From the NCBI RefSeq assembly GCF_947495665.1, contig NZ_CANLZV010000006.1:62001-126000 (forward strand): 64,000 bases of DNA. Direction: 5' to 3'. Position 1 is the stretch's first letter. Each line of letters opens with the position of its first letter. Positions 1-64,000 of this stretch are shown here, one piece after another. The stretch comes from an uncultured Sunxiuqinia sp. Its GTDB lineage: Bacteria > Bacteroidota > Bacteroidia > Bacteroidales > Prolixibacteraceae. A program made the translations under genes and the position numbers. The notes under the pieces are model-generated. The model ran no database searches. It was not told the DNA's origin and saw only the letters and a program-made list of their open reading frames with translations.

Positions 1-296
1 ATACAATTCTGGTTATGACGAAGGGTTTCTTCGTCCAGCAAATTACGCTCCTGCGACTTGCCCGAAGGGTCTCCAATCATTCCTGTTGCACCACCAATTA
101 ATGCAATTGGTTTGTGCCCGGCTAACTGAAGGTGCTTCAACATCATCACACCAACTAAGTGCCCGATATGCAATGAATCTGCCGTCGGATCAATTCCGAC
201 ATAGGCCGTGGTCAGTTCTTTTTTTAGTTGCTCCTCAGTTCCAGGCATGATATCGTGAATCATGCCACGCCAGTTTAATTCTTCAACAAAGTTCAT
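1..296 (-). CDS. tyrS: Tyrosyl-tRNA synthetase, N-terminal part (runs off the left edge)
   Basis: Only the first 98 codons lie in the window. The translated start shows the class I aminoacyl-tRNA synthetase signature: a beta-strand with [15 protein letters not shown] (HIGH box at residues 43-46), then [14 protein letters not shown], both diagnostic of TyrS. The enzyme activates tyrosine with ATP and charges tRNA-Tyr in the cytoplasm. The start ATG at 294-296 (complement) fits the usual family N-terminus (MNFVEELxWRG). About 190 bp separate it from the stop of the next minus-strand gene. The rest, including the KMSKS loop and the S4-like domain, is outside the window. Identification is confident; completeness cannot be judged. 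Confidence 0.95.
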
Positions 297-490
297 CTAT
301 AACTATTTGAATTAATGTTCTGTACTTTTTTCAATTGACCAGCTTCTACTTTTTAGCAAACAATAAAAATTGAAAGGAGTAAAAAGTGATTCGGTCTGTG
401 AAATTTGGCAAAGATATAAAAATGAACCGTTAAGGGCTGAAGGTTCTGTTTAATATTTTAAGCTCCGATCCGGTCAGGCACATCCTTAAC

Positions 491-1501
491 CTAGCCCAAG
501 GCATTGATGAAAACCGAGACCAACACAACAAGTAGGATGGCGTGGTAAGCAAATCCGAGAAGCAGAAATTTGGCCAGCGTTTTCAGGTAAGTCTGCCCGT
601 AAAATTTTTTCAATGACCAATAACTATAAACCGGAATCAGCAGCAACAGCCACATAAAAAAACCAGAAACCGAATCAGGAAGTAGCAGGTAAGCAACTAC
701 GACCAAGCTGAGCAGAAAGAAAATAAACGCATGCAGATGCACGGAAAAAATTAAATGACGGACGTAAAAAACGTGGTGCCGCACATAAATTAAGCTAAGC
801 AGTAAGGCAAAGACCGGCAGCAAAACAAAAAAGGCATAAGATAAGTATTGCAAAAACTTAGCAACCCGTTGATCCGGAGACCGAAGCATGGCCGCAACAT
901 CTGCCAACTCCTTTTTTTCAGCCAAATCGTCGGTGCGATCAGCTTCTAGTTCCAGCTGACTGGCTAAGCGGTTCAACCCTTGTTTTACATTGGGAGCCTT
1001 CAGCAAATCATCATAATTCAAGGCCACGGAAGACTCGTCTCCCATGCTCTGCTGCAACTCAATTTGAACTGAATCGAGCTTCGCATCAACCACCGAATCG
1101 GAAGCCGACGCTGCCTCCCACTCCTTCGCGATGGAGTATTCCAATGCGGTATTTAATCCCCTGTTGGTCATTACCTGCAGAAGCAGGAACAAAATAAAAC
1201 TCATGAAAATATAAACACGGAAAGGAGGAGCATACCGTGCCCGGCGTCCTTTAAAAAATTCCTGCGTCAGAAAAGCAGGTTTGAAAATCAAATCGCGAAA
1301 AGTGCGAAGAAAACGGGAATCAAAAGCCAGTAAGTTGCCCAGAAAATCGTAAAAAACAAAACCTACCGGGCGGTCAAACTCGGAGGTGGACTGCCCGCAA
1401 TTCGGACAGTAAAACCCTTTAAACACATGCGAACAATTTGGGCAAGCATGTTCTTCCAGCTCGTCAAACGAAGGTTTTTTGCGATTAAACCATTTTTTCA
1501 T
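491..1501 (-). CDS. DUF3667-type zinc-ribbon integral membrane protein
   Basis: This 336-residue protein starts with a basic N-terminus and two CxxC pairs (CPNC near residues 20-23 and 32-35), which form a zinc ribbon. A conserved block FxxTFRDLIFKPAFLTQEFFKGRRARY follows (given here only as its pattern) and leads into the first membrane helix. A soluble acidic segment comes next, then several C-terminal membrane helices. This arrangement is typical of the Bacteroidota DUF3667 family, whose function is not known. I chose the ATG at 1501 rather than the longer frame from 1543, because the extra residues only re-read the end of the upstream cvpA-like gene. With this start the two genes overlap by 17 bp, so they are probably translated from one transcript. 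Confidence 0.8.
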   Translation of the reverse strand: MKKWFNRKKPSFDELEEHACPNCSHVFKGFYCPNCGQSTSEFDRPVGFVFYDFLGNLLAFDSRFLRTFRDLIFKPAFLTQEFFKGRRARYAPPFRVYIFMSFILFLLLQVMTNRGLNTALEYSIAKEWEAASASDSVVDAKLDSVQIELQQSMGDESSVALNYDDLLKAPNVKQGLNRLASQLELEADRTDDLAEKKELADVAAMLRSPDQRVAKFLQYLSYAFFVLLPVFALLLSLIYVRHHVFYVRHLIFSVHLHAFIFFLLSLVVVAYLLLPDSVSGFFMWLLLLIPVYSYWSLKKFYGQTYLKTLAKFLLLGFAYHAILLVVLVSVFINALG

Positions 1502-2024
1502 GCTCCTTTTGTTTTTGCGGTTCGAACAACCCCTCGTCCACATCGCCCAGGTTCAGAAAAGGAAACAGGGTAGGCAACAAATTTTTCACCGGCTCATACA
1601 TCTGTGATTCCTCTTTCACATCCTTAGGAAGAATTTTTACGTTTTCATCCACTTCATCAAAAATCAGCAAAAGCACACTCAGAATTAAGGCCGACTTAAT
1701 TACGCCAAAAAGAATTCCGGCCAACCGGTTTATAAAACCCAGGGCAACAGCCGAAATAATGGTTTCAATAGCTTTACCCACCAAGTGAACCAGAATAACA
1801 ATGACCAAAAAAGTGACCAAAAAAGAAACCAGCCCGAGGTGATCTGATTGGTAACTGAACGTTTCAACAATGTAGTCTGCCGTGAAATGCGAAAAGTGGA
1901 TAGCTCCCCAAACGCCCAATACTAAGGCAGCCAACGACGCCACTTCGGCCACAAAACCTTTATAGAAACCACGAAATGCTGCAAGTATCAACAAAACAGC
2001 AAGAACAATATCAATGTAATTCAC
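1485..2024 (-). CDS. cvpA: CvpA family membrane protein
   Basis: The protein has four predicted membrane helices in the CvpA/colicin V production arrangement. The first begins with NYIDIVLAVLLILAAFRGFYKG, where the FRGFYKGF turn is the family hallmark, and glycine-rich helices follow (GFINRLAGILFGVIKSAL). Members are inner-membrane proteins of poorly defined role, linked to envelope homeostasis. A GTG start at 2022-2024 gives 179 residues, close to the usual family length. The same frame stays open to an ATG at 2135, but that adds 37 residues of unconserved AT-rich sequence, so I favour GTG; the start is uncertain. The acidic C-terminal tail overlaps the start of the DUF3667 gene. Confidence 0.78.
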   Translation of the reverse strand: MNYIDIVLAVLLILAAFRGFYKGFVAEVASLAALVLGVWGAIHFSHFTADYIVETFSYQSDHLGLVSFLVTFLVIVILVHLVGKAIETIISAVALGFINRLAGILFGVIKSALILSVLLLIFDEVDENVKILPKDVKEESQMYEPVKNLLPTLFPFLNLGDVDEGLFEPQKQKEHEKMV

Positions 2025-2207
2025 GCCGAGCGATTTAAGTAAGGAAACAAAATGTTGCTTTTCTTTTTCAGAAAAGATTTGAAGTAAAAATAGAAAAATA
2101 TTTTTGCTGATCAGGCAATAGGTAGTCTCAAACAAAAAAGATAAATTTGATTCCTACAGAAAAAGCAACCTGTAAGCGTGAGTATTTAACACCATAAAAA
2201 AACACGA

Positions 2208-3725
2208 ATGCCATTTATCAATTCCGTCATCAACTGGATCAACTTTAAGCGCATCTATCAAATAGATCTTTTTAAAAAGCACCCCTTTGATGTTCAGTTG
2301 GAAGTATTTTTCAACTTGCTTGAAGAAGCACGCGACACCGAATTCGGGAAACAATATGATTTTAAAAGTATCCGTTCCGAACAAGAATTCAAGGAGCGGG
2401 TTCCCATTCGTTATTACGAAGATTTTGCCCCTTACATTGAACGGCTGCGGCAAGGAGAGAAAAACCTGCTGTGGCCCGGCGAAATCAAATGGTTTGCCAA
2501 GTCTTCAGGAACCACCAATGATAAAAGCAAGTTTATTCCTGTAAGCAAACAATCGCTTGAAGATGTTCACTACCGGGGAGCCAAGGATGTTTTTGCCCTT
2601 TACCTGAAAAACAATCCCGACTCGGGGGTTTTGTTCGGCAAAACACTCACCCTGGGCGGAAGCCAGCAGGTGAATAATTTCAGCAATAAATCCTACTATG
2701 GCGACCTTTCAGCCATCTTAATTGAAAACACGCCTTTCTGGGCCGAATTTATCCGTACCCCTTCCGTACAGGTCGCTTTACTGGAAGAGTTTGAGGAGAA
2801 AATCGCCCGGATCATTGACGAAGCGCTGGATGAAAACGTCACTTCGCTGGCTGGCGTTCCATCCTGGTTTTTGGTTTTGCTCAACCGCATTCTCCAACAC
2901 ACCGGCAAAAGCAGCATCCTGGATATTTGGCCGAACCTGGAAGTCTTTATTCATGGCGGTATCAACTTTGATCCTTACCGCGAACAATACCAAAAGATTA
3001 TTCCGTCGTCGGCCATGAATTACATGGAAACCTACAACGCTTCGGAAGGCTTTTTTGCCATTCAGGATGACCCGGACAGCAGCGACATGCTGCTGATGCT
3101 CGACTATGGCGTTTATTATGAGTTTATTCCGATGGAGAATCTGCACGATGAAAACCCGAAGACTCTGAGTCTTGCAGAAGTCGAGCTGGATAAAAACTAT
3201 GCTCTGGTTATCAGTACCAACGGCGGCTTGTGGCGCTACATTATTGGAGACACCATTCAATTCACCTCCAAAAAACCATTCAAAATTAAAATTACCGGAC
3301 GCACTAAACATTTCATCAATGCGTTTGGTGAAGAAATGATTGTTGACAATGCTGAGCAAGCCCTGAAAATTGCGACCGAACGCACCCGATCAATTGTGAA
3401 GGAGTACACGGCCGGACCAGTTTTCATGAAAGACGATCAAAAAGGAGCCCACGAGTGGATCATCGAGTTTGAGCAAAAACCGGAGGATTTGGATTATTTC
3501 ATGGAAGTACTCGACGATTCGCTGAAAACACTCAATTCAGATTATGAAGCCAAGCGGCATAAAAACCTGACCCTGGAGAAACCTCATTTACTGGTAGCGA
3601 AACCAAATTTATTCTACGAGTGGATGAAGCAGCGCGGAAAGGTAGGTGGTCAGAACAAAATTCCAAGGTTGGCCAACAACCGGCAATATTTGGATGAACT
3701 GAGAGAGCTGCAGGAAAAAATCTAG
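2208..3725 (+). CDS. GH3 auxin-responsive-promoter family acyl-acid-amido synthetase
   Basis: This 505-residue protein belongs to the GH3 branch of the acyl-adenylate-forming enzymes. Visible motifs are the phosphate-binding loop SSGTTNDKSKFIPVS near residue 100, the YNASEGFF motif in the middle, and the ATP/ribose segment with NGGLWRYIIGDTIQF, followed by the hinge ITGRTKHFINAFGEE that precedes the mobile C-terminal lid. Plant GH3 enzymes conjugate amino acids to jasmonate or auxin. The substrate of the bacterial proteins is unknown, so only carboxylate activation by adenylation is inferred. The gene stands alone between the divergent cvpA pair and the deoxynucleoside kinase 61 bp downstream. 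Its length is normal for bacterial members. Confidence 0.85.
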   Translation: MPFINSVINWINFKRIYQIDLFKKHPFDVQLEVFFNLLEEARDTEFGKQYDFKSIRSEQEFKERVPIRYYEDFAPYIERLRQGEKNLLWPGEIKWFAKSSGTTNDKSKFIPVSKQSLEDVHYRGAKDVFALYLKNNPDSGVLFGKTLTLGGSQQVNNFSNKSYYGDLSAILIENTPFWAEFIRTPSVQVALLEEFEEKIARIIDEALDENVTSLAGVPSWFLVLLNRILQHTGKSSILDIWPNLEVFIHGGINFDPYREQYQKIIPSSAMNYMETYNASEGFFAIQDDPDSSDMLLMLDYGVYYEFIPMENLHDENPKTLSLAEVELDKNYALVISTNGGLWRYIIGDTIQFTSKKPFKIKITGRTKHFINAFGEEMIVDNAEQALKIATERTRSIVKEYTAGPVFMKDDQKGAHEWIIEFEQKPEDLDYFMEVLDDSLKTLNSDYEAKRHKNLTLEKPHLLVAKPNLFYEWMKQRGKVGGQNKIPRLANNRQYLDELRELQEKI

Positions 3726-3786
3726 CACAGGCTATTAATTCAGACAGCAAGACTAAATTTGTAAATCATAATTTAAAAACTATATC

Positions 3787-4401
3787 ATGCACATCGCACT
3801 TGCAGGTAACATTGGAGCCGGAAAAACAACCCTGGCCGGCTTACTGGCTAAACACTATGGTTGGAAACCTCATTATGAGGATGTGGATGAAAATCCGTAT
3901 CTGAACGACTTCTACGAAGACATGCAACGTTGGTCTTTCAACTTGCAAATATACTTCTTAAACAGTCGGTTTTCACAAGTAATGGGCATTCAGAAATCAG
4001 GAGAAACCGTCGTGCAGGACCGGACCATTTACGAGGATGCCGAAATTTTTGCACCAAACCTCCATGCTATGGGCTTAATGTCCACCCGCGACTTTAACAA
4101 CTACTCCACCTTGTTTCAACTGATGAGCCAATTGGTAAAAGCACCCGATTTGCTGATTTACCTTCGGGCTACGGTGCCCACCTTGGTCAATCAGATTCAA
4201 CAACGGGGACGTGACTATGAAAACTCCATCCGCCTGGATTACCTGAAACAACTGAATCAGCGTTACGAGGCCTGGATTAACCGTTACAAAGCAGGAAAAC
4301 TGTTGATCATTAATGTGGATAACATTAACATCACCAACAACCCGGAAGATCTGAGCAGCGTGATTGATAAAATTGATGCCCAGATACACGGCTTGTTTTA
4401 A
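3787..4401 (+). CDS. Deoxynucleoside kinase (dNK/dGK family)
   Basis: The 204-residue protein opens with a P-loop, GNIGAGKTT at residues 7-15. It then shows the substrate-site glutamate in YEDVDENPYL, the DRTIYEDAEIF motif (counterpart of the DRS motif) and the arginine-rich lid QQRGRDYE. This is the dCK/dGK/insect dNK superfamily, which phosphorylates deoxynucleosides with ATP for nucleotide salvage. Family members in this phylum are usually annotated as deoxyadenosine/deoxyguanosine kinase; I cannot determine base preference from sequence. A clear hairpin terminator follows 16 bp after the stop, so the transcript ends here. Confidence 0.88.
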   Translation: MHIALAGNIGAGKTTLAGLLAKHYGWKPHYEDVDENPYLNDFYEDMQRWSFNLQIYFLNSRFSQVMGIQKSGETVVQDRTIYEDAEIFAPNLHAMGLMSTRDFNNYSTLFQLMSQLVKAPDLLIYLRATVPTLVNQIQQRGRDYENSIRLDYLKQLNQRYEAWINRYKAGKLLIINVDNINITNNPEDLSSVIDKIDAQIHGLF

Positions 4402-4416
4402 TAGCGCCGGAATATG

Positions 4417-4477
4417 AAAGGCCACGGCTGCTCGTCTGGATGACAGCAACCGTGGCCTTTTTCTATTTTTTTACTGA
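4417..4477 (+). terminator. Rho-independent terminator after the deoxynucleoside kinase
   Basis: An 11-bp stem (AAAGGCCACGG pairing with CCGTGGCCTTT) is extended by TGCT/AGCA around a short loop and followed by TTTCTATTTTTTT. It lies between convergent genes. The U-run is on the plus strand, so it mainly serves the kinase. Confidence 0.9.
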
Positions 4478-4520
4478 ATCGGAGCCATCCCTAAAACGCC
4501 CCATCCTCAACTTCAGCAAG

Positions 4521-5528
4521 TCAATTGTTTTTCCAGCCCTCTACTTGTTCAAATATTCCCGGCCATTCCGCATCCGGAATTTTGGCCCCCAATACCTGAA
4601 TTACCTTACTGGCCAGCAGCGAAGCCAGGTTTCCGCAGTTTTCAAGCGAAAAACCATGCGCCAGCCCAAATAAAAAGCCTGAAGCATAAACATCCCCTGC
4701 TCCTGTAGTATCCAAACTTTTCACTTTAGGCGTGTCCACTTTTATGTACTGATCTCCGGCCTGAATCATCGAACCATCTTTTCCTACCTTTACCACAGCC
4801 ACTTCACACTGCAAGGCAATTTGCTTTAAAGCTGCTTCGGGTTCCAATCCGGTGTACGCTTTAGCCTCTTCTTCATTAGCAAAAACCACATCCACATATT
4901 GGTCTATCAAGTGTTTCAGAAAATCCAGGTTCGCTTCCACCACATTGAAACTTGCCAAGTCCAAGGCAATTTTCAGTCCCTGACTTTTCGCGAGCTTCAA
5001 GACTCCCTCAATCAATTCATGATTAAAAACCAGGTAGCCTTCAATATGAAGAAAGTCATAACCCGCAAACAAATTTTCCGACAAATCATCCACCACCAAC
5101 TCACTGGCAGCTCCCAGGTAAGTACCAAATGTCCGCTCCGAATCTGGTGAAATCAAGGTAGCGGCTTTACCCGTTGGAATCTGACTGTAAAAAAGATGCG
5201 GCGCAATATGACTTTTCTCAAATTCATCTTTGAAAAAATGGCCCATCGAATCATTCGCAATTTTTCCGATAAATCCGGCTTTTCCTCCCAGTTGTGCGAT
5301 AGCTCTTAACGTGTTCGCAGCCGAACCGCCTGTCTCAATTGAGCGACTCAAGCCCTGAGTTGAGTCCAGTATCTTTTGCGACAAACCAGCATCAACCAAG
5401 GTCATGCTCCCTTTAGGCAACTGAAAATCATCCAGCAACTGGTCGTCCTCCAGTTGAACCAGAATATCTACCAGGGCACTTCCGATACCCACAATTGTTT
5501 TTGGCTCCATAGTATTGTTCATGGCCAC
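4521..5528 (-). CDS. PfkB/ribokinase family carbohydrate or nucleoside kinase (adenosine kinase-like)
   Basis: The 335-residue protein has both PfkB signatures. Near residue 65 is the GGSAANT block that binds the sugar, and at residues 273-279 is DTTGAGD, whose last aspartate is the catalytic base and whose glycines form the anion hole. The N-terminal GIGSALVDILVQL and the overall form resemble the adenosine kinase branch common in Bacteroidota. The reaction is ATP-dependent phosphorylation of a sugar or nucleoside hydroxyl; the exact substrate is not readable. Three in-frame ATGs (5528, 5522, 5510) make the start uncertain; the last, MEPKTIVGIG, best fits the family N-terminus. It converges on the kinase terminator. 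Confidence 0.85.
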   Translation of the reverse strand: MAMNNTMEPKTIVGIGSALVDILVQLEDDQLLDDFQLPKGSMTLVDAGLSQKILDSTQGLSRSIETGGSAANTLRAIAQLGGKAGFIGKIANDSMGHFFKDEFEKSHIAPHLFYSQIPTGKAATLISPDSERTFGTYLGAASELVVDDLSENLFAGYDFLHIEGYLVFNHELIEGVLKLAKSQGLKIALDLASFNVVEANLDFLKHLIDQYVDVVFANEEEAKAYTGLEPEAALKQIALQCEVAVVKVGKDGSMIQAGDQYIKVDTPKVKSLDTTGAGDVYASGFLFGLAHGFSLENCGNLASLLASKVIQVLGAKIPDAEWPGIFEQVEGWKNN

Positions 5529-5713
5529 AAAAATAATGAAAATGCTGACTTAGCGACTCTTAAAAACATATGCCAGGCAATTAATCATGACTCTTCCAAA
5601 CAAGAAAAGTGAACAAACTTGAACTCCAATGCAAAAATTAATTGATGCCTATTTCATTTATTTCTAATGAATTTCAAGCACTTCTCTTCGCAAAGTGTTG
5701 TTTTATTCAGCAG

Positions 5714-5730
5714 TATTGATTTTTTCAACA
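5714..5730. promoter_or_regulatory. Imperfect 17-bp palindrome, distal activator-site candidate
   Basis: Arms TATTGAT and TTCAACA surround TTT; five of seven arm positions pair. The layout (7-3-7) matches the perfect palindrome 69 bp downstream, so both may be binding sites for the same dimeric regulator, most simply the sigma-54 activator encoded at 12432-13775. Confidence 0.45.
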
Positions 5731-5782
5731 CTCGACACAACTCACTAGCTCACTGCACAATAAGAAAATCCATAAAGCAAAC

Positions 5783-5799
5783 TGTTGATTATATCAACA
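5783..5799. promoter_or_regulatory. Perfect 17-bp palindrome, proximal activator-site candidate
   Basis: TGTTGAT, three bases (TAT), then ATCAACA: a perfect 7-bp inverted repeat. It sits about 86 bp upstream of a sigma-54-like promoter and 178 bp before the binding-protein/GcvH gene, the spacing typical of upstream activating sequences. Confidence 0.55.
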
Positions 5800-5875
5800 A
5801 TACCCTCTGTTTAAGCAAACAACACGCAAGCCCATAACAACATGACCACCTGTACTTTACGCGTGTTCTATTTTA

Positions 5876-5891
5876 TGGCATCCTATTTGGC
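5876..5891 (+). promoter_or_regulatory. Sigma-54-like promoter candidate
   Basis: The -24 element TGGCA is intact and the -12 region reads TTGGC at the expected place. The invariant GG is in position, but the -12 dinucleotide falls as GG where GC is expected (GC is one base later), so the match is imperfect. It would start transcription near 5900, leaving about 75 bases of leader. Confidence 0.35.
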
Positions 5892-5976
5892 TAATAGTGA
5901 AGCAAAACAGTCTAACAACTGACTAACAATCAATTACGACTAAGTAGAAATAGAAACCACACTTAATATCAACGTT

Positions 5977-7653
5977 ATGAAAACCTTTTTAGCAACTTTT
6001 TTCACATTATCACTTCTACTGCACAGCATCGCTGGCTTTGGCTTTGTGGTGAGTGATAAACAAGCTGGAGAACAGACCAAGGCTACAAGCCTGCAACTGG
6101 TTAGTTCTCCTGAGCTACTGAACCTGACTTCTGACTGGGTGGCTAACTTTAAGAACCAGCATCCAGATAAAGACATCACCATCCGCACAATGACTTCAGA
6201 AACAGCACTTACTGAAGATCAGCTCTACCTGACAACGCATCAGCCTCAGGTAATTCCAGAGGAAATCAGCTGGAAAATGATTATCGGCCATGATATTATT
6301 GTACCGATTATCCATTCAAACAACCCGCTTATTCAGGCAATTCAACAACAAGGCATTCATGCCGAAGATCTGGCTCAGCTGATTGTGGAGCATTCAAACT
6401 GGAGCCAGGTTCTCGAAGGCGCTCCCAGCCAATCTGCTCAAATATATCTGGTTGACCAAGAACAAATTCGAGCAAAACTTGCCAGTTACACTCAAGTGTC
6501 ACCAGCTGACATTCAGGCAACGGCGTTTTCTTCAGCCGCCGAACTTCTTGCTGCAATGCAACAAGACGTAAAGGCCATTGGATTCTGCAAATTGGCGGAT
6601 GTAATCGCTTCAAACAACACCACATTTGCTTCAAACATCTGTATTCTTCCGATTGACAAAAACAGGAATGGACGCCTGGACCGCTTTGAAAACATCTACC
6701 AAAGTCCTGAAGCACTAACCCGTGGTGTTTGGCTGGGCAAATACCCTCGTGAACTGAGCACTGAGATTTATGCCATGGCCGTGTCAAAACCAGACCAGCA
6801 AAATGCGTTGGATTTCCTGAGCTGGGTCAATAACAACGGACAAGAACTGCTGGCCGCCTCAGGTTACAGCTATCTTTCCAGCCGCGAAAAAACGGCTAAC
6901 ATCGAAGCCTTAATTCAGCCCAACGCACAACCTACACCCGGGAACAACACTCCAGGCTTGCCCTTAGGATGGATACTCGCTGCAGCCCTGGTACTTGTTC
7001 TGTTTTTCGTTTACCGGCTTATTCATTCCAAACAAGAAGACCTGGCCGAAATTGGAAGTGACGACATTGAAATAACAACTGCCATGAATGAGGACGCGAT
7101 TGAGGCTCCAGCCGGCCTGTTCTACGACAAAACCCACACCTGGGCCTTTATGGAACGCGACGGACTGGTTAAAATTGGCATCGATGACTTTTTGCAACAC
7201 CTCACCGGACCTCTGACACAAGTCAAACTCAAAGAGCCCGGAACTGAAATTCGTAAAGGCGAAAAAATACTAACCATCATCCGCGAGGGTAAACAGTTGG
7301 AGATTCACTCTCCTGTTTCCGGAGTTATCAAAGCGCAAAACCAATCGTTGCTGAACGCTCCGGTTCAGTTAAACACTGCACCCTATTCCGACGGATGGGT
7401 GTATCAGATTGAACCTTTAAACTGGAGCAGAGAAGTACGCTTGCTATTTCGTGTTGACACTTACCGCGACTGGCTTGAGGATGAATTTACACGACTGAAA
7501 GATTTTCTGGCTCATGCAGCCAACACCAACACCCTGGCCTTTGAACACCTGGTCTTGCAAGATGGCGGCGAACTGACTGATAACGTTTTGGCAGACCTTG
7601 CCCCTGAAGTTTGGGACGACTTTCAAACCAAGTTCATCGACACCTCTAAGTAA
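5977..7653 (+). CDS. PstS-like periplasmic binding domain - membrane helix - GcvH-like domain fusion
   Basis: The 558-residue protein has three parts. Residues 1-22 are a signal peptide. Residues about 35-310 resemble a phosphate/substrate-binding protein, including VPIIHSNNPLIQAI (the usual np.NP strand) and a 12-residue EF-hand-type calcium loop at 227-238 (DKNRNGRLDRFE). A membrane helix at about 329-349 leads to a cytoplasmic GcvH-like barrel (about 378-505: FYDKTHTWAF, VGIDDF-type strand, HSPVSG turn). The canonical lipoylation context (V-K-A-V-S) is replaced by G-K439-Q-L-E-I, so lipoylation is doubtful. The C-terminus carries LQDGGELTDNVLADLAPEVW, shared with the second GcvH-like protein at 9831. 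It heads a four-gene operon with a ferredoxin and NrfD. Function is unknown; sensing or docking for a quinone-linked redox complex is inference. Confidence 0.8.
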   Translation: MKTFLATFFTLSLLLHSIAGFGFVVSDKQAGEQTKATSLQLVSSPELLNLTSDWVANFKNQHPDKDITIRTMTSETALTEDQLYLTTHQPQVIPEEISWKMIIGHDIIVPIIHSNNPLIQAIQQQGIHAEDLAQLIVEHSNWSQVLEGAPSQSAQIYLVDQEQIRAKLASYTQVSPADIQATAFSSAAELLAAMQQDVKAIGFCKLADVIASNNTTFASNICILPIDKNRNGRLDRFENIYQSPEALTRGVWLGKYPRELSTEIYAMAVSKPDQQNALDFLSWVNNNGQELLAASGYSYLSSREKTANIEALIQPNAQPTPGNNTPGLPLGWILAAALVLVLFFVYRLIHSKQEDLAEIGSDDIEITTAMNEDAIEAPAGLFYDKTHTWAFMERDGLVKIGIDDFLQHLTGPLTQVKLKEPGTEIRKGEKILTIIREGKQLEIHSPVSGVIKAQNQSLLNAPVQLNTAPYSDGWVYQIEPLNWSREVRLLFRVDTYRDWLEDEFTRLKDFLAHAANTNTLAFEHLVLQDGGELTDNVLADLAPEVWDDFQTKFIDTSK

Positions 7654-7697
7654 ACCATACGCTAAACGCTTATAATCACTATCCTAAAAACAGAGTT

Positions 7698-8564
7698 ATG
7701 ACAATCGATCGTAGAAAATTCTTCAAAAGCATTGCGATAACCGGCATGACCATTATCGGTGTCAATGCTTCGGGAGCGCCCAAGGCAAAGTCAGAGGATG
7801 AGGAGACCGAATTTTATGGAATTCTGTATGATTCAAGCATCTGCATTGGCTGCCAGGCTTGTGAAAAAGCCTGCGCCAAAGCCCACGGTCTACCCGAACC
7901 AACCGACAAGCCGGAAGTAGGTGTCGTTCGAAAAACCAGTGAAAACCAACGCTGCGTCCTCAACAGCTACGAAACCTCCCAGGGCGAAGTTTATGTACGA
8001 AACCAGTGCATGCATTGCAACGAGCCGGCCTGCGCCGCAGCCTGCCTCACGCAGGCCATGTACAAAACCAAAGAAGGCCCCGTCATTTGGCGTGAAGATA
8101 AATGCATGGGATGTCGCTACTGCATGATTTCGTGCCCGTTCGATGTTCCGAAGTTTGAATACGGAAGCACCAATCCGAAAATTCAGAAATGCGACATGTG
8201 TTACGACCGGATTATTAAAGGCGAAAAACCAGTTTGTGTTGAAACCTGTGGCGATGCCTTATTCTTTGGAACCCGACGCGAGCTGGTCGCTGAAGCCCGC
8301 CGCCGAATTGCCGAAATCCCTGAGCTCTATATCGATTCAATCTACGGAGAACGCGTAGCCGGAGGAACCGGTTACTTATACCTGGCCCCAGTTGCGCCCG
8401 GCGAGCTGGGCTTCGATACCCGTATCCAGCCCTCGTCTTATCCGGCACTTACCAAGGGTTTTCTGTACAGTGTTCCTTCTGTCTTTATCCTTGTGCCTAC
8501 CCTGCTGCTAGGTATTCACGAAGCTACTAAATCCAGAAAAACTAAAGACGAAAATCATGACTAG
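7698..8564 (+). CDS. TAT-exported four-cluster ferredoxin (PsrB/NrfC/HmcB-like)
   Basis: The 288-residue protein starts with a twin-arginine signal (DRRKFFKS, then a hydrophobic stretch). It contains four ferredoxin-type cysteine groups: CIGCQACEKAC, CMHCNEPACAAAC, CMGCRYCMISC and CDMC...CVETC. These should hold four [4Fe-4S] clusters, as in PsrB, NrfC and HmcB, which pass electrons between a membrane quinone subunit and a periplasmic partner. A C-terminal hydrophobic segment (about residues 258-280) could anchor it. The NrfD gene overlaps its end by 8 bp, so the two are translationally coupled. No molybdopterin enzyme or multiheme cytochrome is encoded alongside, so the terminal partner is missing from this locus. 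Confidence 0.9.
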   Translation: MTIDRRKFFKSIAITGMTIIGVNASGAPKAKSEDEETEFYGILYDSSICIGCQACEKACAKAHGLPEPTDKPEVGVVRKTSENQRCVLNSYETSQGEVYVRNQCMHCNEPACAAACLTQAMYKTKEGPVIWREDKCMGCRYCMISCPFDVPKFEYGSTNPKIQKCDMCYDRIIKGEKPVCVETCGDALFFGTRRELVAEARRRIAEIPELYIDSIYGERVAGGTGYLYLAPVAPGELGFDTRIQPSSYPALTKGFLYSVPSVFILVPTLLLGIHEATKSRKTKDENHD

Positions 8565-9789
8565 CCCAATAATTCCGTTAACCAAAACAGCCAAAGATCA
8601 ATCGACTTGGCGCTTTTTAATGAACGAGCTAAAACCCAGAGGAAAATGGCTGACACCTTTTAACCTGATCTCCATTCCGATCATCCTCGTGGGGCTGGCT
8701 CTTATTGTTATTCGCTTTACAGAAGGCCTGGGAGCCGTTTCCAACATCAATCAGGAAATCCCCTGGGGCTTGTGGAAGGGCTTTAACGTAGTTACCGGCG
8801 TAGCCTTTGCCGGTGGCGCCTATGTACTCACCTTCATCGTTTATATTCTGAAAGTGGATAAGTTCCACTCCATTGTCCGGGTAACCGTGCTGAACGGCTT
8901 TCTGGCTTACCTGTTTTACGCCGGAGCACTGGTTCTTGACCTGGGCAAACCCTGGAACATCTTCAACCCGATTATTGGCAATAACTTTGGAGCCAGCTCG
9001 GTACTGTTTCTCGTAGCCTGGCATTTCCTGCTCTACATTGTGGCTCAGCTCATTGAGTTTTCTCCGGCTGTAGCCGAATGGCTGGGCGCCCGTCGTGCCC
9101 ACAAGCTACTATCGGGGCTGACTCTCGGAGCGGTCATTTTCGGAATCACGCTTTCAACCTTACACCAATCCGGTTTAGGCGCTCTGTTCCTTATGGCTAG
9201 CCAAAAGATTCACCCGCTCTGGTACAACGAGTTTATTCCCATTCTGTTTCTGGTTTCCAGTGTGTTTGCCGGCCTATCCATGGTTATTTTCGAAGGGTCA
9301 ATCAGTCAGCGGGTCTTCTTCCGAAAAATCAGCAGCAAGAACCGCGAATCACGCAATAGCCTGGTGCAAAGCCTTTCAAAAATCTGTGCTTTTTCCATGT
9401 TTGCCTACCTGGCCATGCAATTCCTGGTTTTCATTCACGGACAACACTGGGATTTGCTCAACACACCCATGGGCTACTGGTTCCTGCTTGAAATGATTGG
9501 TTTTGTCCTTGTTCCGATGGCGCTGTTTTTCTATGCTTCCCGAAAGTCCAGCATTTTGCTGAGCCGGGTGGCCGCCATCATCACCATACTTGGCATTATT
9601 CTGAACCGTTTGAATGTATCGATCATTGCGTTTCGCTGGGATGCCGCGGTACATTATGTCCCCTCCTGGATGGAAGTGGTGGTTAGCATTACCATCATCC
9701 TCATTCAGATTTGGATTTTCCGCTGGGTTATCAGCCGGATGCCTGTGCTTGACGAATCGCCCAAGTGGGCACAAAAAGCCAGTCATTAG
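8557..9789 (+). CDS. NrfD/PsrC/HmcC-type membrane subunit
   Basis: The 410-residue protein is almost entirely hydrophobic, with about ten membrane helices. It carries NrfD-family features such as IPWGLWKGFNVVTGVAFAGGAY, the histidine-containing segment ITLSTLHQSGLGALF and the late HYVPSWMEVV stretch. HmcC/DsrP-like members have this ten-helix form and exchange electrons with menaquinone. The preceding ferredoxin is its obvious partner. The gene overlaps that ferredoxin by 8 bp and is followed after 41 bp by the second GcvH-like protein. Whether it oxidises or reduces quinone, or moves protons, cannot be told from sequence. Confidence 0.9.
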   Translation: MTSPIIPLTKTAKDQSTWRFLMNELKPRGKWLTPFNLISIPIILVGLALIVIRFTEGLGAVSNINQEIPWGLWKGFNVVTGVAFAGGAYVLTFIVYILKVDKFHSIVRVTVLNGFLAYLFYAGALVLDLGKPWNIFNPIIGNNFGASSVLFLVAWHFLLYIVAQLIEFSPAVAEWLGARRAHKLLSGLTLGAVIFGITLSTLHQSGLGALFLMASQKIHPLWYNEFIPILFLVSSVFAGLSMVIFEGSISQRVFFRKISSKNRESRNSLVQSLSKICAFSMFAYLAMQFLVFIHGQHWDLLNTPMGYWFLLEMIGFVLVPMALFFYASRKSSILLSRVAAIITILGIILNRLNVSIIAFRWDAAVHYVPSWMEVVVSITIILIQIWIFRWVISRMPVLDESPKWAQKASH

Positions 9790-9830
9790 GCAACTGACGA
9801 GTTTGAATTAACAACCTAAAATATACAATC

Positions 9831-10541
9831 ATGGACGGATTTACATACACCAATATCTTTGCAACCAAAGGAATCGAATACCTGGCCATCATTGGCTTTT
9901 TCCTCCTACTGGTTCCATTCTGGATGCTGCTGACCAGAAAATCAAAAACCTCCGGGCAGGAGCAACTGACTGGCAGACTGATTACCGCCAGCATGCTTCG
10001 TATTCCTCATGGAATTTTCTTCAGCAAGTTTCACAGCTGGGCATACCTCGAAAAAAACGGAGCGGCAAAAGTTGGCCTTGACGACTTGCTACTTCATCTT
10101 ACCGGCGAGGTAAGCATTACGCACCTGAAACAACCGGGCGAAAAAGTGCAAAAAGGCGAATGGCTCACGCAAATTAACCACAACGGAAAAAGCCTGCGTA
10201 TTTTCTCTCCCATCTCAGGCGAAATTAAGCAAATGAATGAGTTGCTGGCCGAAGAGCCCGGGCTGATGCGCGAAGATCCGTACCGTCAAGGCTGGATGTA
10301 CCAGATCAAACCCTCGAACTGGAAAGCTGACACCAACGCCCACTTTTTAGCCGAAGATGCCAGCAACTGGGCAGCCCAGGAACTGAGCCGCTTCAAGGAT
10401 TTCCTGTCGGCTTCAGTCATGAAACACTTGCCCGACCCAAGCCAGGTGGTTTTACAGGACGGAGGAGAATTGGTCGACCATCCGTTGGCAGAACTGCCTC
10501 CGGAAGTATGGCGTGACTTTCAGGAAAACTTCCTGACCTAA
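9831..10541 (+). CDS. Membrane-anchored GcvH-like protein
   Basis: This 236-residue protein has one N-terminal membrane helix (about residues 17-35) and then a GcvH-like domain that is the shorter sibling of the C-terminal half of the 5977 gene. Shared features are FSKFHSWAYLEKNGAAKVGLDD, the SPISG turn, EDPYRQGWMYQIKPSNW, and the C-terminal LQDGGELVDHPLAELPPEVW. The hairpin that should carry lipoyl-lysine reads G-K120-S-L-R-I-F-S-P and lacks the V-K-A context of glycine-cleavage H protein, with the lysine shifted by one. No gcvT or gcvP is nearby, so a glycine-cleavage role is unlikely. It closes the operon, with a large hairpin 44 bp after the stop. Confidence 0.85.
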   Translation: MDGFTYTNIFATKGIEYLAIIGFFLLLVPFWMLLTRKSKTSGQEQLTGRLITASMLRIPHGIFFSKFHSWAYLEKNGAAKVGLDDLLLHLTGEVSITHLKQPGEKVQKGEWLTQINHNGKSLRIFSPISGEIKQMNELLAEEPGLMREDPYRQGWMYQIKPSNWKADTNAHFLAEDASNWAAQELSRFKDFLSASVMKHLPDPSQVVLQDGGELVDHPLAELPPEVWRDFQENFLT

Positions 10542-10584
10542 ACAACCACCAAAAATACGCTTAAGCCTTAGTGCTTCTTGAAAG

Positions 10585-10631
10585 GAAACGGTTTTAGAGC
10601 GGTGTGCATGCCACATCGCTTTAGCCGTTTC
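10585..10631 (+). terminator. Long imperfect hairpin between the redox operon and the sensor kinase
   Basis: GAAACGG pairs with CCGTTTC at the base, and AGCGGTGTG pairs with CACATCGCT above it with small bulges. Only a weak U-run follows (TGATGATTTT), so it may terminate poorly or act as a 3' stabiliser that separates operon expression from the kinase. Confidence 0.5.
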
Positions 10632-10748
10632 TGATGATTTTAAATAACCGGATTTCATCATTTAGATGTTATATAACAAAATACAGAATTGAGTCTGGTT
10701 TCAATTTTCAACTAACTTCGTCCTAGTAACTAACTTTAGCCTGCACCC

Positions 10749-12419
10749 ATGCCCTGGTTAAAAAAGATAGAACAAAAACAACGCGTTGGCAAACCTCTTG
10801 TGAATGGTTATGTCAAATTCCGTTCTTCCATCTACGGACGGGTTATCTTCATCATCGCCATTTCTTCCTTTTTCCTGTTTGTCTCCTTCGGAATTATTTT
10901 CCGGTCGGTGAATGAAAATTACATGAAATCGGTGATCAGTGAAAACGGCAACAACATTGGCTTTTTGGTCGAAGGGGCTTTGTACGATGCCATGCTGAAA
11001 AATGATCAGGCCTCGCTACAGCGAACGCTGGACCTGATCAACAACATGTCCGGGATTGACAATGTGAGCATGTACGACACCAACAACAACCTGGTGTATA
11101 CTTCCATTTCGAGCAATTCGGCCAACCACAGCGACCCCGACTGCATCAGCTGTCACGAAGACTTTGCCCAAATGTTTTCGGCAGAAGAGAAATCCTACCG
11201 GATTATTGAGGCCAAAAGTGAGTGCATCATGAATCCGGACAATGACAGCATTCGTAATTTAATGATCAAATCTCCCATCTTAAACGATCCTTCCTGCCAT
11301 ACGGCGGCCTGTCATGCCCACAGCCCCGATGAAAAAGTGCTGGGATCGCTGATGATTAAAATGCCGCTTGAGAAGCTGGATAATGCCCTGCAAGAGTCAA
11401 CCACCGACTTTTTCCTGATGGCAGCACTGATGACCATTTTGCTCATCCTTTTTCTAATTCTGTTCACCGACAAAAAGATAAAAAAGCCTCTGAACCAGAT
11501 TATCCGCGCGGCTGAAAAGGTGGCCAAAGGCGACAAAGACACCCGCCTGCGTATTAAGCCCAATTCGCTCTCCGACATGCGCATGGTTTCTTACGCCTTC
11601 AACGAAATGCTGGATAACCTGCACACAGCCAACACCGAGCTGCAAAATTGGTCCCAACAACTGGAATATAAAGTTCAGAAGAAGTCGGAAGAATTGGGGC
11701 AGGCACAGAATGAGCTGATCAACATTGAACGCATTGCCTCGCTGGGGAAACTTTCATTATCCGTCGCCCACGAAATCAACAACCCGCTGTCCGGCATTCT
11801 TATCTACACCAAACTCATTCACAAGCAGCTGAGCAACCCCCAGCTCGATCCGGAGAAGGTAAACAACATGCTCAAACACCTGAAACTGATTGAAAGCGAA
11901 ACCAAGCGTTGCGGCGATATTGTAAAAGGCCTGCTCGACTTTTCCAAAAAAGATCAGGAAGGCTTTGAAGCTAAACACCTGAACGAAATCTTGCGCGATA
12001 CCGCCACCCTGATGAGCCACCCTATGAAGATCGCCAATATTCACTTTTTGGCTGATTTATCGGCCAAACAAGACCTGATCTTCTGCAGCCCGAACCAGAT
12101 CAAACAAGCATGCATGGCTATTTTAGTCAATGCTTCGGAAGCTGTTGGTGAAAACGGCGAGATTACCCTTCGAACGCTCAACCCCGATCCGGAGACGATC
12201 CGGATTGAAGTGATTGACAATGGCGTTGGAATTGCCGAAGCCGACCTGCCTTATGTGTTTGAACCCTTTTTCTCGACTAAAGAAAAAGCCAGCGGAATTG
12301 GACTCGGTTTATCCATTGTGCATGGCATTATTCAGAACCATAAAGGAAAAACTGAAGCTCAGTCAGAACCCGGAAAAGAAACAACCATTGCCATCACCCT
12401 CCCATTAATAAAGACTTAA
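10749..12419 (+). CDS. Sensor histidine kinase with two periplasmic c-type heme motifs
   Basis: In order, the 556-residue protein has a membrane helix (about 32-51), a periplasmic domain of about 170 residues, a second helix (about 221-239), HAMP, a coiled coil, a HisKA domain with the phosphorylated His341 in VAHEINNPLSG, and an ATPase domain with N, G1 (DNGVGI) and G2 (GIGLGLSIV) boxes. The periplasmic domain carries CISCH (Cys132, Cys135, His136) and CHTAACH (Cys183, Cys188, His189), that is CX2CH and CX4CH heme-attachment motifs. It therefore probably senses redox state or a heme ligand. The sigma-54 regulator follows after 12 bp. Control of the upstream NrfD operon is inferred from position. 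Confidence 0.88.
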   Translation: MPWLKKIEQKQRVGKPLVNGYVKFRSSIYGRVIFIIAISSFFLFVSFGIIFRSVNENYMKSVISENGNNIGFLVEGALYDAMLKNDQASLQRTLDLINNMSGIDNVSMYDTNNNLVYTSISSNSANHSDPDCISCHEDFAQMFSAEEKSYRIIEAKSECIMNPDNDSIRNLMIKSPILNDPSCHTAACHAHSPDEKVLGSLMIKMPLEKLDNALQESTTDFFLMAALMTILLILFLILFTDKKIKKPLNQIIRAAEKVAKGDKDTRLRIKPNSLSDMRMVSYAFNEMLDNLHTANTELQNWSQQLEYKVQKKSEELGQAQNELINIERIASLGKLSLSVAHEINNPLSGILIYTKLIHKQLSNPQLDPEKVNNMLKHLKLIESETKRCGDIVKGLLDFSKKDQEGFEAKHLNEILRDTATLMSHPMKIANIHFLADLSAKQDLIFCSPNQIKQACMAILVNASEAVGENGEITLRTLNPDPETIRIEVIDNGVGIAEADLPYVFEPFFSTKEKASGIGLGLSIVHGIIQNHKGKTEAQSEPGKETTIAITLPLIKT

Positions 12420-12431
12420 TCAAGCTCAATC

Positions 12432-13775
12432 ATGACACAAAAAATCTCCATACTCATTGTTGACGATGAAAGCTCCGTAAGAGACTCCCTGTACAATTGG
12501 TTTATTGAAGACGGCTACCAGGTAGATTGCGCCGAAGATGCCAAAGTCGCCTTAAACAGGTTGGAGTCTGAAACTTTCGACATTGTGCTGGCCGACATTA
12601 AGATGCCGGGCATGGACGGACTTGAAATGCTCAAGCGCATCAAAGCCATTCAGCAAGATGTCATTGTGATTATGATGACCGCCTTTGCCACTGTTGAAAC
12701 AGCCGTTCAAGCCCTTAAAGATGGAGCTTTCGACTATGTAACCAAACCCTTTGACCCGGATGATTTATCGCACCTTATCCGCAATGCATCGCGGCAAATT
12801 ACCCTGATGGAGGAGAATGAGGTTTTGAAGGAGAAAGTGGTGTCACTGGAAAATGTGGAAGACCTGATTGGCAAAAGTGAAGCCATGAACCAGGTATTCC
12901 GGGAAATTGAAAGCGTGGCTCAATCCAATGCTTCAGTCATTATTACCGGCGAAAGTGGGACCGGCAAAGAGCTGGTAGCACGCGCCATTCATGCCAACTC
13001 CCCACGAAAATACTTCCCCTTGGTCAGCGTTCACTGCGGAGCCCTGTCCGAAAGCCTGCTTGAGAGTGAGCTGTTCGGACACGAAAAAGGCGCATTTACC
13101 GGAGCCGTTTACAACCGGAAAGGACGCTTTGAAATGGCCGACAACGGCACCATTTTTCTGGATGAAATTGCGACCATCTCCCCCAAAATGCAGATCGAAT
13201 TACTAAGGGTGCTCGAAAGCAAGAGCTTTATGCGCGTTGGTGGGAACAAAGAAATTAAGTCTGATTTCCGGGTGATTTGTGCCACCAACCGCGACCTGAA
13301 AACCATGGTGGACAATGGTGTTTTTCGCGAAGACCTTTACTACCGCCTCAACGTAGTCAACATCAACGTGCCCCCTTTACGCGAGCGTACCGACGACATC
13401 CCCTTGCTGGTCGACTACTTCATCAAGAAATACTGCAAAACCATGAACCGGGCGGTAATGACCATTGACCCGGCCGCCTTGAAGCGTCTGGAGGAATTCC
13501 CATTCCCGGGCAATATTCGCGAGCTGGAGAACATGATTGAACGAGCCATTGTCGTTGGGAACGGCAAGAAAATCACCTTAAAAGATCTTCCCATCGACCG
13601 ACCGGAAGCCAGTCCTTCATTCGAAAGCCTGAACGATATTGAAAAGCATCATATTCTTCAGATTCTGAATAAGTACAATTGGAACATTTCGGCTTCGGCC
13701 AAAGCGCTGAAAGTGGATCGGGTGACTTTATACAATAAGATCAAGAAATATCAACTTAAGCAGGCAAACAATTGA
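12432..13775 (+). CDS. Sigma-54-dependent response regulator (NtrC family)
   Basis: The 447-residue protein has a receiver domain with acidic pocket D11/D12 and phospho-acceptor Asp55 (LADIKMPGMDG). Its AAA+ domain has Walker A GESGTGKE near residue 173 and the sigma-54 contact loop GAFTGA near residue 220. A Fis-type helix-turn-helix ends the protein (NISASAKALKVDRVTLYNKI). It should be activated by the heme-containing kinase just upstream and open sigma-54 promoters; all catalytic motifs are intact. The natural target is the operon at 5977, which has paired palindromes and a sigma-54-like promoter in front; that link is inference. Confidence 0.93.
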   Translation: MTQKISILIVDDESSVRDSLYNWFIEDGYQVDCAEDAKVALNRLESETFDIVLADIKMPGMDGLEMLKRIKAIQQDVIVIMMTAFATVETAVQALKDGAFDYVTKPFDPDDLSHLIRNASRQITLMEENEVLKEKVVSLENVEDLIGKSEAMNQVFREIESVAQSNASVIITGESGTGKELVARAIHANSPRKYFPLVSVHCGALSESLLESELFGHEKGAFTGAVYNRKGRFEMADNGTIFLDEIATISPKMQIELLRVLESKSFMRVGGNKEIKSDFRVICATNRDLKTMVDNGVFREDLYYRLNVVNINVPPLRERTDDIPLLVDYFIKKYCKTMNRAVMTIDPAALKRLEEFPFPGNIRELENMIERAIVVGNGKKITLKDLPIDRPEASPSFESLNDIEKHHILQILNKYNWNISASAKALKVDRVTLYNKIKKYQLKQANN

Positions 13776-13855
13776 GCATTCAGCAAAAAGATGGGGCAAA
13801 CATGTCCCGACGATACGGACAAAACCACCTGCTTGCTGCTTAAACCGACGGATAC

Positions 13856-14386
13856 ATGAAGCCGGAGAACATCACACTAATTTCATTTGGGTATTTCGAG
13901 AAACGATTTCTCGGTGAAATCATGTATGATGTCGAACGGGAATTCCGCATCCCGGTTATTGTCCGCGAAGGTTATCTGGACCTAAGCCTTTACTTTGATC
14001 CTGCGCGCCGCCAATACAACGGAAATCGCCTCCTTCAGGATATCAACCAGCAATTTGCTTCTGATGAAACCAAAACACTCGCCGTTTTCAATGTCGATCT
14101 ATACATTCCGATTCTCACCTTCATTTTTGGCCAGGCCTTTTTAAACGGCCGTTGCGGCATTGCTTCGGCATACCGACTTCGTAACGAACGCTATGGCATT
14201 GCGCCCAACGAGCCTGTTTTTGTTGATCGTTTGCGAAAGGAAGTGATCCATGAGCTGGGGCACGCCTTTGGCCTTATCCACTGCCTTACCCCGACTTGTG
14301 TCATGCGTTCGAGCACCTACGTGGAAGACATTGACCAAAAAGGCTGGTCGTTTTGTCCCAAGTGCAGGAAACAGCTGGAAGGCTGA
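13856..14386 (+). CDS. Archaemetzincin-type zinc metalloprotease
   Basis: The 176-residue protein carries the archaemetzincin signature: HELGHAFGLIHC with three zinc-binding histidines and the catalytic glutamate, followed by CxM (C-V-M, the Met-turn) and a C-terminal CPKC pair that completes the second, structural zinc site. Family members are small cytoplasmic peptidases found in archaea, some bacteria and animals; their bacterial substrates are not defined. There is no signal peptide. The gene follows the response regulator after 80 bp in the same orientation, so it may share the transcript, but nothing in its sequence connects it to redox sensing. All expected zinc ligands are present. 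Confidence 0.9.
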   Translation: MKPENITLISFGYFEKRFLGEIMYDVEREFRIPVIVREGYLDLSLYFDPARRQYNGNRLLQDINQQFASDETKTLAVFNVDLYIPILTFIFGQAFLNGRCGIASAYRLRNERYGIAPNEPVFVDRLRKEVIHELGHAFGLIHCLTPTCVMRSSTYVEDIDQKGWSFCPKCRKQLEG

Positions 14387-14538
14387 CTCCGCCAAAAGCT
14401 CCCGAATTCCGGAGCAGAGGTACTTGAAAAGAACCAACACCGATAGTAAGACCTAAAAGTATTCTTATCTTTATGTTTTATTTTCAAACGGATAAATAGT
14501 GGCAAAACACCCGAACACAAAAAAGTAATCGTCTGAAT

Positions 14539-16095
14539 ATGAAATCTATTGATGTTGACAAATTAATCCTTCGGTTGATGAGGATCAGGGAGGCGATTCT
14601 CTCATGCGAAGAAAACTATGAACCGATGATCCAGTCGGTGCATCCGAATTACCAATACAGCGTACGCAATTTCATTCGCTACCTGAAACTACGCACCTTT
14701 GAACTCCGGGAGATTCAGGAGGAACTATCGGCCATGGGACTCTCTTCCATTGGTCACTCGGAACGCTATGTTTTAGCCAACATCGAAAACATCCTTTACT
14801 TTTTGCACTTGTACCAGGGGAAAAAATTCCAGGGGAAATACGATCTGGGCGAGCACCCGGTTAACTACTTCCGGAGTAACGATGTACTGGAAAATAACTC
14901 CACCCGCTTGCTGGGAAAAAGCAACCAGTCGCTCAACACGCGTATTATGGTTACTTTACCTTCGGAGGCCGCAACTGATTACGAACTTGTCAAACGATTG
15001 ATTAAGCTGGGGATTGAAGTTGCGCGGGTAAACTGCAGCCACGACACACAGGAAGATTGGGAAAAGATGATTGCACATGTCCGGCAAGCTTGTCGGGAAA
15101 CAGGTCAGGAATGCCGCATTTACATGGACTTGCCCGGCCCGAAAATGCGAACAGGCCCTGTCAAGATGAAAAAAAAGAAAAAGAAGAAGAAAAAACAGAT
15201 CAATTATCTGACTTTGCATAAAGGCGATCATTTGCACGTGTATCGGGAAGAAATTCTGGGACGCGATGCCCAATACTCCGCTGACGGAGAACTGATCGCC
15301 CCTGCCCAAATTGCAATTGCCTCTCCTATTCAGTTTTCCGACCTGAACGTGGGTGAACACATCTGGTTTGACGATGGCAAAATCGGAGGAGTCATCAGCG
15401 CAATCACCGCAGAATACCTCGATGTGGAGATTGTGCGGGCTAACATTGAAAAGGGAAGTAAGCTTCGGGCTGAAAAAGGTATTAACCTCCCTGATTCAAA
15501 GCTAAACCTGCCTTCCCTCTCCTCCGACGACCTCAGCTTTCTACCTTTCCTAACTGAACAGGCCGACATCATTGGCTATTCATTTGTACGCCAGGCCGCC
15601 GATGTGATTGCCCTTCAGAACGAGCTGAAAAACTACGGAAGATCAGACATTGGGCTGGTTCTAAAAATTGAAAACAGTGATGCTTTTGAAAACCTTCCCG
15701 AGCTGTTGATCACCGCCATGCGCAATCCCAATATCGGAGTGATGATTGCTCGCGGCGACCTGGCTGTTGAACTGGGAGCTGAACGCATATCTGAAGTTCA
15801 GGAGCAAATTCTGTGGCTGTGCGAAGCCGCTTTCATTCCCAACATCTGGGCCACCCAGGTTCTTGAGAAGCTGTCGAAGGAAGGCGTTGCAACCCGCGCC
15901 GAAATTACGGATGCCTCCATGGCAGCCCGTTCGGAATGCGTAATGCTTAACAAAGGAGATAACATGCAGGAAACCGTGCAAATTCTGTATAACATTCTGC
16001 ATCGTATGGAAGCACATCAATATAAAAAGAAAGGAACTTTACGCGCTTTGCGGGTGGCTGAGGGTTTTCTATCGAAAAAGAATCTCCCCCTGTGA
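14539..16095 (+). CDS. Pyruvate kinase-like protein with N-terminal extension and a nine-lysine run
   Basis: Residues 1 to about 130 are an extra helical region without a known match. From about 135 the pyruvate kinase barrel begins (TRIMVTLPSEAA, ARVNCSHD, MDLPGPKMRTG), with the catalytic lysine context LKIENSDAFENL, MIARGDLAVELG and WATQVLE...TRAEITDASMA. The allosteric C-terminal domain is absent (518 residues in all), and the usual MLSGETA is MLNKGDN. Nine consecutive lysines (codons 15169-15195) sit at the entry to the mobile B domain. Such shortened homologs are found in Bacteroidota; whether they make pyruvate or act on another enolpyruvate is unknown. The run could slow ribosomes, but the frame is intact. 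Confidence 0.82.
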   Translation: MKSIDVDKLILRLMRIREAILSCEENYEPMIQSVHPNYQYSVRNFIRYLKLRTFELREIQEELSAMGLSSIGHSERYVLANIENILYFLHLYQGKKFQGKYDLGEHPVNYFRSNDVLENNSTRLLGKSNQSLNTRIMVTLPSEAATDYELVKRLIKLGIEVARVNCSHDTQEDWEKMIAHVRQACRETGQECRIYMDLPGPKMRTGPVKMKKKKKKKKKQINYLTLHKGDHLHVYREEILGRDAQYSADGELIAPAQIAIASPIQFSDLNVGEHIWFDDGKIGGVISAITAEYLDVEIVRANIEKGSKLRAEKGINLPDSKLNLPSLSSDDLSFLPFLTEQADIIGYSFVRQAADVIALQNELKNYGRSDIGLVLKIENSDAFENLPELLITAMRNPNIGVMIARGDLAVELGAERISEVQEQILWLCEAAFIPNIWATQVLEKLSKEGVATRAEITDASMAARSECVMLNKGDNMQETVQILYNILHRMEAHQYKKKGTLRALRVAEGFLSKKNLPL

Positions 16096-16226
16096 AACAA
16101 AAACAACTTGCAATGCTTGACAAATGAAACGACCTGACTAAGTCCAGCGCAGGTGTTTTTTGGGTAATCTATGCAAGATTCCCAATAATTAACCTTAACT
16201 TGCACGGTATTAAAACTATTCATATC

Positions 16227-16418
16227 ATGAACAAAGGAACAGTTAAATTTTTCAACGAATCCAAAGGTTTTGGATTCATCAAAGATGCCGATTCATCGCA
16301 AGAATATTTCGTGCATTCATCCGGGTTAATCGACAATATCGGAGAGAATGACGAAGTAACCTTTGAGTTGCAAGAAGGCAGAAAAGGATTAAATGCAGTC
16401 AATGTTAAACTAGCTTAG
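16227..16418 (+). CDS. Cold-shock domain protein (CspA family)
   Basis: This 63-residue protein is a single cold-shock domain: MNKGTVKFFNESKGFGFIK, with RNP1 as KGFGFI, and a modified RNP2 that reads YFVHSS instead of VFVHFS. Such proteins bind single-stranded RNA and DNA and melt secondary structure. The length and the ATG at 16227 match the family exactly; the frame is open a little further upstream but adds nothing conserved. A strong terminator follows directly, so it is a single-gene transcript. Loss of one RNP2 aromatic may change RNA affinity, but the Tyr before it could partly compensate. Confidence 0.93.
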   Translation: MNKGTVKFFNESKGFGFIKDADSSQEYFVHSSGLIDNIGENDEVTFELQEGRKGLNAVNVKLA

Positions 16419-16448
16419 TTTAAAATAAACTTACCATTTAAAGATCTT

Positions 16449-16477
16449 AAGTCCCATTAAACATGGGACTTTTTTTT
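16449..16477 (+). terminator. Rho-independent terminator after the cold-shock gene
   Basis: A 9-bp stem AAGTCCCAT/ATGGGACTT with a 5-base loop, followed by a run of T. It is a textbook intrinsic terminator 30 bp after the stop codon. Confidence 0.93.
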
Positions 16478-16626
16478 ATCTCATTTTCAGACCGATTTAA
16501 AAATTTACACCGACAAAAAACAACTGATTTAAAGCATGTTTATCTATCCAGTTCATCTCTGAAATGAATAATGGTACAGGTTTTGTATTTTCACTGGAAA
16601 CAGATCATTAATTAATACATAATGTC

Positions 16627-18078
16627 ATGAAAAAATCAATCATCATATCCCTACTCGCACTGCTTATAGCAGCAACGAGTACCGTTCAGGCAAAAAACTA
16701 CCCGAATGAATACCTCGGACTGCCTGGAGACAACCTCAACCTCTACGCCACCATGAAGCTTTTTCAGGAATCAGAAACTCTTGAAGATTTTGAACGAAGT
16801 TTGAATGATGAAAATTCACGCATCAACAACCTCGACCTGAACGGCGACCGAATGGTGGACTACCTGATGGTAATTGATTATGTTGACGGACATGTCCACA
16901 ACATTGTTTTGAGAGCCGCCTTGAACCAGAATGAAACACAAGATGTGGCAGTTTTTACCGTTGAACGTTTCAATGACGGATCAGCCCGCATTCAATTAAT
17001 TGGCGACGAAGCGCTTTATGGCCCCAATTATATTGTTGAACCCATTTATGCCGACAACCAGGAAAGACCCAACCCCGGCTATATCGGAAACTCAACCGTT
17101 GTCGTTGAACGTCCGTCCATGGTTGCTGTTACCACTTTTCAGGTGGCTGCCTGGCCCGTTATTCGGTTCATTTACCGTCCGAGCTACGTAAGCTGGCATT
17201 CATCCTGGCGATGGGGCCATTACCCTTCCTACTGGCGGCCATGGCGCCCCTATTACTGGCATACTTACTATGGGTACCATACCCACTATCACAACCATTA
17301 CTATGCGCACTACCGGCATTCGCACCATCATCATTACAAACATTACAACAAATTTTACTACAGTCGTGTCCGGACTTATTCTCCGAGGGTATCGGCCCGA
17401 ATAAAACAAGGAAGCTACCGGAAAACCTATTCGCGTCCGGACCTGAGAAGAAAAGGAGATGTACTTTACAAGCGAACAGCTCGCAAAAATCAGCGATCAC
17501 GCGAAAACTATTCGGATAGCAGGCGCAGAACATCCAGCTCATCTGTGAGTAGCCGGCCAGTTAAACGGAACAGTTCCGTATCTCATAAACGATCGGGCTC
17601 GAGCACAACAACACGGGTAAGCCCAAACTCTTCCGTAAACAGAAGAAGCAGTGTAACACGCAAGTCATCAGCCGTTCAGCCCAACAGGTCAGTTAACAAC
17701 TCGTCTTCAGGACGCAGCACCAAGGTATCACGTAGAACGAGTCCAAGCAGTAATTCGACTTACAGAAGTGGCACCAAGTCTTCGGTGAAGAAGCAAAGTC
17801 GGCCATCTCCGAAATCAACAACAATAAAGACAAACCGGACAACACGTTCGTCTTACAGCAAGCCCAGCAACAGTTCTTCCAAACGGTCATCCACTTCGGT
17901 TTCAAGAAAGTCGAATTCCCAACCGAAGAGCTCTTCAAGGTCGGTAAGATCCCGAAGTTCTTCATCAAAGCCTAAAGCAACGGTTCGCAGCAGCAGCTCC
18001 AGCAGCAAGACATCAAAAGCTGCATCGAAAAGCAGGCAATCACGGAGTTCTTCCAGCAAGCGATCCGGACGTAGGTAA
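16627..18078 (+). CDS. Secreted protein with a basic, Ser/Arg/Lys-rich low-complexity tail
   Basis: The 483-residue protein has a signal peptide (cleaved after about VQA, residue 22). A conserved N-terminal domain of about 130 residues follows, with a calcium-like loop (DLNGDRMVDYLMV) and regular beta pattern. A histidine- and tyrosine-rich stretch lies near residues 215-245 (HYHNHYYAHYRHSHHHHYKH), and about 230 final residues are almost only S, R, K, T and N. The His/Tyr block could bind metal and the basic tail could bind acidic polymers or nucleic acid; both are inference. I recognise no named family. It is flanked by terminators and expressed alone. Confidence 0.8.
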   Translation: MKKSIIISLLALLIAATSTVQAKNYPNEYLGLPGDNLNLYATMKLFQESETLEDFERSLNDENSRINNLDLNGDRMVDYLMVIDYVDGHVHNIVLRAALNQNETQDVAVFTVERFNDGSARIQLIGDEALYGPNYIVEPIYADNQERPNPGYIGNSTVVVERPSMVAVTTFQVAAWPVIRFIYRPSYVSWHSSWRWGHYPSYWRPWRPYYWHTYYGYHTHYHNHYYAHYRHSHHHHYKHYNKFYYSRVRTYSPRVSARIKQGSYRKTYSRPDLRRKGDVLYKRTARKNQRSRENYSDSRRRTSSSSVSSRPVKRNSSVSHKRSGSSTTTRVSPNSSVNRRSSVTRKSSAVQPNRSVNNSSSGRSTKVSRRTSPSSNSTYRSGTKSSVKKQSRPSPKSTTIKTNRTTRSSYSKPSNSSSKRSSTSVSRKSNSQPKSSSRSVRSRSSSSKPKATVRSSSSSSKTSKAASKSRQSRSSSSKRSGRR

Positions 18079-18093
18079 ATCCGAAAAACATAA

Positions 18094-18123
18094 AAAAGCC
18101 GATCCATTTCTGGATCGGCTTTT
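18094..18123. terminator. Bidirectional terminator
   Basis: A perfect 13-bp stem (AAAAGCCGATCCA with its complement) closes a TTTC loop and has A- and T-runs at its feet. It can serve both the low-complexity secreted protein (plus) and the convergent minus-strand operon ending at 18201. Confidence 0.92.
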
Positions 18124-18200
18124 CTGTGCTTCCAAGTCAAGCTTTACGCGCTAAATAATAATCGCTTTGAGGATAAAACCGGCCTTCGGTCTTGCCGTTT

Positions 18201-18635
18201 TTAACGAATCAAAGCAAGGTCTTCATCAATAACCTCAGGATTAAAAGCCAGCAATTCATCCGTATACAGCATCTCCGGCACCGGACGATACAGAATGATG
18301 CGTTTATTCAGAACATGGGCAAATCCCATTTCCAGAAAGGTATTCCCTCCAATGTAGTTGGCAATGCCCTTTTTATCAAAGTTCAAAACCAGAATCCCAT
18401 CGGCCATTTTTATCTTCTCAAAATAGCTCCGAATGACATCATGCTCTATCTTTCGCCGGGCACTTTCACCCGCATTGGTTTTCTCGGCAAAATAGTCCTC
18501 CAACGTGAGCTCACCGGCTATAATTTGCTGGCTGGTCAAAGGAATATCCACCGTATGCCCCAACCGGGTTAACCCCTGTGCCACCTGCGCTATTTGTGGC
18601 GTAAAATCAATACTTGAACAGATAACAATATGCAT
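18201..18635 (-). CDS. Nucleoside 2-deoxyribosyltransferase-like protein
   Basis: The 144-residue protein has a Rossmann-like fold with an N-terminal strand (MHIVICSS), a central ADGILVLNFD strand and the motif YIGGNTFLEMGFAHVLNK, in which the glutamate is placed like the catalytic Glu of nucleoside 2-deoxyribosyltransferases. Related proteins cleave or transfer deoxyribose/ribose on nucleobases, but this small subgroup is usually unannotated, so the activity is inferred from fold. It is the last gene in a minus-strand set after a phosphoribosyltransferase-like gene and an NCS1 nucleobase permease, which supports a nucleobase salvage role. A bidirectional terminator lies downstream. Confidence 0.7.
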   Translation of the reverse strand: MHIVICSSIDFTPQIAQVAQGLTRLGHTVDIPLTSQQIIAGELTLEDYFAEKTNAGESARRKIEHDVIRSYFEKIKMADGILVLNFDKKGIANYIGGNTFLEMGFAHVLNKRIILYRPVPEMLYTDELLAFNPEVIDEDLALIR

Positions 18636-18718
18636 ATCAAACTCATTTTTTTTCAGAATACAAAGCAGGCTTCCTGTATTTATCTATTCAACAAGAAACA
18701 TGCGCAGCTTGCTGTGCG

Positions 18719-19972
18719 CTAAGCCTTGTCCGCAATCGTTTTGGTTTTAAGAATCACCTTTTCGATGATCACATAAGCGACAATAGACGTAAGCACACTA
18801 TTTACCGGAGCAACTCCCGGCAGAAAAGTAGCAGCTAAAACACCCATTCCCCACGCCACAACGGCTGACCAGCGAAATTTAGTGATCGTTTTCTCGGCTA
18901 ATTTGGCATATTTCATTTTATGCACCAGGTAGAAGTCGGCAATGAGCACCCCGCCAATGGATGGCAACATGGTATTCAATACATTCAGAAAGCCGACAAA
19001 GTTGTTGTACAAATAAAGGGCAAGCAAAGTCCCGACAACACCATTGACAATTACCATTACTTTTTTAGGCAAACGGGTAATGTTTGAAAAACCTAAGCCT
19101 GATGCATAAAGTGCATTGTCATTGGTTGTCCAGATGTTTAAGCCCAAAATTATCATGGCCCAAACAATCATTCCCTGCTGCATTAAAACATCACTAATAT
19201 CAGACTGCTGATAGAAAGCGGAACCAACCGCCCCAAACAAAAACATTAACGAATTACCCACGAAAAACGCAATCAGCGTGGTTGATACGGCAATTTTGCT
19301 GTTTCTTGAAAATCGGGTAAAGTCAGGAGTTAAGGTGCCACCGCTAATAAAAGAAGCTACACAAATACCAATTGCAGCATAAAGTGTAATCGGATTTGAC
19401 GGAACAATATCGAACCAAGCCTCTGTACCACCAAAATCATTAAAGGCCTTACCAACCGACATTAAGCCCAAAAACGTGATGGAAGGAACGGCAATAAAAC
19501 TAAGTATTGTCAAGGCTTTGATTCCAAACCAGGCCGTAGCGGTCATAATGAATCCAGAGACAATAACCAGCATGTAAATATTTAAGCCAGTTACTTTTTG
19601 CACCGGAATAGCAAACATGGCTACACCAACACCGAACCACCCCACTTGCGTAATTCCCAACAAAAACGAGGGTAATATGGAACCGCGTTCGCCAAAAGAA
19701 TAACGCGCCAACAGGTGAGTGGACAAATTGGTTTTGGAGGCAATAAAAGCAAGTAAGCCTGTGTAAATTCCTAAAATAAGGTTTCCAAACAATACGGCTG
19801 TAATAAAATTAGCGGCCGTTAATCCTGCTCCCAGGTTTCCACCAGCCCACATACTGGCTGAGAAAAATGTGAAACCCAGCATAACAACCAGCATGGGCCA
19901 AAATCCTTTTTGATTATTTTTATCAACAGGCGACAATGAAAAGTCATGGTCAAAGTGTGTCGTCTTTTCCAT
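18719..19972 (-). CDS. NCS1/CodB-type nucleobase permease
   Basis: The 417-residue protein has about twelve membrane helices and the NCS1 (purine/cytosine/allantoin permease) features: an N-terminal cytoplasmic segment, the broken first helix with SASMWAGGNLGAGL, LARYSFGERGS after helix 2, GWFGVGVAMFA in helix 3, and SIGGVLIADFYLVHKMKYA late in the chain. This family imports nucleobases with sodium or protons; the resemblance to CodB suggests cytosine or a purine. It lies 26 bp after the phosphoribosyltransferase gene, so import and phosphoribosylation of one base are probably coupled. The structured leader of this operon may sense the same compound or its nucleotide. Confidence 0.88.
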   Translation of the reverse strand: MEKTTHFDHDFSLSPVDKNNQKGFWPMLVVMLGFTFFSASMWAGGNLGAGLTAANFITAVLFGNLILGIYTGLLAFIASKTNLSTHLLARYSFGERGSILPSFLLGITQVGWFGVGVAMFAIPVQKVTGLNIYMLVIVSGFIMTATAWFGIKALTILSFIAVPSITFLGLMSVGKAFNDFGGTEAWFDIVPSNPITLYAAIGICVASFISGGTLTPDFTRFSRNSKIAVSTTLIAFFVGNSLMFLFGAVGSAFYQQSDISDVLMQQGMIVWAMIILGLNIWTTNDNALYASGLGFSNITRLPKKVMVIVNGVVGTLLALYLYNNFVGFLNVLNTMLPSIGGVLIADFYLVHKMKYAKLAEKTITKFRWSAVVAWGMGVLAATFLPGVAPVNSVLTSIVAYVIIEKVILKTKTIADKA

Positions 19973-19998
19973 TTCTTATATAGTATAGTTTGAATTGA

Positions 19999-20994
19999 TT
20001 ATGAATTTGCAATAGTTTTCAACTTATCCAGCTGACAACGGGCCACTTCCAGCAGACTAACATCGGCGAACCGGCTGGCATCAAGCTCTGGGAAACGTTC
20101 ACTGAGCAGCTGTGTAAAAGTTCTGCCCCGGCGGGCCATGGTATGCACCTGCTCCCAATATTCAATCACATCTTCCAGGTATTCAGGAAGCCAAAAAGCC
20201 CGTGACCCGGCATCGTAAATCACACAGCGCTCAATAGCATATGCCGGCGCTTCGTATTGACTTTCGATAAACTCCGGCGTCATTAACGCATCGCGTTTGA
20301 CCAAGTCGGTTCCGGTAAGTTTTATCGTCAATGGCGATGAAATGGTTGGAACGGAAAAACGTCCTTCAATGTAACAGAGGGTAGTTGATTGGTAGCCTTC
20401 AAATTTCTCGCGGCACAGGGCATCCACTTTTTCCAAAATTTCTTCCGTACGCTGTCCTCCAAAAGTGAAAAACAGAATCGATTCAATATTGATGTTGTTC
20501 ATTTCGGCTTGTTTTACCAAGGCCTCCAAGCCAAACTCTAGGCTGGTTCCGGTAGCCACAACATCGCCAATGACAATTTGTGCCGATGGAGGCATGTAAA
20601 CTTTTTGGTAATCACTTTCAATAATATGCCATTCTTCCGATTCCGGATTCCTCCGCGCACGCTGGGCACTGATAAACGACGAGCCATGCAAATTCCAGCC
20701 AAAAGCATCGGCAATAGCCTGACGCAAGCCAAAATTCAATCCTCCACGCAAAATGTTAAAAACAATGGTTTTTCGTTCTTCCAGTTTAATCACTTGCTCT
20801 TCCTGCATACTTTTTAAAGCCAGCGAACAGGCTTTGCCTAACTTTTGCGTGTAATCAACCCCCATAACGGTTGAATCATTGCAAATTGCACGCGTTTCAG
20901 CACTGGAAACAAGCAAGCGGTTGACACTTGTTTTCCCTTCTTCCTCAATTTGATAGATTGAGGAATTGTTATTCGTTGAAATTCTATTCAGCAT
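19999..20994 (-). CDS. Phosphoribosyltransferase-like protein
   Basis: The 331-residue protein contains a type I phosphoribosyltransferase core. The PRPP-binding loop reads VIGDVVATGTSLEFGL, with the two acidic residues replaced by a single D (GDVVATGTS). Earlier, NILRGGLNFGLRQA matches the pyrophosphate loop. The C-terminal third (from about residue 215) is an extension I cannot place. Known family enzymes join PRPP to a nucleobase, but this long form with one acidic residue is not a standard HPRT, APRT or UPRT, so the substrate is open. It is the first gene of an operon with an NCS1 permease and a deoxyribosyltransferase-like gene, behind a promoter and structured leader. Confidence 0.75.
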   Translation of the reverse strand: MLNRISTNNNSSIYQIEEEGKTSVNRLLVSSAETRAICNDSTVMGVDYTQKLGKACSLALKSMQEEQVIKLEERKTIVFNILRGGLNFGLRQAIADAFGWNLHGSSFISAQRARRNPESEEWHIIESDYQKVYMPPSAQIVIGDVVATGTSLEFGLEALVKQAEMNNINIESILFFTFGGQRTEEILEKVDALCREKFEGYQSTTLCYIEGRFSVPTISSPLTIKLTGTDLVKRDALMTPEFIESQYEAPAYAIERCVIYDAGSRAFWLPEYLEDVIEYWEQVHTMARRGRTFTQLLSERFPELDASRFADVSLLEVARCQLDKLKTIANS

Positions 20995-21016
20995 TTCTAA
21001 AAGATTTAGTATGTAA

Positions 21017-21087
21017 TCGGGAGAAACAGGAGACCAGAGAACGGTCTCGAAGAGTGCCCCGAGTATCTAGAATTACCCTCTAAATAC
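21017..21087 (-). ncRNA. Structured 5' leader, riboswitch candidate
   Basis: On the minus strand the leader of the phosphoribosyltransferase operon folds into stem A (GTATTTAGA, 21087-21079, with TCTAGATAC, 21071-21063; one G-U pair) with loop GGGTAAT. Stem B pairs TCGGG (21062-21058) with CCCGA (21021-21017) and encloses stem C, GAGACC (21048-21043) with GGTCTC (21035-21030). Loop A (GTAAT) can also pair with ATTAC at 21017-21013, a possible pseudoknot next to the start codon. An outer GGTC at 21093-21090 can compete for the GACC of stem C. It begins almost at the predicted transcription start. I could not match it to a named riboswitch class. Confidence 0.5.
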
Positions 21088-21094
21088 CGGACCA

Positions 21095-21125
21095 CAAAAG
21101 TGCTTTTTATTAATTAAAAATCAAA
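21095..21125 (-). promoter_or_regulatory. Bacteroidota-type promoter of the nucleobase operon
   Basis: TTTG (21125-21122), exactly 19 bases, then CACTTTTG (21102-21095), one mismatch from TAnnTTTG. Transcription would begin near 21089, so the structured leader is the very 5' end of the mRNA. Confidence 0.65.
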
Positions 21126-21236
21126 AATTGATGTTCTTAAACAGCTCCTTTAGATCATCTCTTACCCTTTTATTAACAAGTGGACAAAAATGCCTGTCTT
21201 TGAGATTTCGTCAGCCCAGGCACCAAGGCGTTGAGC

Positions 21237-21272
21237 AAAAAAAAGGCCAATCATCGTCTGATTGACCTTTTT
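21237..21272 (-). terminator. Terminator after the DUF1080 gene
   Basis: On the minus strand, AAAAAGG, CAATCA and their complements form a stem with one mismatch and a T-run at its end. It lies 75 bp after the stop at 21348. The element and the bases next to it are nearly the same as the tRNA-Asn terminator at 22499-22535. Confidence 0.85.
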
Positions 21273-21347
21273 AGCTCTCCAACAGTGGTAATATGCACCT
21301 GTTTGCAACAATTCCACGTTTAAAGAAAACTATTTTTACAACACCAC

Positions 21348-22334
21348 TTAGTTGACAGCTGGTGTAATCACAAATTTGCGGAACTCGATGGGTCCATGAT
21401 CACCTTGCACCATGATGGGGCCCGGTTCTCCCTCTTTGCTATCAAGCGAACCTCCTGTAATTCCAGGAATTGGTCGGTTTGAAACCGTTTCAATACCGTT
21501 ATGAACAACGGTTACATGGCGGCCTACAAGCGTGATTTCGTAAGTCTGCCATTCTCCCGGTTTTTTAGCAGCGTTAACCGAAGGAGCAATAAATCCGTAA
21601 ATACCACCAATACTTACCGCATCAGCTCTTCCTTTTGAATCTTCAATTTGAAGTTCGTAACGGCCACGAAGGTAAATTCCACTGTTACTTCCTTCCGGAT
21701 AGCGGAATTCGACGCTAAGCTTGAAATCGTCAAATTTTTGATTGGTAACCAGGTTGCCACCTTTTTCTGTGTTCACCATAACACCATCAATCATCCGGAA
21801 CTTATTGTTCGCCGGAATGATCCATTTGTCCATGTTGTCCGTAAGCAGGTTAATCGGATTTCCCCAAATTGCTGGTTCTGTTCTTTCCAAAGAAGGCGCA
21901 CGAACACCAGTCCATTTCAGTTTGTTGCCATCAAGTACTTTATATCCGGTCAACACATCGTCTTTTATCGTAAATTCAAAATAGATGTCATCAATATCCA
22001 TCCATTGTGGTGGAATGGTAAAATGATATTTATCTTCACTCGCTGAATAATGAATTTCTGCAATTGGTCTTGCACTTCCTTCGTATCCTACATAATATCC
22101 TACAAGTGTTGAGAAACCAGACAATTTAATTTCCAACCATCCGGGGAAACCATCCGAGGCCATTAAACCGTGTCTGAAAATTCCGAGATTCTCTAATTGT
22201 TCTTTCTCCATGGTGATCGTAAGATCCCATTTCCCAATCACATTCGAATCGCTTTCAACACGCTGTGCCTGCACCGAAACGAAGCTAGTTAAAGTAAATA
22301 CAAAAAGTAATAGGAATGTTTTTAGTTTTTTCAT
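21348..22334 (-). CDS. Secreted DUF1080 (3-keto-disaccharide hydrolase-like) protein
   Basis: The 328-residue protein has a signal peptide (MKKLKTFLLLFVFTLTSFVS, cleaved near QAQ). An N-terminal beta domain of about 130 residues follows, then a DUF1080 jelly-roll (about 165-328) with the typical FKLSVEFRYPEGSNSGIYLRGRYELQIEDSKG course, VTVVHNG and the closing GPIEFRKFVI. DUF1080 proteins have been linked to cleavage of 3-keto-glycosides after oxidation by Gfo/Idh/MocA enzymes. Here no oxidoreductase is adjacent; the likely partner set is at 49440-54167. The N-terminal domain is of unknown type. The gene lies between two near-identical terminators and is monocistronic. Confidence 0.85.
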   Translation of the reverse strand: MKKLKTFLLLFVFTLTSFVSVQAQRVESDSNVIGKWDLTITMEKEQLENLGIFRHGLMASDGFPGWLEIKLSGFSTLVGYYVGYEGSARPIAEIHYSASEDKYHFTIPPQWMDIDDIYFEFTIKDDVLTGYKVLDGNKLKWTGVRAPSLERTEPAIWGNPINLLTDNMDKWIIPANNKFRMIDGVMVNTEKGGNLVTNQKFDDFKLSVEFRYPEGSNSGIYLRGRYELQIEDSKGRADAVSIGGIYGFIAPSVNAAKKPGEWQTYEITLVGRHVTVVHNGIETVSNRPIPGITGGSLDSKEGEPGPIMVQGDHGPIEFRKFVITPAVN

Positions 22335-22498
22335 GATACTATTCTGTTCGATTAATAAATGTGAATTTTTTGTTTACGTACAAATCTACTTAAAAAACTA
22401 CTTCAGAATAAATCACAATATCCGAATCGGGTGTGTATTTGGAATTATTTACTATTTGTTGGAGGTTTCTCAGACTTTCAGCTTCTTAAATCAGGGAC

Positions 22499-22535
22499 AA
22501 AAAAAAGGTCAACCATTTCTGATTGACCTTTTTGA
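22499..22535 (-). terminator. Terminator after tRNA-Asn
   Basis: Minus-strand stem AAAAAGGTCAATC/GGTTGACCTTTTT (near perfect) with a long T-run, directly after the tRNA 3' end. Confidence 0.88.
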
Positions 22536-22536
22536 G

Positions 22537-22610
22537 CTCCCCAGGTAGGACTTGAACCTACGACCTACGGATTAACAGTCCGCCGCTCTAACCAACTGAG
22601 CTACTAGGGA
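22537..22610 (-). tRNA. tRNA-Asn (anticodon GTT)
   Basis: A 74-base cloverleaf on the minus strand. The acceptor TCCCTAG pairs with CTGGGGA, with G as discriminator base. The D arm is AGCTCAGTTGGTTAGAGC, the anticodon loop is CTGTTAA with GTT, and the T arm has GGTTCAAGTCC. The CCA end is not encoded. A terminator follows. Confidence 0.97.
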
Positions 22611-22800
22611 ATTTTTATCTTTAGAACTGTTGCTTTGTGTTTCAAAAGCGATGCAAAAATAGGAGCTTTTTTGGAAAGAAAAAACAAAAACAGAAAAAAT
22701 TATTCATTTTGATCGATATTTTTTTTCCGACCAAACCCCTTTGAAATAGGTACACCCAGCGCACACCTAACTAAAGATTCTGATTATCACCAACCTTACT

Positions 22801-23565
22801 TTAAAAGTGCCGAACCAAAGCCGAACGCCACCAGGAATAATATTTTTCTTCCAAATCTTTTTCCGAAGGAAACGGATAAAAGAGGTACTGCTTTTGGTCG
22901 CCTACAAAAAACCCGGTTTGAATGGTTCGATACGAAATGTCATCGCGCAAAAAACGCAAGACGGTTTTAGTTTGACGAGCTGACGATAGTTTCAACTTCT
23001 TGATACAATCCCGAAGATGATCCGGATTCGGATAAGGCAAATCGCTTAGGGGGCCATCGGGATTTGTTCCCCAGTCATTCAATTTCAAATCCACTAAAAA
23101 TACCTTGGGAGCTGACACGGGTTGATTCAAATCGGTTAAACGGCGAATAAAATCAACCGGCGAAAGTTTACTGGCCACCCGCGTAGTCACCGGAATTAAT
23201 TGTTGATACAAGTGAATTTCCTTGGTAGTCTTCGGAATATAATCATGAGCTGCCATTTCCAGCACCTTTCCGTCATCAGTCACCAGGTAAAGATTACGCA
23301 GAGCACGCAAAGGAATTGCTTCAAAACAGCGGTAAATGGAAAGATAAACCGAACGTTTGGGCTCTCCATCATCATAGGGTTTCATTTTTAAATTGATATA
23401 ATCCTGATGCAGTTTGGTATGGTCGGGATCAAATTCAAAAAAAATCACCTCCCCATGAAGCTGTTTTTGGGTACCTACCGAAAGGTAATTCCCAAAGTCA
23501 TGTGGTTGCAAATGCGAAACAATAATGGACTCGGGAGTGGCAACCAGGTAAAAATATTTTTTCAT
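22801..23565 (-). CDS. Conserved protein of unknown function
   Basis: This 254-residue soluble protein has no signal peptide and no recognised domain. It is rich in charged and aromatic residues. It opens with a beta-like MKKYFYLVATPESIIVSHLQPHDFG and has a middle segment VFLVDLKLNDW, ending with YYSWWRSALVRHF. The even codon pattern and lack of low complexity argue that it is a real gene. It is alone between the tRNA-Asn region and the RND transporter on the other strand. I found nothing in the sequence that points to a reaction or partner. The ATG at 23565 is the only sensible start. Confidence 0.7.
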   Translation of the reverse strand: MKKYFYLVATPESIIVSHLQPHDFGNYLSVGTQKQLHGEVIFFEFDPDHTKLHQDYINLKMKPYDDGEPKRSVYLSIYRCFEAIPLRALRNLYLVTDDGKVLEMAAHDYIPKTTKEIHLYQQLIPVTTRVASKLSPVDFIRRLTDLNQPVSAPKVFLVDLKLNDWGTNPDGPLSDLPYPNPDHLRDCIKKLKLSSARQTKTVLRFLRDDISYRTIQTGFFVGDQKQYLFYPFPSEKDLEEKYYSWWRSALVRHF

Positions 23566-23817
23566 AACTTCTAATTTTATTGATTTGCGTTTCTCCTAAT
23601 TCCAATTCAAACAACACCTTTCATTACGTCCCATTCTTTAAGCAGGCTTGCTCCCTTCCGTATCCAACTTGTTTTGCCCCATTAAAAACAAGGTTTTCAC
23701 CCCTTTAAATCACGAATCTTTCTTTATCATTAATGAAGGGAAGCTGCACCAATGCTTTCTTTCGTAATCCCATTTTATTAACTATTTTCGCCATAATTTT
23801 TTATACGAATTTTGATT

Positions 23818-26232
23818 ATGTGGGTTTGGCTCTCCGGTATTATACTTAGAAACAGGCGTTTATTACTTTCAATATTAGGACTTGTTACCATTTTCATGGC
23901 CTATCAGGCCAGTAGAGTTGAAATGTCCTATGAGGCGGCACAGTTGCTTCCTAAAAAAGACAGTGCTTATGTTGATTACCAAAAGTTCAGAGAAATTTTT
24001 GGAGAAGAAGGTAATCTGATTGTCGTGGGTGTTGAAGATCCGGATTTTTTCCAGCTGGATCATTTTGAAGCCTGGCATGAACTGGTCTCCAACCTGGACC
24101 AGATTGACGGGGTTGAAAATCTACTGTCGGTTTCCAACGCTTATAATTTAAGGAAGAACAAGGAAAAGCGCAGTTTTGAAATTGAAGAAATCTTCCCGGA
24201 AGAAATCAATTCCCAGCAACAACTCGACAGCCTGGCCTCGCTCTTTCACAGCCTGCCCTTCTATCGTGGTTTACTATACAATGAGGAGTCCGACTTTTAT
24301 TTGCTGGCCATTTCGGTCAACAAAGATAAAATGAAGTCGAAACAGCGGGAAAAAATGGTGACTTCGATTCAAAAGACCTGCGAAGCCTTCTCCGAGAAAA
24401 CCGAATTAGACCTCCACTATTCCGGTCTCCCTTACATTCGGGTTGTCAATTCCATCAAAATCAAAAAAGAAATTTACCTGTTCAGTGCCTTGGCCCTGCT
24501 GCTTTGTATCATCACCCTCTTTCTGTTTTTCAGATCGTTCAAAGCCGTTCTTTTCCCCATCTTGATTGTTATTACCGGGGTGATATGGGCCATGGGAACC
24601 ATGGCGCTGTTTGGATTTAAAATTACGCTGCTCACCGGGATGATTCCGTCCCTGCTCATCGTAATTGGTATTCCCAACAGTATTTACATGCTGAACAAGT
24701 ACCATCACGAATTTCGGAATCACGGAAATAACATAAAAGCCTTGCAGCGGGTCATTATTAAAATCGGGAATGCCACCTTTTTAACCAACCTGACCACGGC
24801 TTCCGGGTTTGCCACCTTTGTAATTACAAACAGTGAAATTCTAAGACAATTTGGAGTTATTGCTGCCCTGAACATCTTGACCTTGTTTGTTCTTTCGCTG
24901 CTGCTGATTCCCATTTTATTTAGCTTTGCCAAACCTCCGGGCGAGCGTCACATTAAGCACTTGGAAAGCAAACTCTTCCAATTTATCGTTATGCGTCTGG
25001 AAACCATTTCACAGAAGCACCGCAAGCTGGTTTACATTTCCACCATTGGCGTATTGCTGCTGGGTTTCTATGGCATTTCGCAAATAAAGAGCTCTGGCTA
25101 CATGGTCGACGATATTCCGGAAAGCGACATCATTTACAAGGACCTGAAATACTTTGAAAAACAAGTTGACGGATTGATGCCTCTGGAAATCATTATTGAT
25201 ACCCAACGCCCCAACGGAGTCATGAGCCTCAGCAATTTCAAACGCATTGACCAATTGGAAAAACGACTGGAAAATTACGATGAACTGTCGTCTTCCATGT
25301 CGTTGCTGAATATTTTAAAATTCTCGAAACAGGCTTTCTATAATGGCAATGAGCGCTACTACAGTCTGCCTAACAACCAGGAAAAAAACTTCATACTGGG
25401 TTACGCCACCAAAAGTAATGAAGATGAAGCTGCTGGAGTCAGCGCCCTTCATTCCTTTTTGGATAGCACCAAACAAGTAACCCGAATCAGCATTCGGATG
25501 CATGACGTGGGCACCAAACGCATGGAAGAGCTTTACACCGAGTTTAAGCAGGAAGTTGACTCCGTTTTCCCGGCCGACAAGTACGATGTAACCGTAACCG
25601 GCTCCAGCGTAACCTTCTTCAAAGGCACGCAGTACCTGGTAAAAAACTTGTTTAGCAGCCTCACCCTGGCCATCTTCCTGATTGCCACCTTTATGGCCGT
25701 TATGTTTTACTCCTGGCGCATGGTGCTAATGTCATTAATACCGAACATCATTCCGCTCATATTTACTGCAGCAATCATGGGTTTTGTGGATATTCCCATC
25801 AAGGCTTCCACTATTCTGGTTTTCAGTATTGCTTTCGGTATTTCGGTCGATAACACCATTCACTTTTTGGCCAAGTACCGGCAAGAACTAACAGCCACCG
25901 GCTGGAATATTCAGGAGTCCGTCAAGCTGGCCCTGCGTGAAACAGGCGTGAGCATGATTTACACCTTTGTGGTTCTTTTCTTCGGATTTGGTGTTTACAG
26001 CGTTTCCCAGTTTGGGGGTACAGCAGCCCTTGGTATCCTGGTTTCGCTAACCTTATTTGTCGCAATCACTTCAAACCTGATTCTACTTCCCTCGCTTCTG
26101 GCAGGGCTCGAAAAATACACGACCACTAAGTCATTCCACGAACCTTTGCTCCAAATCTTTGATGAAGAAGAGGACATCGAGCTGGATGAGCTGGAAATAG
26201 AAGGTACTAATCAAGAAGACAAAAAGCTATGA
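23818..26232 (+). CDS. RND superfamily (MMPL-type) exporter
   Basis: The 804-residue protein has two repeats, each made of one helix, a large extracytoplasmic domain and five helices, twelve helices in all. The first repeat has the helix motif GMIPSLLIVIGIPNSIYMLNKYHHE (positions about 280-305, key residues G-I-P-N). The second has AFGISVDNTIHFLAKY with the acidic pair typical of proton-driven RND proteins. Such exporters move lipids or hydrophobic compounds, but no substrate is readable. I start at ATG 23818; the frame also has a TTG two codons earlier. The acidic C-terminus (DEEEDIELDELE) is cytoplasmic. The prenyl synthase overlaps it by 4 bp, which suggests lipid-linked work. Confidence 0.88.
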   Translation: MWVWLSGIILRNRRLLLSILGLVTIFMAYQASRVEMSYEAAQLLPKKDSAYVDYQKFREIFGEEGNLIVVGVEDPDFFQLDHFEAWHELVSNLDQIDGVENLLSVSNAYNLRKNKEKRSFEIEEIFPEEINSQQQLDSLASLFHSLPFYRGLLYNEESDFYLLAISVNKDKMKSKQREKMVTSIQKTCEAFSEKTELDLHYSGLPYIRVVNSIKIKKEIYLFSALALLLCIITLFLFFRSFKAVLFPILIVITGVIWAMGTMALFGFKITLLTGMIPSLLIVIGIPNSIYMLNKYHHEFRNHGNNIKALQRVIIKIGNATFLTNLTTASGFATFVITNSEILRQFGVIAALNILTLFVLSLLLIPILFSFAKPPGERHIKHLESKLFQFIVMRLETISQKHRKLVYISTIGVLLLGFYGISQIKSSGYMVDDIPESDIIYKDLKYFEKQVDGLMPLEIIIDTQRPNGVMSLSNFKRIDQLEKRLENYDELSSSMSLLNILKFSKQAFYNGNERYYSLPNNQEKNFILGYATKSNEDEAAGVSALHSFLDSTKQVTRISIRMHDVGTKRMEELYTEFKQEVDSVFPADKYDVTVTGSSVTFFKGTQYLVKNLFSSLTLAIFLIATFMAVMFYSWRMVLMSLIPNIIPLIFTAAIMGFVDIPIKASTILVFSIAFGISVDNTIHFLAKYRQELTATGWNIQESVKLALRETGVSMIYTFVVLFFGFGVYSVSQFGGTAALGILVSLTLFVAITSNLILLPSLLAGLEKYTTTKSFHEPLLQIFDEEEDIELDELEIEGTNQEDKKL

Positions 26233-27221
26233 AAGCCATGTATTCAATCCAGGAACTCCAGGAGCTGCTGGTAGAACAACTCCAGCAGGAAGCAACGCAA
26301 ATCGGACAAACCCAACCGGTAAATCTGTACCAACCCATTGAATATACGCTACACATGGGCGGGAAACGCCTGCGTCCGGTAATGCTTTTGATGGCTTGCG
26401 ATTTATTTGGAGGCGATGTGAACAAGGCCTTGCAAGCCGCGCTAGCTGTTGAAGTATTTCACAACTTCACCCTGTTGCACGACGACATCATGGACAAGGC
26501 GGAAATCCGACGTAACCAACCTGCAGTTCACAAGAAATACAATGAGAATGTGGCTATTCTTTCAGGCGATGCCATGTCTATCATGGCTTACCAGTACCTG
26601 CTAAAAACTGCGCATCCCGCCATTCAGCTGGTAGCCCAACTGTTTTCGAGAACGGCCATGGAAGTTTGCGAAGGGCAACAATACGACATGGACTTTGAAA
26701 GCCAGTCCAATGTCAGCATCGACAATTACCTGGAAATGATTCGGCTAAAAACAGCCGTACTGATTGCCGGAGCAATGAAGATGGGAGCACTGCTGGGAGA
26801 AGCTCCCGAAGCTGACGCTGAGCGTCTTTACCGTTTTGGAATCAATCTTGGACTGGCCTTTCAGCTGCAGGATGACCTCCTGGATGTTTTTGCCGATCAA
26901 GCCAAATTCGGTAAAAAAATCGGTGGTGACATCTTATCCAATAAGAAGACATTCCTTTTGCTCAAAGCACTCGAACTGGCATCGCCCACACAACGAGCCG
27001 AATTAGAACACTGGATCAATAAAACAGACTTCGCCCCGGAAGAAAAAGTGGCCGCAGTCAAAAAAATATATGGCGAACTGAATCTTCAGGAAATCAGCAG
27101 TCAAAAATCAGACGATTACTATCAGGCAGCACTTGGTGAATTACAAGCCATTGAGCTTGAAAACGATCGGAAGCAACCATTGATTTTATTGGCTAAAACC
27201 ATCATGAAACGTGAACATTAA
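26229..27221 (+). CDS. Trans-polyprenyl diphosphate synthase
   Basis: The 330-residue enzyme has both aspartate-rich motifs, DDIMD at residues 85-89 and DDLLD at 215-219, which bind the magnesium-diphosphate of the allylic substrate. It also has GGKRLRP near the N-terminus for isopentenyl diphosphate. A phenylalanine five residues before the first motif (HNFTLLHDD) is the kind of bulky residue that limits chain growth, so a farnesyl/geranylgeranyl-length product is likely, though long-chain (menaquinone side chain) cannot be excluded. It overlaps the RND exporter by the ATGA, indicating translational coupling. The gene ends 116 bp before atpD. Confidence 0.9.
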   Translation: MKAMYSIQELQELLVEQLQQEATQIGQTQPVNLYQPIEYTLHMGGKRLRPVMLLMACDLFGGDVNKALQAALAVEVFHNFTLLHDDIMDKAEIRRNQPAVHKKYNENVAILSGDAMSIMAYQYLLKTAHPAIQLVAQLFSRTAMEVCEGQQYDMDFESQSNVSIDNYLEMIRLKTAVLIAGAMKMGALLGEAPEADAERLYRFGINLGLAFQLQDDLLDVFADQAKFGKKIGGDILSNKKTFLLLKALELASPTQRAELEHWINKTDFAPEEKVAAVKKIYGELNLQEISSQKSDDYYQAALGELQAIELENDRKQPLILLAKTIMKREH

Positions 27222-27292
27222 GCACTAAAAAGCGTTTGCTATTGTTGTAAAAACAACAGACAATATAAAACCCATTAAATTTGTTCAATTAA

Positions 27293-28849
<1,557 letters not shown>

Positions 28850-28860
28850 AACCCATAACC

Positions 28861-29103
28861 ATGTTTCTTGAAATTATAACACCCTCGACAAAAGTTTATT
28901 CAGGTGAAGTAAGCCTGGTAAAACTGCCAGGCAGCAAAGGCTCCTTTGCTGTTCTGAAAAACCACGCCCCTATCATCTCGACCCTGGAAGCAGGAAAAAT
29001 CAAGATTGTTGAAAAAGGTGACAAGGTGAGCTATTTTGACATTAACGGTGGTGTGGTAGAAGTAAAAAAGAATAAAATTATTGTGCTGACTGAATCAGCA
29101 TAA
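28861..29103 (+). CDS. atpC: F1Fo ATP synthase subunit epsilon (short form)
   Basis: The 80-residue protein consists of only the N-terminal beta-sandwich of epsilon (FLEIITPSTKVYSGEVSLVKLPGSKGSFAVLKNHAPI, key residues L-P-G and N-H-A-P). The C-terminal helical hairpin that inhibits ATP hydrolysis in other bacteria is absent, as in many Bacteroidota. It links the rotor to the F1 head. It follows atpD closely, and the pair is closed by a very strong terminator, so atpDC is a complete transcription unit. Confidence 0.95.
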   Translation: MFLEIITPSTKVYSGEVSLVKLPGSKGSFAVLKNHAPIISTLEAGKIKIVEKGDKVSYFDINGGVVEVKKNKIIVLTESA

Positions 29104-29125
29104 ATATATTTACACTCATTAATTG

Positions 29126-29168
29126 ATAATACCCTGAAAGATCAATATCTTTCAGGGTATTATTTTTA
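29126..29168 (+). terminator. Strong terminator after atpDC
   Basis: A perfect 17-bp stem (29126-29142 with 29147-29163, CAAT loop) followed by TTTT. It ends only a few bases before the TTG start of the glycosyltransferase gene. Confidence 0.95.
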
Positions 29169-29171
29169 GCA

Positions 29172-30155
29172 TTGGCTCCTAAAATACTCATCATACGGTT
29201 TAGCTCCATCGGCGACATTGTTCTGACCAGCCCGGTGCTGCGCTGCTTAAAAAAGCAGCTGCCTGAATCTGAAATTCATTTTTTAACCAAGAAAAAACAT
29301 GAAGATCTGCTTCGGGCCAATCCGTACATCGATCAACTCTTTCTGCTGCAATCCAACCTGACCGAACTGATGCAACAGCTTCAACAGGAAAATTACGACT
29401 ACATTGTGGACTTGCACCACAACCTGCGTAGCCAGTTTATACGACGCAACCTGCGCAAGAAAACCTACAGTCTGCACAAGCTGAATATCGAAAAATGGCT
29501 GCTGATTACCCTTAAAATGAATCTGATGCCCAAAATTCACATCGTCGACCGGATGATGAACACCGTGGCGCCGCTGGGCATTAAAAACGACGGACAGGGA
29601 TTGGATTATTTCATTCCCGAAGAAGAAGATTACCCCCTGAGTCACTTACCCGAAGAATTCAGGCAGGGCTATGTTGCTCTGGTTTTGGCCGGCAGCTTTT
29701 ACACCAAACGGTTTCCTGCCGAAAAGCACCTGGAAGTGATTGCAAAAACCCAGGTTCCCTTTGTCTTACTCGGCGGGAAAAATGAATTGGAGCTGGCCCA
29801 AAAGATTGAAGAACAAACATCGGGCAGAGTGCTTAATTTGTGCCATCAACTAAGCCTGAACCAATCGGCCTCGTTGGTCAAAAAGGCCCGGCTGGTTATT
29901 TCAAACGACACCGGACTCATGCATATTGCCGCAGCCTTTCAGCAAAAGATTCTTTCGATTTGGGGCGGCACAATCCCCGACCTGGGAATGACTCCCTACC
30001 AGCCGCATCCTCAATCCCGCATCTTCAAAGTAAACGGATTAAACTGCCAACCCTGCTCTAAAATTGGCAAAGCCTACTGCCCCAAACAACATTTCCGTTG
30101 CATGCTTGCACAAGATACAACGGAAATGGCTCAATGGGTTAAACAGAATTTTTAG
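29172..30155 (+). CDS. Glycosyltransferase family 9 (heptosyltransferase-like)
   Basis: The 327-residue protein has the family 9 form: an N-terminal Rossmann start ILIIRFSSIGDIVLTSPVLRCLK, an early DLHHNLRSQFIRR segment, and in the C-terminal half FVLLGGKNELELA and VISNDTGLMHIAAAF, the nucleotide-sugar site. Such enzymes build the LPS core, adding heptose. No ATG is near; the only plausible start is a TTG at 29172, right after the atpC terminator. Its mRNA must therefore start almost at the codon or read through the hairpin. It converges with the PatB-like gene, overlapping by 4 bp. Confidence 0.85.
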   Translation: MAPKILIIRFSSIGDIVLTSPVLRCLKKQLPESEIHFLTKKKHEDLLRANPYIDQLFLLQSNLTELMQQLQQENYDYIVDLHHNLRSQFIRRNLRKKTYSLHKLNIEKWLLITLKMNLMPKIHIVDRMMNTVAPLGIKNDGQGLDYFIPEEEDYPLSHLPEEFRQGYVALVLAGSFYTKRFPAEKHLEVIAKTQVPFVLLGGKNELELAQKIEEQTSGRVLNLCHQLSLNQSASLVKKARLVISNDTGLMHIAAAFQQKILSIWGGTIPDLGMTPYQPHPQSRIFKVNGLNCQPCSKIGKAYCPKQHFRCMLAQDTTEMAQWVKQNF

Positions 30156-31318
30156 GCAAACGCTTGCTGAATGCGAATCAATGCCTGCTCCAGCGTTGCT
30201 TTTGGACAGGCAATATTGATTCGCATGTAGCCCTTCCCTTGCGTTCCAAACTGGATGCCCCGGTTCAGACCAACACCGGCATTAATCAATCGGTCGTTCA
30301 GTTCATCATCCGTCAGCTTACAGGCTGAAAAATCCAGCCAGATCAGGTAAGTTGCTTCGGGTTTCATCGGAACAATCTGAGGCACTTTCTCTTTCAGGAA
30401 AGTCTCTAAAAAGCGGTAGTTTTCCTGTAAGTAATCCATCATTTGATCCACCCAGTCGGCTCCTTCGCGCAAGGCTGTTTCCAGGGCCAGCGAGCCAAAA
30501 ATGTTCCCCATATGCAAGTGCGGTACCTGCAAACTCCGGTTGTAGCGCACCAACAGACGCTTATTAGGAATGACCACAAAAGAGGTGGTTAAACCGGCAA
30601 TGTTGAAGGTTTTACTTCCCGACATTAACACCACACAGTTGTCGGCAATCTCATCGGACAGCGAAGCCAAGGGAATGTGCTTATAGCCATCAAACACCAG
30701 GTCGGCATGAATTTCATCCGAAATAATCAACACGTTATTCTCCAGGCAGATTGTTGCCAGCTGGGTCAGTTCTTCGCGTGTCCAAACCATTCCCCCTGGA
30801 TTTTGCGGATTACACAACAACAACATCTTGGTGTTGGGCGTAATTTTGCGCTTAAGATCCTCAAAATCGAACGTGTAGCGACCATTCTCCAGCTTTAGCG
30901 GGTTTTCCACAAGCTTTCGTCCGGTTCCCTTAATCGAATCAAAAAACGGGAAATACACTGGTGGTTGCAAAATCACCTCATCACCAGCCTTGGAATAAGT
31001 TTCAATGGCCAGGGTTAATCCAGCCACAACCCCCGGACTAAATGAAAGCCATTCCTTATCAATCTTCCAATCGTGCCGCTGCTCCAACCAATTCAGAATA
31101 GCATCCGAGTAAGAATCGCCGCGAAACGTGTACGCTAAAACCTCATGTTCCAAACGCTTCCGCAAGGCATCCATCACAAAGTCCGGCGTCTTAAAATCCA
31201 TATCGGCCACCCAAAGAGGCAACACATCCATGGTTCCAAACACCTGCTCCCGGGCGTCATATTTCAAACTGTTGGTATTGGTCCGGTCAACCAGTTCATC
31301 AAAATTGTATTTTTTCAT
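30152..31318 (-). CDS. PatB/MalY family PLP-dependent C-S lyase (aminotransferase fold)
   Basis: The 388-residue protein is a fold-type I PLP enzyme of the MalY/PatB subgroup: PLWVADMDFKTPDFVMDAL near the N-terminus, CNPQNPGGMVWTREEL, SDEIHADLVFDGYKHIPLAS and the PLP lysine K236 in SGSKTFNIAGL, then IFGSLALETAL. These enzymes cleave cystathionine or cysteine S-conjugates to thiol, pyruvate and ammonia. A promoter candidate lies 100 bp upstream. The end overlaps the convergent glycosyltransferase by 4 bp, so the two transcripts may interfere. Confidence 0.9.
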   Translation of the reverse strand: MKKYNFDELVDRTNTNSLKYDAREQVFGTMDVLPLWVADMDFKTPDFVMDALRKRLEHEVLAYTFRGDSYSDAILNWLEQRHDWKIDKEWLSFSPGVVAGLTLAIETYSKAGDEVILQPPVYFPFFDSIKGTGRKLVENPLKLENGRYTFDFEDLKRKITPNTKMLLLCNPQNPGGMVWTREELTQLATICLENNVLIISDEIHADLVFDGYKHIPLASLSDEIADNCVVLMSGSKTFNIAGLTTSFVVIPNKRLLVRYNRSLQVPHLHMGNIFGSLALETALREGADWVDQMMDYLQENYRFLETFLKEKVPQIVPMKPEATYLIWLDFSACKLTDDELNDRLINAGVGLNRGIQFGTQGKGYMRINIACPKATLEQALIRIQQAFA

Positions 31319-31415
31319 AGCATTTTACCTATTCATTCTTCTAATTTCAGCAAATCAGACACTTCCGTAGCCTGGAAACTTTGCATCTGCATAGCACTTC
31401 CATAAACAAAGGCAG

Positions 31416-31446
31416 CAAAGTTACCCTTCCCAGCAAGGCGTTCCAA
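31416..31446 (-). promoter_or_regulatory. Bacteroidota-type promoter of the PatB-like gene
   Basis: TTGG (31446-31443), 19 bases, then TAACTTTG (31423-31416), a perfect -7 match to TAnnTTTG. It lies in the gap just after the comB stop codon, so patB can be transcribed on its own. Confidence 0.5.
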
Positions 31447-31450
31447 TAGC

Positions 31451-32140
31451 CTAAAGTTCGATCTTTTTCAGAAAATACAAGTCCTCTTCCCGCTCAACTT
31501 TCAACACAAAGTTAAAGCGATCCAGGTCCAGGCATAAATCAAAATCAACAGCAGGAGCCCAGCTTTGTTTTTCGGGAACAAAAAAACGTGCTCCGGCACC
31601 ATGACGCAAGCGCTCAACCATAGTCGGGAAGTCAACCGGCTCATCCAGCAATTTCGCCTTGATGTATTCCGCCAGGAAAGTATCTTCGTCAGTTGGTTGC
31701 TGGCAGGCATACCCCATACATACCAGCGAGAGCTTTTCGGGTTGCCGCTGCCGTATATATTGAATAATAGCGTCGGCATTAACAAAGCTTCCGCTTATAA
31801 TCTCATCGGCACCCGTTGCATTCACAATCCCCTGTGTACCGCTGCTGGTGGTATGTACCATTGTTTTACCAGCAAGCTGGGTACTGACCAATTGCGAAGG
31901 CGAGTTCCCAAAATCAAAACCTTCGGGCTTCTGCTCGTTCCGCTCACCAACAAGCAAGTAATCCGGATGCTGCTTTTTGAGTTGATAAGCCAGCTCAATC
32001 TGTCCCACAGGATAAATACGCTCCACTCCTCCATCAAAAGCATAACAAGCTACCGAGAAAGCCCGGAACACATCAATAATAACGGTTAATCCTTGTGCCT
32101 GCCGGGCACCTTCCAGTAATTGTAAGATTTGTATTTCCAT
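31451..32140 (-). CDS. comB: 2-phosphosulfolactate phosphatase (ComB family)
   Basis: The 229-residue protein matches ComB: VIIDVFRAFSVACYAFDGGVERI at the start, LLVGERNEQKPEGFDFGNSP in the middle (key residues E-R and F-D-x-G-N-S-P), TTSSGTQGI and the late PTDEDTFLAEYI segment. ComB removes phosphate from 2-phosphosulfolactate to form sulfolactate; in methanogens that feeds coenzyme M. Bacteroidota have it without methanogenesis, perhaps for sulfonate or sulfonolipid synthesis; that role is inference. No comA or comC is nearby. The gene sits upstream of the PatB-like gene on the same strand but with its own spacing and a separate promoter between. Confidence 0.9.
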   Translation of the reverse strand: MEIQILQLLEGARQAQGLTVIIDVFRAFSVACYAFDGGVERIYPVGQIELAYQLKKQHPDYLLVGERNEQKPEGFDFGNSPSQLVSTQLAGKTMVHTTSSGTQGIVNATGADEIISGSFVNADAIIQYIRQRQPEKLSLVCMGYACQQPTDEDTFLAEYIKAKLLDEPVDFPTMVERLRHGAGARFFVPEKQSWAPAVDFDLCLDLDRFNFVLKVEREEDLYFLKKIEL

Positions 32141-32302
32141 GAATTTTATTAAAAATTAACACCCCGGTTTTTTATGGCACAATTATTGATAACCTTCCAC
32201 TCGCATCTCCAATCCCCTCTAAACACACATATTAGATGAATTCTTAAGCCCATCAATTTTATTGATTAATCTGATCGCATAAAATTAACCTACCCTTAAC
32301 GC

Positions 32303-32330
32303 ATGTTTTACAGCACATGTTGTAAAACAT
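32303..32330. promoter_or_regulatory. Perfect 10-bp inverted repeat, operator candidate
   Basis: ATGTTTTACA, eight bases, TGTAAAACAT. It ends 2 bp before a -7 box, so it covers the -33 region; a dimeric repressor or activator bound here would control the secreted protein gene at 32380. Confidence 0.55.
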
Positions 32331-32332
32331 CT

Positions 32333-32340
32333 TACTTTTG
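32333..32340 (+). promoter_or_regulatory. -7 box TACTTTTG of the secreted protein gene
   Basis: It matches TAnnTTTG fully. No clear TTTG lies 19 bp upstream; that place is taken by the inverted repeat, which fits an activator-dependent or repressed promoter. Transcription would start near 32346. Confidence 0.5.
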
Positions 32341-32379
32341 TAAGTGTCATTTAGTAGTGACCATTTAAAATTCAAAACT

Positions 32380-32970
32380 ATGAAAACATTTAGAACAATT
32401 ACCATGATGTTTGCATTAACAGTTATTGCAAATATCGCCCTGGCAGCGGGAAGCTTGCGTGTAAACATTCTGCCGATCAATGGCGATCAGGCTGTGGTGG
32501 CCATTTCAAACAATGCCGAAACCAAATTCCAAATCAGCATTAAAGATGAGCAAGGCGATGTTGTTTACTTTAAAGAAACTGAGGAAAATGTAGCAGACTA
32601 CCGCAAAGTGTATGATTTCTCAAAATTGGAAAACGGAGACTACACCCTGACTGTAAGTATTGATGATGTAAAAGGAGAACGTCCCTTCTCAATTGACCGC
32701 GGTTCAATCGTCGTAGGAAAAGAAAAAACCTTGGCAGCTCCATACTTCTCATTCAACAACGACGTATTGCGTATTGCTTTTCTGAACTACTCCGGCGAAC
32801 AAACAAGCTTATACATTTACGATGGCGACCAACTTGTTTACAGCAAAGCATTGGAAAATTCTTTCTCTGTAAACGAAGGACTTAACCTTTCTAAATTAGC
32901 TACAGGAGATTACCAAGTGGTATTGGCTTCAGGAAATGAAGTTTACGACTACGCAGTTGCTGTAAAATAA
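32380..32970 (+). CDS. Small secreted protein with two beta-sandwich repeats
   Basis: The 196-residue protein has a signal peptide (MKTFRTITMMFALTVIANIA, cleavage near LAA) and two similar halves. Each ends in a hydrophobic-loop phrase, FSKLENGDYTLTVS in the first and LSKLATGDYQVVLASG in the second, preceded by an IxDxxGxxVY-type strand pair. This looks like two tandem Ig-like/FlgD- or DUF3244-like domains, found in many Bacteroidota secreted proteins of unknown function. I start at ATG 32380; a GTG 36 bp upstream is not supported by a signal sequence. An operator-like palindrome and a -7 box lie just upstream. Confidence 0.8.
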   Translation: MKTFRTITMMFALTVIANIALAAGSLRVNILPINGDQAVVAISNNAETKFQISIKDEQGDVVYFKETEENVADYRKVYDFSKLENGDYTLTVSIDDVKGERPFSIDRGSIVVGKEKTLAAPYFSFNNDVLRIAFLNYSGEQTSLYIYDGDQLVYSKALENSFSVNEGLNLSKLATGDYQVVLASGNEVYDYAVAVK

Positions 32971-33143
32971 GAAGTCCCAAAACTTTTTTTCCAATGCGGT
33001 TATCCACAAGAGACCGCATTTTTTATGCTTTAAACTTTCCTGGTGGAGCCAACTTCACCCATTCGGGTTGTTATTTCACGAAGCCGTTTGTCCAAATTTA
33101 TTCCGGCCTCTTCCCAACAACCAGAAAGGGCTTTTACCTCCAA

Positions 33144-33229
33144 CAGATCCTGAAGCAAGTTTAGAATGACGATCTTCACTAAGGAGTCACCTTCCATTTG
33201 CGAATCTTGCCGAACTTGTTACGGCATCT
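33144..33229. repeat. 86-bp direct repeat, copy 1 (left of the GIY-YIG gene)
   Basis: It differs from copy 2 at 33660-33745 by five substitutions in 86 bp. It contains two 6-5-6 mini-hairpins, of which the first is decayed here (CCTGAA...TTTAGA) and the second has one mismatch (GCCGAA...TACGGC). Confidence 0.9.
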
Positions 33230-33292
33230 GCCTACTTGAAGGCAGAAAATTCTCTGCCCAAATGCTTACCTTTAACCAACAAACCTTCACAC

Positions 33293-33685
33293 ATGCATAA
33301 AGGCTTCGTTTATATCCTCTCGAACAAAAATCGAACAACCTTTTACATTGGCGTTACTTCCGATATTAAACGAAGAATACTCGAACACAAAAAGCGCATC
33401 GGATCAGCCTTTACCAAAAAGTACAACCTGACTGATTTGATGTATTATGAGAAAATAGAAGGCATGAACGAATGCATCAATCGGGAAAAACAACTTAAAA
33501 ATTGGCATCGCGATTGGAAAATCAATCTGATTAGAGAAAACAATCCTAAAATGAAAGATCTATCCAGTGATTGGTTTCTTCAGCAAAATGGAGAACTGCT
33601 AATTGCCGACCGGGCAAAAGCGAAAGCATTTTTTAAAAAGCAGAACCAAAATTCGCGGACAGACCCTGAAGCAAGTTCAGGATGA
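33293..33685 (+). CDS. GIY-YIG endonuclease, UvrC-like single-domain type
   Basis: The 130-residue protein begins FVYILSNKNRTTFYIGVTSDIKRR, the GIY-YIG motif in its frequent Bacteroidota form (V-Y-I, Y-I-G), followed by the arginine helix and the conserved YYEKIEGMNECINREKQLKNW. It is a small nuclease domain of the kind found scattered through intergenic regions. I start at ATG 33293; the frame runs further back into non-conserved sequence. The end of the reading frame (DPEASSG) is inside the second 86-bp repeat, so the repeat supplies its stop codon. Flanking repeats on both sides suggest it moves or copies as a unit. Confidence 0.88.
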   Translation: MHKGFVYILSNKNRTTFYIGVTSDIKRRILEHKKRIGSAFTKKYNLTDLMYYEKIEGMNECINREKQLKNWHRDWKINLIRENNPKMKDLSSDWFLQQNGELLIADRAKAKAFFKKQNQNSRTDPEASSG

Positions 33686-33745
33686 CGATCTTCACTAAGG
33701 AGTCACCTTCCATTTGCGAGTCTTGCCGAACTTGTTTCGGCATCT
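33660..33745. repeat. 86-bp direct repeat, copy 2 (overlaps the GIY-YIG stop)
   Basis: It carries two perfect 17-base mini-hairpins: CCTGAA-GCAAG-TTCAGG and GCCGAA-CTTGT-TTCGGC. The GIY-YIG frame ends inside the first one. Confidence 0.9.
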
Positions 33746-33780
33746 CTATGGGACTTAAAAGGCTGACAAGTAAGAGCAAA

Positions 33781-33808
33781 CAGATCCCGAAATAAATTCG
33801 GGATGACG
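33781..33808. repeat. Single mini-hairpin repeat unit
   Basis: CAGAT, then CCCGAA-ATAAA-TTCGGG and ATGACG: the same 6-5-6 hairpin and the same flanks as in the 86-bp repeats, with changed arms and loop. It is a third, solitary unit of this repeat family. Confidence 0.8.
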
Positions 33809-33836
33809 CTTTTTCTTTTTAAACGGACTGAGCAAC

Positions 33837-33872
33837 AAAAAAAAAGCCACTCCCTCTCGGAAATGGCCTTTT
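33837..33872 (-). terminator. Terminator of mutB
   Basis: On the minus strand, AAAGGCCATTTCC pairs with GGGAGTGGCTTT (a few mismatches) and is followed by nine T. Confidence 0.75.
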
Positions 33873-33882
33873 ATATGGTGAA

Positions 33883-33913
33883 TTGAGCAGGTGACTCGGA
33901 GTCAGCTGCTCAA
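33883..33913 (-). other. Perfectly symmetric hairpin just after mutB
   Basis: TTGAGCAG, one G-G mismatch, TGACT, loop CGG, then the complementary arms. It starts 14 bp after the mutB stop and has no U-run. It may protect the mutB mRNA end or be a protein-binding site. Confidence 0.6.
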
Positions 33914-33926
33914 TAACAGTCAGCAT

Positions 33927-36080
33927 TTATTCTTCGTGCGTTGAAATCAAAATCTCAAGGATTTTTTTACCGGCAGCTGATACACTTGTACCAGGTCCGA
34001 AGATCGCAACAACACCAGCATCGTACAGGTATTGATAATCCTGAGCAGGAATTACACCACCGGCAATCACCATGATGTCTTCGCGACCCAGTTTTTTCAA
34101 CTCAGCAATTACGGCAGGCACCAATGTTTTGTGTCCGGCAGCCAGAGAAGAAACACCCATCACGTGTACGTCGTTTTCAACGGCTTGCTTGGCAGCTTCT
34201 TCCGGAGTTTGGAACAGCGGTCCCATATCCACATCGAAGCCAAGGTCGGCATAACCGGTTGCTACTACTTTAGCGCCGCGATCGTGACCATCCTGCCCCA
34301 TTTTGGCAATCATGATCCGTGGCTGACGACCTTCCAGCTCAGCAAATTTCTTCGCCAATTCCTGAGCTTCAGCGAAGGTTTTATCTTGTTTACTTTCTGA
34401 TGAATACACGCCTGATATTGTTCTGATTACAGCTTTATAACGTCCTACGATTTTTTCGCAGGCGTCTGAAATTTCACCCAACGAAGCACGTTTTTGCGCG
34501 GCTTTAACCGAAAGGTCAAGCAAGTTACCTTCGCCTGTTTCAGCACATTTGGTAATGGCTGCCAAGGCTTGTTTCACTTCTTCTTCGTTACGCTCACCAC
34601 GCAGTTTCTTCAACCGGTCAATTTGTGACAAACGAACAGCCGTATTGTCAATGTCCAAAATATCAATCGGATCTTCTTTTTCCAATCGGTATTTGTTCAC
34701 GCCAACAATGGTTTGAGCACCGCTGTCAATACGTCCCTGAGCACGGGCAGCAGCTTCTTCAATCCGCATTTTTGGAACACCAGTCTCAACGGCTTTCGAC
34801 ATACCTCCCAGTTTCTCAACCTCTTCAATTAAGGCCCAGGCTTTGGTGTACAACTCTTGCGTCAATGACTCCACATAGTACGAACCAGCCCATGGATCGG
34901 CTCCACGGCAAATTTCAGTTTCCTGCTGGATGTACAGCTGCGTGTTACGTGCAATACGTGCAGAGAAATCGGTTGGCAAAGCAATCGCTTCGTCCAGCGC
35001 GTTGGTGTGCAACGACTGCGTGTGACCCAAAGTAGCCGCCATCGCTTCAATAGCTGTACGACCTACGTTGTTAAACGGATCCTGCTCAGTCAACGACCAA
35101 CCCGATGTTTGCGAGTGCGTGCGCAAAGCCATCGATTTTGGGTTTTTAGGATTAAATTGTTTCACCAATTTAGCCCAAATCATACGAGCAGCACGCATTT
35201 TAGCAATCTCCATGAAGTGGTTCATTCCAACGGCCCAGAAGAAAGACAGACGTGGTGCAAAGGCATCCACATCCAATCCGGCTTTGATACCTGTTCGCAG
35301 GTATTCCAAACCATCTGCCAGCGTGTAAGCCATTTCAATATCGGCCGTTGCACCAGCTTCCTGCATGTGGTAACCCGAAATAGAGATGGAGTTGAACTTT
35401 GGCATTTTTTGCGACGTGAATTCAAAAATGTCAGCAATCACTTTCATCGAGAACTCTGGTGGGTAAATGTAGGTGTTCCGCACCATGAATTCTTTCAGAA
35501 TATCATTCTGAATGGTTCCCGAAAGCTGATCCAGCGTAGCGCCTTGCTCCAATGCTGTAACAATGTAGAAAGCCATTACCGGAAGCACCGCTCCGTTCAT
35601 GGTCATTGATACAGACATTTTATCCAATGGAATCTGGTCGAACAGGATTTTCATATCCAGAATCGAGTCGATAGCTACACCTGCTTTACCCACATCACCA
35701 ACTACACGTGGGTGATCCGAGTCATAGCCGCGGTGCGTTGCCAGGTCAAAAGCTACTGAAAGCCCTTTTTGTCCGGCTGCCAGGTTACGACGGTAAAACG
35801 CGTTCGACTCTTCAGCTGTTGAGAATCCGGCATACTGACGGATGGTCCATGGACGCATGGCATACATGGCTGAGTAAGGTCCGCGAAGGAATGGTGGCAA
35901 ACCGGCCGCATAGTTCAAATGCTCCATACCTTCCAAATCTTCTTTGGTATACACTGGCTTCACCGGAATTTGCTCCGGAGTCACCCAGTCTTTTTCAATT
36001 TTGTTTTGAGCAGCCCACTCACTCGCCTCTGGCTGGGCAGCAGCTGTCTTTATATTGATATTTTTAAAATTTGGTTTCAT
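33927..36080 (-). CDS. mutB: Methylmalonyl-CoA mutase large (B12-binding) subunit
   Basis: The 717-residue protein is the catalytic alpha chain. The barrel starts with the CoA-tunnel segment [21 protein letters not shown], which contains the active-site tyrosine, then [15 protein letters not shown]. The C-terminal domain has the cobalamin motif DGHDRGAKV with lower-ligand histidine H599, followed by the GVSSLAAGH and [11 protein letters not shown] loops. It interconverts succinyl-CoA and methylmalonyl-CoA for propionate formation or use. It is separated from mutA by a GxxExxY gene, unlike the usual adjacent arrangement. Length is normal. Confidence 0.97.
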
Positions 36081-36093
36081 ATTAAAAACTTTT

Positions 36094-36119
36094 AAACGCG
36101 AAGACGCTAAGTCGCCAAG
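36094..36119. repeat. Left inverted-repeat edge of the GxxExxY module
   Basis: Reads AAACGCGAAGACGCTAAG and a short tail. The reverse complement of the right edge (36518-36540) begins CGCAAAGAC and ends GACGCTAAG, so the two ends form an imperfect inverted repeat around the GxxExxY gene. Confidence 0.6.
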
Positions 36120-36121
36120 AA

Positions 36122-36517
36122 TTAAACAAAATAGTTATTTGCTTTTCGTTTGATCCCAGTTTTAATTAATGGGACATTGAAATTTATTAAATATCCAAGT
36201 TTCATATTGGCTAATTTCATGTAGGTCAATAACTGAACTTCGTGCACCGGTAAGATAATTTCCACGGCTTTAAGCTCAATGATTATCGACTTTTCAACTA
36301 ACAAATCAATAAAAAACTCTTTCTCGAGAACCTTTCCTTTAAAAATCACTGGCAGTTTAACTTGCCTTTCAACCTCTAAATGAAGATTTCTAAGTTCTTC
36401 GGCCAGACAAACTTCATAAACTGATTCCAACAAACCGGGACCAAGTTCACGATGCACTTCATAAGATGCATGGACTATTTTTCTCCCAATTTCTTCATAT
36501 TCAATTTTTGAAATCAT
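36122..36517 (-). CDS. GxxExxY protein (PD-(D/E)XK-like)
   Basis: The 131-residue protein has the defining [10 protein letters not shown] motif (G-x-x-E-x-x-Y) early on. It also has a core reminiscent of PD-(D/E)XK nucleases: [22 protein letters not shown] (D, then E-L-K), then [21 protein letters not shown]. The family is common, small and biochemically uncharacterised. It lies between mutA and mutB, read in the same direction, with short inverted repeats at both ends, so it looks like an insertion rather than part of the mutase. Its stop lies 42 bp before the mutB start, and it may be co-transcribed with both. Confidence 0.88.
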
Positions 36518-36548
36518 CTTAGCGTCTCTGTGTCTTTGCGTTAGGTTT
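36518..36548. repeat. Right inverted-repeat edge of the GxxExxY module
   Basis: Reads CTTAGCGTCTCTGTGTCTTT and GCG, running up to and touching the mutA stop codon. It is the counterpart of 36094-36119 in the opposite direction. Confidence 0.6.
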
Positions 36549-38424
36549 AAATTCCAAGTTTGCTTTGATACGCCTTCAATTCTTCCAGCAAATTGCTTTT
36601 CACATGAATGAAGTTTTCAATGCCTTTGGCTTTCAGCTCGTCGGTGCAAGCAGGAGCGCCGGCAACAACAAAGATTGCTTCACCATTGATGGCTTCGAAA
36701 GCAGCAGGAGCCATTTCAGCATATTCATCATCAGAGCTACAAATCACCACGATATCAGCGCCGGCTTCTTTGGCAGCAGCCACACCTTCTTCAACCGTAG
36801 CAAAACCGTTGTTGTCTTTTACTTCGTAACCGGCAACAGCAAAGAAGTTACAGGCAAACTGAGCCCTTGCTTTGCGGAAGTTCAGGTTACCAACAGTAAG
36901 CATGAAAGCCAACGGACGCTTGTTGTTCTCGGCATATTTATCCGTAGCAACACGGATTGCCTCAAACGCCTGAGCCCCACGATAAGGTTTCAAGGTTTCA
37001 ATTTCAGCGTCCTCAGCAGTCAGGTCCATCGGTTTCAACGCGTCCTCAACAGCTTCTGGTTTTTCTAAACGCTCGGTGAAGTTCGGGAATTGATTAATAC
37101 CCAGCAGATTTTCGCGACGGGTAGCCACGTTTAAATCCCGCTTGGCAGCCATTTCTTTCACTTTTGTTTGAATAAATCCAGCTTTGGCTGCAGCCAGGAA
37201 ACCACCATTATCCTGAACTTCCAGGAACAGCTTCCAGGCCTCATCAGCAATCGACGCAGTCAATTCTTCAATATAGTATGAACCGGCACCAGCATCAACA
37301 ATTTTGTCGAAGTGCGATTCTTCTTTCAATAACAGTTGTTGGTTACGGGCAATCCGGTCAGAGAATGTTGTCGGATCTTCGTAGATCGCGTTAAACGGAA
37401 GCACCGTAATCGAATCAGCTCCACCCAAAGCAGCACTCATGGCTTCGGTTTGGGTACGCAGCATGTTTACATAGGGATCGTAGAATGTTTTGTTCCAGCT
37501 GCCGGTTTCGGCATGAACTTTCATTTTGCAGCCACATTCGCACTTGGGTTCGTAGGCTTTTACAATTTGAGCCCACAACAGGCGACCGGCACGTAGTTTG
37601 GCAATTTCCATGAAGTAGTTGGCGCTCACACTCAAATTGAATTTGATGTTTTTAGCCACATCTTCAACAGCCACACCAACTTCGCTTAAGCTTGAAAGGT
37701 ACTCAGCACCCTGAGCCAGCGAAAAACCCAACTCCTGGACAACAGAAGCTCCGGCATTGCCAAAGTTTTTGCCATTAACGGCCAATACACGGTAGCTGGG
37801 TAATTCAGCTGTTTTGGCAATCAGGTCTTGCGCTTGCGTCATCGCTTGCTCAACACCATTTTTGATACGACCGTAAAGCAGGTAGTTGCCAAAAGGATCG
37901 TAAGACACAGAAGCCTTCACGTTTTTAGCATCCCACTTGCCTGCCAACACATACTCTGCAAACAAGCCGGCAATTTTGCACGTCTGGCATTTGCAAACAA
38001 AGTTTACTTCTACCGACTCCAGACAGATGTCTTTCAACAAAACACCAAGATCTGCAACGGTCAGTTCTGCACAGTCATTAAAAACAAAGCCCAACGAAGT
38101 CACACCTTTCATCAAAACGTCAAGTGCTTTTTTGTTGGACTCTTCTAAATCTTTTACTACGATGTTCTGACGGACATACCAATCGTTGTTATTGGTCTTG
38201 GTTCCGCGCACGTAGGGAAACTCACCCGGTAGGGCATCAAGGTATCCCAACTTTTTCAGGTCTTCCTGCCGGTAATAAGGCTGAACGGAAAAACCCTCAT
38301 TTGTCCTCCACACCAGCTTGCGGTCAAAGTCGGCACCTTTCAAATCGGCAACCACTTTTTCTTTCCACGCCTCTGTACTGACAGGAGGAAACTCGTTAAA
38401 TAGTTTGATATATTTTTCTGCCAT
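36547..38424 (-). CDS. mutA: Methylmalonyl-CoA mutase small subunit
   Basis: The 625-residue protein (ATG at 38424; a longer frame to 38484 adds unconserved residues) is the non-catalytic beta chain. It has a mutase-like barrel (LFNEFPPVSTEAWKEKV at the start) and a degenerate B12 domain that lacks the DxHxxG motif (FFAVAGYEVKDNN instead). It pairs with MutB to form the heterodimer. A cysteine cluster (FVCKCQTCKI and EPKCECGCKMKV) stands out, an unusual feature for MutA that may bind metal. A promoter with a perfect -7 box lies directly upstream, so mutA begins the transcript. Confidence 0.95.
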   Translation of the reverse strand: MAEKYIKLFNEFPPVSTEAWKEKVVADLKGADFDRKLVWRTNEGFSVQPYYRQEDLKKLGYLDALPGEFPYVRGTKTNNNDWYVRQNIVVKDLEESNKKALDVLMKGVTSLGFVFNDCAELTVADLGVLLKDICLESVEVNFVCKCQTCKIAGLFAEYVLAGKWDAKNVKASVSYDPFGNYLLYGRIKNGVEQAMTQAQDLIAKTAELPSYRVLAVNGKNFGNAGASVVQELGFSLAQGAEYLSSLSEVGVAVEDVAKNIKFNLSVSANYFMEIAKLRAGRLLWAQIVKAYEPKCECGCKMKVHAETGSWNKTFYDPYVNMLRTQTEAMSAALGGADSITVLPFNAIYEDPTTFSDRIARNQQLLLKEESHFDKIVDAGAGSYYIEELTASIADEAWKLFLEVQDNGGFLAAAKAGFIQTKVKEMAAKRDLNVATRRENLLGINQFPNFTERLEKPEAVEDALKPMDLTAEDAEIETLKPYRGAQAFEAIRVATDKYAENNKRPLAFMLTVGNLNFRKARAQFACNFFAVAGYEVKDNNGFATVEEGVAAAKEAGADIVVICSSDDEYAEMAPAAFEAINGEAIFVVAGAPACTDELKAKGIENFIHVKSNLLEELKAYQSKLGI

Positions 38425-39126
38425 AATGTAACTGTTAAGAAAATCAGGCTGCAAAATTAGTCTTTTTACATAAGGACTGCTCAAAAATTCACAAGTTTTT
38501 AACCTTTAACTAACAAATATCAGGTTTTGATTCTCAGTTATTTAGACATCCAGTCATCTAGATATCTCAAAAATGCCCCTTATTTTTAATGGGTATAAAT
38601 AACAAGGCATTTTGAACAGACCAAAAAACACACGATAATGCCAGTCTGGATTCACACGCTTTCCAGAATTGCAAAGGCGATAACCAACGCCTATTCTATT
38701 CCTTAATTAACTCATTTCGCTGCAAACAAGCAGGAATTTATGCAAACAGGGCAAGTAAGCTTATAATTTCAGCCATTGGGCGTTAAAGCGTGTAGCTTTG
38801 TCCACATTCGTAGAATACCTGACTCAAGAAAACAGCAACCACACTCCCCGCTAGCACCAGACCATAATTTAATAAACAATTTTGCGTTCAATTGATTAAG
38901 CCCCTCAAACGAACGAAAGTTCTGCTTTGAGTGCCTTTAGTGTGATTTTTGCAGCCTCCCCTGTGAGCTGTAGAAAAAATACGAACTGGTTGATCTCAAA
39001 AACTCCCGGGTTCCTGGAAAGAAGAAGCCTCGGTGCAAAATTTTAAACAGCCTGCATTCTTCTTCCGGTTCACAAACAAAATGAACGAGCTTCAACAAAA
39101 ATAAAAATTGCAAAGAGGACATAAAC
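38425..39126. other. 702-bp intergenic region between mutA and the SDR gene
   Basis: It holds the mutA promoter at its left end. A hairpin of AAAATGCC/GGCATTTT plus TTATTT/AAATAA (38570-38613) has no U-run. A lone TAGCTTTG (38793-38800) could be a plus-strand -7 box. No believable coding frame or RNA gene is seen; the short minus-strand frame at 38937-39173 has no codon pattern. Confidence 0.6.
38452..38485 (-). promoter_or_regulatory. Bacteroidota-type promoter of mutA
   Basis: TTTG (38485-38482), 22 bases, then TAATTTTG (38459-38452), a perfect -7 box. Transcription would start near 38446, about 22 bases before the ATG. Confidence 0.55.
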
Positions 39127-40014
39127 ATGAAAGATCCCAACTCACAATATACCTTAATTACAGGAGCAAGCACAGGCCTTGGAAAAGCCTTTGCCCTGGA
39201 ATGCGCTCATCGAAAGATGAACCTGGTCTTAAGCGCCTTGCCAAATGAGAATCTGGAGGACTTAACCAGGCAACTCAGGCAAAACCACGGAATAAAGGTT
39301 TTTTACAAAGAAACAGACCTCACCAATCGGGTAGCCGTGGAAGAATTCGCCCAATGGGCCACCAGTAACTTTTCAATCAATATTCTGATCAACAATGCAG
39401 GAATTGGAGGCACTCAGCATTTTATTGATTCCACAACGACCTACCTCGACGATATGATTCAACTCAATATCCGGGCAATGACCCTCCTCACCCGTTTGCT
39501 ATTGCCCAGCTTGAAGCAACAAACGCCAGCGCACATTTTAAACGTTTCAAGTCTGGCTGCCTTCTCTCCGGTTCCATACAAAACAATTTACCCAGCCAGC
39601 AAGGCTTTTATCCACCATTTCTCCCGCGGACTGGAAGCCGAACTCCAAGACACGAATGTCCGGGTAAGCGTGTTAAATCCAGGCCCCATCATGACCAACT
39701 CAGATGTTTGCAAACGCATTGATGCTCAAAGCTCCTATGTCAAACTTTCCATTATGACACCGGAACAGGTAGCACAAATTGCCCTTAAAAAAATGCTTCG
39801 CGGCAAGTCAGTCATTATCCCGGGCCTGATGAACCGAATCAATGCCTTTTTCATTCGTTTGGTACCCGTCAATTTCCGAATCTTTGTCGGCACCCAAATC
39901 TTTAAACGCGAAAACCGAAAAACCCGTAATTATGAAGGTACTCGTAACCGGAGCAAACAGCCTGCTTGGAAGCAACCTGACCAGAAAGCTGCTGCAAGCC
40001 GGCTACAAGGTTAA
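39127..40014 (+). CDS. Short-chain dehydrogenase/reductase
   Basis: The 295-residue protein is a classical SDR: cofactor loop TGASTGLGKAFA, NNAGIG, and catalytic Ser-Tyr-Lys as LNVSSLAAFSPVPYKTIYPASKAF. It oxidises or reduces an alcohol or ketone with NAD(P); substrate unknown. The core is complete by about residue 265. The last 27 or so residues (NYEGTRNRSKQPAWKQ...) read through the start of the epimerase gene in another frame, an 83-bp overlap. This tail looks non-conserved, so the original stop was probably lost. A purine-rich ribosome-binding site (AAAGAGGAC) precedes the ATG. Confidence 0.85.
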   Translation: MKDPNSQYTLITGASTGLGKAFALECAHRKMNLVLSALPNENLEDLTRQLRQNHGIKVFYKETDLTNRVAVEEFAQWATSNFSINILINNAGIGGTQHFIDSTTTYLDDMIQLNIRAMTLLTRLLLPSLKQQTPAHILNVSSLAAFSPVPYKTIYPASKAFIHHFSRGLEAELQDTNVRVSVLNPGPIMTNSDVCKRIDAQSSYVKLSIMTPEQVAQIALKKMLRGKSVIIPGLMNRINAFFIRLVPVNFRIFVGTQIFKRENRKTRNYEGTRNRSKQPAWKQPDQKAAASRLQG

Positions 40015-40918
40015 AGCCATGGTTCGTGAAACTAGCAACCTTCGCTCGCTGGAGGGAGTCTGTCCGGAATGGTTTAAAGGGGATTTTACAAATGCTGCAC
40101 ACGTAAGGCAAGCACTGACTGGCTGTCAAGCTGTAATTCATGCAGCAGCCAACACTTCGCAATGGCCATCCGCCTACGAGCACTACAAAGCAGCGAATGT
40201 AGACGGCGTGAAACGGATGCTGAAAGAAAGTCGGCTGGCTGGCGTAGAACGCTTCATCCTGGTTGGCTCAGCCAACGCTTTTGGTCCGGGCTCCAAAAGC
40301 AATCCGGGCAACGAATCTACTCCATTCACCCCCCTGCAATACCAATCGGGCTATATGCGCAGCAAGTTTGAAGCTCAGCAACTGGCCCTAAACTTTCATC
40401 AGAAACATGGCTTTCCGGTGACGGTGGTCAACCCCACCTTTATGCTGGGGAAATACGATGCTAAGCCAAGCTCAGGCCAGTTGCTACTGATGGCCTATGG
40501 CAAAAGACAGATGCCCTGCCCTTCCGGAGGAAAGAATTTCGTTCATGTTGACGATGTCGCAACCGGCATTGTTAGTGCCATCGAACGAGGACAACCCGGC
40601 GCTTGCTACCTGTTAGCCCATGAAAATTTAAGCTATGAAGCGTTTTTCAAAAAGATGCAGGCTGTTTCAACCTACCCCAAACGACTCATCAAAATCCCCA
40701 AGCCACTGCTGTCATTAGCCGGAACTGCCGGTTCCTGCTATGAAAACCTAACCGGCAAACCCGCCAAACTCAATTCCATCAATGCTCCTTTACTCCAGGC
40801 TGACAATTATTACTCGCCCGCCAAAGCAGTGCGCGAACTGCAACTACCGCAAACGCCCATCGAGCAGGCCATCCACGATGCCCTCAACTGGTTCAACAAA
40901 CAAGGGTATTTGAGTTAA
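39932..40918 (+). CDS. NAD-dependent epimerase/dehydratase (extended SDR)
   Basis: The 328-residue protein starts MKVLVTGANSLLGSNLTRKLL, an extended-SDR dinucleotide loop (TGxxxxxG). The usual catalytic Tyr-Lys appears as YMRSKFEAQQLAL, with NPTFMLG and FVHVDDVATGIVSAIERG later. The fold acts on nucleotide sugars, dihydroflavonols or steroids; the substrate cannot be told. The ATG at 39932 gives the family N-terminus exactly; the longer frame does not. It overlaps the SDR upstream by 83 bp, so the two are co-translated. Confidence 0.88.
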   Translation: MKVLVTGANSLLGSNLTRKLLQAGYKVKAMVRETSNLRSLEGVCPEWFKGDFTNAAHVRQALTGCQAVIHAAANTSQWPSAYEHYKAANVDGVKRMLKESRLAGVERFILVGSANAFGPGSKSNPGNESTPFTPLQYQSGYMRSKFEAQQLALNFHQKHGFPVTVVNPTFMLGKYDAKPSSGQLLLMAYGKRQMPCPSGGKNFVHVDDVATGIVSAIERGQPGACYLLAHENLSYEAFFKKMQAVSTYPKRLIKIPKPLLSLAGTAGSCYENLTGKPAKLNSINAPLLQADNYYSPAKAVRELQLPQTPIEQAIHDALNWFNKQGYLS

Positions 40919-40994
40919 TGGAACAAGTTGGGTGCAAGATTAAACCAAGCTGAGCCAGTAGCAAAAAATGTGACGGTAGGGAGTTGCTTTCCCG

Positions 40995-41492
40995 TTAGGA
41001 CTTAAAAGTAAAAAAACGCTGCAGCAGGTAACTGACAATAATCACGATGCCAGTAGTAATAATCTTTGAAGGCGTTGGAAAGAAGTGAAATTGCTCAACT
41101 AAAACCCGCAACAGCACATAGTTCAGCACAATATTCAGCATAGCCACCGAAAAATAACGGACTAGCTGAACACGCCCCCGAAGGACCGATTCCGGAAAGA
41201 CCAAGCCACGCATCAGCATAAATCCCAGCGGGAAGGTGACCAGAAACGCAATGATAAAAGCCGCGATATGCGGGCTGATAGCCACCTGCGAAGACAAATA
41301 AATCACCTGCTTGTCGATAATGAAGTTGTAGGAGATAAAGTACAGGAAAATGTCCAGCAGCGTATTTGATCCTCCCACCGCCAGATAGCGAAAGGTTTGC
41401 AAATCAAGAATAGGACGAAAGAGTGGATAAAACCAGTCTATTGTATTGAGAACAAATGTCTTTGTTTTTATGTACTTGATCGGCTCGGGCAT
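40995..41492 (-). CDS. GtrA family membrane protein
   Basis: The 165-residue protein has four membrane helices and the GtrA pattern: FRYLAVGGSNTLLDIFLYF at the first helix, FPLGFMLMRGLVFPES before the third and a C-terminal LLQRFFTFKS. GtrA proteins are thought to move lipid-linked sugars across the inner membrane for O-antigen or teichoic acid glycosylation. The MPEPIKYIKTKTF N-terminus is a little longer than usual. The gene is on its own, with over 200 bp of empty sequence upstream. Confidence 0.88.
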   Translation of the reverse strand: MPEPIKYIKTKTFVLNTIDWFYPLFRPILDLQTFRYLAVGGSNTLLDIFLYFISYNFIIDKQVIYLSSQVAISPHIAAFIIAFLVTFPLGFMLMRGLVFPESVLRGRVQLVRYFSVAMLNIVLNYVLLRVLVEQFHFFPTPSKIITTGIVIIVSYLLQRFFTFKS

Positions 41493-41701
41493 GAAACAAC
41501 TAAAAATTCATAAACTTGAAAGTGATGCTCCGGCAATCCACTTTCGTTAATTTTCCTCTTTATTTTTAACGGATTTTCAGGCTTCAAAAATAGGAAAAAA
41601 TCCTAAGTTTCAGAATTCCATCCTTTAAGAGCTGCTTCACAACACAAATACCAGAAACTCTTATCGTCAGCAGATCAACACAATCCATCAACTAAGTTGG
41701 A

Positions 41702-42535
41702 TCAAATCCGGAAAGGGAAGCTCTCTTTCAGCTTAGGCCCCTTAGCGGTCCATTCCACCGTGGCACATTCGGTATAATAGTCATGCTCAAAAAACAGGAT
41801 GTAGTTTTTCTCAGCCACCTCTTTCAAAAAAGACGCTTTTTCTTCCATCGCCGTAACCGGATACAAATCGTAAGAAGCCAGCCACACGATAGGAATATGC
41901 GCATTTGTTGGAATGAGATCAGCCGTGTAAACATAGGTTTTACCATCCGATTCCACCAAAGGAATTAGCTGTCCGGGGGTGTGTCCATCAAACAAGCGCA
42001 CACTGAATCCGGGAAAAAGCTCCCCTTCCTGCTCCACCAACTGCAGGTTCCCTTCGTTTTTCAGAAAATTCAAAATCTCGGGATAAAAAGCGGCCTGCTC
42101 CCGAATACTGGCTTGGGGCACATGCTCCCACTGGCGTTGGCTGCACCAGTGCGTGGCATTGGGAAACACCAGCTGCAACCGGCCACCTTCCTTTAAAACA
42201 GCCCCGTTACAATGATCCCAATGCAGGTGTGTAAACACCACATCCGTAATGTCATCCGTTGACAGCCCTTGTTGTTGAAGCGACTGAGCAAGCGCATCGG
42301 TTTCCTCATGACCATTATTCTGCCTGACTTTTTCGGGATAATGATTGCCTACGCCAGCTTCTATTAAAATGTTCCGATCGCCTTGCTTAACCAACAAACA
42401 GCGCATGGTCAGCCGGGTTACATTATTTTCATCGGCCGGATAAACCCGCGACCACAACGGTTTTGGAATCACACTAAACAGAGCGCCGCCATCACACGAA
42501 AAGTGACCGGCATGTATGGGGATCAATTCATTCAT
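41702..42535 (-). CDS. MBL-fold metallo-hydrolase
   Basis: The 277-residue protein carries the metallo-beta-lactamase signature FTHLHWDHCNG (H-x-H-x-D-H), with later ligands in GHTPGQLIPLV and YVYTADLIPTNAH, and FFEHD. Two zinc or iron ions should bind, as in the quorum-quenching lactonase and related hydrolase groups. No signal peptide is present. It follows the DUF3810 gene after 5 bp on the same strand, so the two form an operon. The substrate cannot be told. Confidence 0.88.
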   Translation of the reverse strand: MNELIPIHAGHFSCDGGALFSVIPKPLWSRVYPADENNVTRLTMRCLLVKQGDRNILIEAGVGNHYPEKVRQNNGHEETDALAQSLQQQGLSTDDITDVVFTHLHWDHCNGAVLKEGGRLQLVFPNATHWCSQRQWEHVPQASIREQAAFYPEILNFLKNEGNLQLVEQEGELFPGFSVRLFDGHTPGQLIPLVESDGKTYVYTADLIPTNAHIPIVWLASYDLYPVTAMEEKASFLKEVAEKNYILFFEHDYYTECATVEWTAKGPKLKESFPFRI

Positions 42536-42540
42536 TTCTT

Positions 42541-43650
42541 TTAATCTTTGTATGGTTTTAACAACTGGCTCACCCGTTGGGTTGCCAGCGAATCGGTTGA
42601 AAAGTCCATCACAAACTTCACAACACCGGTATAGTCCTCAATACCCTTTTCTACTTTATTGGTTTTCAAATAGGCATCATTCACTTTCGAAGCGTATTGG
42701 TCAATCTTCTCGTTGCGCCAACTCAGCCAATGCTGCCGGATACGCCGAAAATCCGCTTTCACCGGTTCATCAATCTTTTTCACCAACCCGGCATAAGCTT
42801 CCAGCTGGTACGCCTGGTATAAAAAGTAACGCAACACATACAGGTTGGCGCTGTATTGCAACACCTGGTCCGGACTCTGGGAGCAGACCAGCCAAGCGTA
42901 AAAGTTCGCCTCCGCCTCGCTCGTTATGCCCAGCTGATGCGCCTTTTCATGAGCCAACACCAGGGGGTACTCCACCGGCAGCAAGTGCCTGTTAACCTGC
43001 ACTTCATTAAAAAACGGCCCATAATAACCCGAAATGCCCGCTTTGGCAAAAAAGCCGCTAAAGGTAATCGCTTTGGCCCGCCGCACACCGGCCGGGTATG
43101 AAATCCCAAGGAAAGGCGCCAATTGCCCGTACGAGTTCTCCACCCGTTCATCAACCCAATCGAAATCAATGGAATCAACCGGTAAATAGGTGCGATTGGT
43201 TTTAATAATCAATGCCTCCAAAACCTCCACAAAAGCCTCAGTGTCTGCCTGGCTTTCGGCTATTTCCAGACGCTCATTCAAGCCTTGCCGGTAATAGTTA
43301 AAGCCCCACAACCAATAAAACAAGATGTAGAAGAGAGCCAATGTGTTCACCCAAAACCGGAGGAAGCCACGCCAGTTGATGCGTCGAAGGATCAGGCTTA
43401 TCAGACTAACCAACCCCAACAAAATCAGCGAAACATACAAGAGGTCATCCAGCGAAAAAGGGAACCAGCGACTGAAGCCCGACAAAAGTGTAGCAAGGTG
43501 CGGATAAATTCCACGCGCATAAACCCACTCGGAAACAGCAGGAAACGCGGCCAACAACTCGGTCAGTAAAAACGTAAGCACCGCCAGCCAAAGGAGCAGC
43601 CAGCGTTTTCCAAATAATTGTTTCAGTTGCCTGGGAGTTTTCACGTGCAT
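42541..43650 (-). CDS. DUF3810 membrane-bound zinc-protease-like protein
   Basis: The 369-residue protein has three N-terminal membrane helices, then a soluble domain with the HEKAHQLGITSEAEANFYAWL motif, that is HExxH plus a downstream Glu, a gluzincin-type zinc site. DUF3810 is a Bacteroidota family of unproven function, presumably a membrane metallopeptidase. I start at ATG 43650 (MHVKTPRQLKQLFG); the frame stays open to 43764 but those residues lack conservation and would reach the divergent mpl start. It forms an operon with the MBL hydrolase downstream. Confidence 0.82.
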   Translation of the reverse strand: MHVKTPRQLKQLFGKRWLLLWLAVLTFLLTELLAAFPAVSEWVYARGIYPHLATLLSGFSRWFPFSLDDLLYVSLILLGLVSLISLILRRINWRGFLRFWVNTLALFYILFYWLWGFNYYRQGLNERLEIAESQADTEAFVEVLEALIIKTNRTYLPVDSIDFDWVDERVENSYGQLAPFLGISYPAGVRRAKAITFSGFFAKAGISGYYGPFFNEVQVNRHLLPVEYPLVLAHEKAHQLGITSEAEANFYAWLVCSQSPDQVLQYSANLYVLRYFLYQAYQLEAYAGLVKKIDEPVKADFRRIRQHWLSWRNEKIDQYASKVNDAYLKTNKVEKGIEDYTGVVKFVMDFSTDSLATQRVSQLLKPYKD

Positions 43651-43781
43651 CAATCTTTCTTTCAGAATTTCAAAAATACACGAAATCGGCCGAACCCCGA
43701 AATCACAAGATTTTCTTTTCTGAAAAGGAATACTTGACGTACTTTCGCTATTTTTAACGCTCAATGCTTAACACAGACTTC

Positions 43782-45200
43782 ATGCACATCCATTTTATAG
43801 CCATTGGCGGAAGCGCCATGCACAACCTGGCCATTGCCCTTCACAAAAAAGGATACCAAATTACCGGAAGCGATGATGAAATTTTTGAACCATCGCGCAG
43901 CCGGCTCGACAGCTACGGCTTGCTTCCTCAGCAACAAGGCTGGCAACCGGAGCTGATCACCGATCAAATTGACGCCATTATTCTGGGCATGCACGCCCAT
44001 CCCGATAATCCGGAGCTGAAAAGAGCGCAGGAACTCGGACTAAAAATCTATTCGTACCCCGAATACCTGTACGAACAAACCAAAGATAAAACCCGCGTGG
44101 TGATTGGCGGCTCGCATGGAAAAACAAGCATCACCTCCATGGTTATGCATGTGCTGAAAAGCAACCAGATTGATTTCGACTATATGGTTGGTGCCAAACT
44201 GGATGGTTTTGAAACCATGGTTTCGCTGAAAAAAGAAACCAAAATTGCCGTGTTTGAAGGCGACGAATACTTATCGTCCCCCATCGACCGCCGCCCCAAG
44301 TTTCATTTATACCATCCACACATTGCCTTGCTCAGTGGCATTGCCTGGGATCACATCAACGTGTTTCCGACCTTTGACAATTACGTGGAGCAGTTTCGCA
44401 TTTTCGCCAGCCAGGTCGAAGAAAATGGTTCGCTCATTTATTTTGAAGGCGACGAAAACCTGCAACAAATTGCCCGGCAAGTGCGGCAGGATGTAACTGC
44501 CATTGGCTACCGCGAACATAAATCGACTGTTGAAGATGGCGTGACCTACCTGAATTATGGCGACCGACGTATCCGCTTGCAGGTGTTTGGCGACCATAAC
44601 CTGCAAAACATTGCCGGCGCTAAACACATTTGCGATCAACTGGGGCTGACTGATGAGCAATTTTACCGGGCGATGACCTCGTTTAAAGGAGCAGCCCGCC
44701 GGCTTGAAACGCTTGCCGAAACCAACAACTGCACGGTATTTTACGACTTTGCCCATTCGCCCTCGAAGTTGAAAGCCACCACGGCAGCGGTAAAAAAACA
44801 GTTCAGCAACCGAAAACTGGTTGCCGTCATGGAATTACATACTTACAGCTCGCTCAAAAAAGAATTTCTGCCCCAATACCAGGGCTGCATGGACGAAGCC
44901 GATGAAGCCTATGTTTTCTTCAACCCCAAAACCATTGCGCACAAGCGGCTAGCTCCTATTTCGGAAGAAGAGGTGGCCAGTGCTTTTGCTTCCGAAGGCT
45001 TGCAGGTATTTACCGATCCGGAAGCCTTGTTCCAGCAATTACGCGAAAAAGACTGGGAGCATCAAAATCTGCTGGTCATGACCTCCGGCAATTTCTCCGG
45101 ACAAGACCTGAAAGCATTTGCCATTGATGTGACGGGCAACCCGGTTCGGTTTCAACAACAGAATAACTGGCTGAAACATCCGGATGGCATGATAAGCTAA
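43782..45200 (+). CDS. mpl: UDP-MurNAc:L-Ala-gamma-D-Glu-meso-DAP ligase (Mpl)
   Basis: The 472-residue protein is a Mur ligase of the Mpl branch: HFIAIGGSAMHNLAIAL at the start, ATP loop GGSHGKTSITS, then FDYMVGAKLDGFE and FEGDEYLSSPID (Mur acidic motif), with MTSGNFSGQ near the end. It recycles murein tripeptide by joining it to UDP-MurNAc. The ATG at 43782 gives the family N-terminus; one six codons earlier (43764) is also possible. A near-consensus -7 box (TACTTTCG, 43740-43747) lies upstream. The M19 dipeptidase follows after 14 bp. Confidence 0.92.
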   Translation: MHIHFIAIGGSAMHNLAIALHKKGYQITGSDDEIFEPSRSRLDSYGLLPQQQGWQPELITDQIDAIILGMHAHPDNPELKRAQELGLKIYSYPEYLYEQTKDKTRVVIGGSHGKTSITSMVMHVLKSNQIDFDYMVGAKLDGFETMVSLKKETKIAVFEGDEYLSSPIDRRPKFHLYHPHIALLSGIAWDHINVFPTFDNYVEQFRIFASQVEENGSLIYFEGDENLQQIARQVRQDVTAIGYREHKSTVEDGVTYLNYGDRRIRLQVFGDHNLQNIAGAKHICDQLGLTDEQFYRAMTSFKGAARRLETLAETNNCTVFYDFAHSPSKLKATTAAVKKQFSNRKLVAVMELHTYSSLKKEFLPQYQGCMDEADEAYVFFNPKTIAHKRLAPISEEEVASAFASEGLQVFTDPEALFQQLREKDWEHQNLLVMTSGNFSGQDLKAFAIDVTGNPVRFQQQNNWLKHPDGMIS

Positions 45201-45214
45201 AAAACAGGAATCCC

Positions 45215-46447
45215 ATGAAGCACCTTCTACTAGCCGCACTCTGCATCCTTCTTTGGTTGCCAGGAAAAGCAACAGAAAAAGACCAACGCCTGTGGAAAAA
45301 AGCCCTGCGCATTCACGAACGTGTGTTAACCATAGACACCCATTGCGACACGCCCATGGAAATGCTCAAGCCGGGCTTCAACCTGGGAGAACAACATGAA
45401 AGTCCGGAAAGCCGGGTAGATCTGCCCCGCATGAAAGCAGGCGGACTGGATGTTCTGTTTTTTGCCGTGTATACCGACCAAAGACCTCGGACGGCTGACA
45501 ATTACAGGCAAAGCTACCAGCTGGCCCACCAAATGCTGGATTCGATCCATGCTGCTGTCATCCGGCATGCCGACCAGGCCATGCTGGCCTCCACAGCCAG
45601 TCACGCGGGACAAATAGCCCAAACCGGCAAACGTGCCATCTTCATTGGTCTGGAGAATGGCTTTCCCTTGGCCCAAAAGCTCGACCGGGTGCAGGAATTT
45701 TACAGTCGTGGGGTTCGCTACATCACCCTGTGCCACTCGTTTCACAACGACATCTGCGACTCGTCCAGCGATGCTGCTGAGCCGGAGCACAACGGCGTTA
45801 GCGACTTCGGGCGCATGGTCATTCATGAAATGAACCGGCTGGGCATGATGGTCGATGTTTCTCACCTGTCGGATGCCTCTTTTTTTGATGTGATGAACAT
45901 GAGCCAGGCACCGGTAATCGCCTCACACAGCAGTGTTCGGGCTATTTGCAAACACGACCGAAACATGAGCGATGAGATGATCAAAAAGTTAGCGGAGGAA
46001 GGTGGCGTCATTCAAATCTGCCTGCTCGACGACTACGTGAAAGAGCCGGATACCACCACCCAACGCTACGCCATCCAAAGCCAGCTCATGCACACTTACC
46101 GCACCGAGTATCATGCCATGAACAAAGCGGAGAGGGCGACTCTAAACCAGGAATGGGTTGACATGCAGAAAAACTATCCCAAACAGCTGCCGACCGTTAG
46201 CGATTTGGTTGACCACATTGACCATGTGGTGAACCTGGTGGGTGCAGACTACGTGGGAATAGGCAGTGATTTTGACGGAGGAGGTGGCCTGGCCGACTGT
46301 GCCGATGTCAGTGAGTTTCCAAACATTACCTATGAATTGTTGAAACGCGGCTACTCCAAGCGGGACATTCAAAAGATTTGGGGAGGAAACCTGATCCGTG
46401 TTTTCAGGGAAGTGGAAAGAACAGCGGCAAAACTGTCGAAGAACTAA
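45215..46447 (+). CDS. Membrane dipeptidase (peptidase family M19)
   Basis: The 410-residue protein has a signal peptide (MKHLLLAALCILLWLPGKAT) and the M19 fold: DTHCDTPMEML (the H-x-D zinc pair), SDAAEPEHNGVSDFG, DVSHLSDASFFDV and IASHSSVRAICKHDRN (zinc histidines), and IGSDFDGGGG near the end. It hydrolyses dipeptides, including D-amino-acid ones, in the periplasm. Its place 14 bp after mpl suggests a shared role in peptidoglycan-peptide recycling. An insertion around KAERATLNQEWVDMQ is typical of the Bacteroidota form. Confidence 0.92.
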   Translation: MKHLLLAALCILLWLPGKATEKDQRLWKKALRIHERVLTIDTHCDTPMEMLKPGFNLGEQHESPESRVDLPRMKAGGLDVLFFAVYTDQRPRTADNYRQSYQLAHQMLDSIHAAVIRHADQAMLASTASHAGQIAQTGKRAIFIGLENGFPLAQKLDRVQEFYSRGVRYITLCHSFHNDICDSSSDAAEPEHNGVSDFGRMVIHEMNRLGMMVDVSHLSDASFFDVMNMSQAPVIASHSSVRAICKHDRNMSDEMIKKLAEEGGVIQICLLDDYVKEPDTTTQRYAIQSQLMHTYRTEYHAMNKAERATLNQEWVDMQKNYPKQLPTVSDLVDHIDHVVNLVGADYVGIGSDFDGGGGLADCADVSEFPNITYELLKRGYSKRDIQKIWGGNLIRVFREVERTAAKLSKN

Positions 46448-46580
46448 AAAAACAGGCACGCACTGGATTGACTCCTGATAAAACTGGCACGGAATACACT
46501 AAACCGCAGCCAAACAAGCTTTAACCGCAGCGAACAGCATCCTACCAGCGCGGAGCGCTAAAATCCGCGGCGAAATGGCA

Positions 46581-46741
46581 TTCGACCAGGTTGAATCGCA
46601 TTCCGCGCTGGTTTTTGGCATTCCGCCTTGGTTTTTTCCTGTCCCGCCCTCGTTTTTGGCATTCCGCTCCGGTTTTTCCTGTTCCGCCCTCGTATTTTGC
46701 ATTCCGCGCTGGTTTTTCGCGTTTCGCCCTGGTTGTATTCA
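46581..46741. repeat. 20-bp tandem repeat array, eight degenerate units
   Basis: Eight units of 20 bp (one of 21) in a head-to-tail row, on the model TTCCGCgCTGGTTTTTgGCA. Ends alternate between GGCA and CCTG, so pairs of units also form a 40-bp period in the middle. The first and last units are most decayed. Minus-strand reading frames through it change frame each unit and are not genes. Confidence 0.85.
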
Positions 46742-46833
46742 GGCTTTCCTTCCTTTTTTGCTCTCCAAAACGGTTTTGCCCATTTTTGAACAATTAAATT
46801 GGACACATTCGGCAAAGATCAAGCAGCTTTTTA

Positions 46834-46841
46834 TAGATTTG
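46834..46841 (+). promoter_or_regulatory. -7 box TAGATTTG of the LamG/winged-helix regulator gene
   Basis: A perfect TAnnTTTG. Transcription would start near 46847, less than 10 bases before the TTG start codon, so the message may be almost leaderless. Confidence 0.45.
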
Positions 46842-46854
46842 TAGGAATGACCAA

Positions 46855-49170
46855 TTGAATATTTTCTTGACACCTAAATATTATAAATACGATCTAATCT
46901 TTGCTGTACTGCTATGCCTGCTAAGTGGCTTTGCACAAGCCCAAACCGTGTGGTACCACGAAATGCCGGACAGTACACGAACAGCCATTCGACTGCAAGC
47001 ACACCTGCTGATTCAGTTCAATGAATTGAGCGATTCGGAGCTTAACACGCTGAAGCAAACGGCGCTTCCTCTGGCTTTTTTCGCCGAAGATTTGGAAAGC
47101 CCGGAACGTCAACGTAAACTAAACAGGTTAACGGGTCAACAAACCCATATTCCGGTGATCACCAACACAGAAAAAGAACCAATTTTCCAAGCAAGCAAAC
47201 CCTTGGTGCTGATAAAACCGCAGGAATTTGACCGGGTCAGGCTCGACCAGCAGGTGAACGACAGCTTATTCAGCCATTCCTTGTTCAGCCTCAGCGAGCT
47301 GCTTTTGGTAGAACCGGGCAACACCGCAAACAAGGCCGAGCGGCTGATGGCGCTTTGGAGCCAATCCGGAAAGCTCCCCAATTTCATCCTCCCCGACTAC
47401 AACAACCTTACAGCCTCTGCCCAATGGGTGCAGTCGCTCAATGCCACCGGACAATTTGTGGGCATGGTTTCCTCCAATGGCAAACTGCTTGAAAAAGTTT
47501 CCTGGAAAGCCTATCCCAACCGTCAAAGCAATGGCTATTTCTGTTTCCCGCTGATGCCGGGCAGCCTGGAACCATTTATTCCACACAAGGCTGGCTACCG
47601 CTTTTCACCCGACATCATGTACGATTCGCCTGCCAACAGAGGCTACCTGAAAGAATTTAAAGCTGTTAACCTGAGCCCCGACTTTGAGTTGACTGACCAT
47701 TTTGTGTTCGATAAGAAACCGCTCAACTTACTGCGTAACAATGAGCAGGAAATCATCAACAACGAAGTTGAATTCATCACTGACAGCAAAAGAGGAAACT
47801 GTGCCTGGTTTCCGGGCAGGGCTTACCTGGATGGCGGCATCCAGAGCAAAGAAAGCCTCCACCCCAATTTCAGCATAACAGCCTGGATTAAACCCACCCA
47901 GCTAAATGCCAACAACAGCATTCTGGGTAAAGGGCGTGATTTTGTGCTGAAGCTTCACAACGGGAAGCTCACCTACACCATGCAAGGAATTAAGGATTAC
48001 ATTTCCACTTCGTCGGAGGTGCCTACCAACGAATGGACCTTTATCTCAGTGGTCCACTCGGCCTATGAAAACCAGATTCGTTTTTACCTCAATGGCGAAC
48101 TCACCGACCAGGTCGGCTTGATCACCCCGTACACCGAATCGGACTATACCTTACTGATTGGGAGCAATTTGTGGGAAGAGTTTTTTGTCGGCTACATGGA
48201 CGAGATCAAAATCTGGAGCCGCGAGCTGAATGAAGATGAAATTCGCCAGCAGTACCAACAGTCCGTCAACCTGGATGAACAACGAGCCGGATTCTGGGCC
48301 TGGCTGGTCATTCCACTTTTGGTGCTGATTCCTGGCCTCCTGGCTTTCCGAAAAAGAAAACCAAAGCCAGCACCGGCAGTGACGAAAAAAGAAGAAAAGA
48401 ACAACAAGCCAGCCCTTAACCACGAACAAATCTACTGTTTGGGCGGGCTTAAAGTCATCAATCCTGAAGGGGTGGATGTTAGCCAAAAGTTTTCACCTAA
48501 AATCAAACAGTTGTTTGTGCTGGTGCTTCTGAATAGCGTAAACGGCCACCGTGGAATCTCAACCAGCGAACTGTCCGGAATTTTATGGCCCGGCATGAGC
48601 ACACAAAAAGCCAAAAACACAAGGGGCACAAACATACAAAACCTGAAAGCGGCCTTGGCCTCCTGTCCGGGTATCAACCTGGTATTTAAAGACCGGCTTT
48701 GGCAAATTGAACTCAGCGACTCCTGCTACTCCGAATACTGCGATATTCTTAGCAAGCTTAGCTTGGTGGAGAGCCAGCCAGATGGTCCGAATGCCAAGGA
48801 AGCGCTCCCCGAACTGCTGGACATCCTGAGCCGCGGCACCCTTTTACCCGACATGTCCGAATCCTGGCTCGATCCGTACATCAGTAAAATGAGTGACCGG
48901 ATCATTGAAATGGGCCTTAGCCTGTTCGAATCGCTTGATGAAAAGCAAGATTCGGCATCCCTCTACGCCTTGGCAGAAGTTGTTAGCCTGAATGACCCGC
49001 TAAACGAACCGGCCCTGCGCAAAAAATTGCAACTTTTAACCAACCAGGGGAAACTCAGCCTGGCGCATTCGGTCTACGACCACTTCATCAAAGTGTACCA
49101 GGAAATGTACCAGGAGAACTATCCGGTCAACTTCAAAAGCCTCACTGTTGAAAATAGCAACACCGAATAA
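46855..49170 (+). CDS. Membrane-spanning one-component regulator (LamG sensor, winged-helix/BTAD output)
   Basis: The 771-residue protein starts at a TTG (no ATG is possible, as the nearby ATG frame stops at once), with a signal peptide ending near AQAQ. The external part has a LamG/concanavalin-like domain (about residues 300-465: FSITAWIKPTQLNAN, EWTFISVVHS, FVGYMDEIKIWSREL). A membrane helix lies at about 478-497. The inside part starts with an OmpR/SARP-type winged helix (about 525-620: GGLKVINPEGVDVS, FSPKIKQLFVLVLL) and a helical BTAD-like end. It should bind a sugar or glycan outside and regulate transcription inside, with no phospho-relay. The oxidoreductase/DUF1080 pair downstream is the likely target. 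Confidence 0.82.
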   Translation: MNIFLTPKYYKYDLIFAVLLCLLSGFAQAQTVWYHEMPDSTRTAIRLQAHLLIQFNELSDSELNTLKQTALPLAFFAEDLESPERQRKLNRLTGQQTHIPVITNTEKEPIFQASKPLVLIKPQEFDRVRLDQQVNDSLFSHSLFSLSELLLVEPGNTANKAERLMALWSQSGKLPNFILPDYNNLTASAQWVQSLNATGQFVGMVSSNGKLLEKVSWKAYPNRQSNGYFCFPLMPGSLEPFIPHKAGYRFSPDIMYDSPANRGYLKEFKAVNLSPDFELTDHFVFDKKPLNLLRNNEQEIINNEVEFITDSKRGNCAWFPGRAYLDGGIQSKESLHPNFSITAWIKPTQLNANNSILGKGRDFVLKLHNGKLTYTMQGIKDYISTSSEVPTNEWTFISVVHSAYENQIRFYLNGELTDQVGLITPYTESDYTLLIGSNLWEEFFVGYMDEIKIWSRELNEDEIRQQYQQSVNLDEQRAGFWAWLVIPLLVLIPGLLAFRKRKPKPAPAVTKKEEKNNKPALNHEQIYCLGGLKVINPEGVDVSQKFSPKIKQLFVLVLLNSVNGHRGISTSELSGILWPGMSTQKAKNTRGTNIQNLKAALASCPGINLVFKDRLWQIELSDSCYSEYCDILSKLSLVESQPDGPNAKEALPELLDILSRGTLLPDMSESWLDPYISKMSDRIIEMGLSLFESLDEKQDSASLYALAEVVSLNDPLNEPALRKKLQLLTNQGKLSLAHSVYDHFIKVYQEMYQENYPVNFKSLTVENSNTE

Positions 49171-49341
49171 GTCGTTTTCCGGTCTTCCGGAGCAAAGCAA
49201 ACGGCCAGGCATATTGGCCAATTTTTCAGCAAAAACCGACTTGTCCGCCCCAAAAAACAGGAGCGCCAAGACCTGTCGTGTCCTTTCAAGAAGCTCCGGC
49301 TAAAAAATAAAAAAACGCCTGCTTCCCTTTTTTTATCGGGC

Positions 49342-49375
49342 ATTACCCCATTTGTTACCCCTGGCATTATACCCC
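49342..49375 (+). promoter_or_regulatory. Three TACCCC direct repeats, operator candidate
   Basis: TACCCC at 49344-49349, 49356-49361 and 49370-49375 (ATTACCCC, GTTACCCC, TATACCCC), spaced 12 and 14 bp, about 65-100 bp before the oxidoreductase gene. OmpR/SARP-type winged helices bind such direct repeats. Confidence 0.4.
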
Positions 49376-49439
49376 GGTGTCTTTCTTTGTGTGGTTCCAA
49401 TTCATGTAATATCGAATCACTACTAAATCCATTAATACA

Positions 49440-50708
49440 ATGAACAAGAAAATGAACAACCGCCGCGATTTCCTGAAAAAATCGTTGATCGCAGCCGCGG
49501 GCGTAACAATTATCCCAAGACACGTTATGGGTGGACCAGGCTTCCTGGCTCCCAGTGATCAATTGACCAAAGCCATTATTGGTGTGGGTGGAATGGGAAG
49601 AGGACACATCCCCTATGAAGGCACGCGTCTTCTGGCCGTTTGCGATGTAGACAAAAATCACCTCAAGCAAACCCTCGACATGGTAAAACCTGAAGTACAG
49701 GGTTACCACGACTTCCGGGAAGTGTTACAACGCCCTGACATTGACATTGTGCACATTGCAACACCTCCACACTGGCACGGTATCATGTCGGTGATGGCTG
49801 CTCAGGCCGGTAAGGATGTTTGGTGCGAAAAGCCCATGACCCGTACCATTGGAGAAGGAAAGCGCGTGGTGGAAGCCATCAACGCTACCGGAAAAATGTT
49901 CCGCTTAAATACCTGGTTCCGTTTCAAAGACAACTTCTACGGATTGGGCACACCGGTAAAACCAATCAAGAAAGCAGTGGAAAGCGGTGTATTGGGCTGG
50001 CCGTTGAAAGTAACCATCAGCGGAGTAACCGGTTTCAACTGGAAATTCTACTGGGTAGGAAAAACCAACCTGGCACCACAACCGGTTCCTCAGGAGTTGG
50101 ATTACGACATGTGGTTAGGACCTGCTCCGGAAAAACCCTACAACGCACACCGCGTACATCAAACATTCCGTGGATACTGGGATTACGATGGTGGTGGTCT
50201 GGGCGACATGGGACAACACTACATCGACCCGGTTCAATACTTCCTGGGTAAAGACAACACCAGCCCGGTAAAAGTTGAAGTGGATGCCCCACAACAACAC
50301 GACGATGCCATTGGTACCTGGCGGAAAATTACCTACACCTACGAAGATGGCTGCCAGATTATCCTGGACGGCGAAAACAAAGATAAAAATGCCGCTTACA
50401 TTGAAGGTCCCAACGGAAAAATCTTCAATGGATTTAAATCCGACATTCCAAATTTGAAAGCGCTGATCGACAGCATGCCAGATCCAGAACCTCAAATTAC
50501 CACGTTCAGCGAATCGGTACGCACCCGTCAAAAATTTGCACTAAACGAAGAAAACGGACACCGTTCAGCAACCATTGTTAATATGGGACTGATTGCCCTT
50601 CGCCTGGGAAGAACCCTGGAGTTCGATCCGGTAAACCAGGTTTTCATCAACGATGATGAAGCCAACCGACTGATCAACCAACCCATGCGTGGTGAATGGC
50701 AGATTTGA
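49440..50708 (+). CDS. TAT-exported Gfo/Idh/MocA oxidoreductase
   Basis: The 422-residue protein has a twin-arginine signal (NRRDFLKKSLIAAAG) and then the Gfo/Idh/MocA fold: KAIIGVGGMGRGH (NAD loop), the EKPM motif with the conserved Lys in DVWCEKPMTRT, and DMGQHYIDPVQYF with the catalytic His. Exported members with tightly bound NAD oxidise sugars; related proteins make 3-keto-glycosides. It is followed 69 bp later by a DUF1080 protein, the class tied to 3-keto-glycoside cleavage. Three TACCCC repeats lie in its upstream region. The substrate is not readable. Confidence 0.9.
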   Translation: MNKKMNNRRDFLKKSLIAAAGVTIIPRHVMGGPGFLAPSDQLTKAIIGVGGMGRGHIPYEGTRLLAVCDVDKNHLKQTLDMVKPEVQGYHDFREVLQRPDIDIVHIATPPHWHGIMSVMAAQAGKDVWCEKPMTRTIGEGKRVVEAINATGKMFRLNTWFRFKDNFYGLGTPVKPIKKAVESGVLGWPLKVTISGVTGFNWKFYWVGKTNLAPQPVPQELDYDMWLGPAPEKPYNAHRVHQTFRGYWDYDGGGLGDMGQHYIDPVQYFLGKDNTSPVKVEVDAPQQHDDAIGTWRKITYTYEDGCQIILDGENKDKNAAYIEGPNGKIFNGFKSDIPNLKALIDSMPDPEPQITTFSESVRTRQKFALNEENGHRSATIVNMGLIALRLGRTLEFDPVNQVFINDDEANRLINQPMRGEWQI

Positions 50709-50777
50709 AATCGGTAAACGAACAAAATCAACAGAAACACAAAATTACTTGGATTTAAAACGAAAATTTAAAACGGA

Positions 50778-53700
50778 ATGAACCACTTAAAAAATATACT
50801 TACAACCTTATTGATAAGCTTGATGCTTATCCCGGCTTTTGCGCAGGACAGGCGGACGCTGGAAACCAAGGTCGCTGATATTCTGGCGCGCTTTCCCGCC
50901 GAAAACAGCCAGGAAACGTCAAAGTTAACTCAACAAATCATTGCTTTAAATTCGGAAGGGATTGCCAGCTTTTGCGACATGATTATTCCTCCCGGAACCG
51001 GAAATGACACCCAGGCTCGCTACGCCATTACCAGTCTGGCCAAATTGCCGGTAAAAGCAGGTTCGGCCGAGAGCAAACTAATTGAGGAAAACCTGATCAA
51101 AGCCTTGGAAAAAGCCAATGACAACGAAGTAAAAGCTTTCTTCATGCGCCAGCTGGCTTACTGCGGACAAGAAGCAACGGTTGATGCCGTGAGCCAATAC
51201 CTGAATCATAAAACACTGGCTTCACCAGCTATTTCAACGCTTACCAGCATTGGTACAGACGAAGCGGCTGCCCTGATTCTTCAAGCAGCTCCAAACCAAA
51301 GTGGCGAGCAGCAAGTTGAATTCATCAAAGCACTGGGAGTGTTAAACTACCAACCCGCCGAGTCATTTTTGATCGGTCTGGCCGAATCAGCCAGCGGCGA
51401 GCCGCTAAAACAAACGTATGCTGCTCTGGCACGTATCGGAGGTGAAGCTTCTGCCAAAACCTTCAGCGCTGCAGCCAAAAAAGCATCGTTTGCCCCGGAT
51501 GAAACTGAAACCATGCTTTCGTACCTGCAATATGCCTGCAACCTAAGATTGAATGGGCATACCAAGTTAAGCAACAAGCTGGCTGCAACTGCGCTCAAAA
51601 AATTCAAAGAGCAGGATCAATTGCATTACCGCTCGGCTGCCTTAAAAACATTGCGCGCCAATCAAGGGGAGGCTGCCTTCAAACTGTTGGCTAAAGAATT
51701 CAAAAATGAGGACAAAGCCTACCGCATGGCTGTATTGACTTTTGCCAAGCAAGGAATCACCGAAGCTGAGGTTAACCAATGGGTGGCCTTATTCCCAAAA
51801 CAATCAGCTGAGCAACAAACGGAGCTGCTTTACGTTCTGGCACACCGTCCGGAAGCCAGCGTCCTGAACCAGGTTATTTTGCCATCATTGGCTTCAGACA
51901 ACCAAGCGGTTCGCCAGGAAGCAGCCTTAGCATTGGCTATCAACCAACAAGCAGAAGCCATCCCTACGCTATTGAGTCAGCTGAAACAAGCTACCGACAA
52001 AGCGGAATTGGCAGCTATTAAAAAAGCCTTGCTTACAGCAACGTCAGTGGACGACTGCAACCAACTGGCTGCTCAACTGAATGAGCAAAGTGCCGATGCG
52101 CAGGTTGTCCTGATCGAAGTACTGGCAGCTCGTCGTGCCCATAATTATTTCAACCAGGTTGAAGCGCTTTGCAAAAGTTCGGACAACCAGGTTAGCCAAG
52201 CCGCTTACCAAGCCTTGGCTCGGGTAGCTCAAGCCGAAAATACAAACAGCCTGTTAAGCCTGTTGCAACAAACCTCTTCGGCCAATGGTATCAACGCTGT
52301 ACAACAAGCACTGATTACCCTGTACAACTCGACAGATGCTCCTGCCGTTTCGCTTGTTTTGAATGAAATGAAAGCCGGGAAACAGACCGAAAAACTGGTT
52401 CCGGTTTTGCCTTTCCTGAATGACCAAAATGCACTGAACAGTGTAGTTTCTTTGCTGAAAGACGGCAATAGCAGCGAGCAAAAAGCAGCTTTCAAAGCAC
52501 TGACCAACTGGTCTGACGCTTCAGCTCTGCCAGCGCTTTTCAATGTATTCAGCGACAATTCAAAAGCAGCCTTCAAACAAGAAGCACTTGCTGCCTTTTT
52601 GAAATTAACCAGCCAGGCCAACATTCCGGCTGATCAAAAATTGTTGTGGTTGGATAAAGTAATGCCCAAGTGTACCACTGACGCCGAAAAACAACAAGTT
52701 ATCCGCGCAGCCGGAAATGTGAAAACATTCTTGTCGCTGGTTTTTGTTGCCAACTACCTCGATAACGAGGCCCTAAGCGGAGCTGCCGCAAGAGCTGCCA
52801 TGAAAATTGCGCTGCCAACACCAGGCGAACAAAACGGTTTAACCGGAACCTTTGTCCGTGAAACACTGACTAAGGTTAAAGCTAAAATTTCAGGGGCCGA
52901 CAGCCAGTACTTCAAAATTGACATTCAGGAGTATTTGGACAAGATGCCTCAAGAAACCGGCTATGTTTCTTTGTTCAACGGCAAAGATTTGAGCGGCTGG
53001 CAAGGATTGGTGAAAAACCCAATTGCAAGAGCCAAAATGTCGGAGAAAGAGCTGGCTGCTGCACAAGTTAAAGCCAACACCCGCATGCACGAAAACTGGT
53101 CGGTAAAAGACAACATGATTGTTTTTGACGGTAAAGGCGACAACCTGTGTACAGTTAAAAACTACGGCGATTTCGAAATGATCGTTGACTGGAGAATTAC
53201 CAAAGAGGGCGATTCCGGTATTTACCTGCGTGGCACCCCACAAGTTCAAATCTGGGATACTTCATTGGTAAAAGTTGGCGCTCAGGTAGGCTCAGGCGGA
53301 CTTTACAACAACACCAAGCACCGCAGCACCCCATTGGTCGTAGCCGACAACCCGGTTGGAGACTGGAATACTTTCCGCATTAAAATGGTAGGTGATAAAG
53401 TAACTGTTTACCTGAATGGTGTTCTGGTTGTAGACAATGTAACCATGGAGAACTACTGGGATCGCAGCTTACCTATTTTCAGCGAAGGTCCGATTGAACT
53501 GCAGGCCCACGGTAATGACCTGACTTTCCGCAACGTTTATGTTCGTGAGTTGAATGCTGAAACTCCGGGTATAACAGAAGCTGAAAAAGCCGAAGGTTTT
53601 GTATCGCTTTTCAACGGCAAAGACCTGAACAACTGGGTTGGCAATAAAACAGACTACCTGGCTGAAGATGGCCTGTTGGTTGTTCGTCCGGCAGAGGGTG

Positions 53701-54167
53701 GCCATGGCAACCTGTACACTGAAAAAGACTATTCAAACTTCATCTTCCGCTTTGAATTTCAATTGACACCGGGTGCAAACAACGGACTTGGAATTCATGC
53801 TCCGCTGGAAGGCGATGTTGCATATGTAGGTAAAGAATTGCAAATTCTGGACAATACTGCTCCGATTTATGCCAACCTGAAACCTTACCAATACCACGGT
53901 TCAGTTTACGGAATCATCACGGCTAAACGTGGATTTCTAAACCCTGTTGGAGAATGGAACTACCAGGAAGTGATTGTTAATGGAGATGACATTAAAATCA
54001 CCTTGAATGGTGAAGTTATTCTGGAAGGAAACATGAAAGAAGCCTCTAAAAACGGAACTGCCGACAAGAAAAACCACCCTGGACTGAAACGCAATACCGG
54101 CCGTATCTGCTTCCTGGGTCATGGTTCAGACCTGAAATTCAGAAATATTCGCATCAAAGAGTTGTAA
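50778..54167 (+). CDS. Secreted HEAT-repeat protein with two DUF1080 domains
   Basis: The 1129-residue protein has a signal peptide (MNHLKNILTTLLISLMLIPA, cleaved near FAQ), an all-helical HEAT-like repeat region to about residue 700 and two DUF1080 jelly-rolls. The first (about 729-930) opens YVSLFNGKDLSGW and has DSGIYLRGTPQVQIWDT. The second (about 940-1129) opens FVSLFNGKDLNNW and has NNGLGIHAPLEGDVAY. The two share the LFNGKDL entry and NxTxV-type closing strands. DUF1080 members cleave 3-keto-glycosides. The HEAT part may hold partners such as the oxidoreductase upstream. It closes the operon before a terminator. Confidence 0.88.
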   Translation: MNHLKNILTTLLISLMLIPAFAQDRRTLETKVADILARFPAENSQETSKLTQQIIALNSEGIASFCDMIIPPGTGNDTQARYAITSLAKLPVKAGSAESKLIEENLIKALEKANDNEVKAFFMRQLAYCGQEATVDAVSQYLNHKTLASPAISTLTSIGTDEAAALILQAAPNQSGEQQVEFIKALGVLNYQPAESFLIGLAESASGEPLKQTYAALARIGGEASAKTFSAAAKKASFAPDETETMLSYLQYACNLRLNGHTKLSNKLAATALKKFKEQDQLHYRSAALKTLRANQGEAAFKLLAKEFKNEDKAYRMAVLTFAKQGITEAEVNQWVALFPKQSAEQQTELLYVLAHRPEASVLNQVILPSLASDNQAVRQEAALALAINQQAEAIPTLLSQLKQATDKAELAAIKKALLTATSVDDCNQLAAQLNEQSADAQVVLIEVLAARRAHNYFNQVEALCKSSDNQVSQAAYQALARVAQAENTNSLLSLLQQTSSANGINAVQQALITLYNSTDAPAVSLVLNEMKAGKQTEKLVPVLPFLNDQNALNSVVSLLKDGNSSEQKAAFKALTNWSDASALPALFNVFSDNSKAAFKQEALAAFLKLTSQANIPADQKLLWLDKVMPKCTTDAEKQQVIRAAGNVKTFLSLVFVANYLDNEALSGAAARAAMKIALPTPGEQNGLTGTFVRETLTKVKAKISGADSQYFKIDIQEYLDKMPQETGYVSLFNGKDLSGWQGLVKNPIARAKMSEKELAAAQVKANTRMHENWSVKDNMIVFDGKGDNLCTVKNYGDFEMIVDWRITKEGDSGIYLRGTPQVQIWDTSLVKVGAQVGSGGLYNNTKHRSTPLVVADNPVGDWNTFRIKMVGDKVTVYLNGVLVVDNVTMENYWDRSLPIFSEGPIELQAHGNDLTFRNVYVRELNAETPGITEAEKAEGFVSLFNGKDLNNWVGNKTDYLAEDGLLVVRPAEGGHGNLYTEKDYSNFIFRFEFQLTPGANNGLGIHAPLEGDVAYVGKELQILDNTAPIYANLKPYQYHGSVYGIITAKRGFLNPVGEWNYQEVIVNGDDIKITLNGEVILEGNMKEASKNGTADKKNHPGLKRNTGRICFLGHGSDLKFRNIRIKEL

Positions 54168-54200
54168 TCAGTAGCGAACCGAGTAAACAACTAATAAATC

Positions 54201-54241
54201 AAGCGTCTCCGGATTAAAACACGGAGGCGCTTTTATTTTTT
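54201..54241 (+). terminator. Terminator after the HEAT/DUF1080 gene
   Basis: An 11-bp stem (AAGCGTCTCCG/CGGAGGCGCTT, one wobble) with a 10-base loop and TTATTTTT. Confidence 0.9.
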
Positions 54242-54361
54242 CAGCCATCTCGCTCAGCAATCAGACCGGTTAATAAATCATCCCAAGCCAAGGGTCCCCA
54301 CTCCATCCAGACGACGAAAAGAAACAGTCACACAGGAATTGATGCGACGATTTTAGGCACA

Positions 54362-54388
54362 AAAAAACCGGCTTCGTGCCGGTTTTTT
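54362..54388 (-). terminator. Terminator of the DUF4395 gene
   Basis: A perfect 11-bp stem AAAAAACCGGC/GCCGGTTTTTT around TTCGT. It works in both directions and sits 35 bp after the DUF4395 stop. Confidence 0.9.
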
Positions 54389-54422
54389 CGAGAAAAAACT
54401 ATTGTTTGTTGGTGTTGAATAT

Positions 54423-54863
54423 TCAATTTTTAGACAACGGTAAAACCAAATAAGTGTAAATGGTACATCCCGCACAAAAGGCAAAGGCAAATTCCAGGCT
54501 TGCAAAAAAGAGCAGAATGCCTGCAACAACCATTGCTGCCAGCGAAAAGTTCAATCCAAGTAAAGCTGTAATCATCACAGTCATAACAAAGCCCATTCGT
54601 GCCGCAAATACTTTTGGCGCTTTATCAATGGGTTTTGCCGGAATTTTAAGCCATTTCACCATCCAATAAGCCAAACAACTCAGCGGACTGAATTTCAACT
54701 TGGTAAATGCCCGAATGAAAAAGTCTCCGGCTACAAGAGCCATCAACACAGGCAACTGAAACGCAAATGAAGCAATCACAGTCAGAATTACCAGCAAAGC
54801 CGTAACCCGGGGTACCTGCTCATTGATTCGTTCATCTGATATGGGGCAAAATAAATTTTTCAT
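54423..54863 (-). CDS. DUF4395 membrane protein
   Basis: The 146-residue protein has the DUF4395 pattern: a short CPISDERINEQVPRV start (Cys-Pro and Asn-Glu conserved), four membrane helices, an RAFTKLKFSPLSCLA link, KPIDKAPKVFAARMGF and a C-terminal AFCAGCTIYTY with two cysteines. The C-A-G-C pair and the first Cys suggest thiol redox or metal binding; no function is established. It is a single gene between two terminators and an empty upstream region. Confidence 0.85.
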   Translation of the reverse strand: MKNLFCPISDERINEQVPRVTALLVILTVIASFAFQLPVLMALVAGDFFIRAFTKLKFSPLSCLAYWMVKWLKIPAKPIDKAPKVFAARMGFVMTVMITALLGLNFSLAAMVVAGILLFFASLEFAFAFCAGCTIYTYLVLPLSKN

Positions 54864-55184
54864 CGTACTCCTTTCCTGACCTACAGTTTCTTAGAATTAC
54901 TTTTTAATTTCGGACAAATTTATCTTTTTCTCCTTCCTATTTAAAGATATTCTAAATAGTGCCGAATAGACTTAATAGTTTCTTTACATTGGTAAAAAAA
55001 GCTAATTTGCGTTTGTTGTTTAATTTTCGACACGGATGAAGTTCAAAATCAAACATTTCTCGAACCTGTATCACCACTTCGGCAAAGGACTTTACGAATG
55101 CTGGATCAATTGAATGCCTGCTTGGCTAACGCATTCACAACCACCCTTCTTTCTTTTCTAAAATCGGATTAAAACGATCTCCTC
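54864..55184. other. 321-bp intergenic region before the glycyl-radical activase
   Basis: AT-rich, with a 25-codon frame at 55036-55113 (MKFKIKHFSNLYHHFGKGLY...) that has a TAATTTTC (-7-like, 55021-55028) upstream. It is too short to call as a gene on sequence alone. Nothing else is seen. Confidence 0.35.
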
Positions 55185-55982
55185 ATGGATGGGATTATAT
55201 TTGATATTAAGCGCTTTGCTGTACATGACGGGCCGGGCATACGCACCACCGTATTTTTCAAAGGTTGCCCCCTGCAATGCCAATGGTGCCACAACCCCGA
55301 GAGCATTGATCCGAAACCCGTTTGTGTGCCCAAAACCGTTCAGCTCAACGGGCACCTTTTCACCGAAAACGAACAGGTAGGTTACACCATAACACCCCGG
55401 CAACTGTTGGCAGAACTTCAGAAAGAACAAGTTTTTATGGAAGAATCGGGTGGTGGTGTAACGTTCTCTGGCGGCGAACCTTTATTGCAAAGCCCGTTTC
55501 TACAAAAAATGCTGAAGCTATGCCAAAACCACGGCATGCACACTGCAGTAGACACCAGCTTATTGGCAAGCTGGAAAACAGTACAGCAAACAGCGCAGGC
55601 AACCGACCTCTTTCTCCTTGACCTTAAACTGATGGATGATCAAAAGCATCGGGCATACACCGGGGTTTCCAACCGGTTGATTTTAGCCAACATGCAAAAG
55701 CTGGCAAGGCTCCAAAAGGCCTACAATGTGCGCATTCCCATCATTCCAGGAGTCAGCAACACGCCTGAGAATATTGAAGCAAGCATCGCATTTTTGCAGA
55801 AGCTGCCTCATCCGCCACGCGCTGTTGACCTGTTGCCATTTCACAATACAGCCAGGTCTAAATACATACGTTTTCAGCTGGAAAACCCGTTTAAAGATCA
55901 AGCTTCCCTGAGAAAGGAAGCCTTGCTTGAAATCAGGCAACAGTTTGAAAGGGCCGGATTTACAGTCTCCATCGGAGCTTAA
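55185..55982 (+). CDS. Glycyl-radical enzyme activase (radical SAM)
   Basis: The 265-residue protein has the radical SAM triad in FFKGCPLQCQWCHNPE (CxxxCxxC), then GGGVTFSGGEPLLQ (the GGE motif) and the activase segments FLLDLKLMDDQKHRAYTG and RIPIIPGVSNT. It should abstract hydrogen from the glycine of the following enzyme. It lacks the extra ferredoxin-like insert with two clusters found in longer GRE activases, which is notable. It lies 28 bp before the HypD gene; the two are an operon. Confidence 0.93.
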   Translation: MDGIIFDIKRFAVHDGPGIRTTVFFKGCPLQCQWCHNPESIDPKPVCVPKTVQLNGHLFTENEQVGYTITPRQLLAELQKEQVFMEESGGGVTFSGGEPLLQSPFLQKMLKLCQNHGMHTAVDTSLLASWKTVQQTAQATDLFLLDLKLMDDQKHRAYTGVSNRLILANMQKLARLQKAYNVRIPIIPGVSNTPENIEASIAFLQKLPHPPRAVDLLPFHNTARSKYIRFQLENPFKDQASLRKEALLEIRQQFERAGFTVSIGA

Positions 55983-56010
55983 CCTTGAATTCCCAAAAAT
56001 TACAAACAAC

Positions 56011-58374
56011 ATGACACCACGAATAGAAAAACTACGCAATCAAAGTTTAAACGCCATCAACCGCATCTCAGCCGAACGAGCGTTATTGTTGACCGAATTT
56101 TATAAAAGTCACCAGGCCCTGGGAGACTCCATTCCGATGCAACGCGCCAAAGCGTTTCGCTACATCATGGAAAACAAAACCATCTGTATTAATGACGATG
56201 AGCTGATTGTTGGTGAACGGGGACCGGCCCCCAAAGCCACACCCACCTATCCGGAAATTACCGTACACTCGCTGCAGGATCTGGACATCTTAAATTCCCG
56301 AAAAAAGGTATGGTTTCGGGTTGATTCGGAAACCCGAAGGGTTTATGAAGAAGTGATCATTCCATTTTGGCAGGGGCATTCCAATCGTGACCGGATTATG
56401 AGCCGAATGCAACCAGACTGGCTGGCTGCCTACGAGGCGGGCATCTTTACCGAATTTATGGAACAGCGAGCTCCGGGGCACACCGTTGCCGGCGCTAAAA
56501 TCTATCACAAAGGCATGCTGGATATTATTCTGGACATCAAGGAAAGCCTGTGCCAACTCGATTTCAAAAAGGATCCGCAAGCTTACGACAAGCAGGAAGA
56601 GCTGAATGCCATGCAGCTGGCCGCCGAAACCATAATTGTATTTGCCAACCGGCATGCCGACCAATTGGAAAAGCTTGCCAGGCAAGAAAAAGAAGCGGCC
56701 CGGAAACTGGAACTTAAAAACATGGCCGGCATTTGTCGCCGGGTGCCCGCCAATGCGCCTCAAACCTTCCATGAGGCCCTGCAATATTATTGGTTTGTGC
56801 ACCTGGGCGTTGTCACCGAACTCAATCCCTGGGATTCGTTTAACCCCGGCCGACTGGATCAGCATTTGCTCCCTTTCTACCAAAAAGAACTGGCTGCCGG
56901 AACACTAAGCAAAGAGCTGGCTCAGGAACTGCTACAAGCTTTTTGGATCAAGTTTAACAACCATCCCGCGCCTCCCAAAGTGGGCATTACTGCTTTGGAA
57001 AGCAACACGTATACAGACTTTGCCTTGATTAACCTGGGCGGGGTGAAACCCAACGGGACTGATGCAGTTAATGAGCTGTCTTACCTGATACTGGATGTTA
57101 TTGAAGAAATGCGTTTGCTGCAACCCAGCTCCATGGTTCAGCTGAGTCAAAAAAATCCGGACCGTTTCATTCAACGCGCCATTCAGATTGTAAAAACCGG
57201 CTTTGGCCAACCTTCCATTTTCAACACCGATGCCATAATTCAGGAATTGGTTGCCCAAGGCAAAAGCCTGACGGATGCAAGAAACGGAGGCGCCAGCGGC
57301 TGTGTGGAAAGCGGTGCTTTCGGTACTGAAAGTTATATTCTGACCGGCTACTTCAACCTGCCCAAAATATTGGAAATTACGCTTCACAATGGTTTTGACC
57401 CACGCACCCAAAAGCAGACTGGGCTGCAAACCGGCAATCCTGCAGCATTTCGGTCGATGGAAGAATTGATGCTGGCTTTTGAAAAACAAGTTCAACATTT
57501 TGTTTCAATTAAAATTGAAGGCAGCAACCGCATTGAAAAAACCTTCATCAACCATATTCCAACGCCATTTCTCTCGTTAATCATTGATGATTGTATTGCG
57601 AACGGCACCGACTACATTAATGGAGGCGCTCGCTACAACACCAACTACATTCAAGGTGTAGGCATGGGCACCATCACCGATTCGCTCACCGCCATTAAGC
57701 AACAGGTATTTGACCAAAAAAACTGCAGCATGCCAGACCTGCTGGAGGCTTTGAAAAACAATTTTTCAGGCGCTGAAAACCTGCATTACCAGTTGGTTTA
57801 CAAGACCGCCAAATATGGCAATGACGATGATCAGGCTGATGATCAGCTGCGAAGTGTTTTTGAAATTTATCACCGGGCTGTCCATGGTCATAAAAGTCCG
57901 CGGGGAGCAGATTACCGGATTAACCTGCTGCCGACCACCTGCCACGTCTACTTTGGAAGTGTGATGCAAGCCAGTGCTGACGGGCGCCTGGCTGGAACAC
58001 CTGTTTCAGAAGGCATTTCGCCCGTGCAGGGCGCTGACCGTAAAGGTCCCACTTCGGTAATTAAATCGGCTGCCAAGATCGATCATTTACGTACAGGCGG
58101 CACCTTGCTAAACCAGAAATTCACCCCTTCTTTTTTTGAAGGAGAATCGGCCGTTGCTCAGGTTTCCAGCCTGGTGCGAAGTTACTTCCGGATGGACGGA
58201 CACCACATTCAATTCAATGTTGTGGATGCCGCCACGTTGCGCGACGCCCAAAGGCATCCGGAGCATCATCAAGATCTGATTGTGCGGGTAGCCGGCTACA
58301 GCGATTACTTCAACGACCTGGGCGAAGATTTACAAAATGAGATTATTGAGCGGACCGAACACCAAAACTTTTAA
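56011..58374 (+). CDS. hypD: Trans-4-hydroxy-L-proline dehydratase (HypD), glycyl-radical enzyme
   Basis: The 787-residue protein matches the HypD group closely, with INDDELIVGERGPAPKATPTYPEI near the N-terminus and WLAAYEAGIFTEFMEQRAPGHTV soon after. The active-site cysteine is C431 in GASGCVESGAF, with the dehydratase-type C-x-E (E433), and the radical glycine is G762 in VRVAGYSDYF. The enzyme removes water from trans-4-hydroxy-L-proline to give pyrroline-5-carboxylate, allowing anaerobic use of collagen-derived hydroxyproline. No proC lies beside it. The ATG at 56011 is the correct family start. The S37 peptidase follows. Confidence 0.88.
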   Translation: MTPRIEKLRNQSLNAINRISAERALLLTEFYKSHQALGDSIPMQRAKAFRYIMENKTICINDDELIVGERGPAPKATPTYPEITVHSLQDLDILNSRKKVWFRVDSETRRVYEEVIIPFWQGHSNRDRIMSRMQPDWLAAYEAGIFTEFMEQRAPGHTVAGAKIYHKGMLDIILDIKESLCQLDFKKDPQAYDKQEELNAMQLAAETIIVFANRHADQLEKLARQEKEAARKLELKNMAGICRRVPANAPQTFHEALQYYWFVHLGVVTELNPWDSFNPGRLDQHLLPFYQKELAAGTLSKELAQELLQAFWIKFNNHPAPPKVGITALESNTYTDFALINLGGVKPNGTDAVNELSYLILDVIEEMRLLQPSSMVQLSQKNPDRFIQRAIQIVKTGFGQPSIFNTDAIIQELVAQGKSLTDARNGGASGCVESGAFGTESYILTGYFNLPKILEITLHNGFDPRTQKQTGLQTGNPAAFRSMEELMLAFEKQVQHFVSIKIEGSNRIEKTFINHIPTPFLSLIIDDCIANGTDYINGGARYNTNYIQGVGMGTITDSLTAIKQQVFDQKNCSMPDLLEALKNNFSGAENLHYQLVYKTAKYGNDDDQADDQLRSVFEIYHRAVHGHKSPRGADYRINLLPTTCHVYFGSVMQASADGRLAGTPVSEGISPVQGADRKGPTSVIKSAAKIDHLRTGGTLLNQKFTPSFFEGESAVAQVSSLVRSYFRMDGHHIQFNVVDAATLRDAQRHPEHHQDLIVRVAGYSDYFNDLGEDLQNEIIERTEHQNF

Positions 58375-58403
58375 TTTTAAGGTATTTTCTAAACAAGCCA
58401 CAA

Positions 58404-59696
58404 ATGCACCCAATAACTGCTAAGCTCCATTGGTTTCTGGTTCTTTTTTTGCTGACCACCGGAACCGCTCTATGCCAGAACCTGTTTCAATTTATGCAGG
58501 CTCAGCCAGAGATCTCCTCCATCAAAGCCATTGATGGAAATCACTTTTTCAATCAATGTTACGAAATAAGGATCAGACAGCCGCTAAACCATCGGGACAC
58601 CACGCAAGGATTTTTCCTTCAGCGGGTGTTTGTGTCTGACAAAAAAGCGGACCGCCCTGTGGTGCTGATCACGGAAGGGTACGATGCCAACTATGCCGCA
58701 CAGCCCAATTTCATCCACGAGCTCAGCCCGATGCTTGAGGCCAACCAACTTTGTGTGGAGCATCGCTATTTTGGCGAATCGGTACCCGATCCCATCAACT
58801 GGGAGTTCTTAACGGTTGAAAATGCCGCCCGGGATCATCATCGTATTGTGCAACTTTTCAAAAAACATTACCAGGAAAAGTGGCTCAACACCGGAATCAG
58901 CAAAGGCGGACAAACGGCTCTGGCTCACCGCAGCTTTTTCCCCAACGATGTTTCGGCCACGGTTGCCTATGTAGCGCCGCTTAATTTTGGGGTTGAAGAT
59001 GGGAGGCACGAACGCTTTTTAAATCAAGTCGGATCGGATGAATGCAGGGACAAAATCCGAAGTTTCCAACGCGAAATACTGGTACGACGGGCACAAATGC
59101 TTCCGCTGCTAACCGACTACGCCAAGCAGCGAAACTACACCTTCCCCATGCCCATGGATGAAACACTTGACTATATTGTGCTGGAGTATGCCTTCTCCTT
59201 TTGGCAATGGGGTCACAACTGCAATGCCATTCCCGCAGACACGGCCAGTACCGAAGCGCTCTTCAACAACTTAATCAGAATCAGTTCTCCGGACTATTTT
59301 TCCTATCAGGGATCAGCTCATTTCCGGGCATTCTTCTACCAGGCAGCCCGTGAACTAGGATACTACGGCTACGACACCCAATCCTTTGCCGACTTATTAT
59401 CCCTGCAATCTACCCAAGGATATGTCAACCAGTTTATGCTTCCTGTCGGAAGTTCCACCACCTATAGCGACAAGACCTCCAGGCAGGTAGATCAATTCTT
59501 AAAGTCGGATGCCCGAAACGTCGTGCTTATTTATGGGGAGGTAGACCCGTGGAGTGCAACGGCTGCGACTGTCAGAAAACGAGGAAATAACCATAAAATA
59601 GTACAGGAGGGCGGGAATCACGCCACGCGTATTGGAACACTTCCCGAACAAAAGCGTGAAAAACTCATTCGAAAAATAAACAAAATGGTCCGATAA
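58404..59696 (+). CDS. Secreted serine peptidase, family S37 (prolyl tripeptidyl-type)
   Basis: The 430-residue protein has a signal peptide (cleaved near ALC/Q), and the alpha/beta-hydrolase triad is readable: Ser166 in GISKGGQTA, Asp381 in YGEVDPWSA and His406 in GGNHATRIG. It resembles the PS-10/tripeptidyl aminopeptidase S37 group, which cuts prolyl peptides. A lipobox-like CQ after the hydrophobic stretch suggests a lipoprotein. It lies 29 bp after hypD, so peptide breakdown and hydroxyproline use are probably linked; that is an inference from position. Confidence 0.82.
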   Translation: MHPITAKLHWFLVLFLLTTGTALCQNLFQFMQAQPEISSIKAIDGNHFFNQCYEIRIRQPLNHRDTTQGFFLQRVFVSDKKADRPVVLITEGYDANYAAQPNFIHELSPMLEANQLCVEHRYFGESVPDPINWEFLTVENAARDHHRIVQLFKKHYQEKWLNTGISKGGQTALAHRSFFPNDVSATVAYVAPLNFGVEDGRHERFLNQVGSDECRDKIRSFQREILVRRAQMLPLLTDYAKQRNYTFPMPMDETLDYIVLEYAFSFWQWGHNCNAIPADTASTEALFNNLIRISSPDYFSYQGSAHFRAFFYQAARELGYYGYDTQSFADLLSLQSTQGYVNQFMLPVGSSTTYSDKTSRQVDQFLKSDARNVVLIYGEVDPWSATAATVRKRGNNHKIVQEGGNHATRIGTLPEQKREKLIRKINKMVR

Positions 59697-59880
59697 TCTC
59701 TTTCTAAACCATAAACAGCAACACACCTGAAGCAGAAAGAATATTTTCTACAGCAGCTAAAAAACACAAGCAACTAACAACCAGTGTTTTTGTGCAAAAT
59801 AAAGTTTTTCTCCTTTTCGTGCGAACATTGTTAAAAGTTGTTAAATTTACAGCCACTCTAACAAATCAATAAATACATCT

Positions 59881-61986
59881 ATGACCAAGAAGACCATCGA
59901 AAGAAGGAATTTTCTAAAATTGGTAGGTACTGGAATTGGATCATTACTCACAATGCCTTACTACTCAAGTGCACTTGAGTATACCAGCACGGTAAGCCGC
60001 AACCGGTTTAAGATTGGAAAACCACAGTGGATTCTTCACAATGACGGCACCTTCGATTTAATTGCCGGTGGCATTCATTTGAGAAATTGCCGCCCCACCA
60101 TTGATGGTCAGAGTATTTTTGTTCGAAATACCTTCGTGGGCGATTCGCCCAAAGGCAAGCGTATTATTTATGAGCTGGACCGGGGCTTTGTCATGCTCGA
60201 CCTGAAAATTAACTCAGGCTCCATCTCTATTGGCGCTGAACTAAGCGGCATGCCACGGGCGCCTTATTATTTCTGCCCACTGGGCGAAGCGGTGGTTAAC
60301 GGGGTCAAGCACTTTTTCAGGCAAGGGCAAGGATTCGGGGGGCCTTCCGGCTTGTACGAATTTCAGAAACCCACTGCTGCCGAATTTGGGAATCAACCCG
60401 GCGAACAGGCTTGGTCGTATGATTCATACCTGACAACCGGTTTAATCTCGGCTCAACAGGACACCCTGGCCATCGGCACCTACGAACATCACGATTTTAT
60501 TCAAAAAAGCACCTTATACAACCGGCCTCACCGTCGCGGTTTATCGGACCGGTATCCCGATGTTGAATCCATTTTGTTTGAAACGGGCTTTGTGACGGAG
60601 AACATCCCCTTGAAAGATGACTTCATCAAGCTTCCCGACATTTATATTTATTTTGGGAATAAGCCCTACGAAACGCTTCAACATCTGGCCTGGAACATCT
60701 CGGAACAGCTGCAGGCCCGCAAGGACACCAAGACCAGCTATCACTGGGACTCGGTGAATGAATTTGGCCACGACTTCAGCCACGACAGCCTGACCGGCTT
60801 ACTGAGCAACCTGGACACCATCAATCCAGCCCTAATGCTGGATGCCATCCTGATCAATGACTGTTACTGTACGCACGGCGACTGGCTGGATTGCAATGAC
60901 CAATGGCCCAAAGGGCTGGAACCCGCCGCCCGCGATATTTTTCAGCGCGGTTATCGGGCCGGAGTTTGGGTGTCACCGTTTATGGTGAGCGAAGAAAGCA
61001 AGCTGTTTAAACGGCACAAAAACTGGCTCATTCGCGACCTGGATGGCAATCCGATTCCGGAACGAACCTCCGGTCAAAGCCGTCACTACACGCTCGATGG
61101 CAGTCATCCCGATGTGCAACGATACATTGAAAAAGTGTTTCGGGCCTACCGAAAAATGGGCTTCACCTTTTATAAAACCGATTTCATGGATTGGGGCTTA
61201 AGGCCAAGTATCGGCATCGACCGCTACGACAAAACCAAGACATCGGTTCAGATATTCACCGACATTCTCAACATTATCCGGGAAGAAATCGGCGCCGGAA
61301 GTTTCTGGATCACAAGTCGGTCACCCTATGCCCCAATGATTGGTTATGTGGATGCCATGTGCATTGCCAACAGCAAACAAGACCAATGGACCACAGAAGG
61401 AATAGGCAGCATGTTGCAGGAAAGTTACAACACCCAATATTTCAACAACATCTTTTGGCAAAACGACCTGGATGTTATTCCCTTCGATCTGGAAAATGAC
61501 GGCCTAAATCCCACCGAGAAAAACAGCATTGCCAATTGGGTAGGCATTATGGGAGGAGTGGTCAGCACCTCTGTTAAGTTCTCCGAGCTTACGGAACAGG
61601 AACTGAATACCTGGCGTTTGTTGCTGCCTCAGGAACGTCCGCAAAGTGCGACCATACCCCTTTGGGGCGGCTCTAAAAAGTGTAAAATTGCACTTCGTCG
61701 CTACCGCTCGCCCAAAGCCTGGGGGCTCCTTATTCTGAATGACACGGATCAAACGGTCACTGAAAGCTTTACCTTTTCTGAAATCAACGAAGAAAACAAC
61801 AACTGGGTGTACGAGTGGAAGTTAGGAGAAAGCATCAGCTTGGGTAACCTCAGCCAGATAACAGTCACCTTGCAAAAACACGAGTCGAAACTGTTCTACC
61901 TGGCCAATGGAAAAGAAAATCCGGCGGAAGATTTGACCATGAGCGGCATCCGACTGAAAAAAGCCTACCGGAAACAAGATTCTTAG
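59881..61986 (+). CDS. TAT-exported GH36/clan GH-D glycosidase
   Basis: The 701-residue protein has a twin-arginine signal (ERRNFLKLVGTG) and a beta-sandwich part up to about residue 270. A TIM barrel follows, with the nucleophile aspartate D434 in FYKTDFMDWG and LDAILINDCYCTHGDW earlier, both typical of GH36-like alpha-galactosidases. A C-terminal beta domain ends the chain. It should cleave alpha-galactosides or a related sugar. It is separated from the S37 peptidase by 184 bp, so it may have its own promoter. Exact specificity cannot be given. Confidence 0.82.
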   Translation: MTKKTIERRNFLKLVGTGIGSLLTMPYYSSALEYTSTVSRNRFKIGKPQWILHNDGTFDLIAGGIHLRNCRPTIDGQSIFVRNTFVGDSPKGKRIIYELDRGFVMLDLKINSGSISIGAELSGMPRAPYYFCPLGEAVVNGVKHFFRQGQGFGGPSGLYEFQKPTAAEFGNQPGEQAWSYDSYLTTGLISAQQDTLAIGTYEHHDFIQKSTLYNRPHRRGLSDRYPDVESILFETGFVTENIPLKDDFIKLPDIYIYFGNKPYETLQHLAWNISEQLQARKDTKTSYHWDSVNEFGHDFSHDSLTGLLSNLDTINPALMLDAILINDCYCTHGDWLDCNDQWPKGLEPAARDIFQRGYRAGVWVSPFMVSEESKLFKRHKNWLIRDLDGNPIPERTSGQSRHYTLDGSHPDVQRYIEKVFRAYRKMGFTFYKTDFMDWGLRPSIGIDRYDKTKTSVQIFTDILNIIREEIGAGSFWITSRSPYAPMIGYVDAMCIANSKQDQWTTEGIGSMLQESYNTQYFNNIFWQNDLDVIPFDLENDGLNPTEKNSIANWVGIMGGVVSTSVKFSELTEQELNTWRLLLPQERPQSATIPLWGGSKKCKIALRRYRSPKAWGLLILNDTDQTVTESFTFSEINEENNNWVYEWKLGESISLGNLSQITVTLQKHESKLFYLANGKENPAEDLTMSGIRLKKAYRKQDS

Positions 61987-62053
61987 CCTCTTGAGGAGGA
62001 TCCTCTGGTCAAATGAATGGGGAAAAGCCCTGTTAAAATTCAAAACTAAACCT

Positions 62054-62061
62054 TACTTTTG
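62054..62061 (+). promoter_or_regulatory. -7 box TACTTTTG of the menaquinone operon
   Basis: A perfect TAnnTTTG, 27 bp before the thioesterase ATG. The -33 region has no clear TTTG. It is the only candidate in the gap after the GH36-like gene. Confidence 0.5.
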
Positions 62062-62088
62062 AGGTTCACTTTTTTTGAATATATCATT

Positions 62089-62529
62089 ATGGATCTTAGT
62101 TTACTAAATAACAGTACCCCCCTTGAACTCATTAATCAGGCAACACAAAACGGCTTAATCGGAAGCCTGGGTATCGAAATCACCAAAGTTGGTGAAGGAA
62201 CCGTTGAAGGCACCATGCTCCTTTCGGAGAAAAATTGCCGGCCCGATGGTATCCTTCATGGCGGAGCTAACCTGGCTTTTGCCGAAAGCCTGGCCGGTTT
62301 AGGAAGCATGCTTATGGTTGACATGAAAAACTTTGACGTGCTGGGTATCCAGGTCAACGGAAACCATACCAGCAGCTTACGCCAAGGAAAAGCTTACGCC
62401 GTAGCAAATATTCTCCATCCGGGAAACCAGACCCACATTTGGAATGTTGATGTAAGAAATGAAGAAGGACGCCTGATTTCAACCATTCGGGTGACCAATA
62501 TGATTGTGAAAAGGAATGACAAATACTGA
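62089..62529 (+). CDS. Hotdog-fold thioesterase (PaaI/MenI-like)
   Basis: The 146-residue protein has the PaaI signature LHGGANLAFAESLAGLGSML (His and catalytic Glu) and NGNHTSSLRQGKAYAVANILHPG. It should cleave acyl-CoA thioesters. It overlaps menF by 14 bp and lies before menD, so the 1,4-dihydroxy-2-naphthoyl-CoA thioesterase step (MenI) of menaquinone synthesis is the natural role; the family alone would not prove this. I start at ATG 62089; a TTG 30 bp upstream is inside the promoter. Confidence 0.87.
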   Translation: MDLSLLNNSTPLELINQATQNGLIGSLGIEITKVGEGTVEGTMLLSEKNCRPDGILHGGANLAFAESLAGLGSMLMVDMKNFDVLGIQVNGNHTSSLRQGKAYAVANILHPGNQTHIWNVDVRNEEGRLISTIRVTNMIVKRNDKY

Positions 62530-63631
62530 GAATTTTGCCATACTGCTGGATGAACTGATCGAAAAAAATTGCTCTTTTGCGCTATGGTCCATGCCGGGGA
62601 GCCAAACTCCTGAAATTCTGTTAACCGACAAGAATGACCTGATTTACCCGGCAGAATTTAACAAACTGAACGGTCAGGAGGGCTTTGTGTTTGCCCCCTA
62701 TCAAATCAGCAACGAAACGCCGCTGGTGCTTCTCAAGCCTGGAACCTACAAAAAAGGCATCGAAGAGATTCTGACCATAGATCCTTCTCTTATGGAAAAA
62801 GGCGAAGCCCAGGACAAGGGGCCGGAGCAACATCGGATTATTGACAAAAAAGCTTACTTAAACGATATTGAGCGAACGGTAGAGGAAATCAAAAACAGCA
62901 AGCTTGCCAAAGCCATTGTTTCCCGGCTGATTCCGAAAGAACGAAAATCAGAGTCGCTCGGCAAACTTTACCTGCAACTCTTGCAGCAAACGCCCAACGC
63001 CTTTGTTTACCTGGTCAATTTACCCCAGGCAGGCTCCTGGATGGGAGCGACTCCGGAAGTATTGTTAAAGGCAGAAGCCAAAACCGTTGAAACGGTTTCG
63101 CTGGCTGGCACCCAAAACCGCCGGGCCGACTCGGACTACAGCTGGCACACCAAGGAAATTGAGGAGCAAGCCTTTGTTTCCCGTTATTTGCTGGATGTTT
63201 TTTACCGGTTCAACATTTACCCTTACACCACACAAGGTCCGGAAACTTTGGAAAGTGGCAAGGTGGCTCACCTGTTTACCAGCTTCCGGTTTTCAGCAAA
63301 AAAACTGGCTCACAAACTGGGCGATTTCGTTGCCGAACTCCATCCCACACCAGCCGTGTGTGGCTATCCCAAAGCAAAGGCAGCCAAATTTATCCGGAAA
63401 ATAGAACAGCACAACCGTCGCTATTACACGGGTTACCTCGGTCCCTGGCGAATGAATGATTCCGTCAGATTATTTGTAAATTTGCGTTGCATGGAAATTA
63501 CCCCCGACCGTTACATTCTGTATTCCGGAGGAGGAATCACAGCCCGGTCGGTTCCCGAAGAAGAATGGGAAGAAACCATCAAAAAAGCAGACACTTTATT
63601 ATCAGCCATTGACGCTGTTCAACATACATGA
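62516..63631 (+). CDS. menF: Isochorismate synthase
   Basis: The 371-residue protein has the chorismate-binding fold of MenF/EntC: SKLAKAIVSRLIP (with the general-base lysine), WMGATPEVLLKAE, VETVSLAGTQNRR, then ELHPTPAVCGYPK and the closing YTGYLGPWRMNDSVRLFVNLRCME. It converts chorismate to isochorismate, the first step of menaquinone synthesis. It overlaps the thioesterase by 14 bp and menD by 4 bp, so all three are translationally coupled. Length is usual for the bacteroidal form. Confidence 0.95.
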   Translation: MTNTENFAILLDELIEKNCSFALWSMPGSQTPEILLTDKNDLIYPAEFNKLNGQEGFVFAPYQISNETPLVLLKPGTYKKGIEEILTIDPSLMEKGEAQDKGPEQHRIIDKKAYLNDIERTVEEIKNSKLAKAIVSRLIPKERKSESLGKLYLQLLQQTPNAFVYLVNLPQAGSWMGATPEVLLKAEAKTVETVSLAGTQNRRADSDYSWHTKEIEEQAFVSRYLLDVFYRFNIYPYTTQGPETLESGKVAHLFTSFRFSAKKLAHKLGDFVAELHPTPAVCGYPKAKAAKFIRKIEQHNRRYYTGYLGPWRMNDSVRLFVNLRCMEITPDRYILYSGGGITARSVPEEEWEETIKKADTLLSAIDAVQHT

Positions 63632-64000
63632 TTTCAACAAAAAAGCACATTCAGCAACTGGCAGCCATTTTGCTGGCCAAGGAAATTGACGATGTCATCA
63701 TTTCCCCCGGATCACGCAACGGGCCGCTAACTCATACGTTTGCCGGTAGCAACCGGTTTAATTGCCGCAACATCGTAGACGAACGAAGTGCGGCTTACTT
63801 CGCGCTTGGACTGGCGCAAGCCAAGCAAAAGCCCGTAGTCATTGTTTGCAGTTCCGGAACAGCCACGCTGAATTATGCACCAGCTATTGCCGAAGCTTTC
63901 TACCTGCAGGTCCCTTTGATTGTGCTTACAGCTGACCGTCCCGACTACTGGATTGATCAGGCTGAAAGTCAGTGCATCCGTCAGGAAAATATTTATCAGA
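63628..64000 (+). CDS. menD: SEPHCHC synthase MenD, N-terminal part (runs off the right edge)
   Basis: The first 124 codons are in the window. They show the ThDP-dependent fold start: IISPGSRNGPLTHTF, the catalytic glutamate E52 in DERSAAYFALG, and VIVCSSGTATLNYAPAIAEAF, LTADRP. MenD joins isochorismate and 2-oxoglutarate in menaquinone synthesis. ATGA overlap with menF marks a coupled operon. Confidence 0.96.
   Translation, partial: MISTKKHIQQLAAILLAKEIDDVIISPGSRNGPLTHTFAGSNRFNCRNIVDERSAAYFALGLAQAKQKPVVIVCSSGTATLNYAPAIAEAFYLQVPLIVLTADRPDYWIDQAESQCIRQENIYQ

Follow-up and report, generated by a model that had tools for sequence, protein, structure and literature searches.

In the present study, we asked what the 100 nucleotides directly ahead of the gene for a 331-residue phosphoribosyltransferase (21094-20995, minus strand) may do for the genes behind them, in a stretch of 64,000 nucleotides from an uncultured Sunxiuqinia sp. 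that is called the window here. The preliminary description of this DNA had seen a structured leader of a nucleobase operon and, possibly, a new riboswitch.

Genes behind the leader

The first gene (19999..20994, minus strand) encodes a predicted phosphoribosyltransferase, the structure model of which (pLDDT 88.1) came closest by Z to 5e38_D (Z 15.1, rmsd 2.6 A, 188 aligned residues). The first 14 rows of this comparison by Z (12.6-15.1) comprised 11 entries titled UPRT, AQ2163, which is named UPRT, and TT0130 and Fur1p, both of which we take to be UPRTs; the next row, an orotate enzyme, stood at Z 9.1. Foldseek placed hypoxanthine phosphoribosyltransferases and PyrR nearest, with no UPRTase among the 50 matches listed. 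Judged by its model, the enzyme is of the UPRTase fold, and the earlier label of phosphoribosyltransferase was right by fold, though by sequence the protein passed no Pfam cut-off and gave no match to PF14681 at E 1. Weak matches to PF14681 occurred in 9 of the 21 aligned family members (best E 5.4e-4), and when the family was aligned by hhalign with most of E. coli Upp, the probability was 2.7% over the PRPP region, so that the UPRTase assignment rests on the fold. With Upp the enzyme shares, besides this fold, the PRPP loop GDVVATGTS and a C-terminal motif, DAGSR, that by eye corresponds to DAGDK of Upp; it differs in being longer, in an identity of 14-18%, in adjoining a cytosine permease, and in that an ordinary UPRTase is present besides it in 9 of the 10 carrier genomes examined, all of the window's order (the exception is G011, a genome 61% complete).

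The nucleobase permease of the preliminary description (18719..19972, minus strand) can be named more closely, since it scored 569 bits against NF008241 (cut-off 326); it matched 7qoa at E 1.2e-133. The side chains that contact cytosine in CodB, given in PMC9379551 as Gln105, Trp108 and Phe204, are kept in all 19 aligned permeases (the window's and those of 18 of the 21 permease loci), and by its sequence the protein is a CodB cytosine permease. Phosphoribosyltransferase and CodB form the conserved unit: in 21 of 28 orthologue loci the phosphoribosyltransferase gene is followed by that of the permease, and the titles of the locus records name Bacteroidota members, Desulfoluna, Desulfobacterales, Verrucomicrobiota, Kiritimatiellae, Victivallales and Lentisphaeria. 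The orthologue loci with no permease in the fetched flanks were L016, L017, L020, L028, L029, L030 and L032; a distant phosphoribosyltransferase group with 25-30% identity (L004, L005, L040-L043) likewise showed no CodB in the fetched flanks. The third reading frame (144 residues, 18201..18635, minus strand) is possibly co-transcribed and is not a conserved member, with no relative in the 35 compared loci. It is weakly deoxyribosyltransferase-like, by a non-significant phmmer match to the structure 6evs (E 0.23), and gave no Pfam or NCBIfam match, so that the earlier label was not confirmed.

A query with E. coli CodA found nothing in 9 of the 10 carrier genomes, and the one match in the window's genome is an NF005312 amidohydrolase that scores under the cut-offs of the listed cytosine-deaminase models. 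The CodB partner, the UPRTase fold, the presence of an ordinary UPRTase and the prevailing absence of CodA together suggest, from genome context, a second, cytosine-linked phosphoribosyltransferase; its substrate may alternatively be uracil, isocytosine or a related base.

Promoter, fold and conservation of the leader

The Bacteroidota promoter motif TAnnTTTG, which is centred at -7 according to PMC7366714, occurs in the window with one mismatch as CACTTTTG (21095..21102, minus strand), and the -33 element TTTG (21122..21125, minus strand) lies exactly 19 bp away, as had been claimed. In all five close relatives (loci L007-L011) TTTTTGAC stands 19 bp from CATTTTTG; L008 and L009 have an additional, nearer TTTG at 12 bp. 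Because the motif is centred at -7, transcription is predicted to start at nucleotide 3-4 after TTTG (21091..21092, minus strand), that is, with the first nucleotides of the hairpin P1, and the transcribed leader would run from about 21092 to 20995.

The leader folds better than nearly all shuffles, with -32.1 kcal/mol for 100 nt (z -2.82, equalled by 0 of 200 shuffles) and -37.2 kcal/mol for 126 nt (z -3.06, equalled by 1 of 200). The predicted minimum-energy fold, on the minus strand, consists of P1, a long, imperfectly paired 5'-terminal hairpin whose 5' arm UCCGGUAUUUAGAG (21078..21091) begins at nucleotide 4 after TTTG and whose 3' arm is UUCUAGAUACUCGGG (21058..21072), both also found in the helix lists, and of P2, a 7-bp hairpin of GAGACCG (21042..21048) and UGGUCUC (21030..21036), in which one relative shows a compensatory A-U to G-C. 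A third helix, P3, joins UCGGGG (21057..21062), which overlaps the 3' arm of P1, to UCCCGA (21017..21022). It encloses P2, depends on the GGG by which P1 is otherwise closed, and cannot coexist with the base of that hairpin, whose 3' strand pairs alternatively with the downstream UCCC around P2. Of the three-stem fold claimed earlier, P1 and P2 stand, and one stem enclosing another exists only as the alternative to the base of P1. When P1+P2 and P3+P2 were forced in turn, the energies were -31.9 and -27.0 kcal/mol in the window, -27.4 and -27.5 in L007, -26.8 and -30.7 in L008, -22.8 and -23.0 in L010, and -24.6 and -24.7 in L011; for L009 they were -23.8 and -30.0, the forced P1 being a single register that understates P1 (the unconstrained best fold, at -30.3, has P1 in another register). 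Hence three of the six close leaders (L007, L010 and L011) are near-isoenergetic, their two states lying 0.1-0.2 kcal/mol apart.

Some pairings fell away on comparison. Neither string of the proposed pseudoknot GTAAT/ATTAC occurs in the leader of any of the five close relatives, and the pairing of the 5' TGGTC with GACCG was dropped, its 5' letters not being kept in relatives. A pairing of UCUCUUGU with ACGAGAGA that would sequester the start region is strong in L007, L009 and L011 and is absent from the listed helices of the window, L008 and L010, and therefore is not general.

The protein scan led to 26 loci, and alignable leaders were present in five, namely L007-L011, which comprise three Maribellus, Draconibacterium orientale and Sunxiuqinia elliptica (L010, of the same genus as the window's genome) and have 63-66 identities with the window in 107-108 columns. 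Promoter, P1 and P2 are all retained in these five, and in four deeper leaders (L003, L012, L019 and L039) a hairpin is retained just behind the promoter box, which bears out the view of a conserved structured leader. The boxes of these four were picked by eye beside the hairpin, a choice lying outside the shuffle-test correction; in L012 and L039 the box is TA-N-TTTG, the consensus minus one base, and an upstream TTTG within 45 bases occurs only in L039 (16 bp) and L003 (24 bp).

Comparing the leaders by fixed anchors, we found that the P1 helix begins at nucleotide 3 or 4 after TTTG in all ten (window, L007-L012, L039, L003 and L019), the 5' strand retaining a YCC core and the 3' strand varying to match. 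The pairing probability of nucleotides 4-8 within the first 60 was reached, among 400 dinucleotide shuffles each, by 15 for the window, 40 for L012, 13 for L039 and 3 each for L003 and L019, and within the core by 3 for L007, 65 for L008, 47 for L009 and 14 each for L010 and L011; with one representative for each of five lineages, the Fisher p is 4.5e-5 (1.2e-5 to 1.4e-4 with other core representatives). For the P3 helix, shuffles as good numbered 0 of 400 in L039, 30 in the window, 58 in L011, 67 in L007, 76 in L008, 102 in L012, 104 in L019, 112 in L010, 269 in L009 and 367 in L003, so that, taken leader by leader, it reaches significance in L039 alone, and the window is marginal. Over the combined lineages the Fisher p is 0.012 (0.018-0.049 with other representatives), and support for P3 is modest.

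In the six close leaders, 97.6% of the cells of P2, 91.7% of those of P1 and 83.3% of those of the outer P3 helix are paired. Covariation, which the preliminary description had named as the check on its stems, is thin: P1, P2 and P3 have one compensatory pair each (in P3, C-G in the window for U-A), a count reached by 20 of 500 and 16 of 500 shuffles on few events, and most pairs are invariant or changed on one side only. In the strand UGUUU/UCCC (columns 67-78), window and relatives agree at 9-10 of 12 positions, and in the columns that follow (79-100) at 7-10 of 21-22, the difference having a one-sided p of 0.005-0.12. All six leaders have the same two linkers, CAC (columns 39-41) and UGUUU (67-71), neither of which is explained by P1 and P2 alone.

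As had been thought, the leader matches no known family in Rfam: at gathering scores only a tRNA (22537-22610) passes in the whole window, a permissive Rfam scan of 20900-21300 gave E 0.56 or worse, far under gathering scores, and the gathering score of the purine, preQ1, guanidine, PyrR-element and other Rfam families was not reached. A covariance model from the six close leaders (R1), searched by Infernal with stricter filters, was strong in 6 of 140 family genomes, always at this operon (E 3.6e-15 to 3.2e-26), and weak in five others (E 0.03-0.08); among 295 genomes of the order it was strong only in the window's own, four others reaching E 0.016-0.098. R1 did not recover the leaders of L003, L012, L019 and L039, and their grouping thus rests on position and layout. 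The element appears private to this operon. By eye, the upp genes of nine loci showed no similar hairpin (start codons picked roughly, a TAnnTTTG box in one of the nine), and no shared leader was seen among the homologues in other phyla, whose leaders are unrelated.

Orthologues of the enzyme at E below 1e-130 occur in 8 of the 140 family genomes (the window's, the five of L007-L011, the Puteibacter of L012, and L039). The 295 genomes of the order add two strong ones, L003 and L002, the stretch of the latter being that of L019, as well as a distant pair (E about 1e-39) and a fragmentary match; in the class sample of 395 genomes, only the window's own has it. Since the viral contigs and plasmids searched held no relative and PADLOC gave no match, a phage or plasmid home and a defence role were rejected. 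Literature searches found no report for Prolixibacteraceae and riboswitch, nor any joining riboswitch, Bacteroidetes and cytosine permease. The cytosine-salvage unit is small and patchily distributed, and its leader is conserved and structured.

Readings of the leader

As the best of the readings, though at modest confidence, we tentatively propose that a cytosine-salvage mRNA may begin with a cis-regulatory strand-exchange switch, namely this leader, set by pyrimidine supply; that the genes are, by annotation, those of pyrimidine salvage was counted in favour of a pyrimidine-responsive switch. In the computed folds of the six close leaders, L012 and L039, the 3' strand of P1 is able to give up the 5'-terminal YCC and to pair in P3 instead. 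Pyrimidine supply would set the balance of P1 and P3, most simply via the choice of transcription start, by analogy with the CTP-sensitive start-site switching at E. coli pyrC: a transcript beginning with YCC would form P1, and one started 2-4 nt later would be unable to do so and would form P3 instead, with changed access to the start codon or changed passage of the polymerase as the effect. Both the sensing of supply and the sign of the resulting control are what we infer here.

The loss of P1 upon truncation is trivial, and the capture by P3 is non-trivial. For starts at nucleotides 1, 4 and 7, the computed P3 is 0.01, 0.54 and 0.98 in the window (0.96-0.98 at nucleotides 6-7), 0.03, 0.05 and 0.99 in L007, 0.09, 0.13 and 0.95 in L011, 0.50, 0.81 and 1.00 in L010, 0.01, 0.02 and 0.81 in L039, and 0.00, 0.00 and 0.48 in L012. 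Against a start-site switch, L008 is in P3 at every start, L009 is ambiguous whatever the start, L003 has no P3, P3 was scored in neither the L003 nor the L019 truncation series, and the full-length fold of L019 lacks P1 owing to a strong terminator hairpin. In the five close relatives, moreover, the U-rich tract behind P3 would turn P3 into a terminator and thereby invert the sign expected of a CTP-repressed salvage operon. Between starts at nucleotides 1 and 7, the accessibility of the start codon moves from 0.56 to 0.62 in the window, 0.59 to 0.66 in L007, 0.39 to 0.53 in L039 and 0.61 to 0.59 in L008. It is the capture by P3 as the 5' YCC is lost that leads us to the switch, and the small gain in accessibility that holds us back from a firm claim. 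As for the translational control suggested earlier, competing stems do exist by computation, yet relatives differ in which pairings extend to the start codon, so that such control is only one of several possibilities.

A small-molecule riboswitch, in which cytosine, a cytosine nucleotide or PRPP would bind in a pocket built of P1, P2 and P3 and so select P1 or P3, appears to us somewhat unlikely. A structured, conserved and computationally bistable leader of a transport and salvage unit would suit it, as would the invariant CAC and UGUUU linkers. The earlier view of a structured nucleobase-operon leader outside the Rfam families is supported; the riboswitch specifically is not: many described riboswitches are not confined to one operon, unlike this element, which is strong only here, sequence similarity is lost in the deeper homologues, covariation is thin, and the pseudoknot is not conserved.

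The leader may also be no switch at all, P1 being a stable 5'-terminal hairpin that merely protects the mRNA, or else a by-product of promoter-proximal conservation. We consider this unlikely, for P2 and the UGUUU/UCCC strand are conserved too and compensatory changes fall in each of P1, P2 and P3, even if P1 is the most widely retained, support for P3 is modest, and the pairs are mostly invariant or one-sided in their variation.

If P3+P2 and a U-rich tract made up an intrinsic terminator, with P1 as antiterminator, the leader would be a plain transcription attenuator, which we hold to be distinctly unlikely. A U-rich tract does follow UCCC in all five close relatives, P3+P2 with this tract was scored as a terminator in L008 (-17.2 kcal/mol) and L009 (-18.9 kcal/mol), and in L019 a strong terminator hairpin lies 62 nt ahead of the gene, these three leaders being the ones with a GC-rich hairpin and a direct U-tract. 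In the window, however, the corresponding tract is GATTACATACTAAA, which is not U-rich, the U-tract having been lost, and P2 alone has a weak tail; L012 and L039 have no U-tract after P3, and one terminator scan lists none in the leaders of the window, L007, L012, L013, L014 and L039. Outside the Bacteroidota, terminator-like hairpins stand upstream of the gene in L016, L017, L018, L031, L013 and L014, and another scan, of 20 loci, L019 included, listed hairpins before a T-run in L016, L017, L018, L031 and, 237 nt upstream, L014.

Autoregulation, by which the phosphoribosyltransferase would bind its own leader in the manner of PyrR and pyrimidine nucleotides would modulate the binding, is quite improbable, because UPRTases are closer by Z (12.6-15.1) than PyrR (8.9 or less) and the leaders of homologues in other phyla are unrelated, despite a leader private to the operon, a pyrimidine-phosphoribosyltransferase fold that is extended at the C-terminus (the alignments with UPRTases lie within about the first 276 of the 331 residues), and PyrR structures among the best Foldseek matches, with Z 7.8-8.9 in the second comparison.

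Possible pyrimidine control in related loci, and known systems

Other leaders of the same and neighbouring genes deserve mention. In L013 and L014 (Desulfoluna), a promoter-like TTGACA is followed by an open frame beginning MVLF that runs through a hairpin and seven T upstream of the phosphoribosyltransferase gene; the hairpin has about -10.5 kcal/mol including its upstream stem and is unlisted by the terminator scans. Here the same two genes may, in another phylum, be preceded by a leader-peptide attenuator, and leader control of the phosphoribosyltransferase gene may, we infer, have arisen more than once, in different forms. At pyrB (aspartate carbamoyltransferase by NCBIfam) in the window's family, a leader reading frame of 55-82 residues enters or traverses a hairpin with a T-run in all seven loci examined (L076, L078, L081, L083, L084, L085 and L089, of which L085 is in the window's own genome, G000:C3:336161-336571:-); an eighth, L079, from another family, has a terminator-like hairpin and no overlapping frame. 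The seven look like E. coli pyrBI attenuators, and pyrimidine-responsive leaders are thus probably in use in these cells.

The pyrBI attenuator works with a leader peptide. Our leader resembles it in that some homologous leaders have terminator-like hairpins, those of L013 and L014 inside an open frame, and differs in that no ATG precedes the start codon in the six close leaders. At pyrC and pyrD, Wilson 1992, Sorensen 1993 and Liu and Turnbough 1994 reportedly described nucleotide-sensitive start-site switching; there, as is predicted for our leader, a pyrimidine gene has a C-rich start region and its transcript opens with the 5' strand of a hairpin. Here, by contrast, phylum and promoter type are others, the start sites are predicted, and the hairpin exchanges its strand with a downstream segment and does not itself cover the start codon. 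The start of codBA has a long T-run, and UTP-dependent reiterative transcription together with start switching is said to have been found there by Qi and Turnbough 1995. Common to codBA and the proposed switch would be a cytosine permease operon under pyrimidine-nucleotide control at initiation; the present locus differs in that the partner of codB is a phosphoribosyltransferase and not codA, in its long structured leader, and in a start with no long T-run. Control of codBA is also mentioned in PMC6245113.

The most far-reaching version joins a true cytosine phosphoribosyltransferase (cytosine + PRPP to CMP, cytosine becoming CMP with no deamination) to a CTP-responsive switch at the 5' end, and in this combined form we regard it as improbable. 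Cytosine phosphoribosyltransferase activity is stated to be absent from identified organisms. If this version were true, cytosine would be imported and CMP made directly, under the control of the cell's own cytidine-nucleotide pool. A 5'-end strand-exchange switch in Bacteroidota, if real, would implement pyrimidine control in a new way. The enzyme deserves no less interest than its leader, and the gene pair makes it testable whether any organism has a cytosine phosphoribosyltransferase.
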